From assembly GCA_945900945.1 (NCBI GenBank), contig CAMDKL010000008.1, forward strand, positions 1-64,000: a DNA stretch of 64,000 nt, read 5' to 3'. Every line of letters starts with the position of its first letter. The stretch's first letter is position 1. The DNA comes from Pirellula staleyi DSM 6068. Lineage in GTDB: Bacteria; Planctomycetota; Planctomycetia; Pirellulales; Pirellulaceae. Under the pieces are notes generated by a model, which made no database searches, was not told where the DNA came from, and saw nothing but the letters and a program-made list of their open reading frames with translations. Of this stretch, positions 1 to 64,000 are shown in pieces. The translations under genes and the position numbers were made by a program.

Positions 1-486
1 ACAGTATGGCCGACTGAACTGGGGCAATGATTCGGGGGTCGCCCGGTGCGAGAAACACGCATGCCGGTAAATATGGAGAATCGACTCCATCGCGACAACG
101 GGGAGGTGGTGGCTAGAATACCCTCTAGCCACTGCTTTACCCACTAAGAGTTCAGAGGATCGCCGAACCCAACTGAATTCTTGCGAATCCAGCTACCCCG
201 AGGATCGACGTGATTCTGAAGTTCTCCATAGCCAGCGGTATTGGGCGATAGCCCCGGGCCTGAATTCGGCGGCTTTGCAAGCTCGCCGACCGGCGACTAC
301 CGCTAGTCGTTCAACAAGTTTTTATTTTTTCGCTTTTTTGTTGCAATCGATTCCAAAATCTGCCATCTTCAAGATCAGACAAGGAAACAAATTCTTGAGA
401 TCCTCTTCGCTCGTCGTTCCGGTCTGCAGAAACATTCCAGAGTCGTTTTTGTCCTAGTAACCACTTTTCTTTAGAAGAGAGCCACG
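1..486. other. Left-edge region without a supportable gene
   Basis: No convincing start-to-stop gene is seen here. On the minus strand a frame stays open from about 290 down to a TAG at 144-146 and gives roughly 50 residues rich in Gly, Pro and Asn, but it has no start codon and lies directly after stop codons, so it could be the tail of a decayed gene. A T-rich stretch lies near 320-345. A purine-rich AGAAGAGAG ribosome-binding site at about 473-481 serves the lipoprotein gene that follows. Confidence 0.5.
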
Positions 487-903
487 ATGAGTTCTTCGAT
501 ATGTCGAATTGGTATTGTCTGTTTGCTTCTTGGATCCATCACCGGTTGTGGTGCTGGGAACAACGGACGATTACCGGTAAGCGGAGTCATTACGTTAAAA
601 GGCGAGGCACTCGACGACGGCACCATTGAGTTTTCGTCACCAAGTGTGAAATCCGGGGCGTCTATCATCAAGGGCAAGTACAGCATGCCCGCCGATCAAG
701 GGCTGTCACCTGGAAAATACAAAGTCATCATTACGGCAGGAGATGGTCGTACACCAGCTGATAGTGCTGACGGTATGCCAGGCCCCACCGGTGCCAACAT
801 TGTTTCGAAGGATCGAATTCCCGCTGAGTACAATACAAATTCCACGCAGGAGATTACCGTTACCGACGCTGGACCAAACAAATTCGATTTCACCATTCCC
901 TAG
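487..903 (+). CDS. Small lipoprotein with a carboxypeptidase-regulatory-like fold
   Basis: This is a 138-residue predicted lipoprotein of unknown function. The N-terminus is a short signal sequence ending in a lipobox (SITGC, with Cys21 as the lipidation site). The rest resembles the planctomycete carboxypeptidase-regulatory-like beta-sandwich: LPVSGVITLKGEALDDGTI, then a Gly/Pro stretch LSPGKYKVII and a closing beta segment. A purine-rich ribosome-binding site stands about nine bases before the ATG. It lies 83 bp upstream of a DUF1559 gene. Small lipoproteins of this kind next to DUF1559 proteins are a recurring planctomycete pair, so the two are probably co-expressed envelope components. 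The substrate is unknown. Confidence 0.8.
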   Translation: MSSSICRIGIVCLLLGSITGCGAGNNGRLPVSGVITLKGEALDDGTIEFSSPSVKSGASIIKGKYSMPADQGLSPGKYKVIITAGDGRTPADSADGMPGPTGANIVSKDRIPAEYNTNSTQEITVTDAGPNKFDFTIP

Positions 904-986
904 CTGGGTTGCGTTTCGATCCGAGCTATTGCGAACCACTGTTTTCATGATTTTTCTGTCGTTTCACAAAGTTTTTGGAGGTTATT

Positions 987-1979
987 ATGCGTCTAAGGCA
1001 ACGTGGATTCACGTTAGTTGAATTGTTGGTTGTTATTGCTATTATCGGGATCTTGGTTGGATTGCTATTGCCCGCAGTGCAGGCAGCGCGAGAAGCAGCT
1101 CGGCGAATGCAATGCCAAAACAATCTAAAGCAGCTTGGACTATCCTTTCATAATTACGAAAGCGCGAACAAGCGTTTTCCAGGTGGTGTTGGACCATTCG
1201 GCTGCTGTTGGGGGACTTGGCAAGTTGGCGTATTGCCATACATGGAGCAGAGCGCTATGTATTCGATCTATCAGAATTATGGTGGTGCTGACCATACTGG
1301 GATAAGATATGGTGGTGCTGCGAATCGACCCGTAACAAGTTCGAGAATTCCCACGCTTTCTTGCCCAAGTGACACGCCCAATGCGCCAATTGGCGGATCG
1401 GCAACGTTGGCTGCAATAACCAATCACAATTATGGGGTTAACTACGGTAATACAAGTTTCCTGCAAGGCACCTTGCCAACTACACCGCCGACTCTTTTCC
1501 TTGGAGCTCCGTTTCGAATGTATACAGGCTCGACTGGTGACGATGGTCCAGTTAACGCTGCGCAAGCTAGCACTTGGACACGTGTTTATGGCAAACCTGT
1601 TTCTTTGGCCGAAATTAGCGACGGTACAAGCAATACGCTGATGGCAGCAGAACAGCTTCAAGGGCGAGGAACGGACCTGCGAGGATTTAGCTGGTGGGGA
1701 AACGCTACAGGATTCGTTACTTTTATGCCTCCAAATAGTACATTGCCGGACGTGGTAACTGGTGGAAACTGTACGTCGACCTTAATTCCTCGGATGCCAT
1801 GTACCACGACAAGTACAGTAGCGAGACCTCGAATGATGGGGGCTCGAAGCCTGCACACCGGCGGTGTTCAAGTTACTTACTGCGACGGGCACGTCGCTTT
1901 TATTTCCGACAGTGTCAACTTTGTAACATGGAATGCACTTGGGAGTGCTGCTGGGGGCGAAGTCGCTTCGGTCGAATAA
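987..1979 (+). CDS. DUF1559 prepilin-type protein
   Basis: This is a type II pseudopilin-like protein with a class III signal. The N-terminus reads [18 protein letters not shown]: a Gly-Phe prepilin peptidase site, the Glu at position +5 and one hydrophobic helix. [11 protein letters not shown] follows, which is characteristic of the planctomycete DUF1559 family. Near the C-terminus [12 protein letters not shown] matches the family's H-x9-DG motif. I place the start at ATG 987 because GGAG at 977-980 is well spaced for it; an upstream in-frame TTG at 975 overlaps that ribosome-binding site. The protein is 330 residues, normal for the family. Members are numerous in each planctomycete genome and are thought to be surface or pseudopilus-like proteins; no individual role is known. 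Confidence 0.9.
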
Positions 1980-2127
1980 AACCTGGCCTTAGACTAGAAT
2001 TTCATCTCAACGATCAACTGTCGGGCGGAAGCATACCCGACAGTTGATTTTTTTCGCCTATAATCAACGGTCGAACAAGGCAGCTATCCGTAGTGTGTCC
2101 CAATTCTCATGCGAAAAGGAAAATATC

Positions 2128-3870
2128 TTGGCACCCCTTTACTTCCAATTTTCCCGTCCACTCGCGCTGCCGACCTTGGTTTGGCTGATCGCTCTGGTCT
2201 TGCCATCGTTGGCTTCCGAGCTCGAAATCCATACGACTCGCCAAACACCGGTATCCGGTTTTCCGGGTCAATTTCATCGCGTCCAGATACCGGCCCGGTG
2301 GCAGTCCACTGAAACAGCCATCATTATTTGCGACGTTTGGGATTCTCATCACTGTGTCAACGCAGTGCGGCGTGTCCAGGAAATTGCACCACGTATTGAT
2401 GCACTCGCCGCTGCTTTACGATCTAACGGGGCGACGATTATCCATGCTCCGAGCGGATGCATGGATTTTTACACGACCCACCCAGGACGAATTCGAGCCC
2501 AGTCCGTTGCGACCGCAGCAAACCTTCCAACAGATATTGCGAGTTGGTGCGACCGTATCCCGAGCGAAGAATCGTCTGCTTACCCTATCGATCAGTCCGA
2601 TGGCGGTGAAGACGATGATCCAGTCGAACACCAACAATGGGCCGAAAAACTAGCCAGTGAAGGTCGAAACCCTAAGGCACCTTGGAAACAACAAATTGCT
2701 ACCATCCGCGTCGATTCCAAACGCGACTTCATCAGTGACTCGGGTAACGAAATTTGGAACATCCTGGAGTCAAAAGGAATCAAGCAAATTTTGGTTTGCG
2801 GCGTTCATACCAATATGTGCGTGCTTGGGCGACCCTTCGGCTTGCGACAGCTTTCAAGTCATGGCAAGAATGCTGTCTTGATTCGCGATTTGACCGACAC
2901 GATGTACAACCCACTCATGTGGCCGTACGTCAATCATTTTTCTGGAACGGATCTCATCATCGATCATGTCGAGCGATATGTATGTCCAACGATTACTAGC
3001 GACCAGATTTTTCGGGCAGGCAAGGACCGTCCGGCTGAGGACAGCCGGACCTACGTGGATCGTCCGGCTGAGGACAGCCGGACCTACGTGAAATCGCAAA
3101 GAGCATCGCAACTGCTTCCTTTTCGATTTTCAACGGATCGACGACCGCACTTGGCGATCCTCATTGCGGAGGATGAATATGAGACGGCTAAAACACTGCC
3201 GCTTTTCGCAGCAACGCATTTGCATCCTCAACTGCGGGTTTCGATTATTCATGGTGATTCAAAGGACCGGACGTCCATCCCTGGCATAGAAGCGATAGAT
3301 GACGCGGACGCTTTGCTGGTCAGCGTCCGCCGAAGGCCATTGCGATCAAGTGACTTGGAGAGGGTTCAGGCGTTCGTTAAAGCGGGGCGGCCGGTTATCG
3401 GTATACGAACTGCGAGTCATGCATTCTGTTTGCGAGATGGAAAGCCAGTGGATGGGCTTGAGCAGTGGCCGGAGTTTGATGCGTATGCTTTAGGTGGCAA
3501 CTACACGAATCATTACGGAAATGAATTTCGACCTACGGTTCGAAAAGCGGGCGCCGACGCTACAACACTTTTTACTAGCCAAGGTTCACTTTACCGAGCC
3601 TCTCCGTTGAAGGCTGGAACACGTATCTTGTTGAACGGAAAGATTGAAGGAAAGCCTGAGGAGCCAATTGCTTGGACTTACGTGCGAGCGGACGGCGGTT
3701 CCTCATTCTATACGTCACTAGGTCATTCAAGTGATTTTGCTGAGCCAGCGTTTCAAGAGCTGCTTACGAATGCTGTTTTGAATGCGTGTGGTTTAGGAAG
3801 TCTAGGTGCAGACCAAATCAAGGAGCAACAGCGGCGGTATTCCACGGGAAAAGGGCGGCAGAGGAAATAA
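2128..3870 (+). CDS. Secreted isochorismatase-like / ThuA-like fusion protein
   Basis: This 580-residue two-domain protein probably starts at TTG 2128, because an AAAAGGA ribosome-binding site lies seven bases upstream and the next residues form a signal peptide (LALPTLVWLIALVLPSLASE). Residues about 35-290 are a cysteine-hydrolase (isochorismatase-like) domain with Asp69 in IICDVWD and the nucleophile region GVHTNMCV (Cys231); Lys187 may complete the triad. Residues about 325-575 resemble a ThuA / class I amidotransferase-like fold with LLVSVRRRP and GRPVIGIRTASHAF. The linker carries two copies of an 11-residue peptide, DRPAEDSRTYV (residues 300-321), encoded by a palindromic DNA repeat. 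The two domains usually occur as separate proteins in planctomycetes. The substrate is unknown; export to the periplasm is inferred. Confidence 0.85.
   Translation: MAPLYFQFSRPLALPTLVWLIALVLPSLASELEIHTTRQTPVSGFPGQFHRVQIPARWQSTETAIIICDVWDSHHCVNAVRRVQEIAPRIDALAAALRSNGATIIHAPSGCMDFYTTHPGRIRAQSVATAANLPTDIASWCDRIPSEESSAYPIDQSDGGEDDDPVEHQQWAEKLASEGRNPKAPWKQQIATIRVDSKRDFISDSGNEIWNILESKGIKQILVCGVHTNMCVLGRPFGLRQLSSHGKNAVLIRDLTDTMYNPLMWPYVNHFSGTDLIIDHVERYVCPTITSDQIFRAGKDRPAEDSRTYVDRPAEDSRTYVKSQRASQLLPFRFSTDRRPHLAILIAEDEYETAKTLPLFAATHLHPQLRVSIIHGDSKDRTSIPGIEAIDDADALLVSVRRRPLRSSDLERVQAFVKAGRPVIGIRTASHAFCLRDGKPVDGLEQWPEFDAYALGGNYTNHYGNEFRPTVRKAGADATTLFTSQGSLYRASPLKAGTRILLNGKIEGKPEEPIAWTYVRADGGSSFYTSLGHSSDFAEPAFQELLTNAVLNACGLGSLGADQIKEQQRRYSTGKGRQRK
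3025..3090 (+). repeat. Tandem 33-bp palindromic repeat inside a coding region
   Basis: Two 33-bp copies (3025-3057 and 3058-3090) differ at one base. Each contains a perfect 9-bp inverted repeat, GTCCGGCTG/CAGCCGGAC, with a 4-base loop (first copy: arms 3029-3037 and 3042-3050). The length is a multiple of three and the reading frame is kept, so the repeat adds 22 residues to the linker of the isochorismatase/ThuA protein. The composition is unlike the flanking coding sequence, which suggests an inserted and then duplicated mobile palindrome. Confidence 0.85.
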
Positions 3871-3896
3871 ACTTAGGTAGCAGACTCCATGTAGAA

Positions 3897-3999
3897 TCGT
3901 TCATCCTCCGAATGCCCCCGAGTTTATCTCGGGGGATCGTTACCATCGCTCTCGAACAGATGGTCAGAACCCTCGGCGTAAAGCCGAGGGCATGAACGA
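3897..3999. repeat. REPIN-like doublet of two inverted hairpins
   Basis: This 103-bp intergenic element has perfect 8-bp terminal inverted repeats, TCGTTCAT (3897-3904) and ATGAACGA (3992-3999). It contains two hairpins: CCCCCGAG/CTCGGGGG (3915-3922 and 3928-3935) and CCCTCGGC/GCCGAGGG (3970-3977 and 3983-3990), each with a 5-base loop. Read in opposite directions the halves align with each other (TCGTTCAT, then the G/C stem, then a TTTA-type loop). This is the architecture of a REP doublet. It lies between the 3' ends of two convergent genes and may also act as a bidirectional terminator. Confidence 0.7.
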
Positions 4000-4031
4000 A
4001 TGCTAATCGATCGCGGAGCGATCGGCCACAT

Positions 4032-4418
4032 TTATTTTGGGCCGTAGCATTGGTCGAGAAGTGTTCGAATGGTGTCGGCAAGCAGATTGAGGCTAAAAGG
4101 TTTTGACAACACTTGATTTGTCCTTAGTTGCCGTGCTCGCGTTACGATCGATTCGTCCATCTGCGCAGACATAAGTATACAAGGCAAGTTAGAACAAGTA
4201 TCGCGAAGCGATTGGAGCATACCGAGGCCGTCTAACCGCGGCATATGGACGTCCAGCAAAGCTAGGTGGATATGTTGGCTGCGAATCACTTCCAATGCTT
4301 CAACCCCATCGGCAGCAAGAACCGTCCGGTATCCACGTCGGGAAAGAGCTTCGCCCAAAGACAATCGAAAATCTCGATCGTCGTCTGTTATCAACAGGTT
4401 AGGCTCTAGCATTTGCAT
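4032..4418 (-). CDS. Single-domain response regulator (CheY-like receiver)
   Basis: This 128-residue protein is a stand-alone phosphoacceptor receiver. It shows the acidic cluster DDD (residues 12-14), the phosphorylatable Asp56 in LALLDVHMPRLDGL, Ser84 in LMSAQ and Lys106 in LSKPF. It has no output domain, so it would act by binding a partner, as CheY or Spo0F do. No histidine kinase gene is nearby. The start is uncertain: ATG 4418 and ATG 4412 are both possible, with GGAG about 15 bases upstream of 4418, and an upstream in-frame TTG at 4475 would almost touch the divergent gene. The last bases lie about 30 bp from the palindromic doublet. Confidence 0.88.
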   Translation of the reverse strand: MQMLEPNLLITDDDRDFRLSLGEALSRRGYRTVLAADGVEALEVIRSQHIHLALLDVHMPRLDGLGMLQSLRDTCSNLPCILMSAQMDESIVTRARQLRTNQVLSKPFSLNLLADTIRTLLDQCYGPK

Positions 4419-4481
4419 GACTAGATTATTACGCTCCAATACCGGAATCGATTTGCTGTGGAATGAACTCTGCAATTATTG

Positions 4482-5726
4482 ATGATACAACCTGCCAAAT
4501 CAAACCCGATTCCCCAATCTACCGATCTGGAACGACATATTTTGCCAGATAAATCGTTACATCCAGCCTTTTGGTCGCATTTAGAGCTTGATTTGGACAT
4601 TCGCAGAGGTCAAGGGTTGAATCGCAATAGTGTTATTTCGCAGCCTCTCAGCCCAACCCTCGTTTCAAGAAACGGAAAGGAAGCGATCAATTTCGGAGCC
4701 AATGATTACTTAGGTCTCACCTGGCACCCCGAGGTTAGGCAGGCCGCATTCGAGTCTTCGCTTTTGGTTCAAAAATTCGGAAGCGGAGCGAGCCCTTTGG
4801 TTACTGGCCAAACGCTCGAGCACGCGAGGCTTGTCCAATCCATTGCTGATTTCGAAGAAACAGAAAGTGCAATCGTCTTCTCAAGTGGGTTTGCTGCCAA
4901 CGTTGGCACGGTAGCTTCGCTAGCTACCAAGGACGACATAATTTTCAGCGACATTTTGAACCACGCAAGCCTCATCGATGGCTGTCGGTTAAGCAGAGCG
5001 CAACTGTTCATTTACCCACATTGCGACATGGCTGTATTGCGAGAGCTCGTTCGGGAACATAGGCATTGCGGCCGGTTTGCGTTCGTTGCGACCAATTCTG
5101 TATTTAGCATGGGGGGCGATTTGGCGCCGTTAGTAGAGATCAATACACTTTGCGATGAATTTGATATGCAGTGCATATTGGACGAAGCCCATGCGACAGG
5201 CGTTTACGGCGAGAATGGACGTGGTTTAGTGGAGCATGCCAGTGTTTCCAGCGAACGAATCGTTAGCATCGGGACGCTAAGTAAAGCGGTAGGATGCGTC
5301 GGCGGTTTCGTTTCTGGACCAAGCCTATTGATCGAGTGGCTTACCAATCACGCTCGATCGTGGATTTACAGTACGGCCTTGCCCATTCCGATCGTCGCAG
5401 CAGCGTGCAAAGCAATTACCCTAGTCCGGAATATGGGGTCCGAGAGAAGGGAACTCGCGAGTAAAGCAATTGAGCTTCGGTCCCGTCTGACGGGTCTCGG
5501 CTTTGAAGTTGGAAGCGGCGGTAGTCCTATCGTTCCGATCTACATCAACGACACGAAAAAAGTGATGGAACTCAGCGAAAGATTACTTGAAATGGGGGTC
5601 TTTGTTCCTGCGATACGGCCGCCGACGGTACCTAAAAACCGAAGTCTGCTGCGGGTTAGCCTATCGATAGAGCATTCCACGGATGAAATAAATCGACTGG
5701 TGGAAGTGATCGCTCGCGAGGGATAG
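4482..5726 (+). CDS. Alpha-oxoamine synthase (BioF / KBL-like, PLP-dependent)
   Basis: This 414-residue fold-type I PLP enzyme joins an acyl-CoA to an amino acid with loss of CO2. It shows the family's GANDYLGLTWHPEV start, GSGASPLVTGQTLEHARL, the aspartate and histidine in LDEAHATGVYG (Asp234, His237) and the Schiff-base lysine in GTLSKAVG (Lys268). Its closest relatives by eye are 8-amino-7-oxononanoate synthase (biotin pathway) and 2-amino-3-ketobutyrate CoA ligase. No other bio genes or a threonine dehydrogenase gene are adjacent, so the substrate is not settled. Start ATG 4482; a TTG lies immediately before it. The gene is divergent from the receiver gene, and the two share a promoter region of about 60 bp. 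Confidence 0.85.
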   Translation: MIQPAKSNPIPQSTDLERHILPDKSLHPAFWSHLELDLDIRRGQGLNRNSVISQPLSPTLVSRNGKEAINFGANDYLGLTWHPEVRQAAFESSLLVQKFGSGASPLVTGQTLEHARLVQSIADFEETESAIVFSSGFAANVGTVASLATKDDIIFSDILNHASLIDGCRLSRAQLFIYPHCDMAVLRELVREHRHCGRFAFVATNSVFSMGGDLAPLVEINTLCDEFDMQCILDEAHATGVYGENGRGLVEHASVSSERIVSIGTLSKAVGCVGGFVSGPSLLIEWLTNHARSWIYSTALPIPIVAAACKAITLVRNMGSERRELASKAIELRSRLTGLGFEVGSGGSPIVPIYINDTKKVMELSERLLEMGVFVPAIRPPTVPKNRSLLRVSLSIEHSTDEINRLVEVIAREG

Positions 5727-5999
5727 CCCCCTAGCGTCCTTGCTATTCCGCCCTAGTACTCGTGAAGTCGCTCTTCCCAAGACCGGTGATAAAGTTAGTG
5801 CGATGTTTAGTACTAAATACGATGTGGTATCGATTGATTCAGTGGGGCGAGGCTCGGTCTCGTTGCCTCATGATTCGGATCGCAATTACCCATCCGTTGA
5901 CGATTCGCATTGCTATGGCTTATCATTGAGATCAATAAGCACATTCGGCCAAGCACTGGCAAACGACTCGAATCCTTCGTTACCCAAAAGACTGCTCCC

Positions 6000-8318
6000 A
6001 TGCGACTTGTACCAATTGCCACATTGCTCATCGTGAGTACTCTTGCGGCAACTCCCTATGCCGCTGCGGAAACTTGGCGAGCTGGTGCGGCTTCGGCCAT
6101 TATCACTCCCGACGAGTTGATTCCTATGGCGGGTTACGCCAGTCGCGATCGACCTGCGGACGGAAAGGTAACGGAGCTCTATTCCAAGGCCCTTGTCCTG
6201 GAATCGGCCAACCAAACAAAAGCGGTAGTCGTAACTCTGGACCTAGTCGGCATCGATCGCGAACTAGCGTCCGAAATACGACAAATCATTGCAATGAAAT
6301 ACTCGATTGTTGCTTCGCATGTTCTGCTGTGTTGCTCTCATACCCATTCAGGCCCCGTCGTAAAAAGAAATCTTGGACCGTTGCATTTCTATCGACTGAA
6401 TCAAGCTCAGCGGATGCAAGTCGAACGGTATGCCGAGACATTGCGAGACACGGTCGTTCAAGTGGTTGGAGATGCTTTAAGTCGATTGGAGCCTAGCAAG
6501 ATTACTTGGGGAATTGGGCATTCCGATTTCGGTGTGAATCGCCGAAATAACAAGGAGGCAGACGGAAGCAAACTCAGGACGCTAGGACAACTCGTTGGGC
6601 CATCGGATTACGATGTTCCTGTACTTGCAGTCCGCAATGAAAAAGGAGATTTGATGTCGATCCTTTTCGGTTACGCTTGCCATGCGACCGTCCTATCTGA
6701 CTATCAATGGTCAGGTGACTATCCTGGTTATGCTCAGATGGAATTGGAATCGCGTCATCCGGGTTGTGTCGCTCTGTTTTTTGCAGGCTGTGGAGCCGAC
6801 CAAAACCCGATGCCCCGGCGAACCGTTGAGCTTGCCAGCCATTACGGAAGGCAGTTGGCAGCAGCTGTAGACCAAACACTACTCACAACGGAGATGAAAA
6901 CGGCCACTCCATCCCTCACATGCGAGTATCGCGAGATCGAATTGGCGTTTGACAAACTCCCTACTATGGCGGAACTACGACAACAATCTGAATCCAAAAA
7001 CATCTACGAAACGCTTCGGTCCAAACAACTTCTAGAAGATATCGGCGCCGGCAGGCCCCTGAAACCATCGTACCCGTATCCGATTTCGTTTTGGCGGATT
7101 GGTCGTGATTTGAATTTGGTTGCATTGGGCGGGGAAGTTGTCGTGGATTACTCTTTGCGTATCAAAGCTCAAATTCCTAGATCCACGTTTGTCGCTGGAT
7201 ACTCTCACGACGTCATGGCATATATCCCGAGTTATCGCGTGCTGAAGGAGGGAGGCTACGAGGGAGGGGGAGCCATGGTTTACTATGGCCTGCCATCCAT
7301 CTGGTCCGATGAAGTCGAAGAATCCATTATCGATGAAGTACGTCGCCAGGCGTCCGTATTGGAGCCAAAGAATAATAAGTTTTCGATGTTTGAACCCAAT
7401 GCATCCTTAACAGTGGTCGCCGAAGCTGGACGGGGTGGTGAAGGTCCCGCATGGGATGCTGAGATGGGAGTGTTTTCTAGTGGCAATGGCAACATCAATC
7501 GTCTTTCAAAAAATGGAACTGCCAGTGTGTTTCGCGAGGGGGCGGGCTCCAATGGACTTCTGTTTGATCGCGATGGCAGCTTGCTCGCTTGCGAACCATC
7601 TCTGCGCAGGGTCACTCGAACGCAACGGGACGGGACGGTCAAATCGCTGACATCCTCGTTCGCGGGTAAAGCCTACAATACCCCGAATGATCTAACGCTA
7701 GACTCACGAGGACGTATCTATTTCTCTGATCCTCGCTATGGGAATCGCGACGATATGCAACAACGAAACGAGTCCGACGAAACGGTGGAAGGGGTCTATC
7801 GTATTGAACTCGACGGCAGCGTTAAGAGGGTTGTTGGACGCGAAGTCGAGAGAGCCAACGGCGTGCTCGTCTCCGCAGATGACCGGTTCATTTACGTCGC
7901 GGACAATTGTAACGATCGATTAGGCGGCGCTAGAAAACTATGGCGATTTGATTTGCAGAGCGACGGAACAATCATCCCGGCAAGCCAACTCATGATTCAC
8001 GATTGGGGAAGGGGTCGTGGCCCAGATGGACTTAAACAAGACATCGAGGGAAACCTATATGTAGCCGCTGGAACGAGCGAAAGTAAACCGCCGTTTGAAC
8101 CGGACGCAGGCCAACGAGGTGGTATCTACGTGTTCCATCCCGCTGGCAAGCTGATAGATTTCGTACATGTTCCTCGGGACGAAGTCACAAACTGTGCATT
8201 TGGTGGCGAAGATCTAAGAACCCTCTACATCACAGCTGGCGGTACGCTGTATAGCATTCGAACAGTTCATCCGGGCAAAGTAACCTGGCCCAAAATCGTC
8301 AGTGACCCAGCCCGCTAA
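6000..8318 (+). CDS. Ceramidase-like / SMP-30 gluconolactonase-like fusion, exported
   Basis: This 772-residue protein begins with a signal peptide (LVPIATLLIVSTLAATPYAAAE), which fixes the start at ATG 6000. Residues about 25-470 resemble the N-terminal domain of neutral/alkaline non-lysosomal ceramidase: GAASAIITPDELIPMAGYA, then SHTHSGP and FGYACHATVL, which hold the likely zinc-binding histidines, and FFAGCGADQNP. Residues about 480-765 form an SMP-30/gluconolactonase-type beta-propeller, with GGEGPAWDAEMGVF, NTPNDLTLDSRGRIYFSDPR and ERANGVLVSADDRFIYVAD. In planctomycetes the two halves usually occur as separate proteins. The likely role is periplasmic hydrolysis of an amide or ester and of a lactone-type product, but the substrates are not known. 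A terminator-like hairpin follows directly. Confidence 0.85.
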   Translation: MRLVPIATLLIVSTLAATPYAAAETWRAGAASAIITPDELIPMAGYASRDRPADGKVTELYSKALVLESANQTKAVVVTLDLVGIDRELASEIRQIIAMKYSIVASHVLLCCSHTHSGPVVKRNLGPLHFYRLNQAQRMQVERYAETLRDTVVQVVGDALSRLEPSKITWGIGHSDFGVNRRNNKEADGSKLRTLGQLVGPSDYDVPVLAVRNEKGDLMSILFGYACHATVLSDYQWSGDYPGYAQMELESRHPGCVALFFAGCGADQNPMPRRTVELASHYGRQLAAAVDQTLLTTEMKTATPSLTCEYREIELAFDKLPTMAELRQQSESKNIYETLRSKQLLEDIGAGRPLKPSYPYPISFWRIGRDLNLVALGGEVVVDYSLRIKAQIPRSTFVAGYSHDVMAYIPSYRVLKEGGYEGGGAMVYYGLPSIWSDEVEESIIDEVRRQASVLEPKNNKFSMFEPNASLTVVAEAGRGGEGPAWDAEMGVFSSGNGNINRLSKNGTASVFREGAGSNGLLFDRDGSLLACEPSLRRVTRTQRDGTVKSLTSSFAGKAYNTPNDLTLDSRGRIYFSDPRYGNRDDMQQRNESDETVEGVYRIELDGSVKRVVGREVERANGVLVSADDRFIYVADNCNDRLGGARKLWRFDLQSDGTIIPASQLMIHDWGRGRGPDGLKQDIEGNLYVAAGTSESKPPFEPDAGQRGGIYVFHPAGKLIDFVHVPRDEVTNCAFGGEDLRTLYITAGGTLYSIRTVHPGKVTWPKIVSDPAR

Positions 8319-8323
8319 TGCCT

Positions 8324-8349
8324 AAAACCGAAAGTTCCTTCCGGTTTTT
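8324..8349 (+). terminator. Rho-independent terminator after the ceramidase fusion gene
   Basis: AAAACCGAAAG and CTTCCGGTTTT form an 11-bp stem with one mismatch and a 3-base loop, followed by T residues. It begins five bases after the stop codon. Confidence 0.65.
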
Positions 8350-8378
8350 GCAATAGCCTGGAGGGCGAAAAATCCTTG

Positions 8379-8398
8379 CCGGTGGTGTCAGCCACCGG
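8379..8398. repeat. Short G/C palindrome
   Basis: CCGGTGG (8379-8385) and CCACCGG (8392-8398) form a perfect 7-bp stem with a 6-base loop. It resembles the other extragenic palindromes of this window and lies at the border of the decayed segment. Its length and position do not suggest a terminator. Confidence 0.45.
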
Positions 8399-8432
8399 AA
8401 CCATGACGTTGCGTTGTGCGTACCAGGGATGA

Positions 8433-8745
8433 CTATCGGACTCGCTTCATCTGAATCGAACCGTTGTCACCAGAAGCTTGAAAATTGCCTGTCAGACCGC
8501 TCGCGTTGGTCTGTGCCGTCTGCACTTGATTGCACCGCAGCTCGCATTGGACCACGATGTCCCGTTGAGCCGCTCCTCCATTCACCACGATATACACCAG
8601 CAGGACTGCCAGCCGAAACATCTAGAGATGAAACAAAGCAAATCGCAGCAGCAAAAAAAAACGCTCCAAACCTTCGACCAACTGTTGAGATCATAATAAT
8701 AGCGTTGCTCGTCGAAGAGGAGTACAAAGAAAACCGCCCCGACAT
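8433..8745 (-). pseudogene. Frameshifted small secreted protein gene
   Basis: From ATG 8745 (or ATG 8694) the minus strand encodes a signal peptide (RRFGAFFFAAAICFVSSLDVSAG) followed by SPAGVYRGEWRSGSTGHRGP, which looks like the conserved core of a small planctomycete secreted protein. After AAVQSSADGT the frame degenerates into Arg/Asp-rich sequence and stops at 8467. The neighbouring frame instead continues as NASGLTGNFQASGDNGSIQM and stops at 8433. I read this as one gene broken by a frameshift near 8510. The function of the intact family is unknown to me. A short but real protein ending at 8467 is the alternative. Confidence 0.45.
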
Positions 8746-8869
8746 CTCTTTCCAGATTGAACTGCGAAGGCCACTTTGTCAACGACATCGCAAATTAGAC
8801 TTCTGATGTTGTTCGCCGGCATCTGTCCTACCCAGATTGCCGGTCCTGCGATGCGCATTGTGCGTGGCT

Positions 8870-9040
8870 CAACACCCTTGGCATAGAGCTTGGTCGCAAC
8901 GCCAACGATCGGTGCCAGAGCGTTCCATGTCATCGACTTGGCCCATCCAACTGCTTTATCCAACGTGCGTAACGGACTGCCGTTCCAGTGTCGCTCGAGT
9001 GCGCTCCAACATCGTTCGATTCGGTTGTATTTGCTGTGGG
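8870..9040 (-). pseudogene. C-terminal remnant of an ISAzo13-type DDE transposase
   Basis: The minus strand encodes HSKYNRIERCWSALERHWNG followed by AVGWAKSMTWNALAPIV and KLYAKGV. This matches the C-terminal catalytic block of ISAzo13-family transposases (HSKYNPIERCWG, HWNG, AKSMTWKG, YEKGV). The glutamate in NRIERCW would be the third acid of the DDE triad. The frame is open further in both directions, but upstream of the HSKYN block and downstream of YAKGV it no longer resembles a transposase, and no N-terminal domain is present. No terminal inverted repeats were found. It is a dead fragment. Confidence 0.6.
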
Positions 9041-9137
9041 TTCGTTGGACCGTTTTTATTGGCCGGTTGCTTAACTGCAGTGCATCGCGGCGGTCAGCTT
9101 CGCGAACGCTACGTTTACAACTGTGGTGGCTGTCTGA

Positions 9138-9500
9138 TCGAGAAATACGACCGCAATCGATGGCAGTCAGCAACGCGTCGAGTTTTTCTGGGACGAACAT
9201 CGTCTTGCGGGCGAATTAGCGGATAGAAAGCAGCTTCGATTATTCGTTTACGCTGACGAATCAGCCCTAACCCCGATCTTGATCGCAGACTACGACAGTC
9301 CAACTGCCAAACTCGAATCCGGTCGACTCTATCACGTCCTTCACGACCAGCCCATCGACATCCGCGAGTCCGCAAGCAAGAGCGTTTGGCAGGCGATCGT
9401 CGCGCCCTACGGCACCGTTCAACTAGCCGAACCCACCGATTTTCCTATCGTAAAATTTCCCTGTCGTTTCGAGTTATGGGCGCCCGTTTGGTTCGATTAA
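9138..9500 (+). pseudogene. Fragment of an unrecognised conserved-looking protein
   Basis: A 120-codon open stretch has no ATG near its beginning and ends at the TAA before 9501. The protein sequence has normal composition (EFFWDEHRLAGELADRKQ, LIADYDSPTAKLESGRLYHV, FPCRFELWAPVWFD). Just before it, another frame reads YNCGGCLIEKYDRNRWQSAT and joins it plausibly across a frameshift near 9175. I infer an N-terminally truncated, frameshifted gene whose front was lost when the transposon fragment arrived. An internal TTG at 9279 could in principle start a 73-residue product, but no ribosome-binding site supports it. Confidence 0.4.
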
Positions 9501-9737
9501 ACGGCGGTCGATATCTAGAACCGTGAACGGTTACTAACTATACGCCACCCTTCGTCTGATCGTCCCCCAGCCACCCTTCTTTGCGTTCCCCTTATCTAGA
9601 ACGCCAAAGCGGTGTCCGGTCGGGGCAAGCCCGAGCCGGACAATCAGACTCCCCCAAAATCGCTCATGCCGTTGAGTTCCGGCTTGGGAACGCACACGCT
9701 GGAAGCTCCGCTTCCCGGCCCCTAACTCGACCTCGCT
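9501..9737. repeat. Intergenic stretch with a G/C-rich palindrome
   Basis: No gene is visible here. GTCCGG (9614-9619) and CCGGAC (9636-9641) flank an inner CGGG/CCCG stem, giving a hairpin of about ten pairs with one bulged base and a GCAAG loop. Its outer arms resemble the palindrome duplicated inside the isochorismatase/ThuA gene at 3025-3090. Confidence 0.4.
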
Positions 9738-11069
9738 TCAGACTTCCTGCAACATTTCCTTAGCGTCGCCGAAGGTCTTTGGGTGCACGTCCATCTTGTC
9801 CATCATCGACATGAACAAACGACATAGCTGGCGATCTGGTTTGTCCTTGTAGTCGACGACTCGGCCGCTCTGGATCCGGCCACCGGCCCCGCCGAGCATG
9901 ATGACGGGCAGCTGGTCGTTGTCATGTTTGGCACCTGCCATCATACTGGAACAATGCAGTACCATCGAGTTGTCCAACAACGTGCGCGATCCTTCCTGAA
10001 TCGAGTCTAGTTTTCCAGCTAGGTAAGCGAGCTGCTCAACAAAGAACTGATTCACCCGCAACCAATCTTCGCCATCGGAGTGCGAAAGAAGATGGTGGAT
10101 CATGTAGTCAATACCATGGCCCACCTGCTCTGAACTTGATAAATTCGGGAAGCGTAGCGCACTGTGGTCGTTGTTGAGTTTCAACGTCGTAATCCGTGTC
10201 GTGTCGGTTTGGAAAGCGAGCACCAGGATATCGCACATCAACCGCATGTGCTCGGCAATGTCCTGCGGAATACCATCGGCCGGTCGATCCCTATTGGGCT
10301 TGTCGAGCGTCGGTCGCCAACCTTGCAGCTCGCCGCGTTTTCCAGCATTTTCAATGCGATTCTCTACGTCGCGAACCGAATCGAGATACTCATCGAGTTT
10401 GCGCTGGTCGCTCAGGCTGATGTGTTGGCGAAAGTCCTGCGCATCAGCCAACACGGCATCGAGCACGCTTTTGTCGCCAGGCGATACTTCATCCTTGAAC
10501 AGCCTGTCAAACGCAAGTGCCGGATACAGTTCCAGCGGCGTCGGGGTCGTAGGCGAACTCCAGGAGATGTGTGAACTGTAAAGCATCGAATAGTTCTTGT
10601 GCACCGACGGATTTGACCGCTCGCAACCCAGTACAAGACTCGGAACCTTCGTCGAACGTCCATACGTTTGGGCTAACACTTGATCGAAACTCGTCCCAGA
10701 TCGAATATCGCCACCCGCCGCAATCGGTGCACCGGAGAGTACATTTCCAGTCTGTGAACTGTGAATGTTCCCCTTCCTCGCCTCCTCGTGATACAGTCCA
10801 CGGACAAATAGCAGCTTCTCACGGAAGTCCTTAAGTGGAGCAAGAACCCTGCCTAACTCCATCGCTTTTCCCTCACCCTTGGCCCACCATTCCTTGGAGT
10901 GAAATCCATTGCCTGAAAACAGGACTGCCAACCGCACTGGAGCGTCGCTAGAGCGATCGCTACTGCGAGTCTCATCACCCCAAACTTTGAAAGATTCTAG
11001 CCAAGGCAAAGCCATGCTGACACCGGTTCCTCGCAGGAAGGAACGACGGCCATATTGATAATTGTTCAT
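9738..11069 (-). CDS. DUF1552 protein with a Tat-like signal
   Basis: This is a 443-residue member of the DUF1552 family, almost always encoded next to DUF1592-type cytochromes in planctomycetes. The N-terminus YGRRSFLRGTGVSMALPWLE is a twin-arginine-type signal. Family features seen are VLFSGNGFHSKEWWAKGEG, SSQTGNVLSGAP and LVLAFQTDTTRITTLKLNND. The start is ATG 11069: a GAAAGAG ribosome-binding site lies just upstream and the DUF1592 stop is 10 bp away, so the two are an operon. An upstream ATG at 11102 would place 11 extra residues ahead of the Tat motif. The product is probably a periplasmic partner of the cytochrome; the activity is not known. Confidence 0.88.
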   Translation of the reverse strand: MNNYQYGRRSFLRGTGVSMALPWLESFKVWGDETRSSDRSSDAPVRLAVLFSGNGFHSKEWWAKGEGKAMELGRVLAPLKDFREKLLFVRGLYHEEARKGNIHSSQTGNVLSGAPIAAGGDIRSGTSFDQVLAQTYGRSTKVPSLVLGCERSNPSVHKNYSMLYSSHISWSSPTTPTPLELYPALAFDRLFKDEVSPGDKSVLDAVLADAQDFRQHISLSDQRKLDEYLDSVRDVENRIENAGKRGELQGWRPTLDKPNRDRPADGIPQDIAEHMRLMCDILVLAFQTDTTRITTLKLNNDHSALRFPNLSSSEQVGHGIDYMIHHLLSHSDGEDWLRVNQFFVEQLAYLAGKLDSIQEGSRTLLDNSMVLHCSSMMAGAKHDNDQLPVIMLGGAGGRIQSGRVVDYKDKPDRQLCRLFMSMMDKMDVHPKTFGDAKEMLQEV

Positions 11070-11079
11070 AAAATCTCTT

Positions 11080-14000
11080 TCAATGACTAATAAGAAAATC
11101 ACGCCCGCGCATCTCGCGGAACTGTGGGCTGCGGACGATCAACTCGATGGCTGTGAACACACGATAGTCGTTGGACTTGAGCTGAGCGAGCATCGATTCG
11201 ACAAGTGGCTTGTCGGAGAGTTGAACGCTACGACCGAGAGCATAACCGAGCAGTTTGTTGCAGAACTGGCGGAGGAAGTCGTCGCGACGGGTTGTTAGAA
11301 GATAGGTACGGAGGCCGTCCAGCCCTTCCGTGGCATCACCGTTTGGCAAGTGGGTACGTGTATTGATTGGAAGTCCCGCTGCGTCCTGATTACGAATTCG
11401 TCCAATGGCATCAAAGCCTTCCAGTGCGAACCCAAACGGATCGATACGACGATGGCATCCTGCACACTTCGCGTCGCTGCTATGCCGTTCAATCAATTCT
11501 CGTTCCGTGAGTCCAGCCGGGGCTTCCTCTGGGAGCACCGGCACATCTTTGGGCGGACGAGGCAATTTCTCTCCTAGAACGACTTCGCTGAGCCAGTTAC
11601 CTCGCAAGATTGGGCTGGTGCGTGAGGCACCGCTTTGCTTGGCGAGTGTGCTTGCGAATCCAAGAATGCCACCGCGACCTTTAGCGCGTAAACCATCCAC
11701 TCGCTGCCAATCATCGCCATCCAAGTCGATGCCGTAATGCTTGGCGAGCGGACCGTTGACGAAGGTGGAATCTGCATCGAGCAGCGACAGCACTGAGCGA
11801 TTTTCCTGGCACAGATCGATAAAGAAACGGACCGTTTCCTCCTGCATCGCACTGCGGAGCGAGGCAAACGTTGGAAAATGCCGTTCGCTCTTCTCATCGA
11901 GCGTGTCGAGATCGCGCACGTGCAGCCACTGACAACCAAACTCAGTCGCCAGTCGACGAACCTTGGGGTCCCTTAACATGCGTTGCGTTTGTGCCACAAG
12001 AATTTTAGGATCTTTAAGCATTCCAGCGGCGGCGAGCGAGCGAAGGTCCTCATCTGGAGCGGACGACCAAAGGAAGTAACTCAAGCGCGTGGCCAGTTCC
12101 CAATCGTCTACCGGTGAGGCGTTCGTTCCGGGTAAAGATTTATCGCCACGATACAAAAACGCAGGTGCGACTAACACTCTCGCGATCAACGTGCGGACTG
12201 CCGTGTCGTGCGGCAGTTCTTGCTTCCGCAGTTTTTGATACAAGGCACGCAGTTCATGCTGTTCAAGGTCTTTTAATGGGCGGCGCCAAGCCTGGCTAGC
12301 GAAGTTGAGAACGGCTTGCACTTGACTGGGCTGTGCATCGATCAATTGCTGCTTGAATTTCTCTGCACCTTGCAGGATCGGCTCACGCAACGGCGCGAGT
12401 CGCTTGTCCCCTTCGGGTGCATTGGGACCATCCTGTGTAGAGAACTGCCAAATTTGTTCGTATGCATCCACCAGCGTCAGTGCATCTTGACTGACAAAAT
12501 GAAGTTCGTCCCATTGGCGGTTGAGCTCTGCCTGCTGTGTATCAGTGAGCATCAGCCGTGCAAGCGGCTCGTCCTCGCGGTGGAACAGTGTTAGCGTTAC
12601 CGCTTCATCGACCGGTACGATCTTTGTGTAGCACAAGGCTGCCGGAAACAATTGTCGAAATTCGTCGAACGCGGTCTCGAACCGTTTGCGGGCATCGCTG
12701 CCGTCATTCACCATGATCGGTGATTCAAACGAAATCGCAGGGTTGCTTGACGTCCAAGAACCGTTGGCTGTAACCGATTTCGATTCGCTTGGCCGTAGTC
12801 CCTTTTGTAAGGTTGGTTTTACAGTGAGCACTTGCGCTTGCACACTCCCCTCGGCACCGCTGGTTATATCCAATCTGCAATTCGCAACGAATTCAGCTCC
12901 CTCGACGAGCGATGCGGGCAATCGCACCTCGATGAGAGTAGGGGATTGAACGCATAGACTCGCTGGATTGATGTCCACACCGATTGGATGTTTGCCAAAA
13001 ATCGCCGGATCAAGTCCGTACGGCGATGGTGACCCGTCATCGTCATCTGCCTTAACGTTTTGCATAGCGACCGATAGCAATGGTCCGTTCAAAGATAAAA
13101 GCTGCGAGAACAGCAACTGGTCTGGCGATTCGGACTTGATCGCAGTCGGCTCCTGCAGTAGCAACTGTTGCACTTGCTTGGCGAGTTGATTTCGCTGAGA
13201 TACATCCGAAGAGGAACGCCATTGAGTGAGCAATGAGCCAACAGGGATCTTTGGTGCAACGTTTGATGCTACCTGTTCGCCGAAGAAGTGCCAAACGTCA
13301 CGATTGCCAAAGCGGTCTGCGTGTGGGTTGCCAGCAAGAATATCGGGAGAATTGTCTTTGGCTAGATTCCATTCATGGGTACCGTCATTCACTGTGAGAT
13401 CGACAGCGGTAAGGTCACAACTGTGGTTGCCGTCGCGTGGCCCGATTACCACTGCAACGACATCACCTGGCAATACGCGAATTTTATCTATGCGTCCCAT
13501 TTCAACAACATTCGCGCCACTGCTGAGTCCGCTGCCAAGCACCTGCCGCGTGTGGCCGCGCCGCAACTCGAGTGCCCATGTTACACCGTTTCCGCATTCG
13601 GGATGAGCATGTTGTACACTACCTTCGATTTGGAGCTCACCAGCCACCGGGCTTCGCCATGCGAGGACTGCAGCTAGAGTTGGTGACGGATGTGCGGCGA
13701 TGCCATGGGCTTTCATTTGGCCTGGCACACGCACAGCAGTGTCGGACGAGTTTGCGATCACGCTCAGCGCGTCGGCACCGGTCCAGCCTCTAACGAAATT
13801 GTAGTCTGGGGTACTCGCCATCTTGTTCGTCAGCAGTGGTCCGAGCTGCACTTCGCCCGAAGATCCGATTCCGAGATAGTCCAGCCATCCGGCGAGCACT
13901 TGAGGATCGACGTCATGCTTTTCCGCGAGCTTTGCGACGTGTGTGCGTTCTATTGCGTTTTCTGCTTCCGTCGCTGCGGCCAGGCATCTGTCCACACTTG

Positions 14001-15258
14001 CAATCACGGCTTTGCGACGTTGCGTTAGTTGCTGCAATACGGACCGTACATTTCGCAGTGGCAGATCCTTGCGGCCTGGAGCGACCAGTCGAGCGTTTTC
14101 CCAAAGAACAAAATCATGTTCGCTCCCATCGCCTGCATCGCCCGTCGAAAGATAGAGTGTCGCATCACTTCCGTCAGCCGGAGCGGCAAGTTTTAATCGC
14201 AACTCGGTTTGTGCTGCGAGAGGCGTGACTGGCTCCATCCACGATTTCGGTCCGCCTACTTTCCCAAGATGTCCGACGCTTGTGAAACGCCATAGCGAGT
14301 TCTGCCAAGCCTGGATGTCGGCTTCCGTGAGTGTGCCCGTATGCCATTTGGAACGTACTGAATCAAGGAGCAACGAGGGCTTCGTATCGTGCAACATCGA
14401 CCACAGCAGCCCGAGATATTTTTCGCTCATACGTCGTTCTCTCGCTACGTCCGCAATCGACTTGGTTCTTTGGGTTAGGGCGACCTTCTCCAGCGTGGCT
14501 GCTGTCAAGTATTTTTCGACACTCAGACGACCGTCCGCATTCGTATCGAACTGAATTCCTTGCAGATTCACTGCTGTTCCCTTGCCTGCTCCCGAATGTA
14601 GTGCGTAGAACGAGCGAATTTTTGCTAGGGATTCGTTGGTCCAATCGCGAGAGGAGGTGTTCGGAGAAAACCGAAGGCCATTTGGCGTCAGCATCGCATG
14701 ATTCGCGATCTCTTTCGCCGCATCGAGGTACTTCGTTAGCAAAGATGGCGACATGACGAGCGCAGCACCGGCGTTGGTAAAACCCTCACCAGCGGCGCCA
14801 TCGATAGGAAATTCCTTTGCCGGATCTAGAGACTCGATTCCGCTCAAGTCGCGGAGCGTATAAGTGTATTCCATATTCGACAATCTTCGCAGCACTACCG
14901 GTCCTGGATCACCAGCGCTCGCTATTGCGATGCTATCTAGCGTTTCTTGCATCCAAAGAGTGAGTTCTTTCAATTGCTCTGCCGATGGTTGCGGTTTGTC
15001 TTTCGGAGGCATTTCGCTATCTCGAATCTGCTCCAGCGCGTGTTGCCACACGATCGGATCACGTTGTACCTGTTCCGTTGAAGTGAATCGCTCTAAATCG
15101 AGATCTCCCTTTTGCTTCTCCGTGGAGTGACAAGTGATGCAAAATTCAGCTAGTACGGGCCGAACGTCCTTTAGGAAATCAGAGGCATTAACGGTATTTT
15201 CATAAATCAATAATGCCATGGCTGTGAGCCACGAAACTGCTGTAGATCGATACATCAT
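11080..15258 (-). CDS. DUF1592-family planctomycete cytochrome c protein
   Basis: This is a 1392-residue exported multidomain protein. After a signal peptide (AVSWLTAMALLIYENTVNAS) a c-type heme site CITCH (Cys40, Cys43, His44) sits in the PSCyt1-type domain. The DUF1587 region (RRLSNMEYTYTLRDLSGIE) follows. After a long central region come the DUF1595/1592/1588/1585 blocks at the C-terminus, with NFASQAWRRPL, ELATRLSYFLWSSAPDEDL and CAGCHRRIDPFGFALEGFDA, a second CxxCH. The central part (about residues 250-850) is longer than in many members and includes an NPHADRFGNRDVWHFF segment. It is the first gene of an operon with the DUF1552 gene. A role in periplasmic redox chemistry is presumed but not established. 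Confidence 0.9.
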   Translation of the reverse strand: MMYRSTAVSWLTAMALLIYENTVNASDFLKDVRPVLAEFCITCHSTEKQKGDLDLERFTSTEQVQRDPIVWQHALEQIRDSEMPPKDKPQPSAEQLKELTLWMQETLDSIAIASAGDPGPVVLRRLSNMEYTYTLRDLSGIESLDPAKEFPIDGAAGEGFTNAGAALVMSPSLLTKYLDAAKEIANHAMLTPNGLRFSPNTSSRDWTNESLAKIRSFYALHSGAGKGTAVNLQGIQFDTNADGRLSVEKYLTAATLEKVALTQRTKSIADVARERRMSEKYLGLLWSMLHDTKPSLLLDSVRSKWHTGTLTEADIQAWQNSLWRFTSVGHLGKVGGPKSWMEPVTPLAAQTELRLKLAAPADGSDATLYLSTGDAGDGSEHDFVLWENARLVAPGRKDLPLRNVRSVLQQLTQRRKAVIASVDRCLAAATEAENAIERTHVAKLAEKHDVDPQVLAGWLDYLGIGSSGEVQLGPLLTNKMASTPDYNFVRGWTGADALSVIANSSDTAVRVPGQMKAHGIAAHPSPTLAAVLAWRSPVAGELQIEGSVQHAHPECGNGVTWALELRRGHTRQVLGSGLSSGANVVEMGRIDKIRVLPGDVVAVVIGPRDGNHSCDLTAVDLTVNDGTHEWNLAKDNSPDILAGNPHADRFGNRDVWHFFGEQVASNVAPKIPVGSLLTQWRSSSDVSQRNQLAKQVQQLLLQEPTAIKSESPDQLLFSQLLSLNGPLLSVAMQNVKADDDDGSPSPYGLDPAIFGKHPIGVDINPASLCVQSPTLIEVRLPASLVEGAEFVANCRLDITSGAEGSVQAQVLTVKPTLQKGLRPSESKSVTANGSWTSSNPAISFESPIMVNDGSDARKRFETAFDEFRQLFPAALCYTKIVPVDEAVTLTLFHREDEPLARLMLTDTQQAELNRQWDELHFVSQDALTLVDAYEQIWQFSTQDGPNAPEGDKRLAPLREPILQGAEKFKQQLIDAQPSQVQAVLNFASQAWRRPLKDLEQHELRALYQKLRKQELPHDTAVRTLIARVLVAPAFLYRGDKSLPGTNASPVDDWELATRLSYFLWSSAPDEDLRSLAAAGMLKDPKILVAQTQRMLRDPKVRRLATEFGCQWLHVRDLDTLDEKSERHFPTFASLRSAMQEETVRFFIDLCQENRSVLSLLDADSTFVNGPLAKHYGIDLDGDDWQRVDGLRAKGRGGILGFASTLAKQSGASRTSPILRGNWLSEVVLGEKLPRPPKDVPVLPEEAPAGLTERELIERHSSDAKCAGCHRRIDPFGFALEGFDAIGRIRNQDAAGLPINTRTHLPNGDATEGLDGLRTYLLTTRRDDFLRQFCNKLLGYALGRSVQLSDKPLVESMLAQLKSNDYRVFTAIELIVRSPQFREMRGRDFLISH

Positions 15259-15514
15259 AGAATTCTTTCTGCACTACATGGCCGCCCTTCGCTGTCACAT
15301 GGATCCCTGGCCTCTTTGGGGATAACGTTCATTGTAGTAGACATCTTGACGTCACGCGTTGGCGTGCTCCGACTACTTACAAGAAAATGCAACCCTGTTT
15401 TCCGTGGTGCATGTTCAGCAAAGTAAGCACGTCTGCTTGCGGTTACAGGGCTATCGCCATATCCTTGCCATTGCTTTTTCGCTCTTTTTATACGCAAAGC
15501 CCATCGAACAAATA

Positions 15515-17146
15515 ATGACTTCATGGACTCAACAGTACGACCCGTGTGGCAATATCTATTTGTCGGCACTCGTTGCTGCATTGCCGATTTTCGTACTTTT
15601 AGGACTCTTAGCCGGTTTTCAGGTGAGAGCCCATTACGCGGCAATCGCGGGCCTGGTCGTATCTTTGATGGTTGCAATCGGAATCTACAAAATGCCAGCG
15701 GCGCTCGCGCTGACCGCAGCTGCAAATGGAGCGGCGTACGGTCTATTTCCTATCGGATGGATTGTATTGACCGCAATTTTTACTTACGACATCTCTGTCG
15801 CAACAGGCAAGTTTGACGTTTTGAAGCGTTCGATTGCAGCGCTCGCTGATGATCGACGTATTCAAGTGCTGTTGATCGCATTTAGTTTCGGAGCATTCAT
15901 CGAGGGTGCTGCCGGATTCGGAACGCCAGTGGCTATTTCAGCTGCCATGTTGATTGGCCTTGGATTCAAACCACTACCAGCCGCAGGATTAGCACTGATA
16001 GGGAATACAGCACCGGTTGCTTTTGGAGCCCTAGGAACGCCGCTCATTGCTTTAGCAAGAGTGACGGAATTGCCTCTAGAGTCCTTAAGCATGATGGTTG
16101 GTAGACAATTGCCTTTGTTTTCGGTCATTGTTCCCTTCTGGTTGATTTGGGTGATGGCTGGATGGCGGAGCATGATGGAAGTCTGGCCGGCGTGCTTGGC
16201 TGCTGGGCTTAGTTTTGGTGTCATGCAGTACCTCGTGAGCAACTACCATGGTCCATGGCTGGTGGATGTTATTAGCTCGATTGTTTCAATCGGTGCTTTG
16301 GTTGTCTTGCTCCGATTTTGGCAGCCAAAAACAACTTGGCGATTTGTGGACGAGCCAGCAGCAGTCGAAGAAATTGCACCCTCCTTTCGCGAGGCGTCTG
16401 TCGCTTGGATTCCTTGGCTAGTGCTGTCCCTGTTGGTGTTTGTGTGGGGCTTGCCACAAGCAAAGTCTTGGTTGAATGATTGGTCTAAGCTCGAGTTTGC
16501 TGTACCTGGCTTGCATCTCAGGGTGGTACGAGACATACCTGTCGTCGCAGTCGCAACACCTGAAAAAGCAATCTATGAGGTGAATTGGCTGTCTGCGACC
16601 GGTACGGCATTGTTCTTGGCGTCGCTGATCTCCGGAGTTTTGCTAGGGCTCACACCTCGCAAGCTTGGAGTTCTATTCATTGGTACACTGCGTCGCACAA
16701 CGATTTCGCTCATTACAATTGCTGTCATGTTGGCGCTCGGCTACACCACTCGATATAGCGGTTTGGACGCATCGATGGGGCTAGCCTTTGCGAGTACCGG
16801 TTTCTTATTCCCGTTTTTCTCGCCATTGCTCGGTTGGCTAGGAGTCGCACTCACGGGCAGCGACACCTCATCGAATGTCCTATTTGGAAACTTGCAACAA
16901 ATAACTGCGGAGCGATTGGGGATCTCGCCGATTCTTGCCGCCGCAGCAAATAGCTCGGGTGGAGTGATGGGGAAAATGATCGACGCTCAATCGATCGTTG
17001 TGGCGGGTGTTGCAACGGGACAACATGGCCAGGAAGGAACAATCCTGCGCTATGTCTTCGTTCACAGTATCGTTCTTGCGATTTTGGTAGGCTTCGTAGT
17101 GGCAACTCAAGCGTACGTATTGCCTCAAATGATTCCAGTCGATTAG
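15515..17146 (+). CDS. L-lactate/glycolate permease (LctP/GlcA family)
   Basis: This is a 543-residue inner-membrane permease with about 12-14 hydrophobic segments. Family signatures are [36 protein letters not shown], and near the end [19 protein letters not shown] and [18 protein letters not shown]. The start is ATG 15515, just before the [10 protein letters not shown] segment that begins family alignment; a longer upstream reading lacks membrane character. LctP and GlcA take up lactate or glycolate by proton symport. The convergent gene is a GlcF-like subunit of glycolate oxidase, which favours glycolate or lactate use. The stop codon overlaps that of the neighbour. Confidence 0.92.
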
Positions 17147-18417
17147 GTAGTTGCACGATAGGCTTGGTCGAGCAACTGGATCGTGTGCAAAACAGGGATG
17201 GTTTCACCGCCGGGTTGCAGTCTAGCTAAATGATTCCTAATTTGGACCATGCAGCCAATGTTCCCCATCGCAACTGCATCCACATGCAAACTCGCAATTT
17301 TTTGAGCCTTGGTCGATCCTAGAGTATTCGCTATCTCTGGTTGCTCAATATTATAAGTGCCCGCAGAACCGCAGCAGATTTCGCCATCAGGGATTTCGCA
17401 AAGTACAAGCCCTGGAACTTGACTCAAGATTCTTCTTGGGGCAGAGGTGATTTTTTGTGCATGAGCCAAATGACAGGCATCGTGATACGCAACTCGCATC
17501 GGCTTTGCGAGCGGTTTGAAAGGAACTAAATCGATCGAACCTAGGAATTGGCTTACGTCTTGAATGCGATTCGCGAATCGAGTTGCTTTTTCCTCTAGCC
17601 GGTGGTTACGAAAGAGCAATGCATACTCCTTTATCCCGCTTCCACAGCCCGCAGCATTCGTGATGATTGCGGTAAGTTCTTTGGGAAATAAATCTAGATT
17701 GACTTCTGCCAGCGATCGAGCTGCTTTGGCATCGCCGGTGTGCATGCTCAATGCACCACAACAGCCTTGGCCACGCGGAACAACGACATCAAACCCATTT
17801 TCAGCAAGAACTCGAATCGTCGCTTCATTAATCTCCGGTGCAATGGCTTGCTGTACACAACCCGCCATGAGCCCAACTTGTCCACGGCGCAACCCTTTGG
17901 CTGGCGTGAATTCAGGGACTATATTGGATTTCGGTAGATGATTTGGAATAAGACCAAGCATGGCGCGAAGCGGTGCTGGAAAGATGGCAGCGAAAGGCTT
18001 GGCAAGCCTACCGAGCGAGGCTGCCCAACGGAAGCGAATTGGAAATGGCAACGTCTGGCTGGTCATTAACCGTGAAAGTCGATCGATAACGGGGCGATGG
18101 CGTTTTTCTTCCGAATAGGCTCGGAAACTTGAAAGCAGTTCACCATAGGGTACACCTGACGGGCAAGCAGTGACGCAACCCAAGCAACCCAAGCATCGAT
18201 CGAGGTACGGAGTCGCCGCGTCCAGCGATAAACCGTTTTCCAGAACGCCTCGCATCAATACAATTCGACCTCGTGGCGAATCCATTTCTTCACCGAGAAC
18301 TTGGTAGGTAGGGCAGGCTGGCAGGCAAAAACCACAGTGAACGCAGGTGCTTATCGCATGCGCCATGGCATCGGCTTGCGGGAACGCTATCGCGTTCAGA
18401 TCAATTTTGTGTTCCAT
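17143..18417 (-). CDS. glcF: Glycolate oxidase iron-sulfur subunit
   Basis: This 424-residue protein has two 4Fe-4S sites, [14 protein letters not shown] and [14 protein letters not shown], followed by two cysteine-rich CCG domains ([13 protein letters not shown] and [13 protein letters not shown]). That is the layout of GlcF, which passes electrons from the flavin subunits of glycolate oxidase to the quinone pool. The start is taken at ATG 18417, where the family sequence begins ([20 protein letters not shown]). The TTG at 18477 is a weaker alternative, and no strong ribosome-binding site is seen for either. GlcD and GlcE are not in the window, so the flavin subunits must be elsewhere. A LutA- or lactate-type role cannot be excluded. 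Confidence 0.85.
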
Positions 18418-18733
18418 GAACTTGTGGAAATCGTTGAGAATGAATGGGGGCTTATGATAGGGTTGTTTAACTATCAAATTTTTATCGCCTGAAATGCAAC
18501 CGTCCGCTAGCGCACTATGGCACTCAATTTAACCTTTGTCGTTAGTTTCGCACTGCGTATTAAGCATCCTGGGGAAAACAAGTGTCGCCTTTCGCTCGGC
18601 GAAAAGTGCGTTTATCCATTCTTTCGCGGAGAAGCTATGTAGGGTTGAGTTTCAAGAAAAAATCCGGCACACTCGTTGGGAATTATCAAACACTTTATTC
18701 TCCAACAAGGGTCGAATTCTGTCTAAGGCTATC
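18418..18733. other. Intergenic region upstream of glcF and the IS remnant
   Basis: No gene is supported here. A plus-strand frame is open from about 18536 but its first 66 codons have no recognisable character before the transposase homology starts at 18734. It may be the decayed left flank of the insertion element; no clear terminal repeat was found. Confidence 0.4.
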
Positions 18734-19048
18734 ATGGTTGGTTGCGATTTGCACGACCGGTCGATGTTTTTAAAGTATGCAGTTGACCCGCAAGAGCCAC
18801 TCCAAGCAACCTACGTTAACGATGTTAAAGGGCGTCTCAAGATGATTCTCGAATTACAAGAATTTGCCAAATAGCATAAATCCAAACGGATCGTCTTCGT
18901 CTACGAGGCATCGGGTTTAGGCTTTGGGCTTTGCGATCAACTGCATGACGAAGGTGCTCCTTGGGGCCAACCCCAAACCCCGGGATTTACCGCATTACAC
19001 GCGAACGAACTTACCGATCTACGGACTAACCCTCGTAAGATCGAATAG
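18734..19048 (+). pseudogene. IS110-family transposase N-terminal remnant
   Basis: ATG 18734 starts MVGCDLHDRSMFLKYAVD, then NDVKGRLKMILELQEFAK. This is the beginning of the DEDD-type RuvC-like domain of IS110 transposases, with its first aspartate in GCDLHD. An in-frame TAG at 18872-18874 interrupts the gene. Translation beyond it continues in the same frame as RIVFVYEASGLGFGLCDQLH, the second acidic motif, then decays and stops at 19048. The catalytic remainder and the C-terminal serine domain are missing, so it cannot be active. Confidence 0.75.
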
Positions 19049-19201
19049 CAGCTTGCGGCGTACGACGGAAAATTTACCAACAATTGTCCCGACCACCCTT
19101 GACACAAAACTATACCCAGCAGCGAAAGGCGACAATAAAAGATCGCACGATGCTAAATCGTCGAAGGCCCTTCACGGCAGACTATTTTCCAGGCCCGATC
19201 T

Positions 19202-20059
19202 CTAGGGTTGTGTGTCTGGACGACGAGGTCGGTCGCCGCCGCCGGCACCTGAACCACCGCGTCCGCTTCCAGGACCACCCTCTCTACCACCACTAGGTCC
19301 ACGACCTTCGCCGCCACCTGCTTGGTTGCCATGTCGCTGCATGAAATCCGCAATAAACTTTTGCAATTCGTCTTTACCCAATTTCCCGTCTTTATCCGCA
19401 TCGAATTCCATCGCGTGCGTCAACATCCGATCGGGAGTAATGTTTGCCACCTGACCACCAGGTCCACGGCCTTCACCGCCAGGACCACCAGGTCCACGAA
19501 CTTCACCACCAGGACCACCAGGTCCACGGCCTTCACCGCCAGGACCACCAGGTCCACGGCCTTCACCGCCAGGACCACCAGGTCCACGGCCTTCACCGCC
19601 AGGACCACCAGGTCCACGACCTTCACCGCCAGGACCACCAGGTCCACGACCTTCACCACCAGGTCCACGGCCTTCACCACCAGGACCGCCAGGTCCACGA
19701 CCTTCACCACCAGGACCGCCGGGTCCGCGACCTTCACCGCCAGGACCGCCGGGTCCACCTGCGTTAGGTCCGCGGCCAATGGGTCGGATTTCTTCCTCCG
19801 AAAGCTTACCGTCTTTATCCTTGTCCAACGTAATTAGCGCTGCTGTTGCATTTTTGATTTCATCAGCGGAAATGACTCCATCATGATCCGCATCCAACAC
19901 TTCCATCAGGGGCGAGCGAAAACCGAAGCTGCCACCGCCTCCTCCAAAGCCGCCGCTACGGCCTCCCGGTCCACCAGGTTGACCGCCAGGTGGTTGAGCC
20001 ATGACAGTCGTCGCTCCCGTTACGATCATAAAACCAAAAGTCCAAATACATCGTTTCAT
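19202..20059 (-). CDS. Secreted EF-hand protein with Gly/Pro-rich decapeptide repeats
   Basis: This is a 285-residue protein. A signal peptide ends near Ala21 ([17 protein letters not shown]). Three canonical EF-hand loops are visible: [12 protein letters not shown] (56-67), [12 protein letters not shown] (79-90) and [12 protein letters not shown] (220-231). Between the second and third lies a low-complexity block (101-202) of ten copies of [10 protein letters not shown], one of them shortened. The C-terminal tail is again Gly/Arg rich. Calcium binding in the periplasm or outside the cell is expected from the loops. The function is unknown. It lies 135 bp downstream of the YHYH gene on the same strand and may be co-transcribed. 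Confidence 0.88.
19454..19759. repeat. Coding minisatellite, ten mostly 30-bp units
   Basis: Tandem units of 30 bp, one of 21 bp, encode [10 protein letters not shown] on the minus strand. Units are near identical with scattered third-position changes and one GEV variant. The sequence also leaves long open frames in other registers, which are by-products of the repeat. Confidence 0.9.
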
Positions 20060-20194
20060 AACAACTACTCCAGAGGAAAGGTAAATACTTTTTAGCTAAA
20101 TTGCCCTAGTGAGCTTCGAACGCTTCTACTTTGACGCTAGCCCGCGGAGGGCCATCGTCGTCTATTTTTCGTTTATTCCACTTCTGTTCCGCTT

Positions 20195-21406
20195 CTATTC
20201 CACTATGCGAAACACATCATTTTTCTTGAACACAACTGGTCCGCCTCGTCCACCGCTTGAATCGAACTCGATATGGCAATCGAACAATACTCCCAGTGGA
20301 GAATCGTCCATGACATGAATTTCTGCAGTAACCAAGTTTCCAACCCGCGAGATTTTTTTCGCTTCGAATGGACCGATTTGAACCCAGGTTGGGCTACCAT
20401 CAGGCAGTCGCCGTCGAATCGCTTTGATGGGATCGAGTTCAAATTGAACTTGATGCGTTTTGCCTCGCGAAGCCGTTCCTGGACGAACTGTTGTGATGAC
20501 TTTGTCCATTCTGTTCTCACCTGTTTGTGTGTTGTCTTCGATGGCCCCCATTTGACTTCGTCGCAGACCTCGATTGTTGCTCGGTTCAACAACTCCTGCA
20601 TAGCCACCCAAAATGTATGGAAACCGACCCGGAGTGACGTGATAGTGATAACCCCGAATTTCATCAATGTGACCGTTACAAACGTCAAGTTCCGCCGTTT
20701 TTTTCAATTCTTTCGCCATAACCCCATCGGATTCGTAGGGGCCATAGAGCGGAAATCCATCAAATGCGAACCCAAGAACTGGCGAGTGCTGCTTGCCATC
20801 GTCCTTGAACGGTGATTTAACACAGCTCGGATACTTGTGGTAATGATAGACGCCAGTTTGTTGGGGATGGCCGCAGCAGGAATCTAACCAGACTTCCGAG
20901 TATCCTTCGACAGCGTTCATCCCCTCCATCTCATAAGGATTAAAAAAAACGACGCCGTTCAATGCTGTTCCGATAGGCCCCATCGGCAGCCGTGTGATTT
21001 TGTCCGCAAGTTTCGGAACGAGCGGCAAGCGAAAGGTGAAATTCTGAACTTTAATTGAATTTGGATTGCCACTATTTGGGAAGACGGCAGTCGGGTGATT
21101 CGGATAGCCTTGGCTTTCCATGATCAAAAACTGGGTGTCGTGGCTTATTCTGACGTTGTCGGTCCCATCTTTGTTCGAGTCTTTCGTATGGTACGAGAAC
21201 AAGTCGACATAGCGATCACCTTCCCGATAAAAATAGATGGGCGTCTCGCCAGACTCGATGAACCATCGTCCACCTATTGGAACCAAGCCCTTGGGCGGAT
21301 CGTCGGCATTTCCAACACCCACAAAAATTCCGGCTAGGAACGCGAGCACTTGGAACCAAGAAACGCTACTTTTAAAAACATTCTTACCTGAACAAACGGA
21401 CATCAT
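20195..21406 (-). CDS. YHYH domain protein, exported
   Basis: This 403-residue protein has an N-terminal hydrophobic signal (FQVLAFLAGIFVGVGNAD). The two copies of the name-giving motif are in TGVYHYHKYPSCVK and EIRGYHYHVTPGRFPYILGG, separated by SPVLGFAFDGFPLYGPYES, which matches the YHYH domain. The cysteine- and histidine-rich surround (DSCCGHPQQTGVYHYH) would suit metal binding, but that is inference. YHYH proteins are common in planctomycetes and marine bacteria and have no settled function. The downstream partner is the EF-hand repeat protein. ATG 21406 is followed by a second ATG at 21403; either may be used. Confidence 0.85.
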   Translation of the reverse strand: MMSVCSGKNVFKSSVSWFQVLAFLAGIFVGVGNADDPPKGLVPIGGRWFIESGETPIYFYREGDRYVDLFSYHTKDSNKDGTDNVRISHDTQFLIMESQGYPNHPTAVFPNSGNPNSIKVQNFTFRLPLVPKLADKITRLPMGPIGTALNGVVFFNPYEMEGMNAVEGYSEVWLDSCCGHPQQTGVYHYHKYPSCVKSPFKDDGKQHSPVLGFAFDGFPLYGPYESDGVMAKELKKTAELDVCNGHIDEIRGYHYHVTPGRFPYILGGYAGVVEPSNNRGLRRSQMGAIEDNTQTGENRMDKVITTVRPGTASRGKTHQVQFELDPIKAIRRRLPDGSPTWVQIGPFEAKKISRVGNLVTAEIHVMDDSPLGVLFDCHIEFDSSGGRGGPVVFKKNDVFRIVE

Positions 21407-21594
21407 GCTTCTTTCATTTTTGTACGGCAGCCGTCAACAAGTCAACTGGCATTGACCAGACGAGCATAGCAACCCAAGCCTTAATTTGTCGTGAAGAACA
21501 TTGACAAAAAAGAATTAATCGCATTCGCGGGCGAATTCGCTTATTACGGAGCCTGAGGAGAGCGACACAGGTTTAAAGCGAGTACCTTTGGATC

Positions 21595-21894
21595 CTAGCC
21601 TGGATTATTCATGGGGTATTTATTGATCAGCCACAGGGCGCTAGCCTGAATGCCGCAAGGATTAGCTTTTACTACTTGAGCCGACGGCGTTAGCCAAATG
21701 GCCCTCACTTTGCGATTGTGTTCTTGTAGCGGCAGGGCGCGAGACCTCCGGTTTGGCAGGATTTATTAGACACGCACCGGACGGCTTGCGCCGTTCCGCT
21801 AACAAAGTGAGTGCCATTGGGCGCCAGCCCCGGTTTATGGATGTCGCGTGAACCGTGCCTAACGCCAAAACGGCTTATGCAATATCCAGGCTAG
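21595..21894. repeat. Nested inverted-repeat element (about 300 bp)
   Basis: The outer arms CTAGCCTGGAT (21595-21605) and ATCCAGGCTAG (21884-21894) are a perfect 11-bp inverted repeat. Inner arms ATGGCCCTCACTTTG (21698-21712) and CAAAGTGAGTGCCAT (21803-21817) match at 14 of 15 bases. Further G/C-rich GGCGNTAGCC-like pieces lie between. No protein is encoded. The layout fits a non-autonomous mobile element or several nested palindromic repeats. It lies in the 538-bp gap upstream of the YHYH gene and downstream of the export-lipoprotein gene. Confidence 0.65.
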
Positions 21895-21944
21895 CGGCTG
21901 AGGCTACAAAAAATGAACAAGGTACATCGCGAGCTGCCTATCGC

Positions 21945-23222
21945 CTAATAACGATTGTTGCCGTTAAGGATGTACTGAAAACCGAACGTGAAGAAGGAAA
22001 TGAGAGTGAAGTTGGCGACCTCTTCCTTGGGTGAAAATCGCAGTAGCAACTTATCTCCTGGCTTTACAATCAATCGCTCGCGTGGATCACGAATTGCCTT
22101 GACTAGGTCGATCTTGATAGTAATCTCATCGCAATGGTCGTTCTTTCGAAAAACGAAAAGCTGTGTTGGAGCAACGCCTGTGATACCCATCAGCCCGCCA
22201 CCACCACTACCTGCGTGTCCATACGAATAACCAGCGATAGCCATCGCTTCAAAGATGTCGATGTCGTAGTCACGCGGTATCGGGTGCTGTCCTCCAGGTA
22301 GCATCCCTGCCGTGTAGAAGACTTCGGATTCCCGGCTTTCGATGTAAATGATATCTCCTTCATTGAGGATCGATCCGTAGACTGGAGTCACAAGGTACTC
22401 GCGTGTCAATTTATCCAAGGGAGCTGCGTACTGAGTCAACGCAATGGTTCGGGGCTCCTCAAACGCGGGCTCGTGGTAGCCGTCGCTATCCTGTGCATAA
22501 AGATTCTTTGGATCGACCTCTAATGCGGCCGAACGTATTTGAGGTAAAATAGTCACTTCGTCTTTTGCATTCGGGCCAGGCAATCCTCCCGTTTTTAAGA
22601 GAGCGTTTAGGACGTCATTGCGATAGGCGTCCAAACGAATGGAGGCGCTCGAGGTTGAGCCAAGATCTCGACGAATGACCGAAACGCTGTACGTGCGCTG
22701 CTTCAAAAGCGAAATCATAGGATACAGTTCGCCTCGACCTGACTTTCCATTTTTAATAGAAGCTTCACCGACTAGTTCACGAACTTCATCAAGTGTTTTG
22801 CCTCGAACCATGATCGGGGCAACTCCCGGCAACAGTATCGTTCCGTTTTCCTGAACCACCATCGGGAATCCCGTCGATGGTGGAAGACGACTTTCTTCTG
22901 TGGGAAAGTTGACGGGCAATGGGGCCGGGGGAGATGAGGGTGCGGCATAGGGGAGTATGCCTTCGATTGCAATCCCAAGAACATCTCCAGAATCCAAACG
23001 GTAAACGCTTGGCGTCGCTTGACCAAGCAATCGATAATCGATCGGAACTCGATGGTTGCGTGTGGGCGGACGTAACGAATCGGAAAGCTCGCTCGCCGGA
23101 ATGCTACCCTTGATCCGGAACAGGAGAGCATTGCACCCGGAACTGGTAAGGAAGAATGGGATTAAAACACTGATCCAGACAATCGGGCGAAACGAACCTT
23201 GACAGCCAATGTTTGAAGTCAC
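21945..23222 (-). CDS. Polysaccharide export lipoprotein (Wza-like)
   Basis: This is a 425-residue outer-membrane export protein. The start is GTG 23222, chosen because AAAAGGA lies about six to eight bases upstream and the sequence then forms a lipoprotein signal ending in LTSSGC (Cys30). A longer reading would bury this signal. The Poly_export domain begins at SVYRLDSGDVLGIAIEG and continues with NGTILLPGVAPIMVRGKTLD. SLBB-like segments follow (YGSILNEGDIIYIESRE, PRERLIVKPGDKLLLRFS). Wza-type proteins form the channel through which capsule or exopolysaccharide crosses the outer membrane. No tyrosine kinase or Wzx/Wzy gene is adjacent. Confidence 0.88.
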   Translation of the reverse strand: MTSNIGCQGSFRPIVWISVLIPFFLTSSGCNALLFRIKGSIPASELSDSLRPPTRNHRVPIDYRLLGQATPSVYRLDSGDVLGIAIEGILPYAAPSSPPAPLPVNFPTEESRLPPSTGFPMVVQENGTILLPGVAPIMVRGKTLDEVRELVGEASIKNGKSGRGELYPMISLLKQRTYSVSVIRRDLGSTSSASIRLDAYRNDVLNALLKTGGLPGPNAKDEVTILPQIRSAALEVDPKNLYAQDSDGYHEPAFEEPRTIALTQYAAPLDKLTREYLVTPVYGSILNEGDIIYIESRESEVFYTAGMLPGGQHPIPRDYDIDIFEAMAIAGYSYGHAGSGGGGLMGITGVAPTQLFVFRKNDHCDEITIKIDLVKAIRDPRERLIVKPGDKLLLRFSPKEEVANFTLISFFTFGFQYILNGNNRY

Positions 23223-23420
23223 AACGAAATCCTTTTCCGTAAATAGCGAGCTCGAAATCCTTTCGCGAGCCTCGCAAGATTTATCGCCAACAGGAAAGGG
23301 ATGTGCCATAAAAAACACGGAGACGACCCCCAAAACTCGTGACGAGGTTCTGAGCGAGCGGCCTTTACCAAATGTGTGGGTACAAGCCAACGGTTGTATC
23401 GATTTTGTTGATTATTCTGG

Positions 23421-23465
23421 TATTTCTAGTATTTCTAGTATTTCTAGTATTTCTAGTATTTCTAG
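23421..23465. repeat. Five perfect 9-bp tandem repeats
   Basis: TATTTCTAG is repeated five times without a mismatch. It lies in the divergent promoter region between the export-lipoprotein gene and the PEP-CTERM gene. Slipped-strand changes in copy number would alter promoter spacing. Confidence 0.9.
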
Positions 23466-23501
23466 TTGAATAGGGGTTTCGGTCATCTAATCTAGGATTG
23501 T

Positions 23502-23521
23502 AACTGTTGATTTCAACAGTT
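23502..23521. promoter_or_regulatory. Perfect 20-bp palindrome, operator candidate
   Basis: AACTGTTGA (23502-23510) and TCAACAGTT (23513-23521) form a perfect 9-bp inverted repeat around TT. It sits 34 bp before the PEP-CTERM start codon and 36 bp after the tandem repeats. It has no T-run and is A/T-balanced, so it fits a repressor or activator site better than a terminator. The regulator is unknown. Confidence 0.5.
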
Positions 23522-23555
23522 GTTCCAGATATTCCTACCGATTGAGAGTCACACC

Positions 23556-24320
23556 ATGAAAGTCATTTGTTTATTTGCATTGCAGTTGACACTGCTTGGA
23601 AATTTTTGTTTTGCCGGCCCCCTAATCAAGGGTGATATCGTCAAAGTGGAGCAGTCCGGCTTTGGCGGAGCGAGCGGCGGTGGTGAGTTTGTCCTTTCTA
23701 AGCTAATTGCACCGAACAGTTGGGAATTCGCTGGAAAAACATTCTGCCTCGAGTTAAACGAGAGTTTTGCGTTTGGAGAGGAGTTAATAGTTGGCGGCGT
23801 GGGCAACCGGGCAGTGTTTGGCGGAAATAACACTCAATTAGGTGATCCACTAAGCAACAGGACAAAAAACGTTTTTGCTAGTTTTTCGAACGGTACTCTG
23901 AACTCTTCTGTACCTGGATATTCCTACAACGATACACCGTCAGCAAATGCTCTACAGGAAGCAATTTGGAAACTGGAAGGAGAGAGAAGCTCACCCCTTT
24001 CGCAATTGGCCAAGGATCTTATGAGTTGGTCAAGTACTGCAGCCAATTCGTCGGTATTCGCTCTTAATTTGTTTGCGAAGAATACTCCCGATGCTGCAAT
24101 CGCCGCGTTTAATCAGCTCGATTCGAGTACTTGGGCTGCGGTTTATGGCTATCAAAAGCAAGACCTTTTGTATACGCGTGCTTTGGTTCCAGAGCCAACG
24201 AGCATTGCAATCTTCCTTATCGGCTTGGGCTGTGCAGGAACGGCTCGACTTCGCTCTAGTCGTCGCAAAGCGAAGAATAGCAAAACCGCCCAAGAGTCGC
24301 TTGCTTGCTCGGCTGCCTAG
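23556..24320 (+). CDS. PEP-CTERM surface protein
   Basis: This is a 254-residue secreted protein. A signal peptide (KVICLFALQLTLLGNFCFAG) supports ATG 23556. Near the C-terminus (from residue 212) PEPTSIAIFLIGLGCAGTAR then LRSSRRK gives the PEP motif, one hydrophobic segment and a basic tail. This is the PEP-CTERM sorting signal recognised by exosortase-type enzymes. The body (GKTFCLELNESFAFGEEL, YNDTPSANALQEAIWKLEGE) resembles other planctomycete PEP-CTERM proteins of unknown role. Its position opposite an exopolysaccharide exporter fits the known link between PEP-CTERM proteins and exopolysaccharide loci. Confidence 0.88.
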   Translation: MKVICLFALQLTLLGNFCFAGPLIKGDIVKVEQSGFGGASGGGEFVLSKLIAPNSWEFAGKTFCLELNESFAFGEELIVGGVGNRAVFGGNNTQLGDPLSNRTKNVFASFSNGTLNSSVPGYSYNDTPSANALQEAIWKLEGERSSPLSQLAKDLMSWSSTAANSSVFALNLFAKNTPDAAIAAFNQLDSSTWAAVYGYQKQDLLYTRALVPEPTSIAIFLIGLGCAGTARLRSSRRKAKNSKTAQESLACSAA

Positions 24321-24734
24321 TCGAAAGAAAAGCCAACCGCAACCGAGGATCCTTCTCGAATTGCAATTTATGAGAAGTCACTTAAACACCCCGGGTTCAT
24401 CTCGGGGTGTTTTTTTGTTTTAAGGCGAGCGGCGGCCTGAAAACGACCTAAAATGGTCCGATCGATTTGACGAGCATTCCTACTCGTACTCGATGACAAG
24501 CGATCGAGTAGCAACGGTCTTTAGTTTTGTGGCTTTTTTTGCCCAAGAAAGATCTTGGGCAGCTTGCCAGCGTGGACTCGTGCTGGGGCTGTTGAGCCAG
24601 ATTTGTACACTTTAAGAAGTGACCGACCGATTCGAAAGTCCCCTCTTGCGTTCCAGTCGGACAAACCGAAACGGGACGTGAGGAGTAACGAGGAATCACA
24701 ACCGAAAATCTTCCACCCCAATGGAAAGCCATTA
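24321..24734. other. Gap between the PEP-CTERM gene and the next gene
   Basis: This contains the terminator at 24384-24416 and about 320 bp without a supported gene. A plus-strand frame upstream of 24735 is open for 60 codons, but the ribosome-binding site and the signal-like N-terminus favour ATG 24735 as the next start. Confidence 0.5.
24384..24416 (+). terminator. Rho-independent terminator of the PEP-CTERM gene
   Basis: AAACACCCCG (24384-24393) and CGGGGTGTTT (24403-24412) form a perfect 10-bp stem with a 9-base loop, followed by a run of T. Confidence 0.85.
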
Positions 24735-26009
24735 ATGCACACACATCACTTGCGAAGGCGGTTTTTAGAAAAGATTGGCCTATTGCTTCCCGTCGTTCAT
24801 TCCATGAAAGCCTTGGCGGAAAACAAGACCAACGTACCGTTGCCACCGATTCGTGCAATTACTCGCGGCCCAAAGTTCCATTGGCGAGGCTATTATGACA
24901 AACTGTTATTCGATCCTACAAACCGATTCGTGCTTTCCAATGAAGTGGATTTCAATGGTCGCTCGCCTTTGCCAGCGGACTCTATTCATATCGGTTTCAT
25001 CGACACCGAACATGGCGATCAATGGATTGAACTTGGCAGGTCCTCGGCATGGAATTGGCAGCAAGGATGTATGCTGCAATGGGTTCCCGGTTCCGAAAAT
25101 GAAGTTGCTTGGAATGACCGCCAAGACGGTCAATATGTCTCCCACATTCTCGACATCCAATCAGGACGCAAGCGCACGTTGCCCAATCCTTTCTATTGCC
25201 TGAGTCCCGATGGAAAAATTGGCTTTGCGCCGGACTTTCGGCGTTTAAATGACACACGGCCTGGCTACGGATACGCCGGGGTTCCCGACCCCAACAAGGA
25301 AGTGCTTGCGCCGGAAAACGCTGGCATCTGGAGGATAGACATGCAAACGGGAGCTCAATCGCTAATTTTTTCGTTCGCGGATGCTGTAAAAATTCCATTC
25401 GCGGGACGCTCAGACGCGGACTTCAAACCCGCTTCGAAACATTGGTTCAACCACCTGCTCTGCAATACAGACGGTACACGTCTCTTCTTTTTGCATCGAT
25501 GGCATGCAATGGGCGATAAGTCGTCGTTTTACACCCGCGCGCTCACGATGAACTTAGATGGATCCGATGTGCACGTAATCGATCCGTGGGGCGGGACTTC
25601 GCATTTCGTGTGGCGAGACCCAAGCCATATTTTTGCGTGGGCTTGGCATCCATCCCACCGAGATCGGTTCTACCTCTATGAAGACAAGAGTGACAGAGTG
25701 CAGGTTGTCGGTCCCGAAATGATGTCGGCAAATGGCCACAATACTTATGTGCCTGAAACCAATAACGAATGGGTATTGAACGACACCTATCCAGACTCGA
25801 ACATGCTTCAGCATCCGTATCTTTATCACATCCCAACCGACCATCGCGTGCCGCTTGGCCATTTCCTTTCGCCGCTGACGCATCGCGGGGAATGGCGATG
25901 CGATAATCACCCATGTTCAAGCCGCGATGGAAAGAAAGTTGCATTCGACTCACCGCACGATGGCGGTCGGCAAGTCTATCTCATCGATATTAGCGAAATC
26001 GTCAGTTGA
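24735..26009 (+). CDS. Exported TolB/oligogalacturonide-lyase-like beta-propeller protein
   Basis: This is a 424-residue protein of uncertain function. ATG 24735 is preceded by GGAAAG at a good distance and begins with a signal-like LRRRFLEKIGLLLPVVHSMK. The body has repeated strand motifs of a WD40/TolB-like propeller: RSSAWNWQQGCMLQWVPGSE, DPSHIFAWAWHPSHRDRFYL and CSSRDGKKVAFDSPHDGGRQ with VYLIDISE. Similar propellers occur in oligogalacturonide lyases and in many planctomycete secreted proteins. Catalytic residues could not be assigned. It ends 13 bp from the convergent ABC permease gene. Confidence 0.7.
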   Translation: MHTHHLRRRFLEKIGLLLPVVHSMKALAENKTNVPLPPIRAITRGPKFHWRGYYDKLLFDPTNRFVLSNEVDFNGRSPLPADSIHIGFIDTEHGDQWIELGRSSAWNWQQGCMLQWVPGSENEVAWNDRQDGQYVSHILDIQSGRKRTLPNPFYCLSPDGKIGFAPDFRRLNDTRPGYGYAGVPDPNKEVLAPENAGIWRIDMQTGAQSLIFSFADAVKIPFAGRSDADFKPASKHWFNHLLCNTDGTRLFFLHRWHAMGDKSSFYTRALTMNLDGSDVHVIDPWGGTSHFVWRDPSHIFAWAWHPSHRDRFYLYEDKSDRVQVVGPEMMSANGHNTYVPETNNEWVLNDTYPDSNMLQHPYLYHIPTDHRVPLGHFLSPLTHRGEWRCDNHPCSSRDGKKVAFDSPHDGGRQVYLIDISEIVS

Positions 26010-26022
26010 CGCTTGAGGTCGT

Positions 26023-27348
26023 CTATTCGTGACGAAGGGCTTCGATGGGACTCATTTTTGCCGCCCGCATGGCTGGATAAATACCGAAAACCAAACCGAC
26101 TACCAAGGAGACAAGGAAGGCTCCCGGGATGCTCCACGGTTCGACCGCAGGCTGAACGGTTCTCACGACATCGGGAAGGCTAGCCATCTGTTTTGCGAAC
26201 CAATAATTGGCTGAATCTCTCAAGACTTCGACTGCTGGGACGATAAGTAGTCCAATCAAAATTCCTGATATACCACCCGCCAAACTCAAGACGGTCGTCT
26301 CCACCAGAAACTGCCGAATGATATCCCTGCGTTTGGCGCCCAATGCGCGGCGAATACCGATTTCCCTGGTTCGCTCTGTCACGGTCGCTAGCATGATGTT
26401 CATGATCCCGATACCACCGACTAGCAATGAGATAGACGCAACCATTCCAGTGAGCACTGTAAACATCATCTGCGTCGTCCTTGCCTGTTCAAGTAACTCT
26501 AGCGGGACGACGACTGCAATGTCTTCCATTTTATCATGGCTAGAAAGCGCACTGGCAACTAATTCTGCTGTCTGCTTGACGTCCTTGACCTCTGCGACGC
26601 GTAAAGTAATTTGATTTAGCTCAATAATTTCACCTTCCCGCGACGAAGCGCTCATACGCATAACTTGGTCTCCAATTCGATGCTGGAGCGTTTTGATTGG
26701 GATATAGACGTCGTTGGAAAAATCCTGGGCGTCCATCGATCCTCCGATCGCTGCGGTGGCACTTTTTGGCTCGAGCACTCCGACCACCAAATAGAAACTC
26801 TTGTTCTCTGGCATGTAGACGCGCTGCCCGACAGGATCTTCAAATGGAAAGAGACGTTCAGCCACTTTCGCCGCGATGACACAGTGTGTGTCCATTGCAA
26901 AATTCTCGGCATCTGTGATGAAATGCCCGGACCTTATTTTGAGCCGCGTTACCAGTGCGTATTCCGGGGTGCAACCGACCAGTCGACCGTCGAGTTTTCG
27001 ATCCTTGAACTGAAACTGACGTCGCATTTCACGAATGGGTAGCGCACTTCGAATCGTGGGGACCGTCGAGACGAGCATGTCGAATTCTTCCCTCGTCAAT
27101 CCGTATGGAGTTAAACCCTCCATAGTCATTTTTTCGCTTGGCGGCTTCACCGTTCGAATCATAATCGTATCAGCACCGAGGCTCTCGATTTGCCTTTGCG
27201 CCTCGTCCCCGATCCCTTTACTGATCGCCAACAGCCAAATCACACTAGCTACGCCGATAAAAATCCCAAGTACGGTCAGTAACGACCGTAGTGGGTGTAG
27301 CCACAAGCTCTTGACTCCAAGCTGTATTGTTCCAATCCAGAGGCTCAT
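26023..27348 (-). CDS. MacB-type ABC transporter permease (FtsX family)
   Basis: This is a 441-residue inner-membrane protein with the MacB/FtsX topology: one N-terminal membrane helix (LRSLLTVLGIFIGVASVIWL), a large periplasmic domain (about 45-300) and three C-terminal helices. TERTREIGIRRALGAKRRDI and FGIYPAMRAAKMSPIEALRHE are diagnostic. It is the third gene of an adaptor-ATPase-permease operon. Its start overlaps the ATPase stop by 4 bp (ATGA), so translation is coupled. The complex would move a substrate from the periplasm or inner membrane outward. The substrate is unknown. Confidence 0.9.
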   Translation of the reverse strand: MSLWIGTIQLGVKSLWLHPLRSLLTVLGIFIGVASVIWLLAISKGIGDEAQRQIESLGADTIMIRTVKPPSEKMTMEGLTPYGLTREEFDMLVSTVPTIRSALPIREMRRQFQFKDRKLDGRLVGCTPEYALVTRLKIRSGHFITDAENFAMDTHCVIAAKVAERLFPFEDPVGQRVYMPENKSFYLVVGVLEPKSATAAIGGSMDAQDFSNDVYIPIKTLQHRIGDQVMRMSASSREGEIIELNQITLRVAEVKDVKQTAELVASALSSHDKMEDIAVVVPLELLEQARTTQMMFTVLTGMVASISLLVGGIGIMNIMLATVTERTREIGIRRALGAKRRDIIRQFLVETTVLSLAGGISGILIGLLIVPAVEVLRDSANYWFAKQMASLPDVVRTVQPAVEPWSIPGAFLVSLVVGLVFGIYPAMRAAKMSPIEALRHE

Positions 27349-28118
27349 ACTTCAACCGGCATATTATCTAAAGCGTATTTGGCCGCCGTGTCGCGGACCT
27401 CTTGTGAGTTGAAACGATCCCATTGCAGGCGGCCATCTTTCAAGCGGATGACCCGTTTGGCTCGCTTAGAAACCTCATCCTCATGCGTGACTAGAATGAT
27501 CGTTCGTCCCTCGTTGTTGAGTTTTTCGAACAGTTGCAGAATTTCTTCGGCAGTATGGGAATCGAGATTTCCAGTCGGTTCGTCCGCGAGAATAAAGAAA
27601 GGATCGTTGACCAGGGAACGAGCGATCGCGACTCGTTGCTGTTGACCACCACTCAATTGTGTTGGACGGTGAGTGAGGCGCTCACCCAAGCCGACCAAGT
27701 GGGCCAATTCAATACTCCGTTCCTTTTGTTTTCTCGAAAGCGATTTACCCTGATAGAATAGAGGGACTTGTATGTTTTCAACGACCGTGAGCTGCTGGAT
27801 CAGGTTGTACGCCTGAAAGACGAACCCAATCCTCTGTGACCGAATATCGGCGAGCTGGTCGTCGTTCATCTTTGCAGCATCGTCGTTGCCCAACCATAGA
27901 CTGCCTGAAGTCGGTTGGTCTAAACAGCCGAGCATGTTCAGTAGCGTGCTCTTGCCGGAACCTGACGGGCCCATGATGGCCATGTAGTCCCCCTCAGGGA
28001 CATCGAACGTCACGCCTCGCAAAGCGCGAACCGTTTCACTTTTTAAGACATACTCCTTTTTAAGGTCCGCGACGCGGCAAGCAAATCGGTTTGCTTGCTC
28101 TGATTGTGTGTCCATCAT
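27345..28118 (-). CDS. MacB/LolD-type ABC transporter ATPase
   Basis: This is a 257-residue nucleotide-binding subunit. It has Walker A GPSGSGKSTLLNMLG, signature LSGGQQQRVAIARSLV and Walker B FILADEPTGNLDS, followed by ILVTHEDE with the switch histidine. It belongs to the MacB/LolD/FtsE class, which pairs with FtsX-like permeases. It shares one base with the end of the upstream adaptor gene and overlaps the permease start by 4 bp, so the three genes form a tightly coupled operon. A short N-terminal extension (SEQANRFACRVADLKKEYVL) precedes the core. Confidence 0.93.
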   Translation of the reverse strand: MMDTQSEQANRFACRVADLKKEYVLKSETVRALRGVTFDVPEGDYMAIMGPSGSGKSTLLNMLGCLDQPTSGSLWLGNDDAAKMNDDQLADIRSQRIGFVFQAYNLIQQLTVVENIQVPLFYQGKSLSRKQKERSIELAHLVGLGERLTHRPTQLSGGQQQRVAIARSLVNDPFFILADEPTGNLDSHTAEEILQLFEKLNNEGRTIILVTHEDEVSKRAKRVIRLKDGRLQWDRFNSQEVRDTAAKYALDNMPVEV

Positions 28119-29899
28119 TAGTTGGACGGCGCTCCACGTGCAGCTCCACTGCCTCCGCCGCCGCCAGTTGCCATTCTCTTGCGAAGCTGAGCGACTAATT
28201 CTGATTGATCGATCGAACCATCCTTGTTGGTATCGTAATCTGTAAAACTGTTCTTCATTCGTTCGTTGTCTGCGACTTCGACCAAACTCAGCTTTCCATC
28301 GGTATTCGCATCCATTCTTACCAACATGGCAGCAGCAATTGCAGCGGGATCACCACCACCACCCTTATCGCCGCCACTTGGGCCGTCTGGTGCAGGACCT
28401 TTTCCTGACCGGGCACTCGAGGGCGTCGAAATAGGTGTCTGGGATGTAATCTTTGCCAGCGCCTCGCGATCATCGGTTTCTTCAATTTCAGGGAGATCCA
28501 TTTTGTCGATATGGTTTCGAGGATCGAGCACGACCTTATCTTGAGAGACAACGCCTTGTTTTATGGTGACAAACCTATCATTCGTAGCACCGATCTTGAT
28601 TTCTCGGGTTTCCCATTCTTTCTCATTTTGGACTAAAACGAAATGGTGCTTTTTAGTCTCATAAACGGCATGGACTGGGATCTGAATCACATCCGGAATC
28701 TGTTCTACAAAGATTCGAACCTCGGCCGTCATACCCGTACGAATCTCTTGGGGTGGATCTACGATCTGCACAATTACAGCGTATTCTTTGACGTTGGATC
28801 CAAAATAGTTTCCCGGTTCGGCATACTTGTTTACCTTGGTGACCCGTCCGAGAAGTTCATTGTCCACCGCACCAACGTTGATTTTCACGGGCATGCCATC
28901 ACGTATCAAGGTTATGCGAGACTCGTTCACTTTGGCTTTCACTTGCATGCGACTGGGATCTGGCAGCAGAAAAACTGTTTGCAGTTCACGCACGAGCGAA
29001 CCAGCAGCCACGATGAAATCACCGCCTGAGCGTCCACCAAATTTATTGGCGTAGACAACTTGACCATCTGAGGGTGCATACAACGTACATGCTTTGATCT
29101 GCTGTTGGATCTCTAGTAGTTTGTTCTTTTCTTCAAAAGCCGTACTCTTGTCTGATAATAGTTTCGCTCTGGCTGTCTCGATATCGCTATTGAATGTGAC
29201 CAGCATTTTTTCTTTGGTCAAATTGTCTAAAACTCTTAATTTACCTTGGGCCGATTCCAACATCCTCTGCGAATTTTGAACCGCGAATTGCTCGGACTCG
29301 ATTTGCAGCGCTTTGAGTGTTCCCTTGGCCGCGAGTCGCTCCGCGCTTTGAAGCGACAGTTCCGCTTTTCGAAGACCCTGTTGTTGGATGGCAATATCAC
29401 TCAATATCGTCTTTTGTTCCGTCAAATATGTGCCCTCAAGATACTCTTGTTTAGCAATAGCTGCCCTGCTGACTGCTGCTTCACTACTGATCACAGTCGA
29501 TTCCGCGGAACTTACAACGATCCTTTGATTCTTAACGTCTTGATCCAAAGAGGACGAATCCAGTTGGCAAAGTTCATCCCCTTTCTTAACAATGACGCCT
29601 TCGAGGACTAGGGAGAGAATCGGCGTACCACTGCCTCCTCTGCCTTTTACCTCACACTTGACTTCGTTGTTGCTGCTGCTTTCAATTTCGCCCTGTTCCA
29701 ACACAATGTGATCAAAGGGCCCGCTCCGCACTTCATGCAAAAGCAGCTCTTTGTCCAACGCAGAATTCGAAGTCGTCTCTGAGTATTGCCACCAGACGAA
29801 GCCGCCAACGCCAAATAATAAAACCGCAATCGCGATAAACAGGGTGACTTTAGCGGAGCCTCGTTTGTCTTGTGAAAGTCTGTGATAGTGAAAAGACAT
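28118..29899 (-). CDS. MacA/HlyD-type adaptor with C-terminal EF-hands
   Basis: This is a 593-residue periplasmic adaptor. It has one N-terminal membrane helix (VTLFIAIAVLLFGVGGFVWW), a lipoyl-like/barrel-sandwich half around residues 60-120, a long coiled-coil hairpin (about 125-275, Glu/Gln/Ala rich), the second lipoyl half (YAPSDGQVVYANKFGGRSGG) and beta-barrel and membrane-proximal domains up to about 470. After a Ser/Pro/Gly-rich linker the C-terminus adds two EF-hand loops, DANTDGKLSLVE (530-541) and DTNKDGSIDQSE (556-567). Standard MacA proteins are about 370 residues and have no EF-hand. The first gene of the exporter operon; calcium control of the pump is an inference from the loops. 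Confidence 0.88.
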   Translation of the reverse strand: MSFHYHRLSQDKRGSAKVTLFIAIAVLLFGVGGFVWWQYSETTSNSALDKELLLHEVRSGPFDHIVLEQGEIESSSNNEVKCEVKGRGGSGTPILSLVLEGVIVKKGDELCQLDSSSLDQDVKNQRIVVSSAESTVISSEAAVSRAAIAKQEYLEGTYLTEQKTILSDIAIQQQGLRKAELSLQSAERLAAKGTLKALQIESEQFAVQNSQRMLESAQGKLRVLDNLTKEKMLVTFNSDIETARAKLLSDKSTAFEEKNKLLEIQQQIKACTLYAPSDGQVVYANKFGGRSGGDFIVAAGSLVRELQTVFLLPDPSRMQVKAKVNESRITLIRDGMPVKINVGAVDNELLGRVTKVNKYAEPGNYFGSNVKEYAVIVQIVDPPQEIRTGMTAEVRIFVEQIPDVIQIPVHAVYETKKHHFVLVQNEKEWETREIKIGATNDRFVTIKQGVVSQDKVVLDPRNHIDKMDLPEIEETDDREALAKITSQTPISTPSSARSGKGPAPDGPSGGDKGGGGDPAAIAAAMLVRMDANTDGKLSLVEVADNERMKNSFTDYDTNKDGSIDQSELVAQLRKRMATGGGGGSGAARGAPSN

Positions 29900-30426
29900 T
29901 TTGGAGGGGGCTTGGTAGGAGGGAGTGCTCGATCCAATCGCGGGGAATGGCGATAACGAATTCGAATATTATCCACGAAAGTCAACAGTAATGCCACTAG
30001 GAAATCGTGGTTTGGTATCCATTCGTTACGAAGAATATCCGCAGTCAACCTTAAAACCCAGTCAAAACTCGATAGTTTCGTTGCGAAAACCAAATAGGGC
30101 GTACCGTTGGTCCCGATTTCCCCGATTTCACGATCCTGAAATGGCTGGATTCTTCGTCGATTCAGTATCTTTTACTTTAATACTGATGCTAAAAAAGTAT
30201 TATGTCTTATGTAGAAGCGACGAAAGGATGGATAATTGCCTAAAATGACCACGACAGGCTGAAAGAGCGCTCTGCGAAAATTGGGGTATTTGGGTATTAT
30301 GGTGCTACATGAGCATGCTTCGGAAAAACTCTTGCCAGTCGAGTTCGATACAACCGATTCCATAAACCTCTCTTTGTTCGGACCTTTTTTAGTAAAACCA
30401 CACACGGCTCCAGCCGGTAAAACCAG
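29900..30426. other. Divergent promoter region without a gene
   Basis: These 527 bp lie between the adaptor gene and cysE. Short open frames occur on both strands but none has a ribosome-binding site or recognisable protein character. The region is A/T-richer than its surroundings around 30160-30230. No repeat or hairpin stands out. Confidence 0.5.
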
Positions 30427-31404
30427 ATGGCATCCGATTTTCGACTCAAGGAACAGCTTCCACGCCTGACGGATGCGATAGTGCGCAGCTACAAGGCACA
30501 AGATCGCATCAATCACCTAGGGCATTGCCCCCTCCCTAAGTACGAAGTGATCGTGCAGATCCTGGAGGACCTAAAGGACTTGCTTTACCCGGGTTTTCGC
30601 CGCCGGGAGGGCTTGCACGCGGGCAACATAACCTACCACGTTGGCAATTTGGTGGATGCCTTGCATGATCGGTTGACAACGCAAATTGCGAGAGCGTTGC
30701 TCCATTCTGACCGTGTGGATGCCAAGTCACCGAACGTGAACCCTTGCGAAAACGCGATCGACTATGAGGCGAAAGGTCAAGCGATAGCGATTGCACTTTT
30801 AGAGAGAATCCCGCAGCTGAGAGCCGCCCTGGAAAAGGATGTCGAAGCTGCCTACGAAGGTGACCCAAGCGTTTCCAATCGCGACGAGATTATTTTTTGT
30901 TTCCCAGGTTTAGAGGCGGTTACCATCTATCGTATCGCTCACGAACTGGTCCATTTCGCTGTCCCTTTTATCCCTCGTATGATGACGGAATGGGCTCACA
31001 AGCAGACAGGGATAGATATCCACCCCGGCGCAACGATTGGCGACTTCTTTTTTATTGATCACGGCACGGGCGTGGTTATCGGTGAGACCTGCAACATTGG
31101 CGACCACGTCAAAATCTATCAAGGAGTGACACTCGGCGCGTTGAGCTTCGCAACCGATGCCGATGGCCAATTGATTCGCGGCACGAAGCGTCATCCGACG
31201 ATTGAGGATCGGGTTGTCATCTATGCGAATGCAACCATTCTCGGAGGACGAACGACCGTTGGTCACGATAGCGTTATCGGTTCAAGCGTGTGGGTCACCA
31301 GTAGTGTGACGCCGCATTCGACCGTTGTTTTGGAGAAGCCCAAGCTACGAATTCGAAGCGGCCAGCCTGATGAATGGATGCATGATTCGAACTATCAGAT
31401 ATAG
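30427..31404 (+). CDS. cysE: Serine O-acetyltransferase
   Basis: This 325-residue enzyme would transfer acetyl from acetyl-CoA to L-serine, the first step of cysteine synthesis. The helical N-terminal part (1-160) ends in [17 protein letters not shown]. The left-handed beta-helix follows with [20 protein letters not shown] (catalytic Asp211-His212), [20 protein letters not shown], and [20 protein letters not shown]. It belongs to the longer bacterial EpsC/SAT group. ATG 30427 fits the family start, though no strong ribosome-binding site is seen. It is followed 8 bp later by a ketosynthase-like gene and then a cysteine desulfurase, suggesting a sulfur-related operon. Confidence 0.92.
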
Positions 31405-31412
31405 GTCGCGCG

Positions 31413-32747
31413 ATGAACACTAGGGAGTTTGTTGGGGCAGACGAAATCGTCATTACCGGTTACGGTGCCATCACACCGCTCGGCCATGATGTCGAATCGT
31501 ACTACCAGTCATTGATGCGCGGGAAGTCTGCGGTTGGGTTACTTGCGCCTGAGTTGGGTGTAGATGGAACGCACTGGCTGAGTGCGGTCATTCGTGACTT
31601 CGATCCCAAAGTGCACGTCCAACCTCGCAAGTCGATCAAGGTCATGTGTCGGGAGATTCAGTTGGGCTTCGGTGCCGCCATGCAAGCGTTCAAGATGGCA
31701 AGCATTACGGCTTGTCCTGTCGATCCGGATCGGATTGGAACTGTGTTTTCGGGTGAAATGTTTTTTAGCGAGACGGCCGACGTCGAGAGCATTGTCCGAT
31801 TGTGTTCTTACAACGGCAAGATGGATCATAGCCGCTGGGCGGTTGAGGCGATTGAAAACATGAATCCGCTGTGGATGTTAAAGTCCCTTCCGAACATGGC
31901 TGCATGCCACGTCGGAATTGCGCTAGATGCGCGAGGCCCAAACAATACGATTACGACGCTTGGCACGAGTGGTTTGAACGCGGTATTGGAAGCTATTAAC
32001 GTGATTCGTCGCGGAAAAGCTGACGTCATGGTCGTTGGTTCTACTGCTTCACAAAATACTTTAACGCGAATGTTTCAACGCTACGACGAGGATTTTTCCA
32101 AATCGTACTCCAGTCCGTCAACAGCTTGCAAACCCTTTGATTTGGCTCGCGATGGTTCCGTATCTGGCGAATCGGCTTCTGCCGTTATCCTGGAACGCCG
32201 TTCGCACGCGGAGTCGCGGGGCGCAACCATCCTCGGTTCGATTTCCGCTTGGGCCAATAGGTTTGGCAAATCCACGCAGGGCCGATGGAGTGGAACGCAG
32301 AGCGCGACAGAGAGTACATTATCGACATTGCTCGAACGGTCTGGATTGAGCGTGAAAGACATCGATCACGTGAACGCATGCGCCAACGGCACGATCGCTT
32401 GCGATGCTGGGGAATCGCGAGGTATCGCCAAAGTCTTAAAAGATGTGCCTGTTGTTTCGTACAAGGGTGCCATTGGCGACTGCGTTAGCGGGTCGGGGCT
32501 TATCGAATGGATCGCATCCTTAGCGGGAATGAGAGCGGGAGCCATTCCGCCAACGACAAACCATGAAACGACAGCTGCTGATTGCCCGGTAAACGTTATC
32601 TCGAAAACAGCAAAGCCGCGGAACGCATCGAATGCCATTAAACTTTCGCTTACGCACCAGGGCCATTGTGTTGGCATAGTGTTTTCGGTGGCGACCATTT
32701 CTGCGGTCCCAGTTTCTATCGTTCCCGTTGTTTCAGCGGTCCTTTAG
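31413..32747 (+). CDS. Ketosynthase-like protein lacking catalytic residues
   Basis: This 444-residue protein has the thiolase fold of beta-ketoacyl-ACP synthase II. It begins VITGYGAITPLGHDVESYYQ and contains CKPFDLARDGSVSGESASAV and GCVS-type glycine motifs. By alignment with FabF in memory, the active-site cysteine of TACTSG is Gly184 (TLGTSG), the first histidine of NAHGTST is Cys323 (VNACANG), and the second of TGHLLGAAG is Asp356 (IGDCVSGSG). Only the lysine (Lys351, VSYKGA) remains. Such a protein cannot decarboxylate or condense malonyl units in the usual way. It could be a chain-length-factor-like or scaffold subunit, or a thiol-binding pseudoenzyme. It is tightly packed between cysE (8 bp) and the desulfurase gene (2 bp). 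Confidence 0.8.
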   Translation: MNTREFVGADEIVITGYGAITPLGHDVESYYQSLMRGKSAVGLLAPELGVDGTHWLSAVIRDFDPKVHVQPRKSIKVMCREIQLGFGAAMQAFKMASITACPVDPDRIGTVFSGEMFFSETADVESIVRLCSYNGKMDHSRWAVEAIENMNPLWMLKSLPNMAACHVGIALDARGPNNTITTLGTSGLNAVLEAINVIRRGKADVMVVGSTASQNTLTRMFQRYDEDFSKSYSSPSTACKPFDLARDGSVSGESASAVILERRSHAESRGATILGSISAWANRFGKSTQGRWSGTQSATESTLSTLLERSGLSVKDIDHVNACANGTIACDAGESRGIAKVLKDVPVVSYKGAIGDCVSGSGLIEWIASLAGMRAGAIPPTTNHETTAADCPVNVISKTAKPRNASNAIKLSLTHQGHCVGIVFSVATISAVPVSIVPVVSAVL

Positions 32748-32749
32748 GC

Positions 32750-33934
32750 ATGGCAATTTATCTCGACAACCAAGCGACGACTCGAGTCGACCCGGCAGTC
32801 ATCGCCGCGATGATGCCCATGATGGATCTGTATTACGCAAATCCTGGGAGCACAACACACGAAGCCGGTCGTTTGGTTGGCGAGTTAGTCAACGACGCGA
32901 TTCAACGGATTGCAGACCATTTCAACGCGAGCAGCGACGAAATTATCGTCACCAGCGGTGCTACGGAAAGCAATAATCTTGCATTGTTTGGCGTCGCGAT
33001 GCATCCCAAACAAAAGCGACGCTCCCTAGTCTCGCTCGTTACCGAACACCGAGCTGTGCTCGATCCGATTGCCAAGTTAGAAAGGCTTGGGTTCGAGGTT
33101 ATTCGATTACCGGTTGTGCAAAACGGTCATCCCGAAGCTGGCATCGTCGAGCTCGACCGGCTAGCAAATGCAATCAGTGACAACACTGCCCTGGTCAGTA
33201 TCATGCTGGCGAACAATGAGATTGGAACTCTACAGCCGATCGCCGATATCGCCAAACTGTGCCAACGATTTTGTATCCCACTTCATACCGACGCCAGTCA
33301 GGTTGTGGGACGCATGCCCATCGATGTCCAATCGCTAGGCGTCGACTTGTTGAGTTTTTCTGCACACAAGTTTTATGGCCCGAAGGGAATGGGTGGGCTG
33401 TATGTTCGTCAGTCCCCAACGCCCGTAAAGCTCCAAGGCCAAATCTTGGGGGGTGGCCAGCAATTGAATCTTCGTTCTGGCACGCTCAATAGCGTTGGGA
33501 TTATCGGCATGGCTAAGGCTTTGGACATTTCGCACCAGTCTTTTGGCCCCGAAATGGCAGCTCAGGAACACCTTAGGAATTTGCTTTGGGCATTATTGAA
33601 TAAACGGATTGATGGTCTCAAACTGAATGGTCCAAATTTGGCTGCGGAAAACCGTTCCTCAAGATTGGTAAGCAACCTTAACGTCTGTTTCCCCATGGTG
33701 GAGGGGCAGTCATTGATGTTGGAATTGCCGGGTTTGGCTGTAAGTAGCGGAAGTGCTTGCACGTCCGCTGAACCGCATCCTAGCCATGTTTTGTTGGGAA
33801 TTGGACTAAGTGTGGACGAAGCTAGATCCAGTTTGAGGTTTGGCATTGGCCGATTTAATACGGAAGCTGAGATCCTGCAGTCGGCGGAATGGTTGGGAGA
33901 GGCTCATGCGAAACTTGCCCACTTTGTAGCTTGA
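32750..33934 (+). CDS. Cysteine desulfurase (NifS/IscS family)
   Basis: This 394-residue PLP enzyme takes sulfur from cysteine to make a persulfide for Fe-S clusters, thiamin or tRNA. It begins MAIYLDNQATTRVDPAVIAA, which sets ATG 32750 two bases after the previous stop. It has TSGATESNN, His100 in VTEHRAV, the PLP lysine in SFSAHKFYGPKG (Lys207) and the catalytic Cys337 in VSSGSACTSAEPHPSHVLLG. The short SACTS-type loop belongs to the NifS/IscS (class I) group. No iscU, iscR or iscA lies beside it. Together with cysE two genes upstream it links cysteine synthesis to sulfur mobilisation. Confidence 0.93.
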   Translation: MAIYLDNQATTRVDPAVIAAMMPMMDLYYANPGSTTHEAGRLVGELVNDAIQRIADHFNASSDEIIVTSGATESNNLALFGVAMHPKQKRRSLVSLVTEHRAVLDPIAKLERLGFEVIRLPVVQNGHPEAGIVELDRLANAISDNTALVSIMLANNEIGTLQPIADIAKLCQRFCIPLHTDASQVVGRMPIDVQSLGVDLLSFSAHKFYGPKGMGGLYVRQSPTPVKLQGQILGGGQQLNLRSGTLNSVGIIGMAKALDISHQSFGPEMAAQEHLRNLLWALLNKRIDGLKLNGPNLAAENRSSRLVSNLNVCFPMVEGQSLMLELPGLAVSSGSACTSAEPHPSHVLLGIGLSVDEARSSLRFGIGRFNTEAEILQSAEWLGEAHAKLAHFVA

Positions 33935-34004
33935 CCGACATTTATCATGTCTAGACAATGTTCAAACAGGATCACCTTTTTTCTTCAACGATATTTGAGA
34001 CCGA

Positions 34005-35267
34005 ATGAGTCTTGCCCCATCCACGGATGTCACTTCCCCTCAAGCGGCTAACAGCCCAATCGAAAAAATTGCCTCCAAACAGGTACCGGACCAAAGTGGT
34101 CGATTTGGCGATTTTGGTGGCCGTTTCGTGCCCGAGACGCTGACCAGGGCGTTGGACGAATTAGTTGTTGAGTACGAGCGAGCGATGAAGGATACCGATT
34201 TCCACGCCGAGCTCAACGAGCTTCTCCATCGATTTGTCGGTCGCCCCTCGCCGCTTTATCACGCCCAACGTTTGAGCAAACAGCTGGGTGGTGCCCAGAT
34301 TTGGCTTAAACGAGAGGATCTCAATCATACCGGTGCGCACAAAATCAATAACACTCTCGGTCAGGCGTTGTTGACGTTGCGGATGAAAAAGACTCGCGTC
34401 ATTGCGGAAACGGGTGCCGGGCAACACGGCGTTGCATCGGCCACAGCTTGTGCACATTTTGGGTTGCCATGCGTTGTCTATATGGGCTCCGAAGACGTAC
34501 GCCGTCAAAAGCCCAATGTCTTTAGCATGCGACTCATGGGTGCCGAAGTGCGGCCTGTCGAGAGCGGTTCTCGGACTTTGAGAGATGCCGTCAATGAGGC
34601 CATGCGAGACTGGATGTCCAGTGTGGAGAACACGCATTACATCATTGGGTCAGTTATCGGACCGCATCCATTTCCCATGATTGTCAGGGATTTTCAAAGT
34701 GTTATCGGACGAGAGTGTCGCGAGCAATGCTTGACATCGTTTGGTCGTTTGCCCGACGCCATTGTGGCTTGTGTTGGTGGTGGTAGCAACGCGGCAGGTA
34801 TGTTCTATCCCTTTATCGAGGATCACACGGTTCGGCTTATCGGAGTCGAGGCTGGCGGTCGTGGTTCGGAGGCAGGCGACCACGCATCGCCGCTGAGCTA
34901 CGGCTCACCTGGGGTATTGCACGGATCATACAGCTACGTCATGCAAAATGAAGATGGGCAGACGAGCGATGTCCATTCCATTTCTGCTGGCTTGGACTAT
35001 CCAGGTGTCGGGCCTGAACATAGCTATTGGAAGGACACCCAGCGAGTCGAATATACGTCGTGTCGCGATGACGAAGCGCTCGGTGCATTTGATTTCTTGG
35101 CTCGTAACGAGGGAATACTTACGGCGTTGGAAACTTGCCATGCCGTGGCCAAAGCAGCGGAAACAGCCAGGACCATGTCGCCTGATCAACACTTGGTTAT
35201 TTGTCTTTCTGGTCGGGGCGATAAAGATGCTGCCGAGCTCGCACGGCTCCGCGGCCAAGAATGGTGA
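34005..35267 (+). CDS. trpB: Tryptophan synthase beta chain
   Basis: This 420-residue PLP enzyme condenses indole with serine in the last step of tryptophan synthesis. It has [20 protein letters not shown], the PLP lysine in [19 protein letters not shown] (Lys113), [14 protein letters not shown], the phosphate loop [11 protein letters not shown] and [13 protein letters not shown] near the end. This is the TrpB1 type that partners with TrpA. TrpA is not adjacent, so the trp genes are dispersed. The first 28 residues are an extra Ser/Pro-rich tail not needed by the fold. It follows the desulfurase gene after 70 bp and may be transcribed separately. Confidence 0.95.
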
Positions 35268-35306
35268 CCAAGCCGTACGACCTCTAAAGCAGGGTGGATT
35301 GCTAGC

Positions 35307-35343
35307 AAAAGATTAAAGTGAACTTGATTCCTTTATCTTTTTC
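35307..35343 (+). terminator. Possible terminator after trpB
   Basis: AAAAGATTAAAG and CTTTATCTTTT can pair over about 11 bp with one bulge and are followed by T. The stem is A/T-rich, so it is weak. Confidence 0.35.
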
Positions 35344-35429
35344 ACCTAGTTTCGTTCTTTTGGCTAACCATACGCCCGCGTGCGGCTACCGTGAGAACGC
35401 TATGAAACTCGGACGACTCGGATGGCTTA

Positions 35430-36521
35430 ATGACTAAACGCATCTTAATTGTTCGTCTATCTGCGATTGGGGACTGCATCCTCAGTGTCCCCGTCCTAAA
35501 CTCAATTCGTCGCAATTTTCCGGACGCTCGAATCGGCTGGGTTATCGAACGCACGTCATCGCAACTCATCCAAAATCATTCAGCACTCGATGAACTATTC
35601 ATCGTCTCCAAGCGCGCGTTCAAGTCACCTCGAGAACTATGGACTCTGGTAACGAATCTGCGAACGTGGAAACCCGACATTACCCTGGATTTGCAGGGGC
35701 TAACCAAGAGTTCACTCATCGCATGGTTATCCGGCGCTAAAGCCCGACTCGGATTCCATCGCGATATCTTCGATGGTCGAGAACTGAGCTGTTTTCTGAA
35801 CAATCGACTTTACAAACCGGAGTCGCAGCACATTGTCGATCGAAGCTTAGAATTATTAAGACTACTCGGTGTTCACGACTCCAAGGTGGCATTCGATTTG
35901 CCCGAACAAGAAACCGATAGCAATTTTGCAGAACGAACTATCGCGTCACTACAGCTAGAAGGTCGGTTTGCCATCATTAACGTCGGCGCAGGTTGGGTTT
36001 CTAAAATTTGGCCATCGAATCGATACGCTAGCATTGCCAAACATCTCGGGGAACACTGGGGGATGCCATGCCTAGTGGCTTGGTCAGGTGAAAAGGAAAA
36101 ACTAGCTGCCAACGAAGTCGTTATCGAATCGGGTGGACATGCGATGCTCTCGCCTGCGACAACACTTTCACAATTAGGCAGTTTGATTCGCCGGTCGAGC
36201 TTATTCGTAGGTTCCGATACAGGCCCGATGCATTTATCGGTTGCCAATGGAACGCCAACTATTGGTTTGATCGGACCCATGCCAATCGAGAGAGTAGGTC
36301 CAAGTGGGTCGAACAGCGCCGGCGTACAGAACGTTCGTTTGATAAAAGCATCTGCTCGCAAATTCGACTGTACGCCAATGCTCTCGATTTCTGCCGACGA
36401 GGTGATTCGTGTCTGTGACCAGTTGATGGATCGAGGCCTGCTATTACGATCCACTATTGATTTGCAACCAACCAGATCTGCCCTTCAATGCCTCGCTCGT
36501 TCTGCACTGCCGAGTGTGTAA
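35430..36521 (+). CDS. Glycosyltransferase family 9 (heptosyltransferase-like)
   Basis: This 363-residue cytoplasmic protein resembles WaaF/WaaC-type ADP-heptose:LPS heptosyltransferases. The N-terminus is KRILIVRLSAIGDCILSVPV followed by NSIRRNFPDARIGWVIE. The nucleotide-sugar side has INVGAGWVSKIWP, LFVGSDTGPMHLSVANGTPTI and GLIGPMPIERVGP. GT9 enzymes add heptose or related sugars to the LPS core. It is near lpxD and lpxI, which supports an LPS role. The 3' end overlaps the convergent neighbour by 68 bp, an unusually long antisense overlap. Confidence 0.9.
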   Translation: MTKRILIVRLSAIGDCILSVPVLNSIRRNFPDARIGWVIERTSSQLIQNHSALDELFIVSKRAFKSPRELWTLVTNLRTWKPDITLDLQGLTKSSLIAWLSGAKARLGFHRDIFDGRELSCFLNNRLYKPESQHIVDRSLELLRLLGVHDSKVAFDLPEQETDSNFAERTIASLQLEGRFAIINVGAGWVSKIWPSNRYASIAKHLGEHWGMPCLVAWSGEKEKLAANEVVIESGGHAMLSPATTLSQLGSLIRRSSLFVGSDTGPMHLSVANGTPTIGLIGPMPIERVGPSGSNSAGVQNVRLIKASARKFDCTPMLSISADEVIRVCDQLMDRGLLLRSTIDLQPTRSALQCLARSALPSV

Positions 36522-38247
36522 GAATCCCAAAAGCCGGTTGAACTTGGCTCCATTTGGGGATCTCGGCAGTTGTGAGCCCCGGAACCAGAACATTCGTCAA
36601 ACAAAAAGAGGGTAGATCTATCGCGCCATACTCTTTTTGTGTTGGCTCGGGTAATCGAGTCCAGCTTCGCGCAAACCAAGATCCTAAAAATAGACTCTGC
36701 TGCATCGAGAACAGCGGTGATTTTAACTTTTGCAGATACGAATTCCACAACGCTGGTCTTCCACGGTTAGCCGCCTGAGATGTCCTATTACCCACAAGCA
36801 GTTGCTTGAACCAAGTCGTATCGGTCGACAGATAGAGATACGTGCTGTCGATCGCGACCACCGAGATCGCTTGATTTTCTCCTTTTGATACCGCGACAAA
36901 AAGCGATTCGTCGTTGACAGTATTCCATACCCGATACGATCCGATCTGTTCTGATTTGATATCTTTGTCATTCTCGAAAAGTTTGTTGATCGTAGCCGAT
37001 GCTTTCTTGGAATCTTGCAGCAAACACGCCCAGACTTGATTGTGCTGAATCCTGTCCGCGTTTTTCCTGTCTGGGCTCGATTCGCTAAAGTTAAACATCA
37101 ATGGCCCAGATGGGTAAATCAGCTCCTTTCGAACATCGATCTTCGGTCCTTCTGGGTCCGTTAAGATACTATCGACTAGATCAGCAAAGTTTCCAGGCGT
37201 TTCCTCGTCGATCATCTGATCTACAGCATGGCTTACCCCTTGAAACCAAGGCTTCATGTCGAGGTAGGAAATCGATACCTGATCCATTTCGACACCGAGG
37301 ATTTTAGGGGGCTCAACTCTAGGCCCCCATTTGAAGCTGAGCACCGCAAGGCCCTTTGCCGGAGGCGTAGAGATCTGCTGCGAATAACGAAGTCTCCATG
37401 AATTTTCAGCCGTTGAAGGTGGCTGGATCGCGCCGCTTAACGCCCCAAGTCCGTCAAGCCCGAACAGTTTTGCGGAACGAAATAGTTTGGGATCTTTTTT
37501 GGCAGCATAACCATTTAGAATCGCCCAGGGAGACAACCAAAAACGCGTTTCACCACTTTCCCAGTTGCCTGCTTCAAAGAGTGGTTGAATGGATTCAAGG
37601 CCAGCGGATGCCTGCATGCTTCTCATGGTTGGCGAACCGAGCCATTCTTGCACCGCCGTGGTCGACGAAGAGATACAAGTCCATTGTGAACCAAACGCAA
37701 TGCATACGGACATTTCGGTCTTTCCACCGCTTGCAAGCGAATAGAATTTGGTCGTATCGTTGGACGCAAGCGATTGAAATCGACTCATGCCACCCTGATT
37801 TGCAATCCAACGTTGGACAAAGGAATGCTTTTCTGCATTTGGCCCAAGATTAACCAAGAAGACCAATGTGGTGTCGCCGTTTCTATCCAAGAATGCAGCA
37901 ACCGCCCCAACTTGATCGATTGCACTAATGTCTTGCCAGTCCAAGCCTAACCATGGCTGCGGATTGAGTAACGATCCGATGTTCGTAACCCTCTGCTTTT
38001 CTATGACAGATTGCCAAATCGGGCCACCCAGTTGTTTGCAAACGTCAGATCGCTCCAGCGCAGAATAGCTACTCTTTATATTCTGTGACGTGAACAACAA
38101 TTGCGTTGTTTCGGGAAGCACGTCCGCCAACTTCACTTGGCCGAGGAAATCCTTCGCGCAAACAACACCACTGAAAAACCACACGCATGTTAACCAAAGC
38201 CAAGCTCGGAATACGTTCTGATTGTGATGCAAAGAAAAGTCATTCAT
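36454..38247 (-). CDS. Exported protein of unknown function in an ABC operon
   Basis: This 597-residue protein has a signal peptide (AWLWLTCVWFFSGVVCAKDF) and no family I recognise with certainty. Segments such as LADVLPETTQLLFTSQNIKS, AAFLDRNGDTTLVFLVNLGP and AVVAIDSTYLYLSTDTTWFK recall planctomycete DUF3352-like proteins that follow ABC genes. It is the last gene of the LolD/FtsX-type operon and overlaps the permease end by 8 bp, so it probably works with that transporter in the periplasm. Its own 3' end runs 68 bp into the convergent GT9 gene. The tail at the overlap is ordinary protein sequence, so both stop codons look real. Confidence 0.75.
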   Translation of the reverse strand: MNDFSLHHNQNVFRAWLWLTCVWFFSGVVCAKDFLGQVKLADVLPETTQLLFTSQNIKSSYSALERSDVCKQLGGPIWQSVIEKQRVTNIGSLLNPQPWLGLDWQDISAIDQVGAVAAFLDRNGDTTLVFLVNLGPNAEKHSFVQRWIANQGGMSRFQSLASNDTTKFYSLASGGKTEMSVCIAFGSQWTCISSSTTAVQEWLGSPTMRSMQASAGLESIQPLFEAGNWESGETRFWLSPWAILNGYAAKKDPKLFRSAKLFGLDGLGALSGAIQPPSTAENSWRLRYSQQISTPPAKGLAVLSFKWGPRVEPPKILGVEMDQVSISYLDMKPWFQGVSHAVDQMIDEETPGNFADLVDSILTDPEGPKIDVRKELIYPSGPLMFNFSESSPDRKNADRIQHNQVWACLLQDSKKASATINKLFENDKDIKSEQIGSYRVWNTVNDESLFVAVSKGENQAISVVAIDSTYLYLSTDTTWFKQLLVGNRTSQAANRGRPALWNSYLQKLKSPLFSMQQSLFLGSWFARSWTRLPEPTQKEYGAIDLPSFCLTNVLVPGLTTAEIPKWSQVQPAFGILTHSAVQNERGIEGQIWLVANQ

Positions 38248-40756
38248 AGGTTAAGTGCTCTACGGGATTGATCTTAGAAGCGTTCCAGGCTGGAAGCCAA
38301 GCCGCAATGGTGACAATAGCCAAAGTGCCCAATGCAGATCCAGCCATCAATAAAAAATTCCATTCAAACTCAGGGGTGTAACCTAACAGAGCCTCGCTAC
38401 AACCATAAATGATAAGAACCGTGGTAATGCCTCCTAGCATTCCGAATACGACCCCGATTATGCCAAGCAACCAAGCTTGAACTAAGACCGTTAGCATCAA
38501 CTGGCCCTGACTCGCGCCGACGATCCGGAGCAGTGAGAAGTCTCTTGCCTGTTCGAGCATGTTCATAGCTAACGTTGTCGCAATGCCAAAACCGCCTGTA
38601 ATAAAGGATATGAAAACAACGCACCAGATGCCAGCGGTCACGCCGGAAATCGCTTGCTCTACGCCTCGTCGCATTTCGCTACCACGCTGGATCTCAAACC
38701 CATATTGCGCCCTGACTGCATCAAGACTCTTGTGCGCTGCTTCTATCTGGTCCTGGGCAACGGAAACTGCATACCAGTCAAATCCGGTCACTTCGAAAAA
38801 TCGCTGAGCGGTCGAACGCTTCATGATAAGAGACATGCCACCATTCGCGAAATTTGCGTTCACTCCGCCAACGGTAACGGAAAAGGATCGACCGTTGACC
38901 GTGATGGTCAAGGAATCGCCAGCCCGTTTTCCAATCTTCTTGGCTAGGATTGAGCCGATGATGACTTGATCGCCATCGATTATCGCTCTCGCTTTTTCGG
39001 TCGACATGCCCTTGGGCTCGGTCGGGAAAGGCGCAGCTTCCGGAAATTCTCGAACCAAACACAACACAGCCTTCTGATCGACTTGACACCAAACAAATCG
39101 TACGGCATTGGACCATTGAAGGCCTGGGAGCTGCTCGATGACCTCTCGCAGTGGATCTTCGGAATCGATCAATAACGATGGAGCCTGTGTACTGACCAAA
39201 AACAATTCACCCGGCAACATACGGTGATACCAACGTTTGATCTCAGCTGTATTGCTCATGAGCGATTGTCCTAAACCGACCGCGCCACACAGAGAGATCA
39301 CCAGGAAGCCGGCATTAAGCGAAGTTCGCTCCGGTCTGCGAATCAATTGGTACTTGGCGATCTCGATCGGAAATCCTTGCCGAAGCAGTGCAATGCGATC
39401 GATGACCCAAATTAGCGGAATGAGTCCTAGCGGTAACCAAAGCAGATATGCCAATAATGACACCAACCCCATCGCAACACCCCACTGAGGGGACAGCCAT
39501 TCTTGCTGTACCGAGTACAATCCGGCCATCGAAAGAATCCAAAACACCATACCATTGCGAATAGATTTTCGTGGCAAACCGGTATTCTCTACGATCGTCG
39601 GCTCTCGAAAACTTTCCAGCGGCGACACCGACTCCTGTTGCCTCTGTGCAAACCAAACCACAAAAAGCGTCAAGCAAGGGATGAAAATTGCGATCGCAAT
39701 TAAAGCAATCCAAGGTACGGAGAAACTCCCTGGCCGAGATTGCAAAACTCCAGATAAGACTCGTCTCATTACCACTCCGAGTCCAAGGCCAAGGGCTAAC
39801 CCAAAAAACATACCGAGAAGGCTGATCGTTAACGCCTCTACAAGTACCGCGCGAATGATCTGACCGGTCGTCGCTCCCAAGCATCTCAGGATAGCGAAAT
39901 AAGGGCGACGTTCCGCAAGATTCATGCGAGTCGTATTAAGCAAAATGTAAGCAGCCATCGCCACAGCCAACGCACTTGCAAACGACAAACCCAATTCTGT
40001 CGACTTGAGCAAATCGTCTGCGAGTCCAACAGTACTCGTCCGCTCCCTCAGCATCAATTTTTCAGAGAGAGTGACGCTGAGCCTTTCCAGCATTCGCTTT
40101 TTTTCCAACTCACTATCGTTTTTCAAAATCAATCGGCATCGATCAATTTGGCCGGAAAGGGCGGTCGCACTTTGGAGCCAATTCAGATCGACGATCACAC
40201 CGTGCTCGCTCGAAATTCGATTCCAAGCGATTGCGGAAACAATCTTGGTTACTCGTACTTTCTTAAAACCACGTCGAAACAAACATTGGATCGAATCACC
40301 CTCTTCCACTTTTAGCTGGGTCGCGATCAATGCGGACACCAAACATTCGTCCTGGCCTGGCCACTGGCTAGCACCCAATTCAAACGCCCGTTGCAAAAAC
40401 GGACGCAATGACAGGTCGGCTTCCGCCATGGGAATACCGATAATCAATCCTCGAGACTTCTGCTCCCTGAACCGCATGATCGAGCCTCGGATCAAAGTCG
40501 GCAAAACAGCTTGGGTGTCCTGTTGCAGAGCAAGACTATCCAACGACGAAAGCTCGAATCGACCACCCTCCGAGTTGACGATGTCGAGCGACGGCAATCC
40601 CTGCACTGCACCGCTCAGTTCGCGAAAGGAAGACCTCGCGTTGTGCGACGCGACGATTATGCCAACTAGCGTGGCAGTCGAAAGAATCAGGCTGAGCAGA
40701 GTAAAAAAAAAGCGAGCTGGCCGTTGCAACCAATGCTGCCAAAGGACAAGGAACAT
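38240..40756 (-). CDS. FtsX-family ABC permease, eight or more membrane helices
   Basis: This 838-residue permease is of the large FtsX type (two FtsX cores). The N-terminal helix is RFFFTLLSLILSTATLVGII. The first core has NTTRMNLAERRPYFAILRCL and GATTGQIIRAVLVEALTISL. A central pair of helices follows (MVFWILSMAGLYSVQQEWLS and the next segment). The C-terminal core has MLEQARDFSLLRIVGASQGQ and AWLPAWNASKINPVEHLTYE. I chose ATG 40756 because GGGAAGGAA lies about ten bases upstream and the ATPase stop is 5 bp away. ATG 40792 would overlap the ATPase gene. Large FtsX permeases of this size pair with LolD-like ATPases in envelope transport; the cargo is unknown. Confidence 0.85.
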   Translation of the reverse strand: MFLVLWQHWLQRPARFFFTLLSLILSTATLVGIIVASHNARSSFRELSGAVQGLPSLDIVNSEGGRFELSSLDSLALQQDTQAVLPTLIRGSIMRFREQKSRGLIIGIPMAEADLSLRPFLQRAFELGASQWPGQDECLVSALIATQLKVEEGDSIQCLFRRGFKKVRVTKIVSAIAWNRISSEHGVIVDLNWLQSATALSGQIDRCRLILKNDSELEKKRMLERLSVTLSEKLMLRERTSTVGLADDLLKSTELGLSFASALAVAMAAYILLNTTRMNLAERRPYFAILRCLGATTGQIIRAVLVEALTISLLGMFFGLALGLGLGVVMRRVLSGVLQSRPGSFSVPWIALIAIAIFIPCLTLFVVWFAQRQQESVSPLESFREPTIVENTGLPRKSIRNGMVFWILSMAGLYSVQQEWLSPQWGVAMGLVSLLAYLLWLPLGLIPLIWVIDRIALLRQGFPIEIAKYQLIRRPERTSLNAGFLVISLCGAVGLGQSLMSNTAEIKRWYHRMLPGELFLVSTQAPSLLIDSEDPLREVIEQLPGLQWSNAVRFVWCQVDQKAVLCLVREFPEAAPFPTEPKGMSTEKARAIIDGDQVIIGSILAKKIGKRAGDSLTITVNGRSFSVTVGGVNANFANGGMSLIMKRSTAQRFFEVTGFDWYAVSVAQDQIEAAHKSLDAVRAQYGFEIQRGSEMRRGVEQAISGVTAGIWCVVFISFITGGFGIATTLAMNMLEQARDFSLLRIVGASQGQLMLTVLVQAWLLGIIGVVFGMLGGITTVLIIYGCSEALLGYTPEFEWNFLLMAGSALGTLAIVTIAAWLPAWNASKINPVEHLTYE

Positions 40757-40760
40757 TTGA

Positions 40761-41501
40761 CTAAGTTCCTTCCCGTAGCGCTTTGCCCGCATGCTTCAAA
40801 ATATTTGGATTCGACCCATTTTCTACAACGAGACCGTCTCGCATCTTGATCACCCTGTCGGCTGCACCCGCAACCGAAGGGTCGTGCGTGACAATGACGA
40901 GCGTTTGCCCCAGTTCGGTGACCAAGGATCTGAAAAGTTCGATAACAATCCGACTATTAACCGAATCCAAAGCGCCGGTGGGTTCGTCTGCAAGCAAGAT
41001 GGCAGGCGACATCACAAGGGCTCTCGCAATTGCTACGCGTTGTGCCTCACCACCAGAAAGCTCGCCTGGTCGATTGCTTTGCTTGTCTCCCATTCCCACC
41101 GAGTTGAGCGCGGCGATCGCCGCAGGCTTTGCGATATTCATTTCTACCCCCTCAAGCCTCATCGGGACCATTACATTTTCGATTGCCTTGAGCATTGGCA
41201 GCAAATGTACTTTTTGAAAAACAAAACCGATGCGACGGCGTCGAAGCAACGTTTGGCTATTCTCATCCAGATTTGAAATCGATTTCCCCTCGAGTTGCAC
41301 ATCTCCCGTGTCGGGTCGATCAAGTCCGCCAAGCATATGCAAAAGAGTGCTCTTGCCAGAGCCTGAGGGGCCAACAATGGCAACAAATTCTCCTTTGCAA
41401 ATTTCAATGCAAACACCGCGCAGGGCTGGGTGCGCAACGGATCCCATGTGATACGTTTTAGTGACATCGATCGCGCGGAGGAGTGGTTCCATAGCTGACA
41501 T
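40761..41501 (-). CDS. LolD-type ABC transporter ATPase
   Basis: This 246-residue subunit has Walker A GPSGSGKSTLLHMLGG, signature LSGGEAQRVAIARALV and Walker B ILLADEPTGALDS, followed by VIVTHDPSVA. It is the first gene of a three-gene operon with the large FtsX permease and the exported protein. ATG 41501 and the in-frame ATG 41492 are both possible. The gene is divergent from lpxD with a 149-bp gap, which suggests shared promoter DNA and a link to envelope lipid handling. Confidence 0.92.
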   Translation of the reverse strand: MSAMEPLLRAIDVTKTYHMGSVAHPALRGVCIEICKGEFVAIVGPSGSGKSTLLHMLGGLDRPDTGDVQLEGKSISNLDENSQTLLRRRRIGFVFQKVHLLPMLKAIENVMVPMRLEGVEMNIAKPAAIAALNSVGMGDKQSNRPGELSGGEAQRVAIARALVMSPAILLADEPTGALDSVNSRIVIELFRSLVTELGQTLVIVTHDPSVAGAADRVIKMRDGLVVENGSNPNILKHAGKALREGT

Positions 41502-41650
41502 TGTAACCTAATTTTCGGATTGAGCCGTAGGCCTAGCCGCGTTTCACAAGCGGCACTTGAGCGATTCGCTCAAAAGACGCATTGCTCTCACGATGGGATT
41601 TTTATTAGATTGCCCAAGTTGACTATCGCTGCTTTGGAAAAGGATTCCGT

Positions 41651-42700
41651 ATGACCTCAATAGACCTGCTGACCCTCGCCGATCGGGTTCATGGCGAACT
41701 GTTTTCTCGTTCAAGGAATGATGTCATTACAGGTGCCGCCCCTTTGGCCGACGCGATGCCTGGCCATATTACATTACTTGATAACGAAAAAAACCTGTCT
41801 CGATTGCAGTGTTCGCACGCATCAGCCTGCGTTACCAACCAAACTTTTCCAGACGTCGCGATACCACAAATCGTCGTAAAAAACCCACACGATGCTTTTA
41901 CGCAAATCTGCCAACTTTTTCGCCCACAGGGAGTTGTCACTCGAAAATACGGAATCGATCCGCTCGCCAGCGTAACAGCTTCTGCACAAATAAGTGAGCG
42001 CTGCATCGTCGAATCGTTCGTCAGCGTCGACGAGGATTGTAGCGTTGGTGACGGAACGCATTTGCATCGCGGCGTAACGATCATGAACGGTTGTCGCATT
42101 GGCAAAGACTGCCAACTATTCCCAGGTGTGGTACTCTATCCGGGAACGGTCATCGAAGATCGCGTTATCCTGCATTCTGGCTGCGTGGTCGGTGCTCATG
42201 GCTTCGGTTTTCGGATGGAAAATGGTGTGCATCATCCAACAGCTCAAATCGGTTGGGTGCATATCGAGTCCGATGTGGAGATTGGTGCAAACTCGTGTGT
42301 CGATCGAGGTACTTATGGTGCGACGCGAATCGGCGAAGGGACTAAGATCGATAACTTCGTCCAAATTGCGCACAACTGCAACATCGGCAAACACAACCTG
42401 ATATGTGCCCACGCAGGCATCGCAGGCAGTGCCAGCACGGGTGACTATGTGGTAATCGCCGGCCAAGTGGGCGTGCGAGATCACATAAAAATTGGATCGA
42501 GGACGATGGTCGGAGCTCAATCCGGAGTCATTTCGGATACGGGAGAAGACAAGATCTTGCTAGGTAGTCCAGCGATCCCTCGCAACGAACAAGCTGTCCT
42601 CTTCGCGTCCATCAGTCGACTTCCCGAACTTCGAAAAACCGTTAAGCAGTTGACAAAACAAGTTGAACAGCTAGTGGATCAAAAGAAAACGGTCGAATGA
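41651..42700 (+). CDS. lpxD: UDP-3-O-acylglucosamine N-acyltransferase
   Basis: This 349-residue acyltransferase would add the N-linked 3-hydroxyacyl chain in lipid A synthesis. The first 100 residues form the uridine-binding domain. The left-handed beta-helix follows with GRGVTIMNGCRIG-like turns, HSGCVVGAHGFGFRMENGVH, CVDRGTYGATRIGEGTKIDN and FVQIAHNCNIGKHNLICAHA, the last holding the likely catalytic histidine. A Gln/Lys-rich C-terminal helix (TVKQLTKQVEQLVDQKKTVE) is typical of LpxD trimers. An AAAGGATT ribosome-binding site precedes the ATG. The end overlaps lpxI by 4 bp. Confidence 0.93.
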   Translation: MTSIDLLTLADRVHGELFSRSRNDVITGAAPLADAMPGHITLLDNEKNLSRLQCSHASACVTNQTFPDVAIPQIVVKNPHDAFTQICQLFRPQGVVTRKYGIDPLASVTASAQISERCIVESFVSVDEDCSVGDGTHLHRGVTIMNGCRIGKDCQLFPGVVLYPGTVIEDRVILHSGCVVGAHGFGFRMENGVHHPTAQIGWVHIESDVEIGANSCVDRGTYGATRIGEGTKIDNFVQIAHNCNIGKHNLICAHAGIAGSASTGDYVVIAGQVGVRDHIKIGSRTMVGAQSGVISDTGEDKILLGSPAIPRNEQAVLFASISRLPELRKTVKQLTKQVEQLVDQKKTVE

Positions 42701-43545
42701 ATACTGCAAAATCGATTGGGATCGTAGCGGGTTGGGGCGAGTATCCATTGGCCGTTGCTCGAGCTCTCAAGGAAAAAGGTTATGAGGTCGTGGTCGCGGC
42801 TGTTCATGGGCATGCATCCAAGGAAATCGAATCACTTGCGAGCCATGTTCGTTGGGTAGGCGTATGCAAACTCGGTGGCATGCAAAGGTTTTTTCGACAA
42901 CACGGCGTGAGCCATGTTTGCCTATCCGGAAAACTGTTCAAAGACAAAATTTTATTTCATGGTTGGGGCTGGATGGATCACTTTCCCGACTGGGAATGCG
43001 TGAAGACGATGTTGCCACATTTTTTTTGGCGTACCTGTGACACGACCGATAATTCGCTGCTCGGGGCCGTTGTTACTTCGTTTGGACGATGCGGAATCAT
43101 GACCATTCCAGGAACAGAATTTGCAACTCAATTGATAGCCCAAGAGGGCGTGCTTACGCGACGCAAGCCGAGCAATTTTGAAAAGGATGATATCGAATTC
43201 GGCTGGTCAATTGCCAAGCAAATGGGTGGTCTCGATGTTGGCCAAAGCGTTACCGTGCGAGACAGAACCATCTTGGCGGTCGAAGCCATTGAGGGTACGG
43301 ACGCCTGTATCGTTCGGACCGGCCAAATATGCCCGCGCGGCGGATTTACTTTAGTCAAAGTCGCCAAGCCAGAGCAAGATATGCGGTTCGATCTGCCGAC
43401 CATCGGTCCACAAACGATAGAGAAAATGGCATTTGCTGGCGGCAAAGCCATAGCCATTGAAGCCGGAAAAACGATCATTATCAATCGCGAAGAAACCATT
43501 CGGTGCGCCGAGAAAAACGGCATCACCATCTTTTGTCGCAGCTGA
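42697..43545 (+). CDS. lpxI: UDP-2,3-diacylglucosamine pyrophosphatase
   Basis: This 282-residue enzyme is the LpxI type (formerly DUF1009), replacing LpxH in many bacteria. It begins IGIVAGWGEYPLAVARALKE, which is the family start, and includes HVCLSGKLFKDKI and TDNSLLGAVV. Its C-terminal domain has DVGQSVTVRDRTILAVEAIE, EGTDACIVRTGQI and FDLPTIGPQTIEKMA. It removes UMP from UDP-diacylglucosamine to give lipid X. The ATGA overlap with lpxD shows translational coupling and supports both names. Confidence 0.92.
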   Translation: MNTAKSIGIVAGWGEYPLAVARALKEKGYEVVVAAVHGHASKEIESLASHVRWVGVCKLGGMQRFFRQHGVSHVCLSGKLFKDKILFHGWGWMDHFPDWECVKTMLPHFFWRTCDTTDNSLLGAVVTSFGRCGIMTIPGTEFATQLIAQEGVLTRRKPSNFEKDDIEFGWSIAKQMGGLDVGQSVTVRDRTILAVEAIEGTDACIVRTGQICPRGGFTLVKVAKPEQDMRFDLPTIGPQTIEKMAFAGGKAIAIEAGKTIIINREETIRCAEKNGITIFCRS

Positions 43546-43574
43546 TTCGGCTTTGAATGCAAATCGGTGCGACA

Positions 43575-43781
43575 ATGTCGATTTCGATTTTATACGGTAA
43601 GGCGTTTAAAGAAAGTCCATTGTCTACGCTGCTTTCAGAGCAGGGGAGAACCGTTGCGACCGCTGATGTTCGTTACTTGATTGACAATCCTGTTCTGCCC
43701 GCCGTGATTGGGCAAATCCAAATCAGTGAAGTCCCTCGGCATACGCAAATGGCCAGCATGCCCGCGCCCGATGGAGCATAG
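43575..43781 (+). CDS. Possible small protein downstream of lpxI
   Basis: ATG 43575 starts 68 codons (SISILYGKAFKESPLSTLLS, ADVRYLIDNPVLPAVIGQIQ) ending in a Met/Pro-rich tail. No ribosome-binding site is clear and no family is recognised. Its only support is normal amino acid composition and its place 29 bp after lpxI on the same strand. It may not be a gene. Confidence 0.3.
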   Translation: MSISILYGKAFKESPLSTLLSEQGRTVATADVRYLIDNPVLPAVIGQIQISEVPRHTQMASMPAPDGA

Positions 43782-43828
43782 AAGGCACCCGCTTTGACCT
43801 GATCGTTGCACTTTGCTAAGGAGAGTAA

Positions 43829-46303
43829 CTATTCAGGTGGTGTTGTAACCGAGAGAGGCACCTGCTCCTTTGTAACGTCAACAGCCAGTGCATGTAATGG
43901 TGCTGGCATTAAATGATTTACGAAATAATCTTGCATACGGCGCTGCCCGTAGGTACCTCCCATACCATGTCCACCGTTCGTAACAACCAATAAATCAAAA
44001 TCCTTGTTCGCTCGAATGAGCGCGTCCGCGAATCGCATGGTGGACTCGGGTGGAACATTGGTGTCCACCTCACCAACGATCAAAAAAAGCTTGCCCTGGA
44101 GCCGATGAGCGTTGTCAATATTGGAACATTCGGAGTAGTGAGGCCCAACAGGATATCCCATCCATTGTTCGTTCCAAGACGCTTTATCCATCCGATTGTC
44201 ATGACAACCGCACGCGGCGACAGCGACTTTGTAGAATTCAGGATGAAACAAAACCGCAGCTGCAGCATTCTGCCCACCTGCAGAAGTCCCATAAATCCCG
44301 ACACGTGAGAGATCCAGCTCCGAATATTTAGCTGCGGCCGATTGCATCCACAAAATGCGATCCTGAAATCCGCCATCCTTGAGATTCTTCCAGCATACGT
44401 CATGAAACGCCTTGGACCGGTTGGCAGTACCCATCCCATCGATTTTGACGACGATAAAGCCCAATCGAGTCAGCGATTCGAATCGCATCGTTGGACTAAA
44501 AGTTTTAGGGACAAACGAGCCTTGTGGTCCTGCGTATATGTCTTCGATAACGGGATACTTCTTCTTAGGATCAAAGTCCTTGGGACGGCATATGATTCCC
44601 CAAATGTCGGTTTGGTTGTCGCGCCCCTTGGCTACAAACACCTCTGGGGGCGTCCATCCGCTCGCTTTCAGCTCCGTGATGTCTGAGCTTTCAAGATCGC
44701 ACACTTTCCCTCCATCGGACACCCGTCGAAACTCGGTAATAGGGGCAAGGTCCACGCGTGAGTAGGTGTCGATCACAAAGTCCCGCATCGGAGAGAATTG
44801 AATCGAATGGCTGCCATTCCCTTCGGTGAGCCATGTTAGTTTTTCAGTATCCAGAGAGACATAACCAAAATGGATATGGTACGGATCTTGACCTTCGCGA
44901 CCACTCGCACTGAACCAAACGATTCGATTCTGTTCATCGACCGATTCAACACTCCGAACAACAATCCCCTGTGGAGTGAGAAGCCGTTTTTCGTGGCCCG
45001 ACGCGGCGTCGATGAGAATGAGTTGCCTCCAACCATTTTTTTCTGAGGCAAAGAGGATCTCATCGGTTGCCTCGAGCCACTGAACGATCGAAAGACTCTG
45101 ATTCTCTGTGTGTGCGGTCCAAATATAGGTTTCTGATTTCTCGTCGATGATGTTGCGAATACTACCATCTTGTAGACTAACCTCAATCACGCGAAATCTT
45201 CCATGCCCTCGATCCGTCTGCTCATACGTGAACTTGGAACCGTCTTTGTGAAAGCGAATACGTGGACGAAGCCACTCGTGCTCGAACCGGTCAACACTTG
45301 GCTTGATCTGCTCGCCATTTTGTACGCGCAGGAGATTCAGTTCGTAGATTGGAAATGGGTCGCCAGGCAAGACGTAGGGACTTGTTTCTAGTTTGGCTCT
45401 TCCCCCACCTGGTGGCGATGAGCGTATCCTATGGACAGGCTGTTTCTCCACCGTCTTTTCACGAAAAGCTACGACTGTTTGCGAGTCAGGCGACCAACTC
45501 AGTTGGCCATAGGTATTGGATTCTGCACCATCCCTGGTCAATACGATTCGCTCATCCGAGTCAACACGATTTACCACGACGTTGTGGTTCTGAACCATGG
45601 TACGCCACCTGCCATCGGGAGAAATCAAAACTCGCGTTCCCGCACCCTCAACAGCCGGTCGACGCCGGGTCGGCAAATCAGAAGTGATTGGCAGGCCATC
45701 CACAACGATGGTGGAATGACTCTCTTGAGCCGTTACTTCCCCCAAATTTCCTCCTTGCGCATTCAAAATCTGCCACCGATGACCTCCAAAAGTATGCTGA
45801 TCCTTCGAGGAACCTGCTTCGATTTTTCCATAGCTTTGTTTGCTGCCATCACCGCTAAGCCAGATTATTTCTACGGGTGATTTGGTGCGGTTCTCAAACG
45901 TGATGGAGCTGTCGGCTCCATCGACGCGACCAACGTTCGACCTGGAGGTGCGCCGCGTCGGTGTACTTTGAGGACTGGCAACCGCTTCATGATCCAAGGC
46001 CAGCTCGCGCTTCCCGAGCGATGCGTCTACGAGAATGAACTCACTACCACCTTGCGGCAGGTTATTCCGGTACCAAAACTTTTGTGTTCCCTCAATCCAA
46101 TTCGGCACAACACGATTGCGGTAGATCCTCCCCCCGTCCCTCGGCCCGCGATTTCGCTCTTGCGGAGAATCTGGTTCCGATGGAAAAGCCGGAATGTTAG
46201 AATCATCATTATAAGGAGGCGAACAAAAGACTAGGGATTGCAATTCTAGGTATCCAAACGCCAGCAAGAGCTTAGACAAAAATGCAAGTTTGGAGCCTAG
46301 CAT
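43829..46303 (-). CDS. S9 prolyl-oligopeptidase-family peptidase with a VHL-beta-like domain
   Basis: This 824-residue exported peptidase starts with a signal-like segment (KLAFLSKLLLAFGYLELQSL). Residues about 133-190 (SITFENRTKSPVEIIWLSGD, GKIEAGSSKDQHTFGGHRWQ) match the beta domain of von Hippel-Lindau protein. A DPP-IV-type propeller follows (about 225-560), with LSWSPDSQTVVAFREK. The C-terminal alpha/beta hydrolase has the catalytic Ser674 in GIYGTSAGGQN, Asp747 in VGEVDTNVPP and His779 in NGGHGMGG. It would cleave short peptides in the periplasm or outside. ATG 46303 is supported by the signal sequence. The gene is monocistronic. Confidence 0.88.
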   Translation of the reverse strand: MLGSKLAFLSKLLLAFGYLELQSLVFCSPPYNDDSNIPAFPSEPDSPQERNRGPRDGGRIYRNRVVPNWIEGTQKFWYRNNLPQGGSEFILVDASLGKRELALDHEAVASPQSTPTRRTSRSNVGRVDGADSSITFENRTKSPVEIIWLSGDGSKQSYGKIEAGSSKDQHTFGGHRWQILNAQGGNLGEVTAQESHSTIVVDGLPITSDLPTRRRPAVEGAGTRVLISPDGRWRTMVQNHNVVVNRVDSDERIVLTRDGAESNTYGQLSWSPDSQTVVAFREKTVEKQPVHRIRSSPPGGGRAKLETSPYVLPGDPFPIYELNLLRVQNGEQIKPSVDRFEHEWLRPRIRFHKDGSKFTYEQTDRGHGRFRVIEVSLQDGSIRNIIDEKSETYIWTAHTENQSLSIVQWLEATDEILFASEKNGWRQLILIDAASGHEKRLLTPQGIVVRSVESVDEQNRIVWFSASGREGQDPYHIHFGYVSLDTEKLTWLTEGNGSHSIQFSPMRDFVIDTYSRVDLAPITEFRRVSDGGKVCDLESSDITELKASGWTPPEVFVAKGRDNQTDIWGIICRPKDFDPKKKYPVIEDIYAGPQGSFVPKTFSPTMRFESLTRLGFIVVKIDGMGTANRSKAFHDVCWKNLKDGGFQDRILWMQSAAAKYSELDLSRVGIYGTSAGGQNAAAAVLFHPEFYKVAVAACGCHDNRMDKASWNEQWMGYPVGPHYSECSNIDNAHRLQGKLFLIVGEVDTNVPPESTMRFADALIRANKDFDLLVVTNGGHGMGGTYGQRRMQDYFVNHLMPAPLHALAVDVTKEQVPLSVTTPPE

Positions 46304-46425
46304 AATACCACTTTTTTTTCGAGTGATGACTTGGGTTCGCCGTATTGTAATGGATGTACCTCACGAAGCCGTTATTCGGACATAATTTTTACTCTCGATG
46401 CTTGCCAAAAACGAAATGGTGATCC

Positions 46426-47157
46426 ATGTGCGGTAGATTTACGCTAAAAACTCCCGTCGGACGTTGGCTCGCGGATCTTTTCCCTAGCCGGATCCCAGAT
46501 CAAACGACCGTTGAACAGTCCTTTTCTGCCGAGCTACTTCGCGCTCGCTACAATATTACACCCAGTCAACAGATCCTCGTCCTGCATTTCAATAGCAATG
46601 GCTCGCCAATAATCGACAGCATGCGGTGGGGATTAGTACCCGTCTGGGCCGACTCTCTATCCGTTGGCTATAACATGATCAATGCAAGATCGGAATCGAT
46701 CGCGGATAAGCCAAGCTTCCAACCATCTTTGATCGACAAGCGTTGCGTGATCCTTGCCGATGGATACTACGAGTGGAAAAAACTGTCCACGAAAACCAAA
46801 GAGCCTTACTGGATCCATACGGCTGATGAATGCGTCTTTGCAATGGCGGGACTCTGGGCGGAAAACCGAAAGATCCATAACCCATTGTCGCAAAGCAAAT
46901 CGACTTTGTCAGCAACGATTATTACAACCGAATCCAATACCGATGTGATGAGCGTCCACGACCGGATGCCAGCATTGATGCTTAACCATTCTCAAATCGC
47001 AGCTTGGCTTGACCCAACTCTTAATCATGTCAATAGCATCGACAGCTTGCTCGATCAACTGCAACCTTGTGCAAGGGGCTTGCTGCAACTGCGGCGCGTA
47101 TCAACCCTAGTCAATAACCCCGCCAACGATGAAAATCAACTACTAAATCCGATCTGA
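46426..47157 (+). CDS. SRAP-domain protein (YedK/HMCES-like)
   Basis: This 243-residue protein crosslinks to abasic sites in single-stranded DNA through Cys2, protecting them from cleavage. It starts MCGRFTLKTP with that cysteine exposed after Met removal. Further conserved residues are Asn86 in MINARSES, Glu116 in DGYYEWKK and His178 in SVHDRMPALM. The length is typical. The 3' end overlaps by 22 bp the remains of a minus-strand transposase gene. No SOS box was identified upstream. Confidence 0.93.
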   Translation: MCGRFTLKTPVGRWLADLFPSRIPDQTTVEQSFSAELLRARYNITPSQQILVLHFNSNGSPIIDSMRWGLVPVWADSLSVGYNMINARSESIADKPSFQPSLIDKRCVILADGYYEWKKLSTKTKEPYWIHTADECVFAMAGLWAENRKIHNPLSQSKSTLSATIITTESNTDVMSVHDRMPALMLNHSQIAAWLDPTLNHVNSIDSLLDQLQPCARGLLQLRRVSTLVNNPANDENQLLNPI

Positions 47158-47613
47158 GCCGAGGTCAGCATTCGCTTGGCACCTCGCCGTATCAAGTCTA
47201 AGGCGCTGTCGGGATGATTCAATCCAAATCGATCGGACAATTCTCGCAACGTTGCAGAAGTATAACGACGACACAGATAGGCTGCCATATCGCGACCGGC
47301 AGCACCATTGCGAAATCCGACGTATTCTTCCGCACTTGCGGCGTACTTCGAGGCTGTCGCTCTAAAAATCGAATCGACTGAAACGGAGTTGGCTCGTCGG
47401 ACACGGCGTCGGTGCAACACCGGGTCGTCAACTTTAGCCATCGATTCGACTCGAGCGTTTTGATCAGCGAATGAACGTGATTTGGCATCCAGCAAAAGGC
47501 CAACACGATCCAACCACTCCCGGAAACTTCGTCGCTTAAGCCCTGCGTAAATCGCGAGTACTGTCCAAATGATAGATCGCACCGGGATACTGATGTCGAG
47601 GAGGACGCAGCAT
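47136..47613 (-). pseudogene. Broken REP-associated tyrosine transposase (RAYT, TnpA-REP)
   Basis: Three minus-strand frames together spell a shrunken RAYT. ATG 47613 starts MLRPPRHQYPGAIYHL, the usual Y1-transposase N-terminus. Near 47540 the frame changes to RRSFREWLDRVG. The next frame supplies the HUH motif in LAFCWMPNHVHSLIKTLE (about 47503-47450). The last frame carries the C-terminal DNA-binding part, GRDMAAYLCRRYTSATLREL then SDRFGLNHPDSALDLIRR. The middle of the Y1 domain, with the catalytic tyrosine region, is deleted. RAYTs mobilise REP/REPIN palindromes. This copy is dead, but it shows that the lineage carried one. Confidence 0.75.
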
Positions 47614-47632
47614 ACCACTATTGTCCCTGTCG

Positions 47633-49126
47633 CTAGCGAGACATTTTGGGGCGACCAGAAATTGTTGGCTGCTCGCTAGCTGCGGGCGATTCTTTACTGC
47701 TAGACTCGATCGCTTTGGCATTCAGCTTGGTCGGCCAATTGATGAGTTCGAACGAGTCCGCTAGTTGTGAATCTTCGGCCTCGAAAAGTTCGAGGTTCGC
47801 TTCGCTTAAAGTAAAGGCGAGGACGACTCGCCTGCCATCCTCATTCGAAATGTGGTAGTGAATCCATTGGATAGCGACCCCCTGAGTACCCCCACGCGAT
47901 ACGATGCGGAGCAGCCTAAGCTTGTTGCTCGAGAGTCGCTCGGATGCCTCGACAATTTCTTCCAACACATTGCCGATCGCGTTCCTAACGTCAGCTTGAA
48001 AACCCTCCAGGCTCAGTTGTCGGTCCGGTTCATAGTCAACCATATTGGTGACGTTGCATTGCGCGATGACTCGATTGCCCACTACGTAGCGCAGCGTCGA
48101 CTCCTCTCCGCTGTCGCGATAGGTCGACCACTTTCGATTTGCAACGAATCGATAGTAACCGTGATCCGACTGAAACTGAATCATGCTGGCCGCGTCGAGA
48201 GCGCCCAAGCGCGACGCGACTGTTTCTAGGGTTTCACCTGTCGTGATGCCGTCAATGGTGGACCGAAGAATTCGCAACTGGGCTACAACCCGGAAACCAG
48301 GTTCCGCTTCGCTAATTTCTCGCGTTTCCGTAATGTTAACGGCAAACCAAGAGATGTACCCACCTTTACGGTCGAGTTGTGCTTTACCCTCGATCTTTAA
48401 GGTCGTTGGCACTTGCCGCACAGAAGCAGAGAGAGTCCCCACAAGTTCCAATTGGGCTTTTTCTTTGTCCGCGTCCACCAAACACATAACCAACTTGCCA
48501 TCCTGAATCGCATCCATATTGAGCAAACGGCATGCGACTTCGGTATCGATGGTCCATTTGTCTGCAATTTTAACCTCGGCATCGGTTAGCAACTGATCCA
48601 AAAACATGGTGTTGATCGGTCCTTCGATCAAGTCGCGTTCTGCTGCAAAAAGTGGATTGTCTGGGCATGCCGCCATTATTCCTTGGTCTGTGCCAATGCG
48701 AAGTATGTCGCGGCACTGCTCGCGCAAACTCGTCTTGGTAATGTGTCGGTCGATCTGTATCTCCGAACTGGATTCGTGATAATGTTGATACGACTTGCAG
48801 AGTGTTAACTGTCCCTCCGTTTCGTATTGTTCATCGAAGTCGACAGTCGAACTCGCCTTGAGAGGCGCTGTTTTTGCCGCGATTTTTTTCCCACCCTTGT
48901 TCGTCGCATCGTTCGTCTGACTTCGCAACCGAATCTCACCAGTGATTTCCAAGACCGAACGAACTCGAAACAAGCCAGAAGTAGCGACATTGGATTTGTC
49001 CTTGGGCTTGGCCCACACAGACGAGGCAGACGACCAAGCCACCGAGGAAGCGAGGGCGATGCTCGCGGCGATCCACTCGCGACGTAATAGTTTAGTCCCA
49101 CTAACTTCAGTGAGCGTTAAGTTCAT
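47633..49126 (-). CDS. Exported protein of unknown function
   Basis: This 497-residue protein has a Tat-like or Sec signal (LLRREWIAASIALASSVAWS followed by SASSVWAKP). No family is recognised. The body is mostly beta-type sequence: VRSVLEITGEIRLRSQTN, LEIKG-like repeats around VPTTLKIEGKAQLDRKGGYI, and SWFAVNITETREISEAEPGF, with few hydrophobic segments after the signal. The 5' side has no co-directional neighbour. It ends 20 bp upstream of the RAYT remnant, which therefore sits at its 3' flank. It is likely a periplasmic or surface planctomycete-specific protein. Confidence 0.7.
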   Translation of the reverse strand: MNLTLTEVSGTKLLRREWIAASIALASSVAWSSASSVWAKPKDKSNVATSGLFRVRSVLEITGEIRLRSQTNDATNKGGKKIAAKTAPLKASSTVDFDEQYETEGQLTLCKSYQHYHESSSEIQIDRHITKTSLREQCRDILRIGTDQGIMAACPDNPLFAAERDLIEGPINTMFLDQLLTDAEVKIADKWTIDTEVACRLLNMDAIQDGKLVMCLVDADKEKAQLELVGTLSASVRQVPTTLKIEGKAQLDRKGGYISWFAVNITETREISEAEPGFRVVAQLRILRSTIDGITTGETLETVASRLGALDAASMIQFQSDHGYYRFVANRKWSTYRDSGEESTLRYVVGNRVIAQCNVTNMVDYEPDRQLSLEGFQADVRNAIGNVLEEIVEASERLSSNKLRLLRIVSRGGTQGVAIQWIHYHISNEDGRRVVLAFTLSEANLELFEAEDSQLADSFELINWPTKLNAKAIESSSKESPAASEQPTISGRPKMSR

Positions 49127-49326
49127 GCTCGATCCAATGCTTCTTCAGGGGGCAAGTGGGGCAGCGACTCCGTCCGCTGACCACATACCTCGTCCATCGG
49201 ATCGTTATCATCGCGATGCTTAGCAGAACCGAACTAATCGTTAAATTTTACTCAGATTGCCAGGTCGACTACGCAAGCTCGTTTAGTAATGAAACCGAAT
49301 GGTACCAAACATAGCCCGACGATGAT

Positions 49327-49725
49327 TTGAACCTCAAAATTGACGTTAGCATCCGTGGCCGCATACGTTACCAATCCGTTAGCCATTCTCCAGTCGGCTT
49401 TGCAGTAGAATCGAGGATGCTCGCAGCCGACGAAGCCATGCACCACGAGGACCGCCACATTGTTTCCAATGTAGTGGGTGATGCTCGCATGCGGATCGAA
49501 ATTGGTCCAGCCGTGAGGTTGTCGCAGCGCGATACCGTGGTGATTGCCAGCGATGGGTTGTTTGACAATTTGAGTATCGAAGAAGTTGTCGGTGGCATGC
49601 GCAAGGGCAAGCTAACTCATGCGCTCGCCTCGGTCGCTGACCTTGCATATCAACGTATGCTTGGCATTGACGGCCAGCCTTGCAAACCAGATGACTTGAG
49701 TGTCATTGGCGTGCGTCCTGTCTAG
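49327..49725 (+). pseudogene. C-terminal remnant of a PP2C-type protein phosphatase
   Basis: The 132 codons read as the C-terminal half of a PPM/PP2C phosphatase: IRYQSVSHSPVGFAVESRML, AMHHEDRHIVSNVVGDARMR, DTVVIASDGLFDNLSIEEVV and KPDDLSVIGVRPV. The last two carry metal-binding Asp residues. The N-terminal half with the first metal motif (DG-type) is absent, and no proper start or upstream homology is found in the 200 bp before it. It is a truncated relic. It lies close to a Ser/Thr kinase gene on the other strand. Confidence 0.65.
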
Positions 49726-49755
49726 TTTTGTTGTAAGAATCGCAGGGCTATTTGC

Positions 49756-49953
49756 ATGTTGATAGATCTTGACGATCCCCTTGGGGTTGGTGTTAGCGCT
49801 GTTGAGCGAGAAGCTGCTGGCTGGCTGCCAGAAGCACATACCGTGGGGCGAGCCCAACGGCTACTCGGTGCCGCCGCGATCGCGACTGTGATTGAACACT
49901 GGACTCGGCGATCTTCTGAACTCTTGCGAGATCAGCTACTGGCTCGTGAATAA
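49756..49953 (+). CDS. Possible small protein, 65 residues
   Basis: ATG 49756 encodes IDLDDPLGVGVSAVEREAAG followed by a helical Arg/Leu-rich tail (HWTRRSSELLRDQLLARE). No ribosome-binding site or family is recognised. It could be a further relic of the phosphatase locus. A small hairpin (CCCGC/GCGGG, 49968-49983) follows between it and the convergent kinase gene. Confidence 0.3.
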   Translation: MLIDLDDPLGVGVSAVEREAAGWLPEAHTVGRAQRLLGAAAIATVIEHWTRRSSELLRDQLLARE

Positions 49954-49998
49954 TTGGGACTAGCCTGCCCGCCGCTTCGCGGGTTAAACATTTTAAGA

Positions 49999-50892
49999 TT
50001 AGGGCGATTGCTTGACGCCACGAATCTGGCGCAAGAAAGTCTCCATGTCGGGCGTTCGCTCATCTGGATTTGGTTTGATTGCAGCCATGATGGCACCGGC
50101 CAATGATTTATCCAGGTCAGGTCGTAGCTCAAGGATTTCTTGCGGTGGGAATGTGTCGTGGCGCAATGCGGCTTTGCCAGACGTGTCAGAGATTTGCCAT
50201 GGCAAATCCAAGGTGATCAAGTGATAGCAAGTGACGCCAAACGCAAAGATGTCGACACGATGATCCGTAGCCCGACGCCTAACAATCTCGGTGGCCATGT
50301 AAAGTGGCGTGCCCGTCCGATTGCCAGGCACCATAAACGCTTTCGTCGCAGGCAACGTCAGACCGAAATCGATAAGCTTCACCGTCTCTAGATCGCTCGT
50401 ACACATGAAGTTTCGCGGGCAGATATCTCGGTGAATAAATTCCCGACGGTGGACGTAATTCAGAGCCTCGCCCATCTGCAAGATCATGCTCAGTCGGCGG
50501 CCCTTGAGTTTTTCTTCGCTTCGCTCTTGAATGAGCACCTGCAAGCCTGGACCGTCTACAAACTCCATCACCAAATAAGGCTGACCTTTGGTGGAAATGC
50601 CATACTCCAGTGTTTTGGCGATATTGGGATGGACCATACCTATCGCGATTTGACCTTCGGACGGCTTCTTGAGTCCTTTGAATCTACTTTCAAAGAACTC
50701 CACTTTCTCGATATCGCAGAGCTTTACGCCAACGATTTCATTGTTGTTAAATCGATCTTTGGCGACAAAGAAATTGCTCATCGTGCCAGAAATAGCCGAA
50801 CGGATGCGTTCAAATCGTAGTTCGATGTCAGCCCGTTTGTTGTCTTCGCTTTTTCCGAATAGTTTGTCTAATAAACCCATCTGACTTGCCAT
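49999..50892 (-). CDS. Hanks-type Ser/Thr protein kinase, soluble
   Basis: This 297-residue kinase is compact, with no membrane segment. It has the ATP-anchoring lysine in VGVKLCD (Lys57), the catalytic loop in FIHRDICPRNFMC (His154-Asp156) and the metal-binding DFG in LIDFGL (175-177), then TPLYMATEIV in place of the APE motif. Two oddities stand out. The glycine-rich loop is weak (ISGTMSNFFVAKD), and the usual catalytic-loop Lys two residues after Asp156 is Cys158. ATG 50892 and ATG 50880 are both possible. Target proteins are unknown. A decayed phosphatase gene lies downstream on the other strand. Confidence 0.88.
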   Translation of the reverse strand: MASQMGLLDKLFGKSEDNKRADIELRFERIRSAISGTMSNFFVAKDRFNNNEIVGVKLCDIEKVEFFESRFKGLKKPSEGQIAIGMVHPNIAKTLEYGISTKGQPYLVMEFVDGPGLQVLIQERSEEKLKGRRLSMILQMGEALNYVHRREFIHRDICPRNFMCTSDLETVKLIDFGLTLPATKAFMVPGNRTGTPLYMATEIVRRRATDHRVDIFAFGVTCYHLITLDLPWQISDTSGKAALRHDTFPPQEILELRPDLDKSLAGAIMAAIKPNPDERTPDMETFLRQIRGVKQSP

Positions 50893-51018
50893 ACGTGGAG
50901 AACACTGCTCAAAAGTCGAGTACCAAGGTAGTATACACTAACACACCTGGCAGGATGCGTGAGCAATTGACACAACCCCAGCACTCGCGTGCTCGTCGTT
51001 CAACCCAACAAGAGAAAC

Positions 51019-51999
51019 ATGGAACAGCGTCAATTCACGATTTGGACTAATGCCAAACTTCCCATCGAAGCGTCGGAGAAGTTGGCAACCGCTGTCTCTC
51101 CACATCGTTTGCTTTATGCCGCAGAAATGAGTTCCCTGAATCTATCTGCAAGTCCGCCAGATTTGCAGCTTGCAGAAGCCGATATCGCCCTTGGGCAGCC
51201 CGACACCGAACAAATCATTCGATCGCCCAAACTGCGATGGGTGCATTTGACCACTGCTGGTTATACACCCTACGATCGCGATGATCTTAGACAGGTATTT
51301 CGGACGCGAGACGCATCGTTGACCACAAGCTCAGGCGTGTACGATGAGCCCTGCGCACAGCATGTGCTGGCCATGATGATCGCATTTGCTCGGGGGATAC
51401 CTGAGTCACTCTGCATCCAATTGACAGACCGTTCATGGCCGGCTGCTGTACGTCGGCGTCGATCTTTTTTGCTCAATGGGCAGACCGCCCTCATCTTCGG
51501 TTTCGGTGAAATCGCCATGCGGCTATGTGCGTTGCTTGAGCCATTTGGAATGAAACTAATCGGCGTTCGGCGTCGCAAACGAGGCAACGAATCGATCCAA
51601 ATTATTGATGAATCGAAGCTTTCTGAGACCTTGCCGCATGCCGATCATGTAATCAACCTACTGCCAGCGAATGCGTCTACGATGGCGTATTTCGGTGCGA
51701 GTCAATTCCAATTGATGAAAAGAGGAGCCTACTTTTACAACATCGGACGCGGTGCAACCGTAGATCAAGAATCCCTGGAACGAGCCTTGCGTAGGGGTTC
51801 ACTCTCAGGTGCGTATTTAGACGTCATGACCCCCGAGCCACTGCCACCCGAACATACCCTGTGGAGCACGCCCAACTGTTTCATAACGCCTCACACTGCA
51901 GGTGGTTTCGACCGTGAGATGACTAGCCTCGTGGATCATTTCCTGGAAAACCTAAACCGCTTCACTTCGGGTGCACAGTTGTTGAATCGAGTGATCTGA
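51019..51999 (+). CDS. D-isomer-specific 2-hydroxyacid dehydrogenase
   Basis: This 326-residue NAD(P)-dependent oxidoreductase interconverts a 2-keto acid and a D-2-hydroxy acid. It has the nucleotide-binding region TALIFGFGEIAMRL (with Ala in place of the third Gly), substrate-site IGRGATVDQESLERAL, and the catalytic histidine in FITPHTAGG. ATG 51019 is preceded by AAGAGAA. No neighbour points to a substrate; the nearby kinase and glycosyltransferase are unrelated. Phosphoglycerate dehydrogenase, glyoxylate reductase or D-lactate dehydrogenase activity are all possible. Confidence 0.88.
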   Translation: MEQRQFTIWTNAKLPIEASEKLATAVSPHRLLYAAEMSSLNLSASPPDLQLAEADIALGQPDTEQIIRSPKLRWVHLTTAGYTPYDRDDLRQVFRTRDASLTTSSGVYDEPCAQHVLAMMIAFARGIPESLCIQLTDRSWPAAVRRRRSFLLNGQTALIFGFGEIAMRLCALLEPFGMKLIGVRRRKRGNESIQIIDESKLSETLPHADHVINLLPANASTMAYFGASQFQLMKRGAYFYNIGRGATVDQESLERALRRGSLSGAYLDVMTPEPLPPEHTLWSTPNCFITPHTAGGFDREMTSLVDHFLENLNRFTSGAQLLNRVI

Positions 52000-52116
52000 A
52001 TGGGTGATCTTAACGCGACCGTAAAGATCGTCGATCCCTGCGAGCAATTGATCGCAGTCTAATGCAGATCTATTTTTAGCCGCAACAGAACACCAAGGTT
52101 AAGAGCCACAGGATTT

Positions 52117-53232
52117 ATGCGTATCGATTTAGTCATTACTGAACTGGACACCGGTGGAGCAGAAAAGTGCTGCACAGAGCTCGCTTTTTTCCTTGTAAAG
52201 CGAGGCCATCAAGTGCGGGTCATTGCTTTAGGTCCTCGGCCAAGCAGTCCCAAAGACTTTCTGGTCCGATTGCTGGAGTCGAACAAGGTCGAACTACACT
52301 TTCTCGCAGGCAAATCCTGGTGGACGCTGCCCAGTGTTGCATTCAAGCTTCGACGACTAATCAAGTCAAATCAACCCGACGTGGTTCAGTCCTTTCTCTG
52401 GCACGCGAATGTTTTGTCGGCCTGGGTTGTCCCCGCACTTGTCATCCCACTCTTTGGCGGCGTTCGGATTTCTGATCGCCGAACCTATCGACATGCCTTC
52501 GACCGTTGGTCTACTTCGCGTTCCTCTAAGACCATTTGCGTGAGTCAAGGTGTCGCGGATTGGTGCGTGCAAACGGAAAGGATGGATCCCGCTAAGTTAA
52601 TCGTCATTCCGAACGGAGTAGCAATCGAATCGACAAAACAGTCGATCTCACCCAATTCGCACGGCGTTCCAACCGATGCCAAAATACTACTTTTCGTCGG
52701 TAGGCTAGAACCTCAAAAAGGTATCGACGTCTTGGTCCAACATGCGAAATCACTCCTATGCCAATTGCCTGATCATCACTTGGTATTGATCGGAGATGGT
52801 TCGATGCGACCACTCTTAAACGCGTTAGCGGAGCAAAAAGCACTAGGAGGGCGGGTGCATTGTTTAGGGCAACGAAACGATGTTCGGGCATGGATGGCCC
52901 GGTCGGAGTTGCTACTCCTGCCGACTCGATACGAGGGTATGCCAAACGTTGTCTTAGAAGCGATGGCAGAAGGCTTAACCGTTGTTACAACCCGAGTCGA
53001 AGGGATTGTTGAATTGCTGGGTGATCAACTGGAAAAGCAATCCGTCCATAAGGAGGCCTGGAACGATTTTTTTGAGCTCGCTGCAAAGCTTGCGAATTCG
53101 CCAGAGCAACAAAAAAAGATCGGCAAAGCGAATCGCCAACGTGCCGAAGCGGAGTTCGACTTAGAGAAGCAGTTGCTGCAGTATGAGTCGTCATACCGTT
53201 TGTGGACGACCGCTCCGCGATCAGAAAGGTAA
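52117..53232 (+). CDS. Glycosyltransferase family 4
   Basis: This 371-residue GT-B enzyme has the N-terminal acceptor motif ELDTGGAEKCCTELAFFL, the linker VIPNGVAIES, LLFVGRLEPQKGIDVL and the C-terminal donor motif YEGMPNVVLEAMAEGLTVVT with its EX7E-type glutamates. It would use an activated sugar nucleotide to build a cell-surface or exopolysaccharide glycan. Which sugar is not visible. The stop codon lies inside the loop of a perfect hairpin shared with the convergent fusA gene. Confidence 0.92.
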   Translation: MRIDLVITELDTGGAEKCCTELAFFLVKRGHQVRVIALGPRPSSPKDFLVRLLESNKVELHFLAGKSWWTLPSVAFKLRRLIKSNQPDVVQSFLWHANVLSAWVVPALVIPLFGGVRISDRRTYRHAFDRWSTSRSSKTICVSQGVADWCVQTERMDPAKLIVIPNGVAIESTKQSISPNSHGVPTDAKILLFVGRLEPQKGIDVLVQHAKSLLCQLPDHHLVLIGDGSMRPLLNALAEQKALGGRVHCLGQRNDVRAWMARSELLLLPTRYEGMPNVVLEAMAEGLTVVTTRVEGIVELLGDQLEKQSVHKEAWNDFFELAAKLANSPEQQKKIGKANRQRAEAEFDLEKQLLQYESSYRLWTTAPRSER

Positions 53233-53244
53233 CGATCGCGGAGC
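53212..53244. terminator. Bidirectional hairpin between the GT4 and fusA genes
   Basis: GCTCCGCGATC (53212-53222) and GATCGCGGAGC (53234-53244) form a perfect 11-bp stem with an 11-base loop. The stem's left arm is still coding for the glycosyltransferase and its TAA stop lies in the loop. It can serve both convergent genes. Confidence 0.7.
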
Positions 53245-53256
53245 ACTCGACGGATG

Positions 53257-55344
53257 CTATGCTCGGGCAGCAAGTTGCTTCTTGCGTTCCGAGATGATGT
53301 CATCCTGCAAGCTTCGAGGGACGGGCGAGTATTTGGCCAATTCCATCGAAAATGTTCCTTGTCCCTTGGTCATGCTTCGCAGGTGTGTTGCATAACCGAA
53401 AGTGTTCGCCAAGGGGACTTCAACACTGATGTAGGAAACTCGGTCACGCGCGTCTGTTTGAGTTACCAAACCGCGTCGCGAGATGATGTCCCCTACCACG
53501 GGTCCTTGGTCGTTCTCAGGGCATTCAATATCGCACTTCATAATCGGTTCAAGCAACACGGGACTCGCTTCTCGCAGCGTTTCGCGGAAACAATCGCAAG
53601 CTGCAATATAGAACGCGCGTTCGCTGGAGTCCACATCGTGATAGCTTCCGTCGATCAACTCCATCTTGACGCCCACTACTGGGAATTCAGCTAGCGGTCC
53701 CTTTAGGAGCGAATCCCGGAAACCCTTTTCAACGGGTGGAATAAACTGCTTTGGAATACGACCGCCCGTAACGCTGTCTTCGAATTCGAAAGTCACTTCT
53801 CCTTCAGGGTTGATCGGTGTCAGCTTGCCCACGATATGCGCATATTGACCGGAACCACCCGTCTGCTTACGGTGCTTGTAGTTGAAGTCCTTTGAGGCAC
53901 CAGGAGTTTCACGATAGCTAACTTTGGGTGCACCCACGGTCACTTCGACTTTGTACTCGCGTCGCATTCGTTCGACGTAGATTTCCAAGTGCAATTCACC
54001 CATCCCGCAGATGATCGTCTCGCTGGTTTCCTCGTCGTTATAGACTTGGAACGTAGGATCCTCTTTACGGAATCGATTGAGCGCCTTGCTCATCTTGTCT
54101 GCGTCAGCGCGGCTAGCTGGCGTAACGGCGACCTTGATCACAGTTTGCGGAATGAACATACTTTCGAGCGTGCAGTAGTCACGAGTATTGCTATAGGATT
54201 CGCCGCTAGCACAGTCTATGCCCATGATGGCCACGATGTCGCCAGCTTCAGCGGTGTCCACTTCTTCGCGTTTGTCAGCGTGCATGCGAACAATACGGCT
54301 GAATCGCTCTTTCTTGCTGGTACGCTGGTTGATGTACATTTCGCCTTTATTGATCTTGCCTTGGTATACTCGCATGAAGGTGAGCTGACCAAATGGATCC
54401 TCTACGATTTTGAATGCCATTCCAACAAACGGCAGATCTCGGTCTGGCTTCAGGTCCAGCTTGACCGATTCGTCACCGACTTTACGCGCTTTAATTTCTC
54501 GCTCGAGTGGGCTTGGTAGATACCGCAAAACCGCATCGAGTAGCAATTGCACGCCTTTGTTCTTGTAGGCGCTTCCGCAGAAAACAGGGGTCATTCGCAG
54601 TTGTTGAGTCGCTTCTTTGCATACTTTGTATACAAGGTCCGAAGGGACTGCTTCTTCGCTCAAAAGCAATTCCATCATCTCATCGCTGTACATCGACAGA
54701 GACTCGAGCATCTTTTGTCGCATTTCCTTTGCCTTGTCGAGCATCGCGGCTGGAATCTCTTCTTCGCGAACGATTTCACCGTCTTTACCTTCAAAGTACG
54801 AAGCTCGCATCGCGACCAAGTCGATAACACCTTCGAATGTTTCGCCAGCACCGATCGGGATCTGCATCATGATTGCATCCGCATTGAGCTTGTCTCGAAC
54901 TTGCTGTGTTACGCGATAGGCATCGGCTCCGGTTCGGTCCATCTTATTGATAAAGGCCAAACGAGGTACGCCGTAACGTCGCATTTGACGGTCCACGGTC
55001 AATGACTGGCTTTGGACGCCACCTACCGAACAAAGTACAAGAACTGCACCGTCGAGTACGCGAAGGGAACGCTCGACTTCGATCGTAAAGTCCACGTGGC
55101 CCGGGGTGTCAATCAAATTGATGACGTGATCTTTCCACTGGAGTTGGGTTGCAGCACTGGTGATCGTGATTCCACGTTCTTTTTCCAGCTCCATATAATC
55201 CATCGTAGCGCCGTCTCCGTCGCCTTTGACTTCTTCGATTTTGTAGATTCGGCCAGCGTAAAACAGAACGCGCTCGCTGAGTGTTGTCTTGCCCGAGTCA
55301 ATATGAGCACTGATGCCAATATTGCGTAGTTTGGTTAGTTCCAT
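53257..55344 (-). CDS. fusA: Elongation factor G, mitochondrial-type EF-G1
   Basis: This is the 695-residue translocase GTPase. Motifs are G1 [10 protein letters not shown] (13-21), G3 DTPGHVDF (79-86), G4 NKMD (133-136), then domains II-V up to [20 protein letters not shown]. The start ATG 55344 fits the conserved N-terminus [18 protein letters not shown]; a 39-residue upstream extension is Pro-rich and has no family support. Details such as [20 protein letters not shown] resemble the spirochete/mitochondrial EF-G1 group, which planctomycetes carry and which is known for translocation with ribosome recycling split to a second copy. It is an isolated gene, not in the str operon. Confidence 0.93.
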
Positions 55345-55419
55345 ACTCCACCCAGCGTTGTGCGTTTCAGATTTCCCAAAACGCAGCCAAAAAGGAAACA
55401 AAAATCGCCCAGCGGGTGC

Positions 55420-55439
55420 CGGTGTCAACGTTGGCACCG
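55420..55439. promoter_or_regulatory. Palindrome upstream of fusA
   Basis: CGGTGTCAACGTTGGCACCG is a 20-bp palindrome with a single G-T type mismatch and a central AACGTT. It lies about 75 bp before the fusA start in the 198-bp promoter gap. It could be a regulator site or an RNA hairpin in the leader; no T-run follows it on the minus strand. Confidence 0.4.
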
Positions 55440-55542
55440 GACGGCTGAGCGGCAAAGTCAATAGTATTCAACCAAAAGTGTACAATTCCCAAGCTTTTAC
55501 GGAAGGGCAAATAAGGACAATTGAGAATTGGGAACGGACAAC

Positions 55543-56484
55543 TTAATCGATTTGCCATGGCGCTAGCAAACTTAGCAGTCCTAGCCCGTAAAACGTGTAC
55601 TCGACGTCCTCAGCCGGGTCGAGTTCAAAGCCAGCAAATCCCCCATTGGCCCTGGCCATGCTCAGGCCATAACGCCAAGCTCGAGCGGTATCCACTTGGT
55701 CCAGCGAGTCCGCCTCCCACAACGTGACGCAACTCGTAAATGTGCTCAGCAAGTCCGGCAACGGCATTCGTGTATTGGCTTGGAAGCCCCCCTCATCGCT
55801 CTGCAATTCGGCGATGAATTCTGCGGCGTCCTGCGCAACCCCCATCGGCAGCGCATTGAGGGTTCGCAACGCCCCAATCGCAGCGGCGGTCGGGTTGGTC
55901 CCAGAACGTTTGGCCACCCGAACCTCAAGAAAACCGCCGTCGTCTCGTCGTTGCGAAAGCAAAAAAGCTACGCTTGGATCGTCGGCTGGCAGCGGATGCC
56001 CCAGCAACTCCAAACAAATCGCCACCAGAAACGTTTGGTAGGTGCTCCCAATCGATACTTGGGCTGTTCTAGCAAAGCCGCCATCCTGCTGCCTAAGCGA
56101 GGTAAGTAAACCAGTAACCCGGCTCTGCCAATTAACTGCAACACCATCGAGCGGGTTTTTTTCCGTGGACGCCTCGATCAATGCGGCACCATAAACTAGT
56201 GAAAGCAAATCGATAACCGACTCTTGCTTTTCCGTTCTTGACAATAGAAAGCGGCCTGCCGCGTTAGCCACTTCACCCGTGAGCAGTCCTAAAATCGCGA
56301 GTGACCGAAGTGCAAATCCAGAGTAATAAAGATCGCTCTCCCCCTCACGTCCCGACCAGCCACCATCGCTGCGTTGTAGCGACAGTACGAAACCGGCGTG
56401 CGGATCCCGTATGGAATCCGGCAGCATGGCGGCACCCGCTGTGAGCTGTAGCGTCAATCGCTGAAGATAACCCAATTCCATCAT
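55543..56484 (-). CDS. Prenyltransferase/squalene-oxidase repeat protein
   Basis: This 313-residue protein has alpha-alpha toroid repeats seen as LSLQRSDGGWSGREGESDLY, LTSLRQQDGGFARTAQVSIG and FLLSQRRDDGGFLEVRVAKR, plus AELQSDEGGFQANTRMPLPD. This QxxDGGF pattern is shared by Rab geranylgeranyltransferase beta subunits and squalene-cyclase relatives. The zinc ligands of protein prenyltransferases are not evident, and no signal peptide is seen. The enzymatic role is unknown. It is encoded 54 bp downstream of hrpA on the same strand. Confidence 0.8.
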   Translation of the reverse strand: MMELGYLQRLTLQLTAGAAMLPDSIRDPHAGFVLSLQRSDGGWSGREGESDLYYSGFALRSLAILGLLTGEVANAAGRFLLSRTEKQESVIDLLSLVYGAALIEASTEKNPLDGVAVNWQSRVTGLLTSLRQQDGGFARTAQVSIGSTYQTFLVAICLELLGHPLPADDPSVAFLLSQRRDDGGFLEVRVAKRSGTNPTAAAIGALRTLNALPMGVAQDAAEFIAELQSDEGGFQANTRMPLPDLLSTFTSCVTLWEADSLDQVDTARAWRYGLSMARANGGFAGFELDPAEDVEYTFYGLGLLSLLAPWQID

Positions 56485-56538
56485 GATCTAGGTGCGAAAC
56501 TGCAAGGTGCAAGGTGCAAGATATTAAAAACAATTACG

Positions 56539-59500
56539 CTATTCTAACTGCTCTTTGATTTTGTCCAGGCGCTTTGGGGATACACTCACGCGAGTGCCTA
56601 GCTGCTGCGCGTACACGGAAACGCGGAGTTCCTCAATTAACCAACGGTACTCAAGCAAAAGCCCAGTGGGTTCTAGTCGATACGTAGTTCCTCCAGGCAA
56701 CGAGTGCATCGTAGTGGGCGAAGGTTGTATGCTCGCGAGGCGCGCAACGCAATCCTTCCAGTAAGTCGATGTCGTCGCGTCCGCCGCTAAGTCCTTTATA
56801 TGACCCACGGATTTGAGTCGATCCAAACGAACAGCGATCGCTTGCAGGTAACGCGGGAGCTCACGAACATAGCACCAGGGGACATGGTACGACAACGATT
56901 CCTGAAACAAAGCTGATAGTTGCTCGCGAATCGATCGGACATTCTCCGACCATGTCGCTGGCGTTTTCTCCAATAACGATCGGACCCGGTGGTTCGCTTC
57001 GGCAAACTTGGGTAACCATCGACCAATCTCGGCGGCTGCACCTGCTATTCGCTCGATTCGCTTCAGTCTGAAAATCTCAAAATCGACCTTGGTTCGAAAA
57101 ACCGGCAGCACCTGTTCGCTAGCCCAATTCGTATCGATGAATGCAAGTCTCGCAATGAGATCACCGACAAAATCTCTTAACCGATCGCCTGGATACCGAT
57201 CCGATAACCAAAGCGAGGACATGGTCCATTGTGGCAGGAACTGAATTTGACTTCGAACTTCACGCCGCTCTATTTTGCTAAATAACGAAGTCATGCCCTG
57301 TCGGTACAATTGATCTGCGAAAGCTTCGTGGTCGACGAGACCGGTTGCAATTTTTTCTTTGCTGACGATCAACGTGGGGTACATATTCAAGCGAACACCA
57401 CCTCGAAGCTCTACCACACTTTTGGGCAACAATTCAATGTCCCAAGTATCCATCGAAGTACGGGACCATTCGTAGGTAACAGGCTTGCCCGACGTAGCGA
57501 CAGGTAACGCTTGAGCCGCCGAAGCTCTTTGAGTCTGCTGCAATTCCATCAGGTCGCGACTGGATTGGACCGCGACCCCTTTTTCGTCTACAAGCTCGAC
57601 TCGCATCCGCAAATGCTCAGGCAAACCACTCAGATCAAAGTCGCTTTGCTTCACCGCCTCGCCCAGAAAACTGCTTAGAACATCGCATATCGATTTCCAA
57701 AAAGGTGCCTGTTGGCTCTCCCTCTCGACTATCGTGGGCAGCAGTTGTTTTACCGTGTCAGGGACTGGCACCAACTGGCGCCGAAGCCGCTTCGGCAAGG
57801 ATTTGAATAAGCAAGTTAGCTTCTCTTCGAGAAGACCAGGCACCAACCACTCAAGTCGTTCGTTGTGCAGTTGATGCACAATGGTTTGCGGGACGATCAG
57901 GCTAACCCCGTCTGCCGGATCGCCCGGCTCATAGAGGTACTTTACAGGGAGTTGGCTGACTCCCATTTCGAACTTGGATGGAAAGAGTTCTTGGATTGCA
58001 TCGCGGTCCATGTCGACGACAATGTCATTCCAAGTCATGTAGGGAGTCAGGATCGAAGTCGGATTGAGTTTGCCTTCGATATTGGATACAGATGTGGGCT
58101 GCGAAGGCACTTTGGGCGGCTGGATTGTCCGGTCCCATTTTTCAAGCGTTACGCGATCGACGACAAACTCCGGGATGCGCGCTCGATAAAAATCGGTTAG
58201 CACGTACGGGTCGACGACCAAGTCGCGACGCCTGGTCTTGTCTCCTAGTTCCTTGACCGTTTCCAAGAACGCCTGATTATGCTGCCAAAAGCGAGCCCTG
58301 GAAACAAATTGGTCCTCCGCGAGGCCCTGTTCAATAAGAATCTTGCGTGCGAGAACCGGGTCGATCGGAGCGAGCGTGACAGCGAGGCGAGGCGAGACCA
58401 GCATGCCATACAGGGTGCCTCGACGCATCACCAACGCACTCCCTTGTTTCTTGCTGAAATGCGGCTCGTCAAAACTGTACTTGATCAAATGGTGCGCCAA
58501 TTGCTCGATCCATTCGACTTCGATTTTTGCAACCACGCGAGCGTACCGCTGTGTCGTTTCGATAAATTCACCGGCTACGATCCATTGGGAGCGACTTTGT
58601 TTCAGTCCGGAGCCTGGCCAGATGTTGACTTCTAAATTATGTGCACCTTTGTATTTTCCGGTATCCTCGAGCATCGCGACGCTGGACAGTAGTCCGCTCA
58701 GCAATGCTCGATGCAACGCTTCGTAGCCGTTAGGCAATCCGGTCGGTTGCGGGGCCTGAGGCTTTTGCTGCTGGTCCTGGGGTAAGAATCGTTGTTTGTG
58801 CCGAGCAGTGACCTCCACTGGGTTCTCGGGCAAGTCTGTTAAAACCAGCTTCCGCTTGCCAATCGCCAGATTCAATTCTTTGCACTGTTCCAGGAGCTGG
58901 CGATGCACGTCCGCCCATTCACGCAGCCGAACAAGCGACAAAAAAGAGTCGCGACAAGCTTTTTCGAGCCGAGATCGACCAAGCTCTTCGCGTAATTTAT
59001 CGTAGAAGTCCCAAATGCGCAGGTAACTTAGGAAGTCGCTGTTAGGGTCGCGGAATTTAGAATGGGATTCATCGGCGGTAGACGCTTTCTCGGGTGGGCG
59101 AACACGAGGGTCCTGAGTTTCGATTGCAGCCGCAATGATCAACGCGTCGTTGAGGCAGCCGTTTCGCTCGGCTTCGATTAAGATTCGACCTACGCGAGGA
59201 TCGACCGGCCAACGTGCGATCTTGCGACCTATTTCAGTTAGGTGGCCTGCTTCATCGACGGCGCTGAGCTCGCGCAGTACGTTCATGCCCTCGCGAACGG
59301 ATTCGGGTCTCGGTGGATCTAACCAGGGCAATGACTCGATGTCATCGATACCGAGAGATTTAATGTGAACGATGGTAGCTGCCAAATCGCTGCGGCGGAT
59401 CTCAGGGGTCGCGAACGCGGATCTGGATAGGTAATCGGATTCATCATAAAGTCGTATTGCGATGCCTGGACCAAGTCGACCGCAACGGCCAGAGCGCTGG

Positions 59501-60744
59501 TTGGCCGACGCTTGAGAAATCGGCTCGATGGGTAGTCGCTGTACTTTACTCTTGGCAGCAAAGCGCGAGATGCGAGCCGTGCCTGTATCGATCACGTATC
59601 GAATACCAGGAACCGTCAGCGAGCTCTCGGCCACGTTAGTAGCTAGGATGATTCGTTGATTGCGGTGCGGCTGAAAAACCCGTTGTTGCTCAGCCTCGGT
59701 AAGCCGCGCGTAAAGCGGCAGGACTTCGATAGCATTGTGCTGTCCTCGTTGGGTCAAATGGCCTCGCAATTGTTTGGCGGCATCGCGAATGTCTCTTTCT
59801 GTCGCGAAGAAGGACAAAATATCGCCGCGGCCTTCACCCAACAGTTCATCGATCGCATCACAAAAACGTTGTGTCATCGAATCGAATTCGTAGTCGTTGT
59901 TGCCTTGACCCTCGCGGACACTCATCGCCCCGCGATAGCGAACTTCGACTGGAAAGTTTCGGCCCTCGACCATGACGATGGGCGCTGCGCCGATTGCATC
60001 TGTGAAGTGATTCGCATATTGCTCGGCATCGATCGTAGCGCTCGTGATCACAATTCGCAAATCGGGCCGACTTGGGAGCAACCGTTGCAAATAGGCCATC
60101 AGTAGATCGATATTGAGCGATCGTTCGTGGGCTTCGTCGAGGATGATGCAATCGTAAGCATCCAGGAACCGATCGCGTTGGATTTCGGCTAGCAGAACAC
60201 CGTCCGTCATTAACTTAATGAGGCTCGTGGGTTGGGTTTGGTCGTTGAATCGAACTTTGTACCCAACGACGTCGCAACCCTTGACTTCCATTTCTTCGGC
60301 CAGGCGATGCGAGATCGAGCGGGCAGCAATGCGACGCGGCTGTGTGTGCCCGATCCAACCGAATTTGCCCAAGCCTGCCTCCAAGCAAAATTTCGGCAGT
60401 TGAGTACTTTTGCCCGAGCCGGTCTCACCGCACAGTACCAACACTTGCCGATGGATAAGAAGATCGATGATCTTGTCGCGATAGGCGGTGATTGGTAGTT
60501 CCGTGTCGTACTGAAGCGTAACCTTTACGGCGTTTCTGGCGGCAAACTGCTCTCTCGCTTGCTTGGCAGCAGAATCCCATCGGTTCAAATCGGCATCTTT
60601 GCGACTACCATTTTGCTGTCGATCGATGCGTTGTCGTTGGCTGCGCAGGCGGAAATAGTGGCGCCGCAATACCTCGTTCGCCTGCAAAGATTCGATCGTG
60701 TCGGCGTTCAGGGCCACGGAATCCAATGGTCCAAAAACACTCAT
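56539..60744 (-). CDS. hrpA: ATP-dependent RNA helicase HrpA
   Basis: This 1401-residue DEAH-box helicase has Walker A GETGSGKSTQ (from Gly106, Lys112), DEAH at 203-206 in CIILDEAHERSLN, SAT in VITSATIDAEQY, and helicase motif VI in NQRSGRCGRLGPG. It continues through HA2 and OB-fold regions to a long C-terminal DUF3418 part (about 700-1400). This length and layout match bacterial HrpA (about 1300 residues), which resolves stalled ribosomes. Its start overlaps the end of the ABC-2 permease gene by 4 bp, so the two are translationally coupled. The link between them is not understood. Confidence 0.92.
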   Translation of the reverse strand: MSVFGPLDSVALNADTIESLQANEVLRRHYFRLRSQRQRIDRQQNGSRKDADLNRWDSAAKQAREQFAARNAVKVTLQYDTELPITAYRDKIIDLLIHRQVLVLCGETGSGKSTQLPKFCLEAGLGKFGWIGHTQPRRIAARSISHRLAEEMEVKGCDVVGYKVRFNDQTQPTSLIKLMTDGVLLAEIQRDRFLDAYDCIILDEAHERSLNIDLLMAYLQRLLPSRPDLRIVITSATIDAEQYANHFTDAIGAAPIVMVEGRNFPVEVRYRGAMSVREGQGNNDYEFDSMTQRFCDAIDELLGEGRGDILSFFATERDIRDAAKQLRGHLTQRGQHNAIEVLPLYARLTEAEQQRVFQPHRNQRIILATNVAESSLTVPGIRYVIDTGTARISRFAAKSKVQRLPIEPISQASANQRSGRCGRLGPGIAIRLYDESDYLSRSAFATPEIRRSDLAATIVHIKSLGIDDIESLPWLDPPRPESVREGMNVLRELSAVDEAGHLTEIGRKIARWPVDPRVGRILIEAERNGCLNDALIIAAAIETQDPRVRPPEKASTADESHSKFRDPNSDFLSYLRIWDFYDKLREELGRSRLEKACRDSFLSLVRLREWADVHRQLLEQCKELNLAIGKRKLVLTDLPENPVEVTARHKQRFLPQDQQQKPQAPQPTGLPNGYEALHRALLSGLLSSVAMLEDTGKYKGAHNLEVNIWPGSGLKQSRSQWIVAGEFIETTQRYARVVAKIEVEWIEQLAHHLIKYSFDEPHFSKKQGSALVMRRGTLYGMLVSPRLAVTLAPIDPVLARKILIEQGLAEDQFVSRARFWQHNQAFLETVKELGDKTRRRDLVVDPYVLTDFYRARIPEFVVDRVTLEKWDRTIQPPKVPSQPTSVSNIEGKLNPTSILTPYMTWNDIVVDMDRDAIQELFPSKFEMGVSQLPVKYLYEPGDPADGVSLIVPQTIVHQLHNERLEWLVPGLLEEKLTCLFKSLPKRLRRQLVPVPDTVKQLLPTIVERESQQAPFWKSICDVLSSFLGEAVKQSDFDLSGLPEHLRMRVELVDEKGVAVQSSRDLMELQQTQRASAAQALPVATSGKPVTYEWSRTSMDTWDIELLPKSVVELRGGVRLNMYPTLIVSKEKIATGLVDHEAFADQLYRQGMTSLFSKIERREVRSQIQFLPQWTMSSLWLSDRYPGDRLRDFVGDLIARLAFIDTNWASEQVLPVFRTKVDFEIFRLKRIERIAGAAAEIGRWLPKFAEANHRVRSLLEKTPATWSENVRSIREQLSALFQESLSYHVPWCYVRELPRYLQAIAVRLDRLKSVGHIKDLAADATTSTYWKDCVARLASIQPSPTTMHSLPGGTTYRLEPTGLLLEYRWLIEELRVSVYAQQLGTRVSVSPKRLDKIKEQLE

Positions 60745-61997
60745 GACCGTTCCCAGCGGATCGCAAAAGCACGAGCGGCCACGATGAAAACAAATCCGCT
60801 AGCCGTCAGAACAGCGAGCTCCAGACCGACATCTTGCAGTGGTAGCTCTCGCCAAAAAATCTTGTTGTAACCATCTAGTGCCCATGCGTTGAACGTCCAG
60901 AGACCTACTTTCTGGATCGATTCGCTCATCAGGTAGCGAGGCACCATGCTGCCGCCAAGAGCGCTCATAGCGAGAATAACAATGGTTGAGACCCAGCCTA
61001 ATTGCATTCGAGATTTGCAGAGGGCAGCCAGCATGAGTGCGAAGCTGGATGAAGCACCGGCGGTTACGAGAGTCAACGCAATAAAGCCTTCGATATGATG
61101 CTGGAGATCGATTCCAAAGACGACGGCTCCCCACAGGAACATCAATGTCATTTGAAGTGAACCTATGATGGTCAAGAATGCCCACTTGCCGAGCAGTAGC
61201 TGGTCCATGGTGAGCCGACTGCAGAGTAAACGATCGAGCGTAGAATTCTCGCGTTCTTCCAGCAGAGAGCCGCTGGCTGTAGTCGCGCTGAACAATAAGA
61301 ACATGACGGCGATGCCAGCAGCATACATGGCAATAACAGGATTGGTCTTCTTGCCGCCGATGATGTCGACGGTTGCAATGGTTGGTGGCTGGGGCATCGT
61401 CACTGTCTGCGAAACGATCGTTGAGTAGCTTGCAGGAGAGACACCGTTGTCACCTACCACAGTAGCAGGTACGGAATGACTGGCTTTCGCTTTCGCTTTA
61501 GTCATTTCGGCATTGGCGGTCATCACGGCTTTTTGCACAACTGCGGTCAGAACCTGCGAGGCGACCTGGTCGAAGGAATCCGTAAGGATTTCCACTTCCG
61601 CTGCACCGTCCATTGGCATAATCAAACTCGGCTTAGCCGAATTCGGCTTAGTGAATACAATCGCGGCAGAAATCATACCTCTGCGTACAAGGTCTTCGGC
61701 GGATGCACGAGTGACGGATTTTGCACCTGATGGGTTGGGACTGGATTGAGATGCTCGATCCGTAAAACGCAAAGACTTTTGCTCTTGAAGCAGAAGTATG
61801 GCTCGGTCGGATAGCTCCGATGGCCATTCATTGCTGATCGCCACTTTGATTTTGGGTGTTGTGGACGACGAATCTCGCGAACCGAAGATCAAAGCAAAGA
61901 TACTAAAAAACACCATCGGCACAATAAAGGTGAGAATTAATTCGGCCCGGTTATTCCGAAGCCTCCGCCAACTGGTTTGAATGACAGTCCAAATCAT
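60741..61997 (-). CDS. ABC-2 type transporter permease
   Basis: This 418-residue membrane protein has an N-terminal helix (RAELILTFIVPMVFFSIFAL), a long extracytoplasmic part (about 45-215) and five or six C-terminal helices, such as PVIAMYAAGIAVMFLLFSAT and ENSTLDRLLCSRLTMDQLLL next to them. This is the NatB/YhaP-like ABC-2 arrangement. The partner ATPase is not in the window. It is upstream of hrpA and couples to it through an ATGA overlap. The substrate is unknown. Confidence 0.85.
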   Translation of the reverse strand: MIWTVIQTSWRRLRNNRAELILTFIVPMVFFSIFALIFGSRDSSSTTPKIKVAISNEWPSELSDRAILLLQEQKSLRFTDRASQSSPNPSGAKSVTRASAEDLVRRGMISAAIVFTKPNSAKPSLIMPMDGAAEVEILTDSFDQVASQVLTAVVQKAVMTANAEMTKAKAKASHSVPATVVGDNGVSPASYSTIVSQTVTMPQPPTIATVDIIGGKKTNPVIAMYAAGIAVMFLLFSATTASGSLLEERENSTLDRLLCSRLTMDQLLLGKWAFLTIIGSLQMTLMFLWGAVVFGIDLQHHIEGFIALTLVTAGASSSFALMLAALCKSRMQLGWVSTIVILAMSALGGSMVPRYLMSESIQKVGLWTFNAWALDGYNKIFWRELPLQDVGLELAVLTASGFVFIVAARAFAIRWERS

Positions 61998-62144
61998 TTA
62001 AAAGCAATCCTTTTGCTCAAAATTATAACGCGAGTGGATTTTACAGGACATCCATGATCGGCAATACCTTACAAATAATAGGTTTTATTTCCTGCGAAAT
62101 CACAGGATGAAATATTTCGGTGAAATAGCAAGTCGATAGAATCG

Positions 62145-62647
62145 TTGCTTTGTAAATTAATCTATGCAAAAGCAATGAACGTAGGATTCGCTGTGGCTTT
62201 TTTTAGTCGAGCTAAATGGAGCGAACGGCTCATCGGGCTTGGCGGTTTGGCAGTGATTGCGGTGTCTGCCCTTCTCGCGATAGACAAATCGATGCGTGGA
62301 ATGACTATCCCGTTGTGCGTGATTCCCGTCGGGCTGCTGCCGTTTGCGTTGCCTATTGTACTGGCCGCCAAGTTTCCAAAAGTTCGAATGCCCCCTCAAA
62401 GAGCGGGAATTTATGGAAGATAGATACCGCTTGGAATTCACGCGATCCGAAACCAGACTTCAATGACATGGTCGAGTACCAAGGTGTTGTCTATGGTTTT
62501 GATGCCTCTATTTTCGGCTGCATTTCCTTGGAGACAGGCAAACGACTATGGAAGAAGGGCAGGTATGGAACAGGCCAAGTCGTAGGTAACCGAGTCTACG
62601 CCCGGAATAGCCAAGAAGCAGCTTGCTTTACATTTGCAACCCATTAG
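62145..62647 (+). pseudogene. Deleted PQQ-type beta-propeller protein gene
   Basis: The first part encodes two hydrophobic segments (RLIGLGGLAVIAVSALLAID and LCVIPVGLLPFALPIVLAAK). Near 62400 the frame changes, and the second part reads SGNLWKIDTAWNSRDPKPDF, VYGFDASIFGCISLETGKRL and GNRVYARNSQEAACFTF, matching the blades and C-terminal end of planctomycete PQQ-binding-like propellers. Most of the propeller is missing, both between the membrane part and the SGNLW segment and before the last block. It is a relic with internal deletions and a frameshift. Confidence 0.6.
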
Positions 62648-62712
62648 CAAATTTGGAAATTCAAATTGGCTTTGCTGAGTTCATCTAAGTTTATAATGCG
62701 ATAAAGCAGAAA

Positions 62713-63999
62713 CTATCGAAAGTCACGCGACCTAATATCAAGTGGACGAATGACCGTTTGCAAATCCTCGACGCGCCCTACTAAAACGTGAATCACTCCT
62801 TGTCGGTTTTCCAGAATGCCGTGCACCAACCACGCATTCGACTGTTTGCACAATAGGTAATGGTGTTTCCATGTCTCAGGGCGAATGACCAAGTTGATGG
62901 AACCGGTCTCGTCCTCCATCGTTACAAATGTGATGCCTTTGGCTGTGCCCGGGCGTTGTCGCAATAGAATCAAACCAGCGACGCGAATAAACCGACCGTT
63001 GGCAACATTCGCCAAAGCGTTGGCGGGCGTGACTCGCAATTGAGCCAATTTCTCTCGATAGAAACCGATGGGATGCCCTTTGAGCGAAACACCCGTGGTT
63101 TCGTAATCCGTATACACTTCCTCGAGTGGACTCATTCGAGTGAGAGAGCCAGGGATCTCCTCGTCATGTTCCATTTGTGCCGCATCGAAAAGCGGCATCG
63201 GCATGTGAGTGCGCTCTTGGGCCAACGATTGCCAGTATGCAGCGCGACGATCACCGGATAGCGATTCGAGGGCGCCTGCATCCGCGAGCGTTGAAAGTGC
63301 GGCTTGCGTCAATCCAGCCCGACGAACCAGATCGGTCTGGTCCACGAAAGTTGCCGTCGTAGATTTGGCCTGAACGATGCGTAGTGCGTCTTGTTCATGG
63401 AGCCCGCGAATCATCCGGAGTCCTAATCGAACGGGTAACCTTGAGTTCGCTGGCGGTGAAGGCAGAACCATACTATCGTTGCCGAGTGTGCAATCCCACA
63501 AGCTGTAATTGACGTCCGGCGCAAGCACCTCAACATCATGTCGCCTTGCATCCTGAACCAATTGCGCAGGAGCGTAAAAACCGAGCGGTTGGCTATTGAG
63601 CATCGCACAGCAAAACACTTCGGGGTAATGGTGTTTGATCCAACATGAGGCGTAAACCAACAATGCAAAGCTAGCAGCATGCGACTCTGGAAAACCGTAC
63701 TCGCCGAAACCGCGTAGCTGATTGAATACTCGTTCCGCAAATAATTCGTCCAATCCGTTCAACCGCATCCCGTCGATAAGTTTCATTTTAAACTTATCGA
63801 TGATGCCTGGCCGTCGCCATGCGGCCATGGCTCGGCGCAGTTGGTCCGCTTCGCCGGGCGTAAAGCCTGCGGCAACGACAGCCAGCCGCATCGCTTGCTC
63901 CTGAAACAAGGGCACACCCATGGTCTTGCGCAGAACCTCCGCGATAGCCTCGTTCGGATAATCAGGCTGGATGCCTGACTGGCGGGCCTTGAGATACGG
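62713..63999 (-). CDS. dnaE2: Error-prone DNA polymerase DnaE2, C-terminal part
   Basis: This is the last 428 residues of a DnaE2 (ImuC) polymerase; the gene continues beyond the right edge. From 63999 the frame reads GIQPDYPNEAIAEVLRKTMG and VPLFQEQAMRLAVVAAGF then TPGEADQLRRAM, the tail of the polymerase catalytic region typical of DnaE2. It goes on through the fingers/HhH region (DEL-FAERVFNQLRGFGEYGFP) and an OB domain (RFIRVAGLILLRQRPGTAKG) and ends in SRDFR. DnaE2 makes mutagenic translesion synthesis with ImuA/ImuB after SOS induction; those genes would lie upstream, outside the window. Confidence 0.9.
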   Translation of the reverse strand, partial: PYLKARQSGIQPDYPNEAIAEVLRKTMGVPLFQEQAMRLAVVAAGFTPGEADQLRRAMAAWRRPGIIDKFKMKLIDGMRLNGLDELFAERVFNQLRGFGEYGFPESHAASFALLVYASCWIKHHYPEVFCCAMLNSQPLGFYAPAQLVQDARRHDVEVLAPDVNYSLWDCTLGNDSMVLPSPPANSRLPVRLGLRMIRGLHEQDALRIVQAKSTTATFVDQTDLVRRAGLTQAALSTLADAGALESLSGDRRAAYWQSLAQERTHMPMPLFDAAQMEHDEEIPGSLTRMSPLEEVYTDYETTGVSLKGHPIGFYREKLAQLRVTPANALANVANGRFIRVAGLILLRQRPGTAKGITFVTMEDETGSINLVIRPETWKHHYLLCKQSNAWLVHGILENRQGVIHVLVGRVEDLQTVIRPLDIRSRDFR

Positions 64000-64000
64000 A

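Follow-up and report, generated by a model that had tools for sequence, protein, structure and literature searches.

The locus and its neighbours

The window, by which we mean the whole stretch of 64,000 nucleotides of Pirellula staleyi DNA that was analysed, carries on its plus strand a gene for a FabF-type ketosynthase (KS) homologue without the catalytic cysteine (Table 1). The open reading frame starts with ATG and contains no internal stops. It is tightly enclosed by its neighbours: only 8 bp separate the end of cysE from the KS start, and a cysteine desulfurase gene begins 2 bp after the KS end.

Table 1. Features of the KS locus in the window (residue numbers refer to the KS protein)
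Feature	Position	Strand	Remarks
cysE, serine O-acetyltransferase	30427..31404	+	upstream partner in 12/12 KS-bearing genomes; DH motif and C-terminal Ile intact
Cys-less FabF-type ketosynthase (KS) homologue, 444 aa	31413..32747	+	genus-specific branch of planctomycete Cys-less KS clade A
Residues 71-83, PRKSIKVMCREIQ	31623..31661	+	among the most conserved blocks
Residues 151-180, NPLWMLKSLPNMAACHVGIALDARGPNNTI	31863..31952	+	most conserved block
Gly184 codon, nucleophile Cys position	31962..31964	+	G/A/N in orthologues; Glu/Asp in 53/53 clade A/B relatives
Cys323 codon, first His position	32379..32381	+	A7 S2 C1 G1 in 11 orthologues; Cys in this genome only
Lys351 codon, conserved KS lysine	32463..32465	+	K9/Q2 in 11 orthologues
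Asp356 codon, second His position	32478..32480	+	Asp in 11/11 orthologues; mostly Asn in clades A and B
C-terminal hydrophobic extension, residues 428-444 (about 17 residues)	32694..32744	+	absent from orthologues (423-432 aa); model pLDDT <50 from residue 430
IscS/NifS-type cysteine desulfurase	32750..33934	+	downstream of KS; adjoins KS in three close species only

Elsewhere in the window, a HlyD/MacA-type membrane-fusion protein (28118-29899, minus strand), which adjoins a MacB-type transporter, bears a C-terminal EF-hand at residues 548-574 (Pfam E 2.3e-6), and this looks like an unusual combination. Two open reading frames, at 36454-38247 (minus strand, 597 aa) and 24555-26009 (plus strand, 484 aa), gave no Pfam matches. 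Additionally, the small frame at 23209-23469 (plus strand) ends in a short repeat reading ISSISSISSISS.

Fold and catalytic positions

The KS protein has the thiolase fold with N and C ketoacyl-synt domains that was looked for as a sign of FabF, and both domains are matched in Pfam (N domain 7.6e-31, C domain 4.8e-15). Its AlphaFold2 model (pLDDT 87.4) superposes on FabF over 402 residues with a Z of 57 and an rmsd of 2.0. FabFs are the best solved relatives: FabF (KAS II; 4ls6, 1j3n, 2gfv) is nearest in both fold and sequence, with 23-27% identity and a Z of about 54-57. PDB entry 9s5h, met during the PDB comparison, contains two KS chains.

The catalytic positions were read from an alignment with the intact ketosynthases of the same genome, from an alignment with E. 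coli FabF, and from profile alignments to PDB chains. For the E. coli FabF sequence, 22 residues, the majority of which appear in the paper on ACP contacts (PMC7138838), served to check the numbering. In these alignments the Cys-His-His triad is absent from the KS, and Gly184, Cys323 and Asp356 stand in its place. The original prediction had named these three residues and had noted that the lysine (Lys351) is retained, and it was right for this genome. It was also correct in stating that this is not the Gln pattern of chain-length factors (CLFs), as a Streptomyces CLF used as a control reads Q/D/K/R.

The gating GFGG loop, with Phe400 in E. coli FabF, is missing too; in the alignment with that protein the KS reads T-H-Q-G at 414-417. 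FabF thus has both the triad and the gate and the KS has neither, and at 214.6 bits the protein does not reach the NCBIfam fabF equivalog cut-off of 493.75. The FabF reaction by the known mechanism cannot be carried out by the KS.

Several other readings of the protein were rejected. A triad that is displaced but present, a case already raised in the original prediction, did not come to light: no Cys-His-His candidate is shifted within the motifs of the alignment, and the model superposes on FabF. Kinship with thiolases or KAS III was dismissed, as the Thiolase_N match stays below its cut-off (22.8 vs 26.4 bits), Cys-His-Asn is absent from the KS, and the best structural matches shown are of the KAS II type. 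MadA, considered for comparison as a ketosynthase-type malonyl-ACP decarboxylase, was dropped, being a hot-dog protein.

Orthologues within the genus and linkage to cysE

The KS gene was found in 11 of 26 congeners, always directly behind cysE. Ten of these orthologues share 58-73% identity with the KS of the window, and the eleventh is interrupted by a contig end. Among the remaining congeners, 11 have cysE without the KS, two have contigs that end inside cysE, and two incomplete genomes match neither gene. Across the 12 KS-bearing genomes the gap between the two genes is short throughout (2 bp at the least, 8 bp in most cases and about 16 bp at the most). The cysE-KS pair is a real, clade-wide operon-like arrangement, and the two genes are probably co-transcribed. 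The original prediction had asked for the order cysE-KS-nifS in relatives. Its first half holds in all 12 genomes; the desulfurase follows the KS in 3 of the 12 species, namely the three closest ones.

The cysE tree places all KS-bearing genomes in a single group (SH-aLRT 100), which also takes in one genome with a contig that breaks off in cysE. In this tree of the genus, no inner branch is longer than that of the KS-bearing clade (0.24), and cysE may therefore have changed at about the time when the KS arrived. The DH motif and the C-terminal Ile tail of CysE are the same in congeners with and without the KS.

Of the replaced catalytic positions, only one is constant. In the 11 full orthologues, that of the window included, the nucleophile position is Gly in six, Ala in three and Asn in two, and the first His position is Ala in seven, Ser in two, and Cys and Gly in one each. 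The lysine is kept in nine and replaced by Gln in two, and the second His position is Asp in all 11. As positions 184 and 323 vary and Asp356 alone is fixed, Gly/Cys/Asp does not constitute a conserved triad.

A wider family of Cys-less ketosynthases

Outside this clade, we sampled 53 relatives, drawn from other genera of the order and from a second paralogue of the window's genus, which form two clades, A and B. All 53 carry an acidic residue at the Cys position (Glu in 44, Asp in 9); the first His is mostly retained, and the second is mostly Asn. The original prediction had named conservation of the replacement residues across many genera as the decisive result. Instead, positions 184 (G/A/N) and 323 (A/S/G/C) vary even inside the genus, other genera have the pattern just described, and Asp356 is fixed only in the genus clade.

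In our trees, which are quick trees of fast-evolving proteins, clade A together with the query received an SH-aLRT of 98. Clade A also encloses the window's clade (SH-aLRT 100), which is nested there within its own family and has a stem branch 0.96 changes per site long. Because of this nested position, the Gly, Ala or Asn that this clade has at the Cys position, where Glu or Asp was not retained, is best read as a derived loss of the acidic residue.

A phylum-wide tree that included other classes united all 41 sampled Cys-less planctomycete ketosynthases in one group (SH-aLRT 99), whose sister is an intact Cys-His-His ketosynthase (SH-aLRT 97). By these trees, the KS of the window descends, as a lineage-specific branch, from an old family of planctomycete ketosynthases without the Cys. 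The Streptomyces CLF pairs with its own KS-alpha (SH-aLRT 90), apart from this group. The free tree thus separates the two, but an AU test with only one CLF did not reject a joint clade of CLF and Cys-less ketosynthases (p 0.31). A convergent origin of CLFs and the planctomycete Cys-less ketosynthases seems likely.

Selection and conservation

In five pairs with unsaturated dS, dN/dS was 0.06-0.14 for the KS and 0.011-0.062 for cysE. The KS thus evolves faster than its neighbour, with dN/dS about 2 to 6 times higher, but values this low mean that the gene is constrained and not decaying. This bears on the possibility that the KS is a relic on its way out, i.e. a decaying ketosynthase kept only by its position in the operon. 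Its long stem branch, its higher rate compared with cysE and its absence from about half of the genus would all suit such a relic. The low dN/dS in close pairs already contradicts decay, however, and the orthologues have full-length open frames with large blocks that are invariant across the clade, which makes the relic very unlikely. An intact gene under selection had been predicted from the start, and the complete frame and the dN/dS bear this out.

To see where the constraint lies, we used a set of 24 positions taken to line the active site in FabF structures. In FabFs these positions are conserved more than any other part of the protein (p <0.0002), but they do not rise above background in the query clade (p 0.18) or in clade A (p 0.59). 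The strongest conservation falls elsewhere, in the two surface-facing blocks listed in Table 1. Block 151-180 includes part of the ACP hydrophobic-patch positions and the strand preceding the nucleophile turn, and we take it to be part of the KS dimer surface. It may thus be argued from the conserved blocks that the dimer interface was retained. In the other block, two ACP contacts of E. coli FabF, Lys65 and Arg68 (PMC7138838), have their aligned counterparts in Lys73 and Lys76. All 64 sequences have Lys at the first of these positions and Lys or Arg at the second. ACP contact region 2 of FabF (Arg127, Lys128, Arg206) and Lys69 are not kept in the KS according to the alignment.

Compared with clade A, 17 sites are fixed differently in the query clade. 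One of them is Asp356, which lies within a remodelled and conserved motif of the KGAIGDS type. Together with the acidic residue at the nucleophile position of every sampled relative, this could point to changed chemistry, in which Asp356 (or the Glu or Asp of clades A and B) would have become catalytic and would act on a thioester of CoA or ACP. An enzyme with a new reaction is hard to reconcile with an active-site lining that is not especially conserved in either clade, with small residues that replace each other at the nucleophile and first His positions of the query clade, and with the loss of the gating loop. We therefore consider changed chemistry improbable.

Gene context of the relatives

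In other genera, clade A genes are orphans, and some of the ten loci sampled have a desaturase, an MMPL exporter or an SDR within a few kb. None of these ten loci, which belong to the nearest relatives of the KS in other genera, has cysE as a neighbour.

This matters for a possible role in cysteine synthesis, in which a silent KS would bind CysE (or acetyl-CoA or ACP) and tune serine O-acetyltransferase or couple it to acyl-carrier status. The fixed order behind cysE with its very short gaps, the long stem branch of cysE in the KS-bearing clade and the desulfurase behind the KS in three species are what such an accessory protein might leave behind. However, 11 congeners manage with cysE and no KS, the loci of other genera lack cysE, and the desulfurase link is confined to close species. 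As the CysE motifs are alike with and without the KS, we regard this role as unlikely. The more specific version, in which a pseudo-ketosynthase was recruited into cysteine metabolism and its Asp356 pocket binds a ligand derived from CoA, ACP or serine and thereby regulates CysE, seems to us quite unlikely. If true, one lineage of planctomycetes would use a pseudo-ketosynthase to couple its cysteine synthesis to acyl-carrier status. The original suggestion of a job in sulfur or thioester chemistry thus finds little backing, all the more so since the ties of the entire clade are to FASII and active ketosynthase genes, and some relatives lie near genes of lipid type.

Those ties take several forms. 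Outside this order, Cys-less KS genes adjoin an intact ketosynthase in G114, G090, G136 and G128. In G114, a distant planctomycete, an Asp-type KS lies 15 bp ahead of the intact one. The locus (L171, 4260-10859) reads fabZ-type, fabG, acp, fabZ-type, Asp-KS, intact KS and GH3-type synthetase, a cluster resembling a KS/CLF polyketide cluster. The gene order in G128 is acpP-fabF-Glu-KS; inside the order, G037 has acpP, an intact fabF and a clade B Glu-KS in that sequence.

The window's own genome has a second Cys-less ketosynthase, of clade B, in which Glu occupies the Cys position and Cys that of the first His. It is found on the minus strand of contig C251 (L057; KS 2660-4141, acyltransferase 1428-2384, SDR 637-1404), directly ahead of fabD-fabG, and the locus has the look of a core FASII one. 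The intact partner in the tandem pairs of G114, G090 and G136 is of the type that stands alone on contig C138 of the window's genome. Intact ketosynthases of this type follow fabA/fabZ-like genes in G006 and G128.

A proposed silent subunit resembling chain-length factors

The explanation that fits these observations best, and in which our confidence is about evenly balanced, is that the KS of the window is a non-catalytic, CLF-like ketosynthase subunit that was moved behind cysE in one clade. A member of the Cys-less family would dock through the KS dimer surface onto an intact Cys-His-His ketosynthase and would shape or stabilise its partner's pocket or ACP contact, with no acyl transfer of its own. 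The likeliest candidate for the partner in the window's genome is the intact ketosynthase that stands alone on contig C138, since ketosynthases of this type pair in tandem with Cys-less genes in other planctomycetes. The KS gene would have come to lie directly behind cysE in one clade of the genus, probably as part of the same transcript, and the same clade would have lost the remaining Glu, His and Asn. The fold, the loss of the whole triad, descent within the Cys-less clade, purifying selection, the invariant Asp356, the fixed cysE-KS order in that clade and the tandem pairs of relatives are observed, whereas heterodimerisation, the identity of the partner, an effect on fatty-acid chains and co-transcription are inferred.

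Some observations run against a CLF-like subunit. With respect to ketosynthase and ACP genes, the KS gene of the window is an orphan, unlike the genes of classical CLFs, and a generic CLF role explains neither the operon-like link to cysE nor the invariant new Asp356. The genome also has FabH and intact FabFs, which makes it less than obvious why such a subunit would be needed. A starter-unit role that would make up for a missing FabH was ruled out, the fabH match in the genome being above the cut-off.

In a KS/CLF heterodimer, one KS is active, and the other is inactive and lacks catalytic residues (PMC12664062). Like the KS of the window, the CLF (KS-beta) of type II PKS, exemplified by the actinorhodin protein 1tqy_B, has the KS fold without the catalytic Cys. 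The CLF has Gln at this position, whereas the KS has Gly and its relatives Glu or Asp. The CLF gene adjoins that of KS-alpha; the KS has cysE and nifS as neighbours, and tandem pairs occur only in its distant relatives. Finally, the CLF is an obligate heterodimer with KS-alpha; a pairing of this kind is predicted for the KS.

Cys-less FabFs have been seen in planctomycetes before. In Rhodopirellula baltica, the FabF-like proteins NP_865682 (Asp) and NP_866153 (Glu) lack the catalytic Cys, and a different, unnamed function was suggested for them (Rattray et al. 2009, PMC2649909). Both stand outside our tree and are linked to the Cys-less clade by their residue pattern: NP_866153 reads Glu/His/Lys/Asn, which is the commonest pattern of clades A and B. 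In comparison with this pair, the window's clade has neither the acidic residue nor the first His, carries Asp in place of the second His, and is located behind cysE. As Cys-less FabFs were already reported in 2009, the KS of the window is a further degenerated variant in a new gene setting. Kuste3606 and Kuste2805 of Kuenenia stuttgartiensis, FabF paralogues in FASII clusters discussed for ladderane lipids, have likewise lost the Cys and both His (PMC2649909). Where the KS has Gly (Cys position) and Asp (second His position), these two planctomycete proteins have Val or Phe and Glu, respectively. The 2009 paper gives no function and no family-wide survey of Cys-less FabF paralogues.

Cys-less ketosynthases that carry an acidic residue in place of the nucleophile, only glimpsed in 2009, thus make up a clade that extends across Planctomycetota and is linked to core FASII genes. 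This suggests that heterodimeric, CLF-like condensing enzymes may be widespread in the fatty-acid or polyketide synthesis of planctomycetes. The KS of the window provides a clean test case, because close species exist with and without it behind an otherwise equal cysE. It shows how far such a subunit may drift while selection keeps it.
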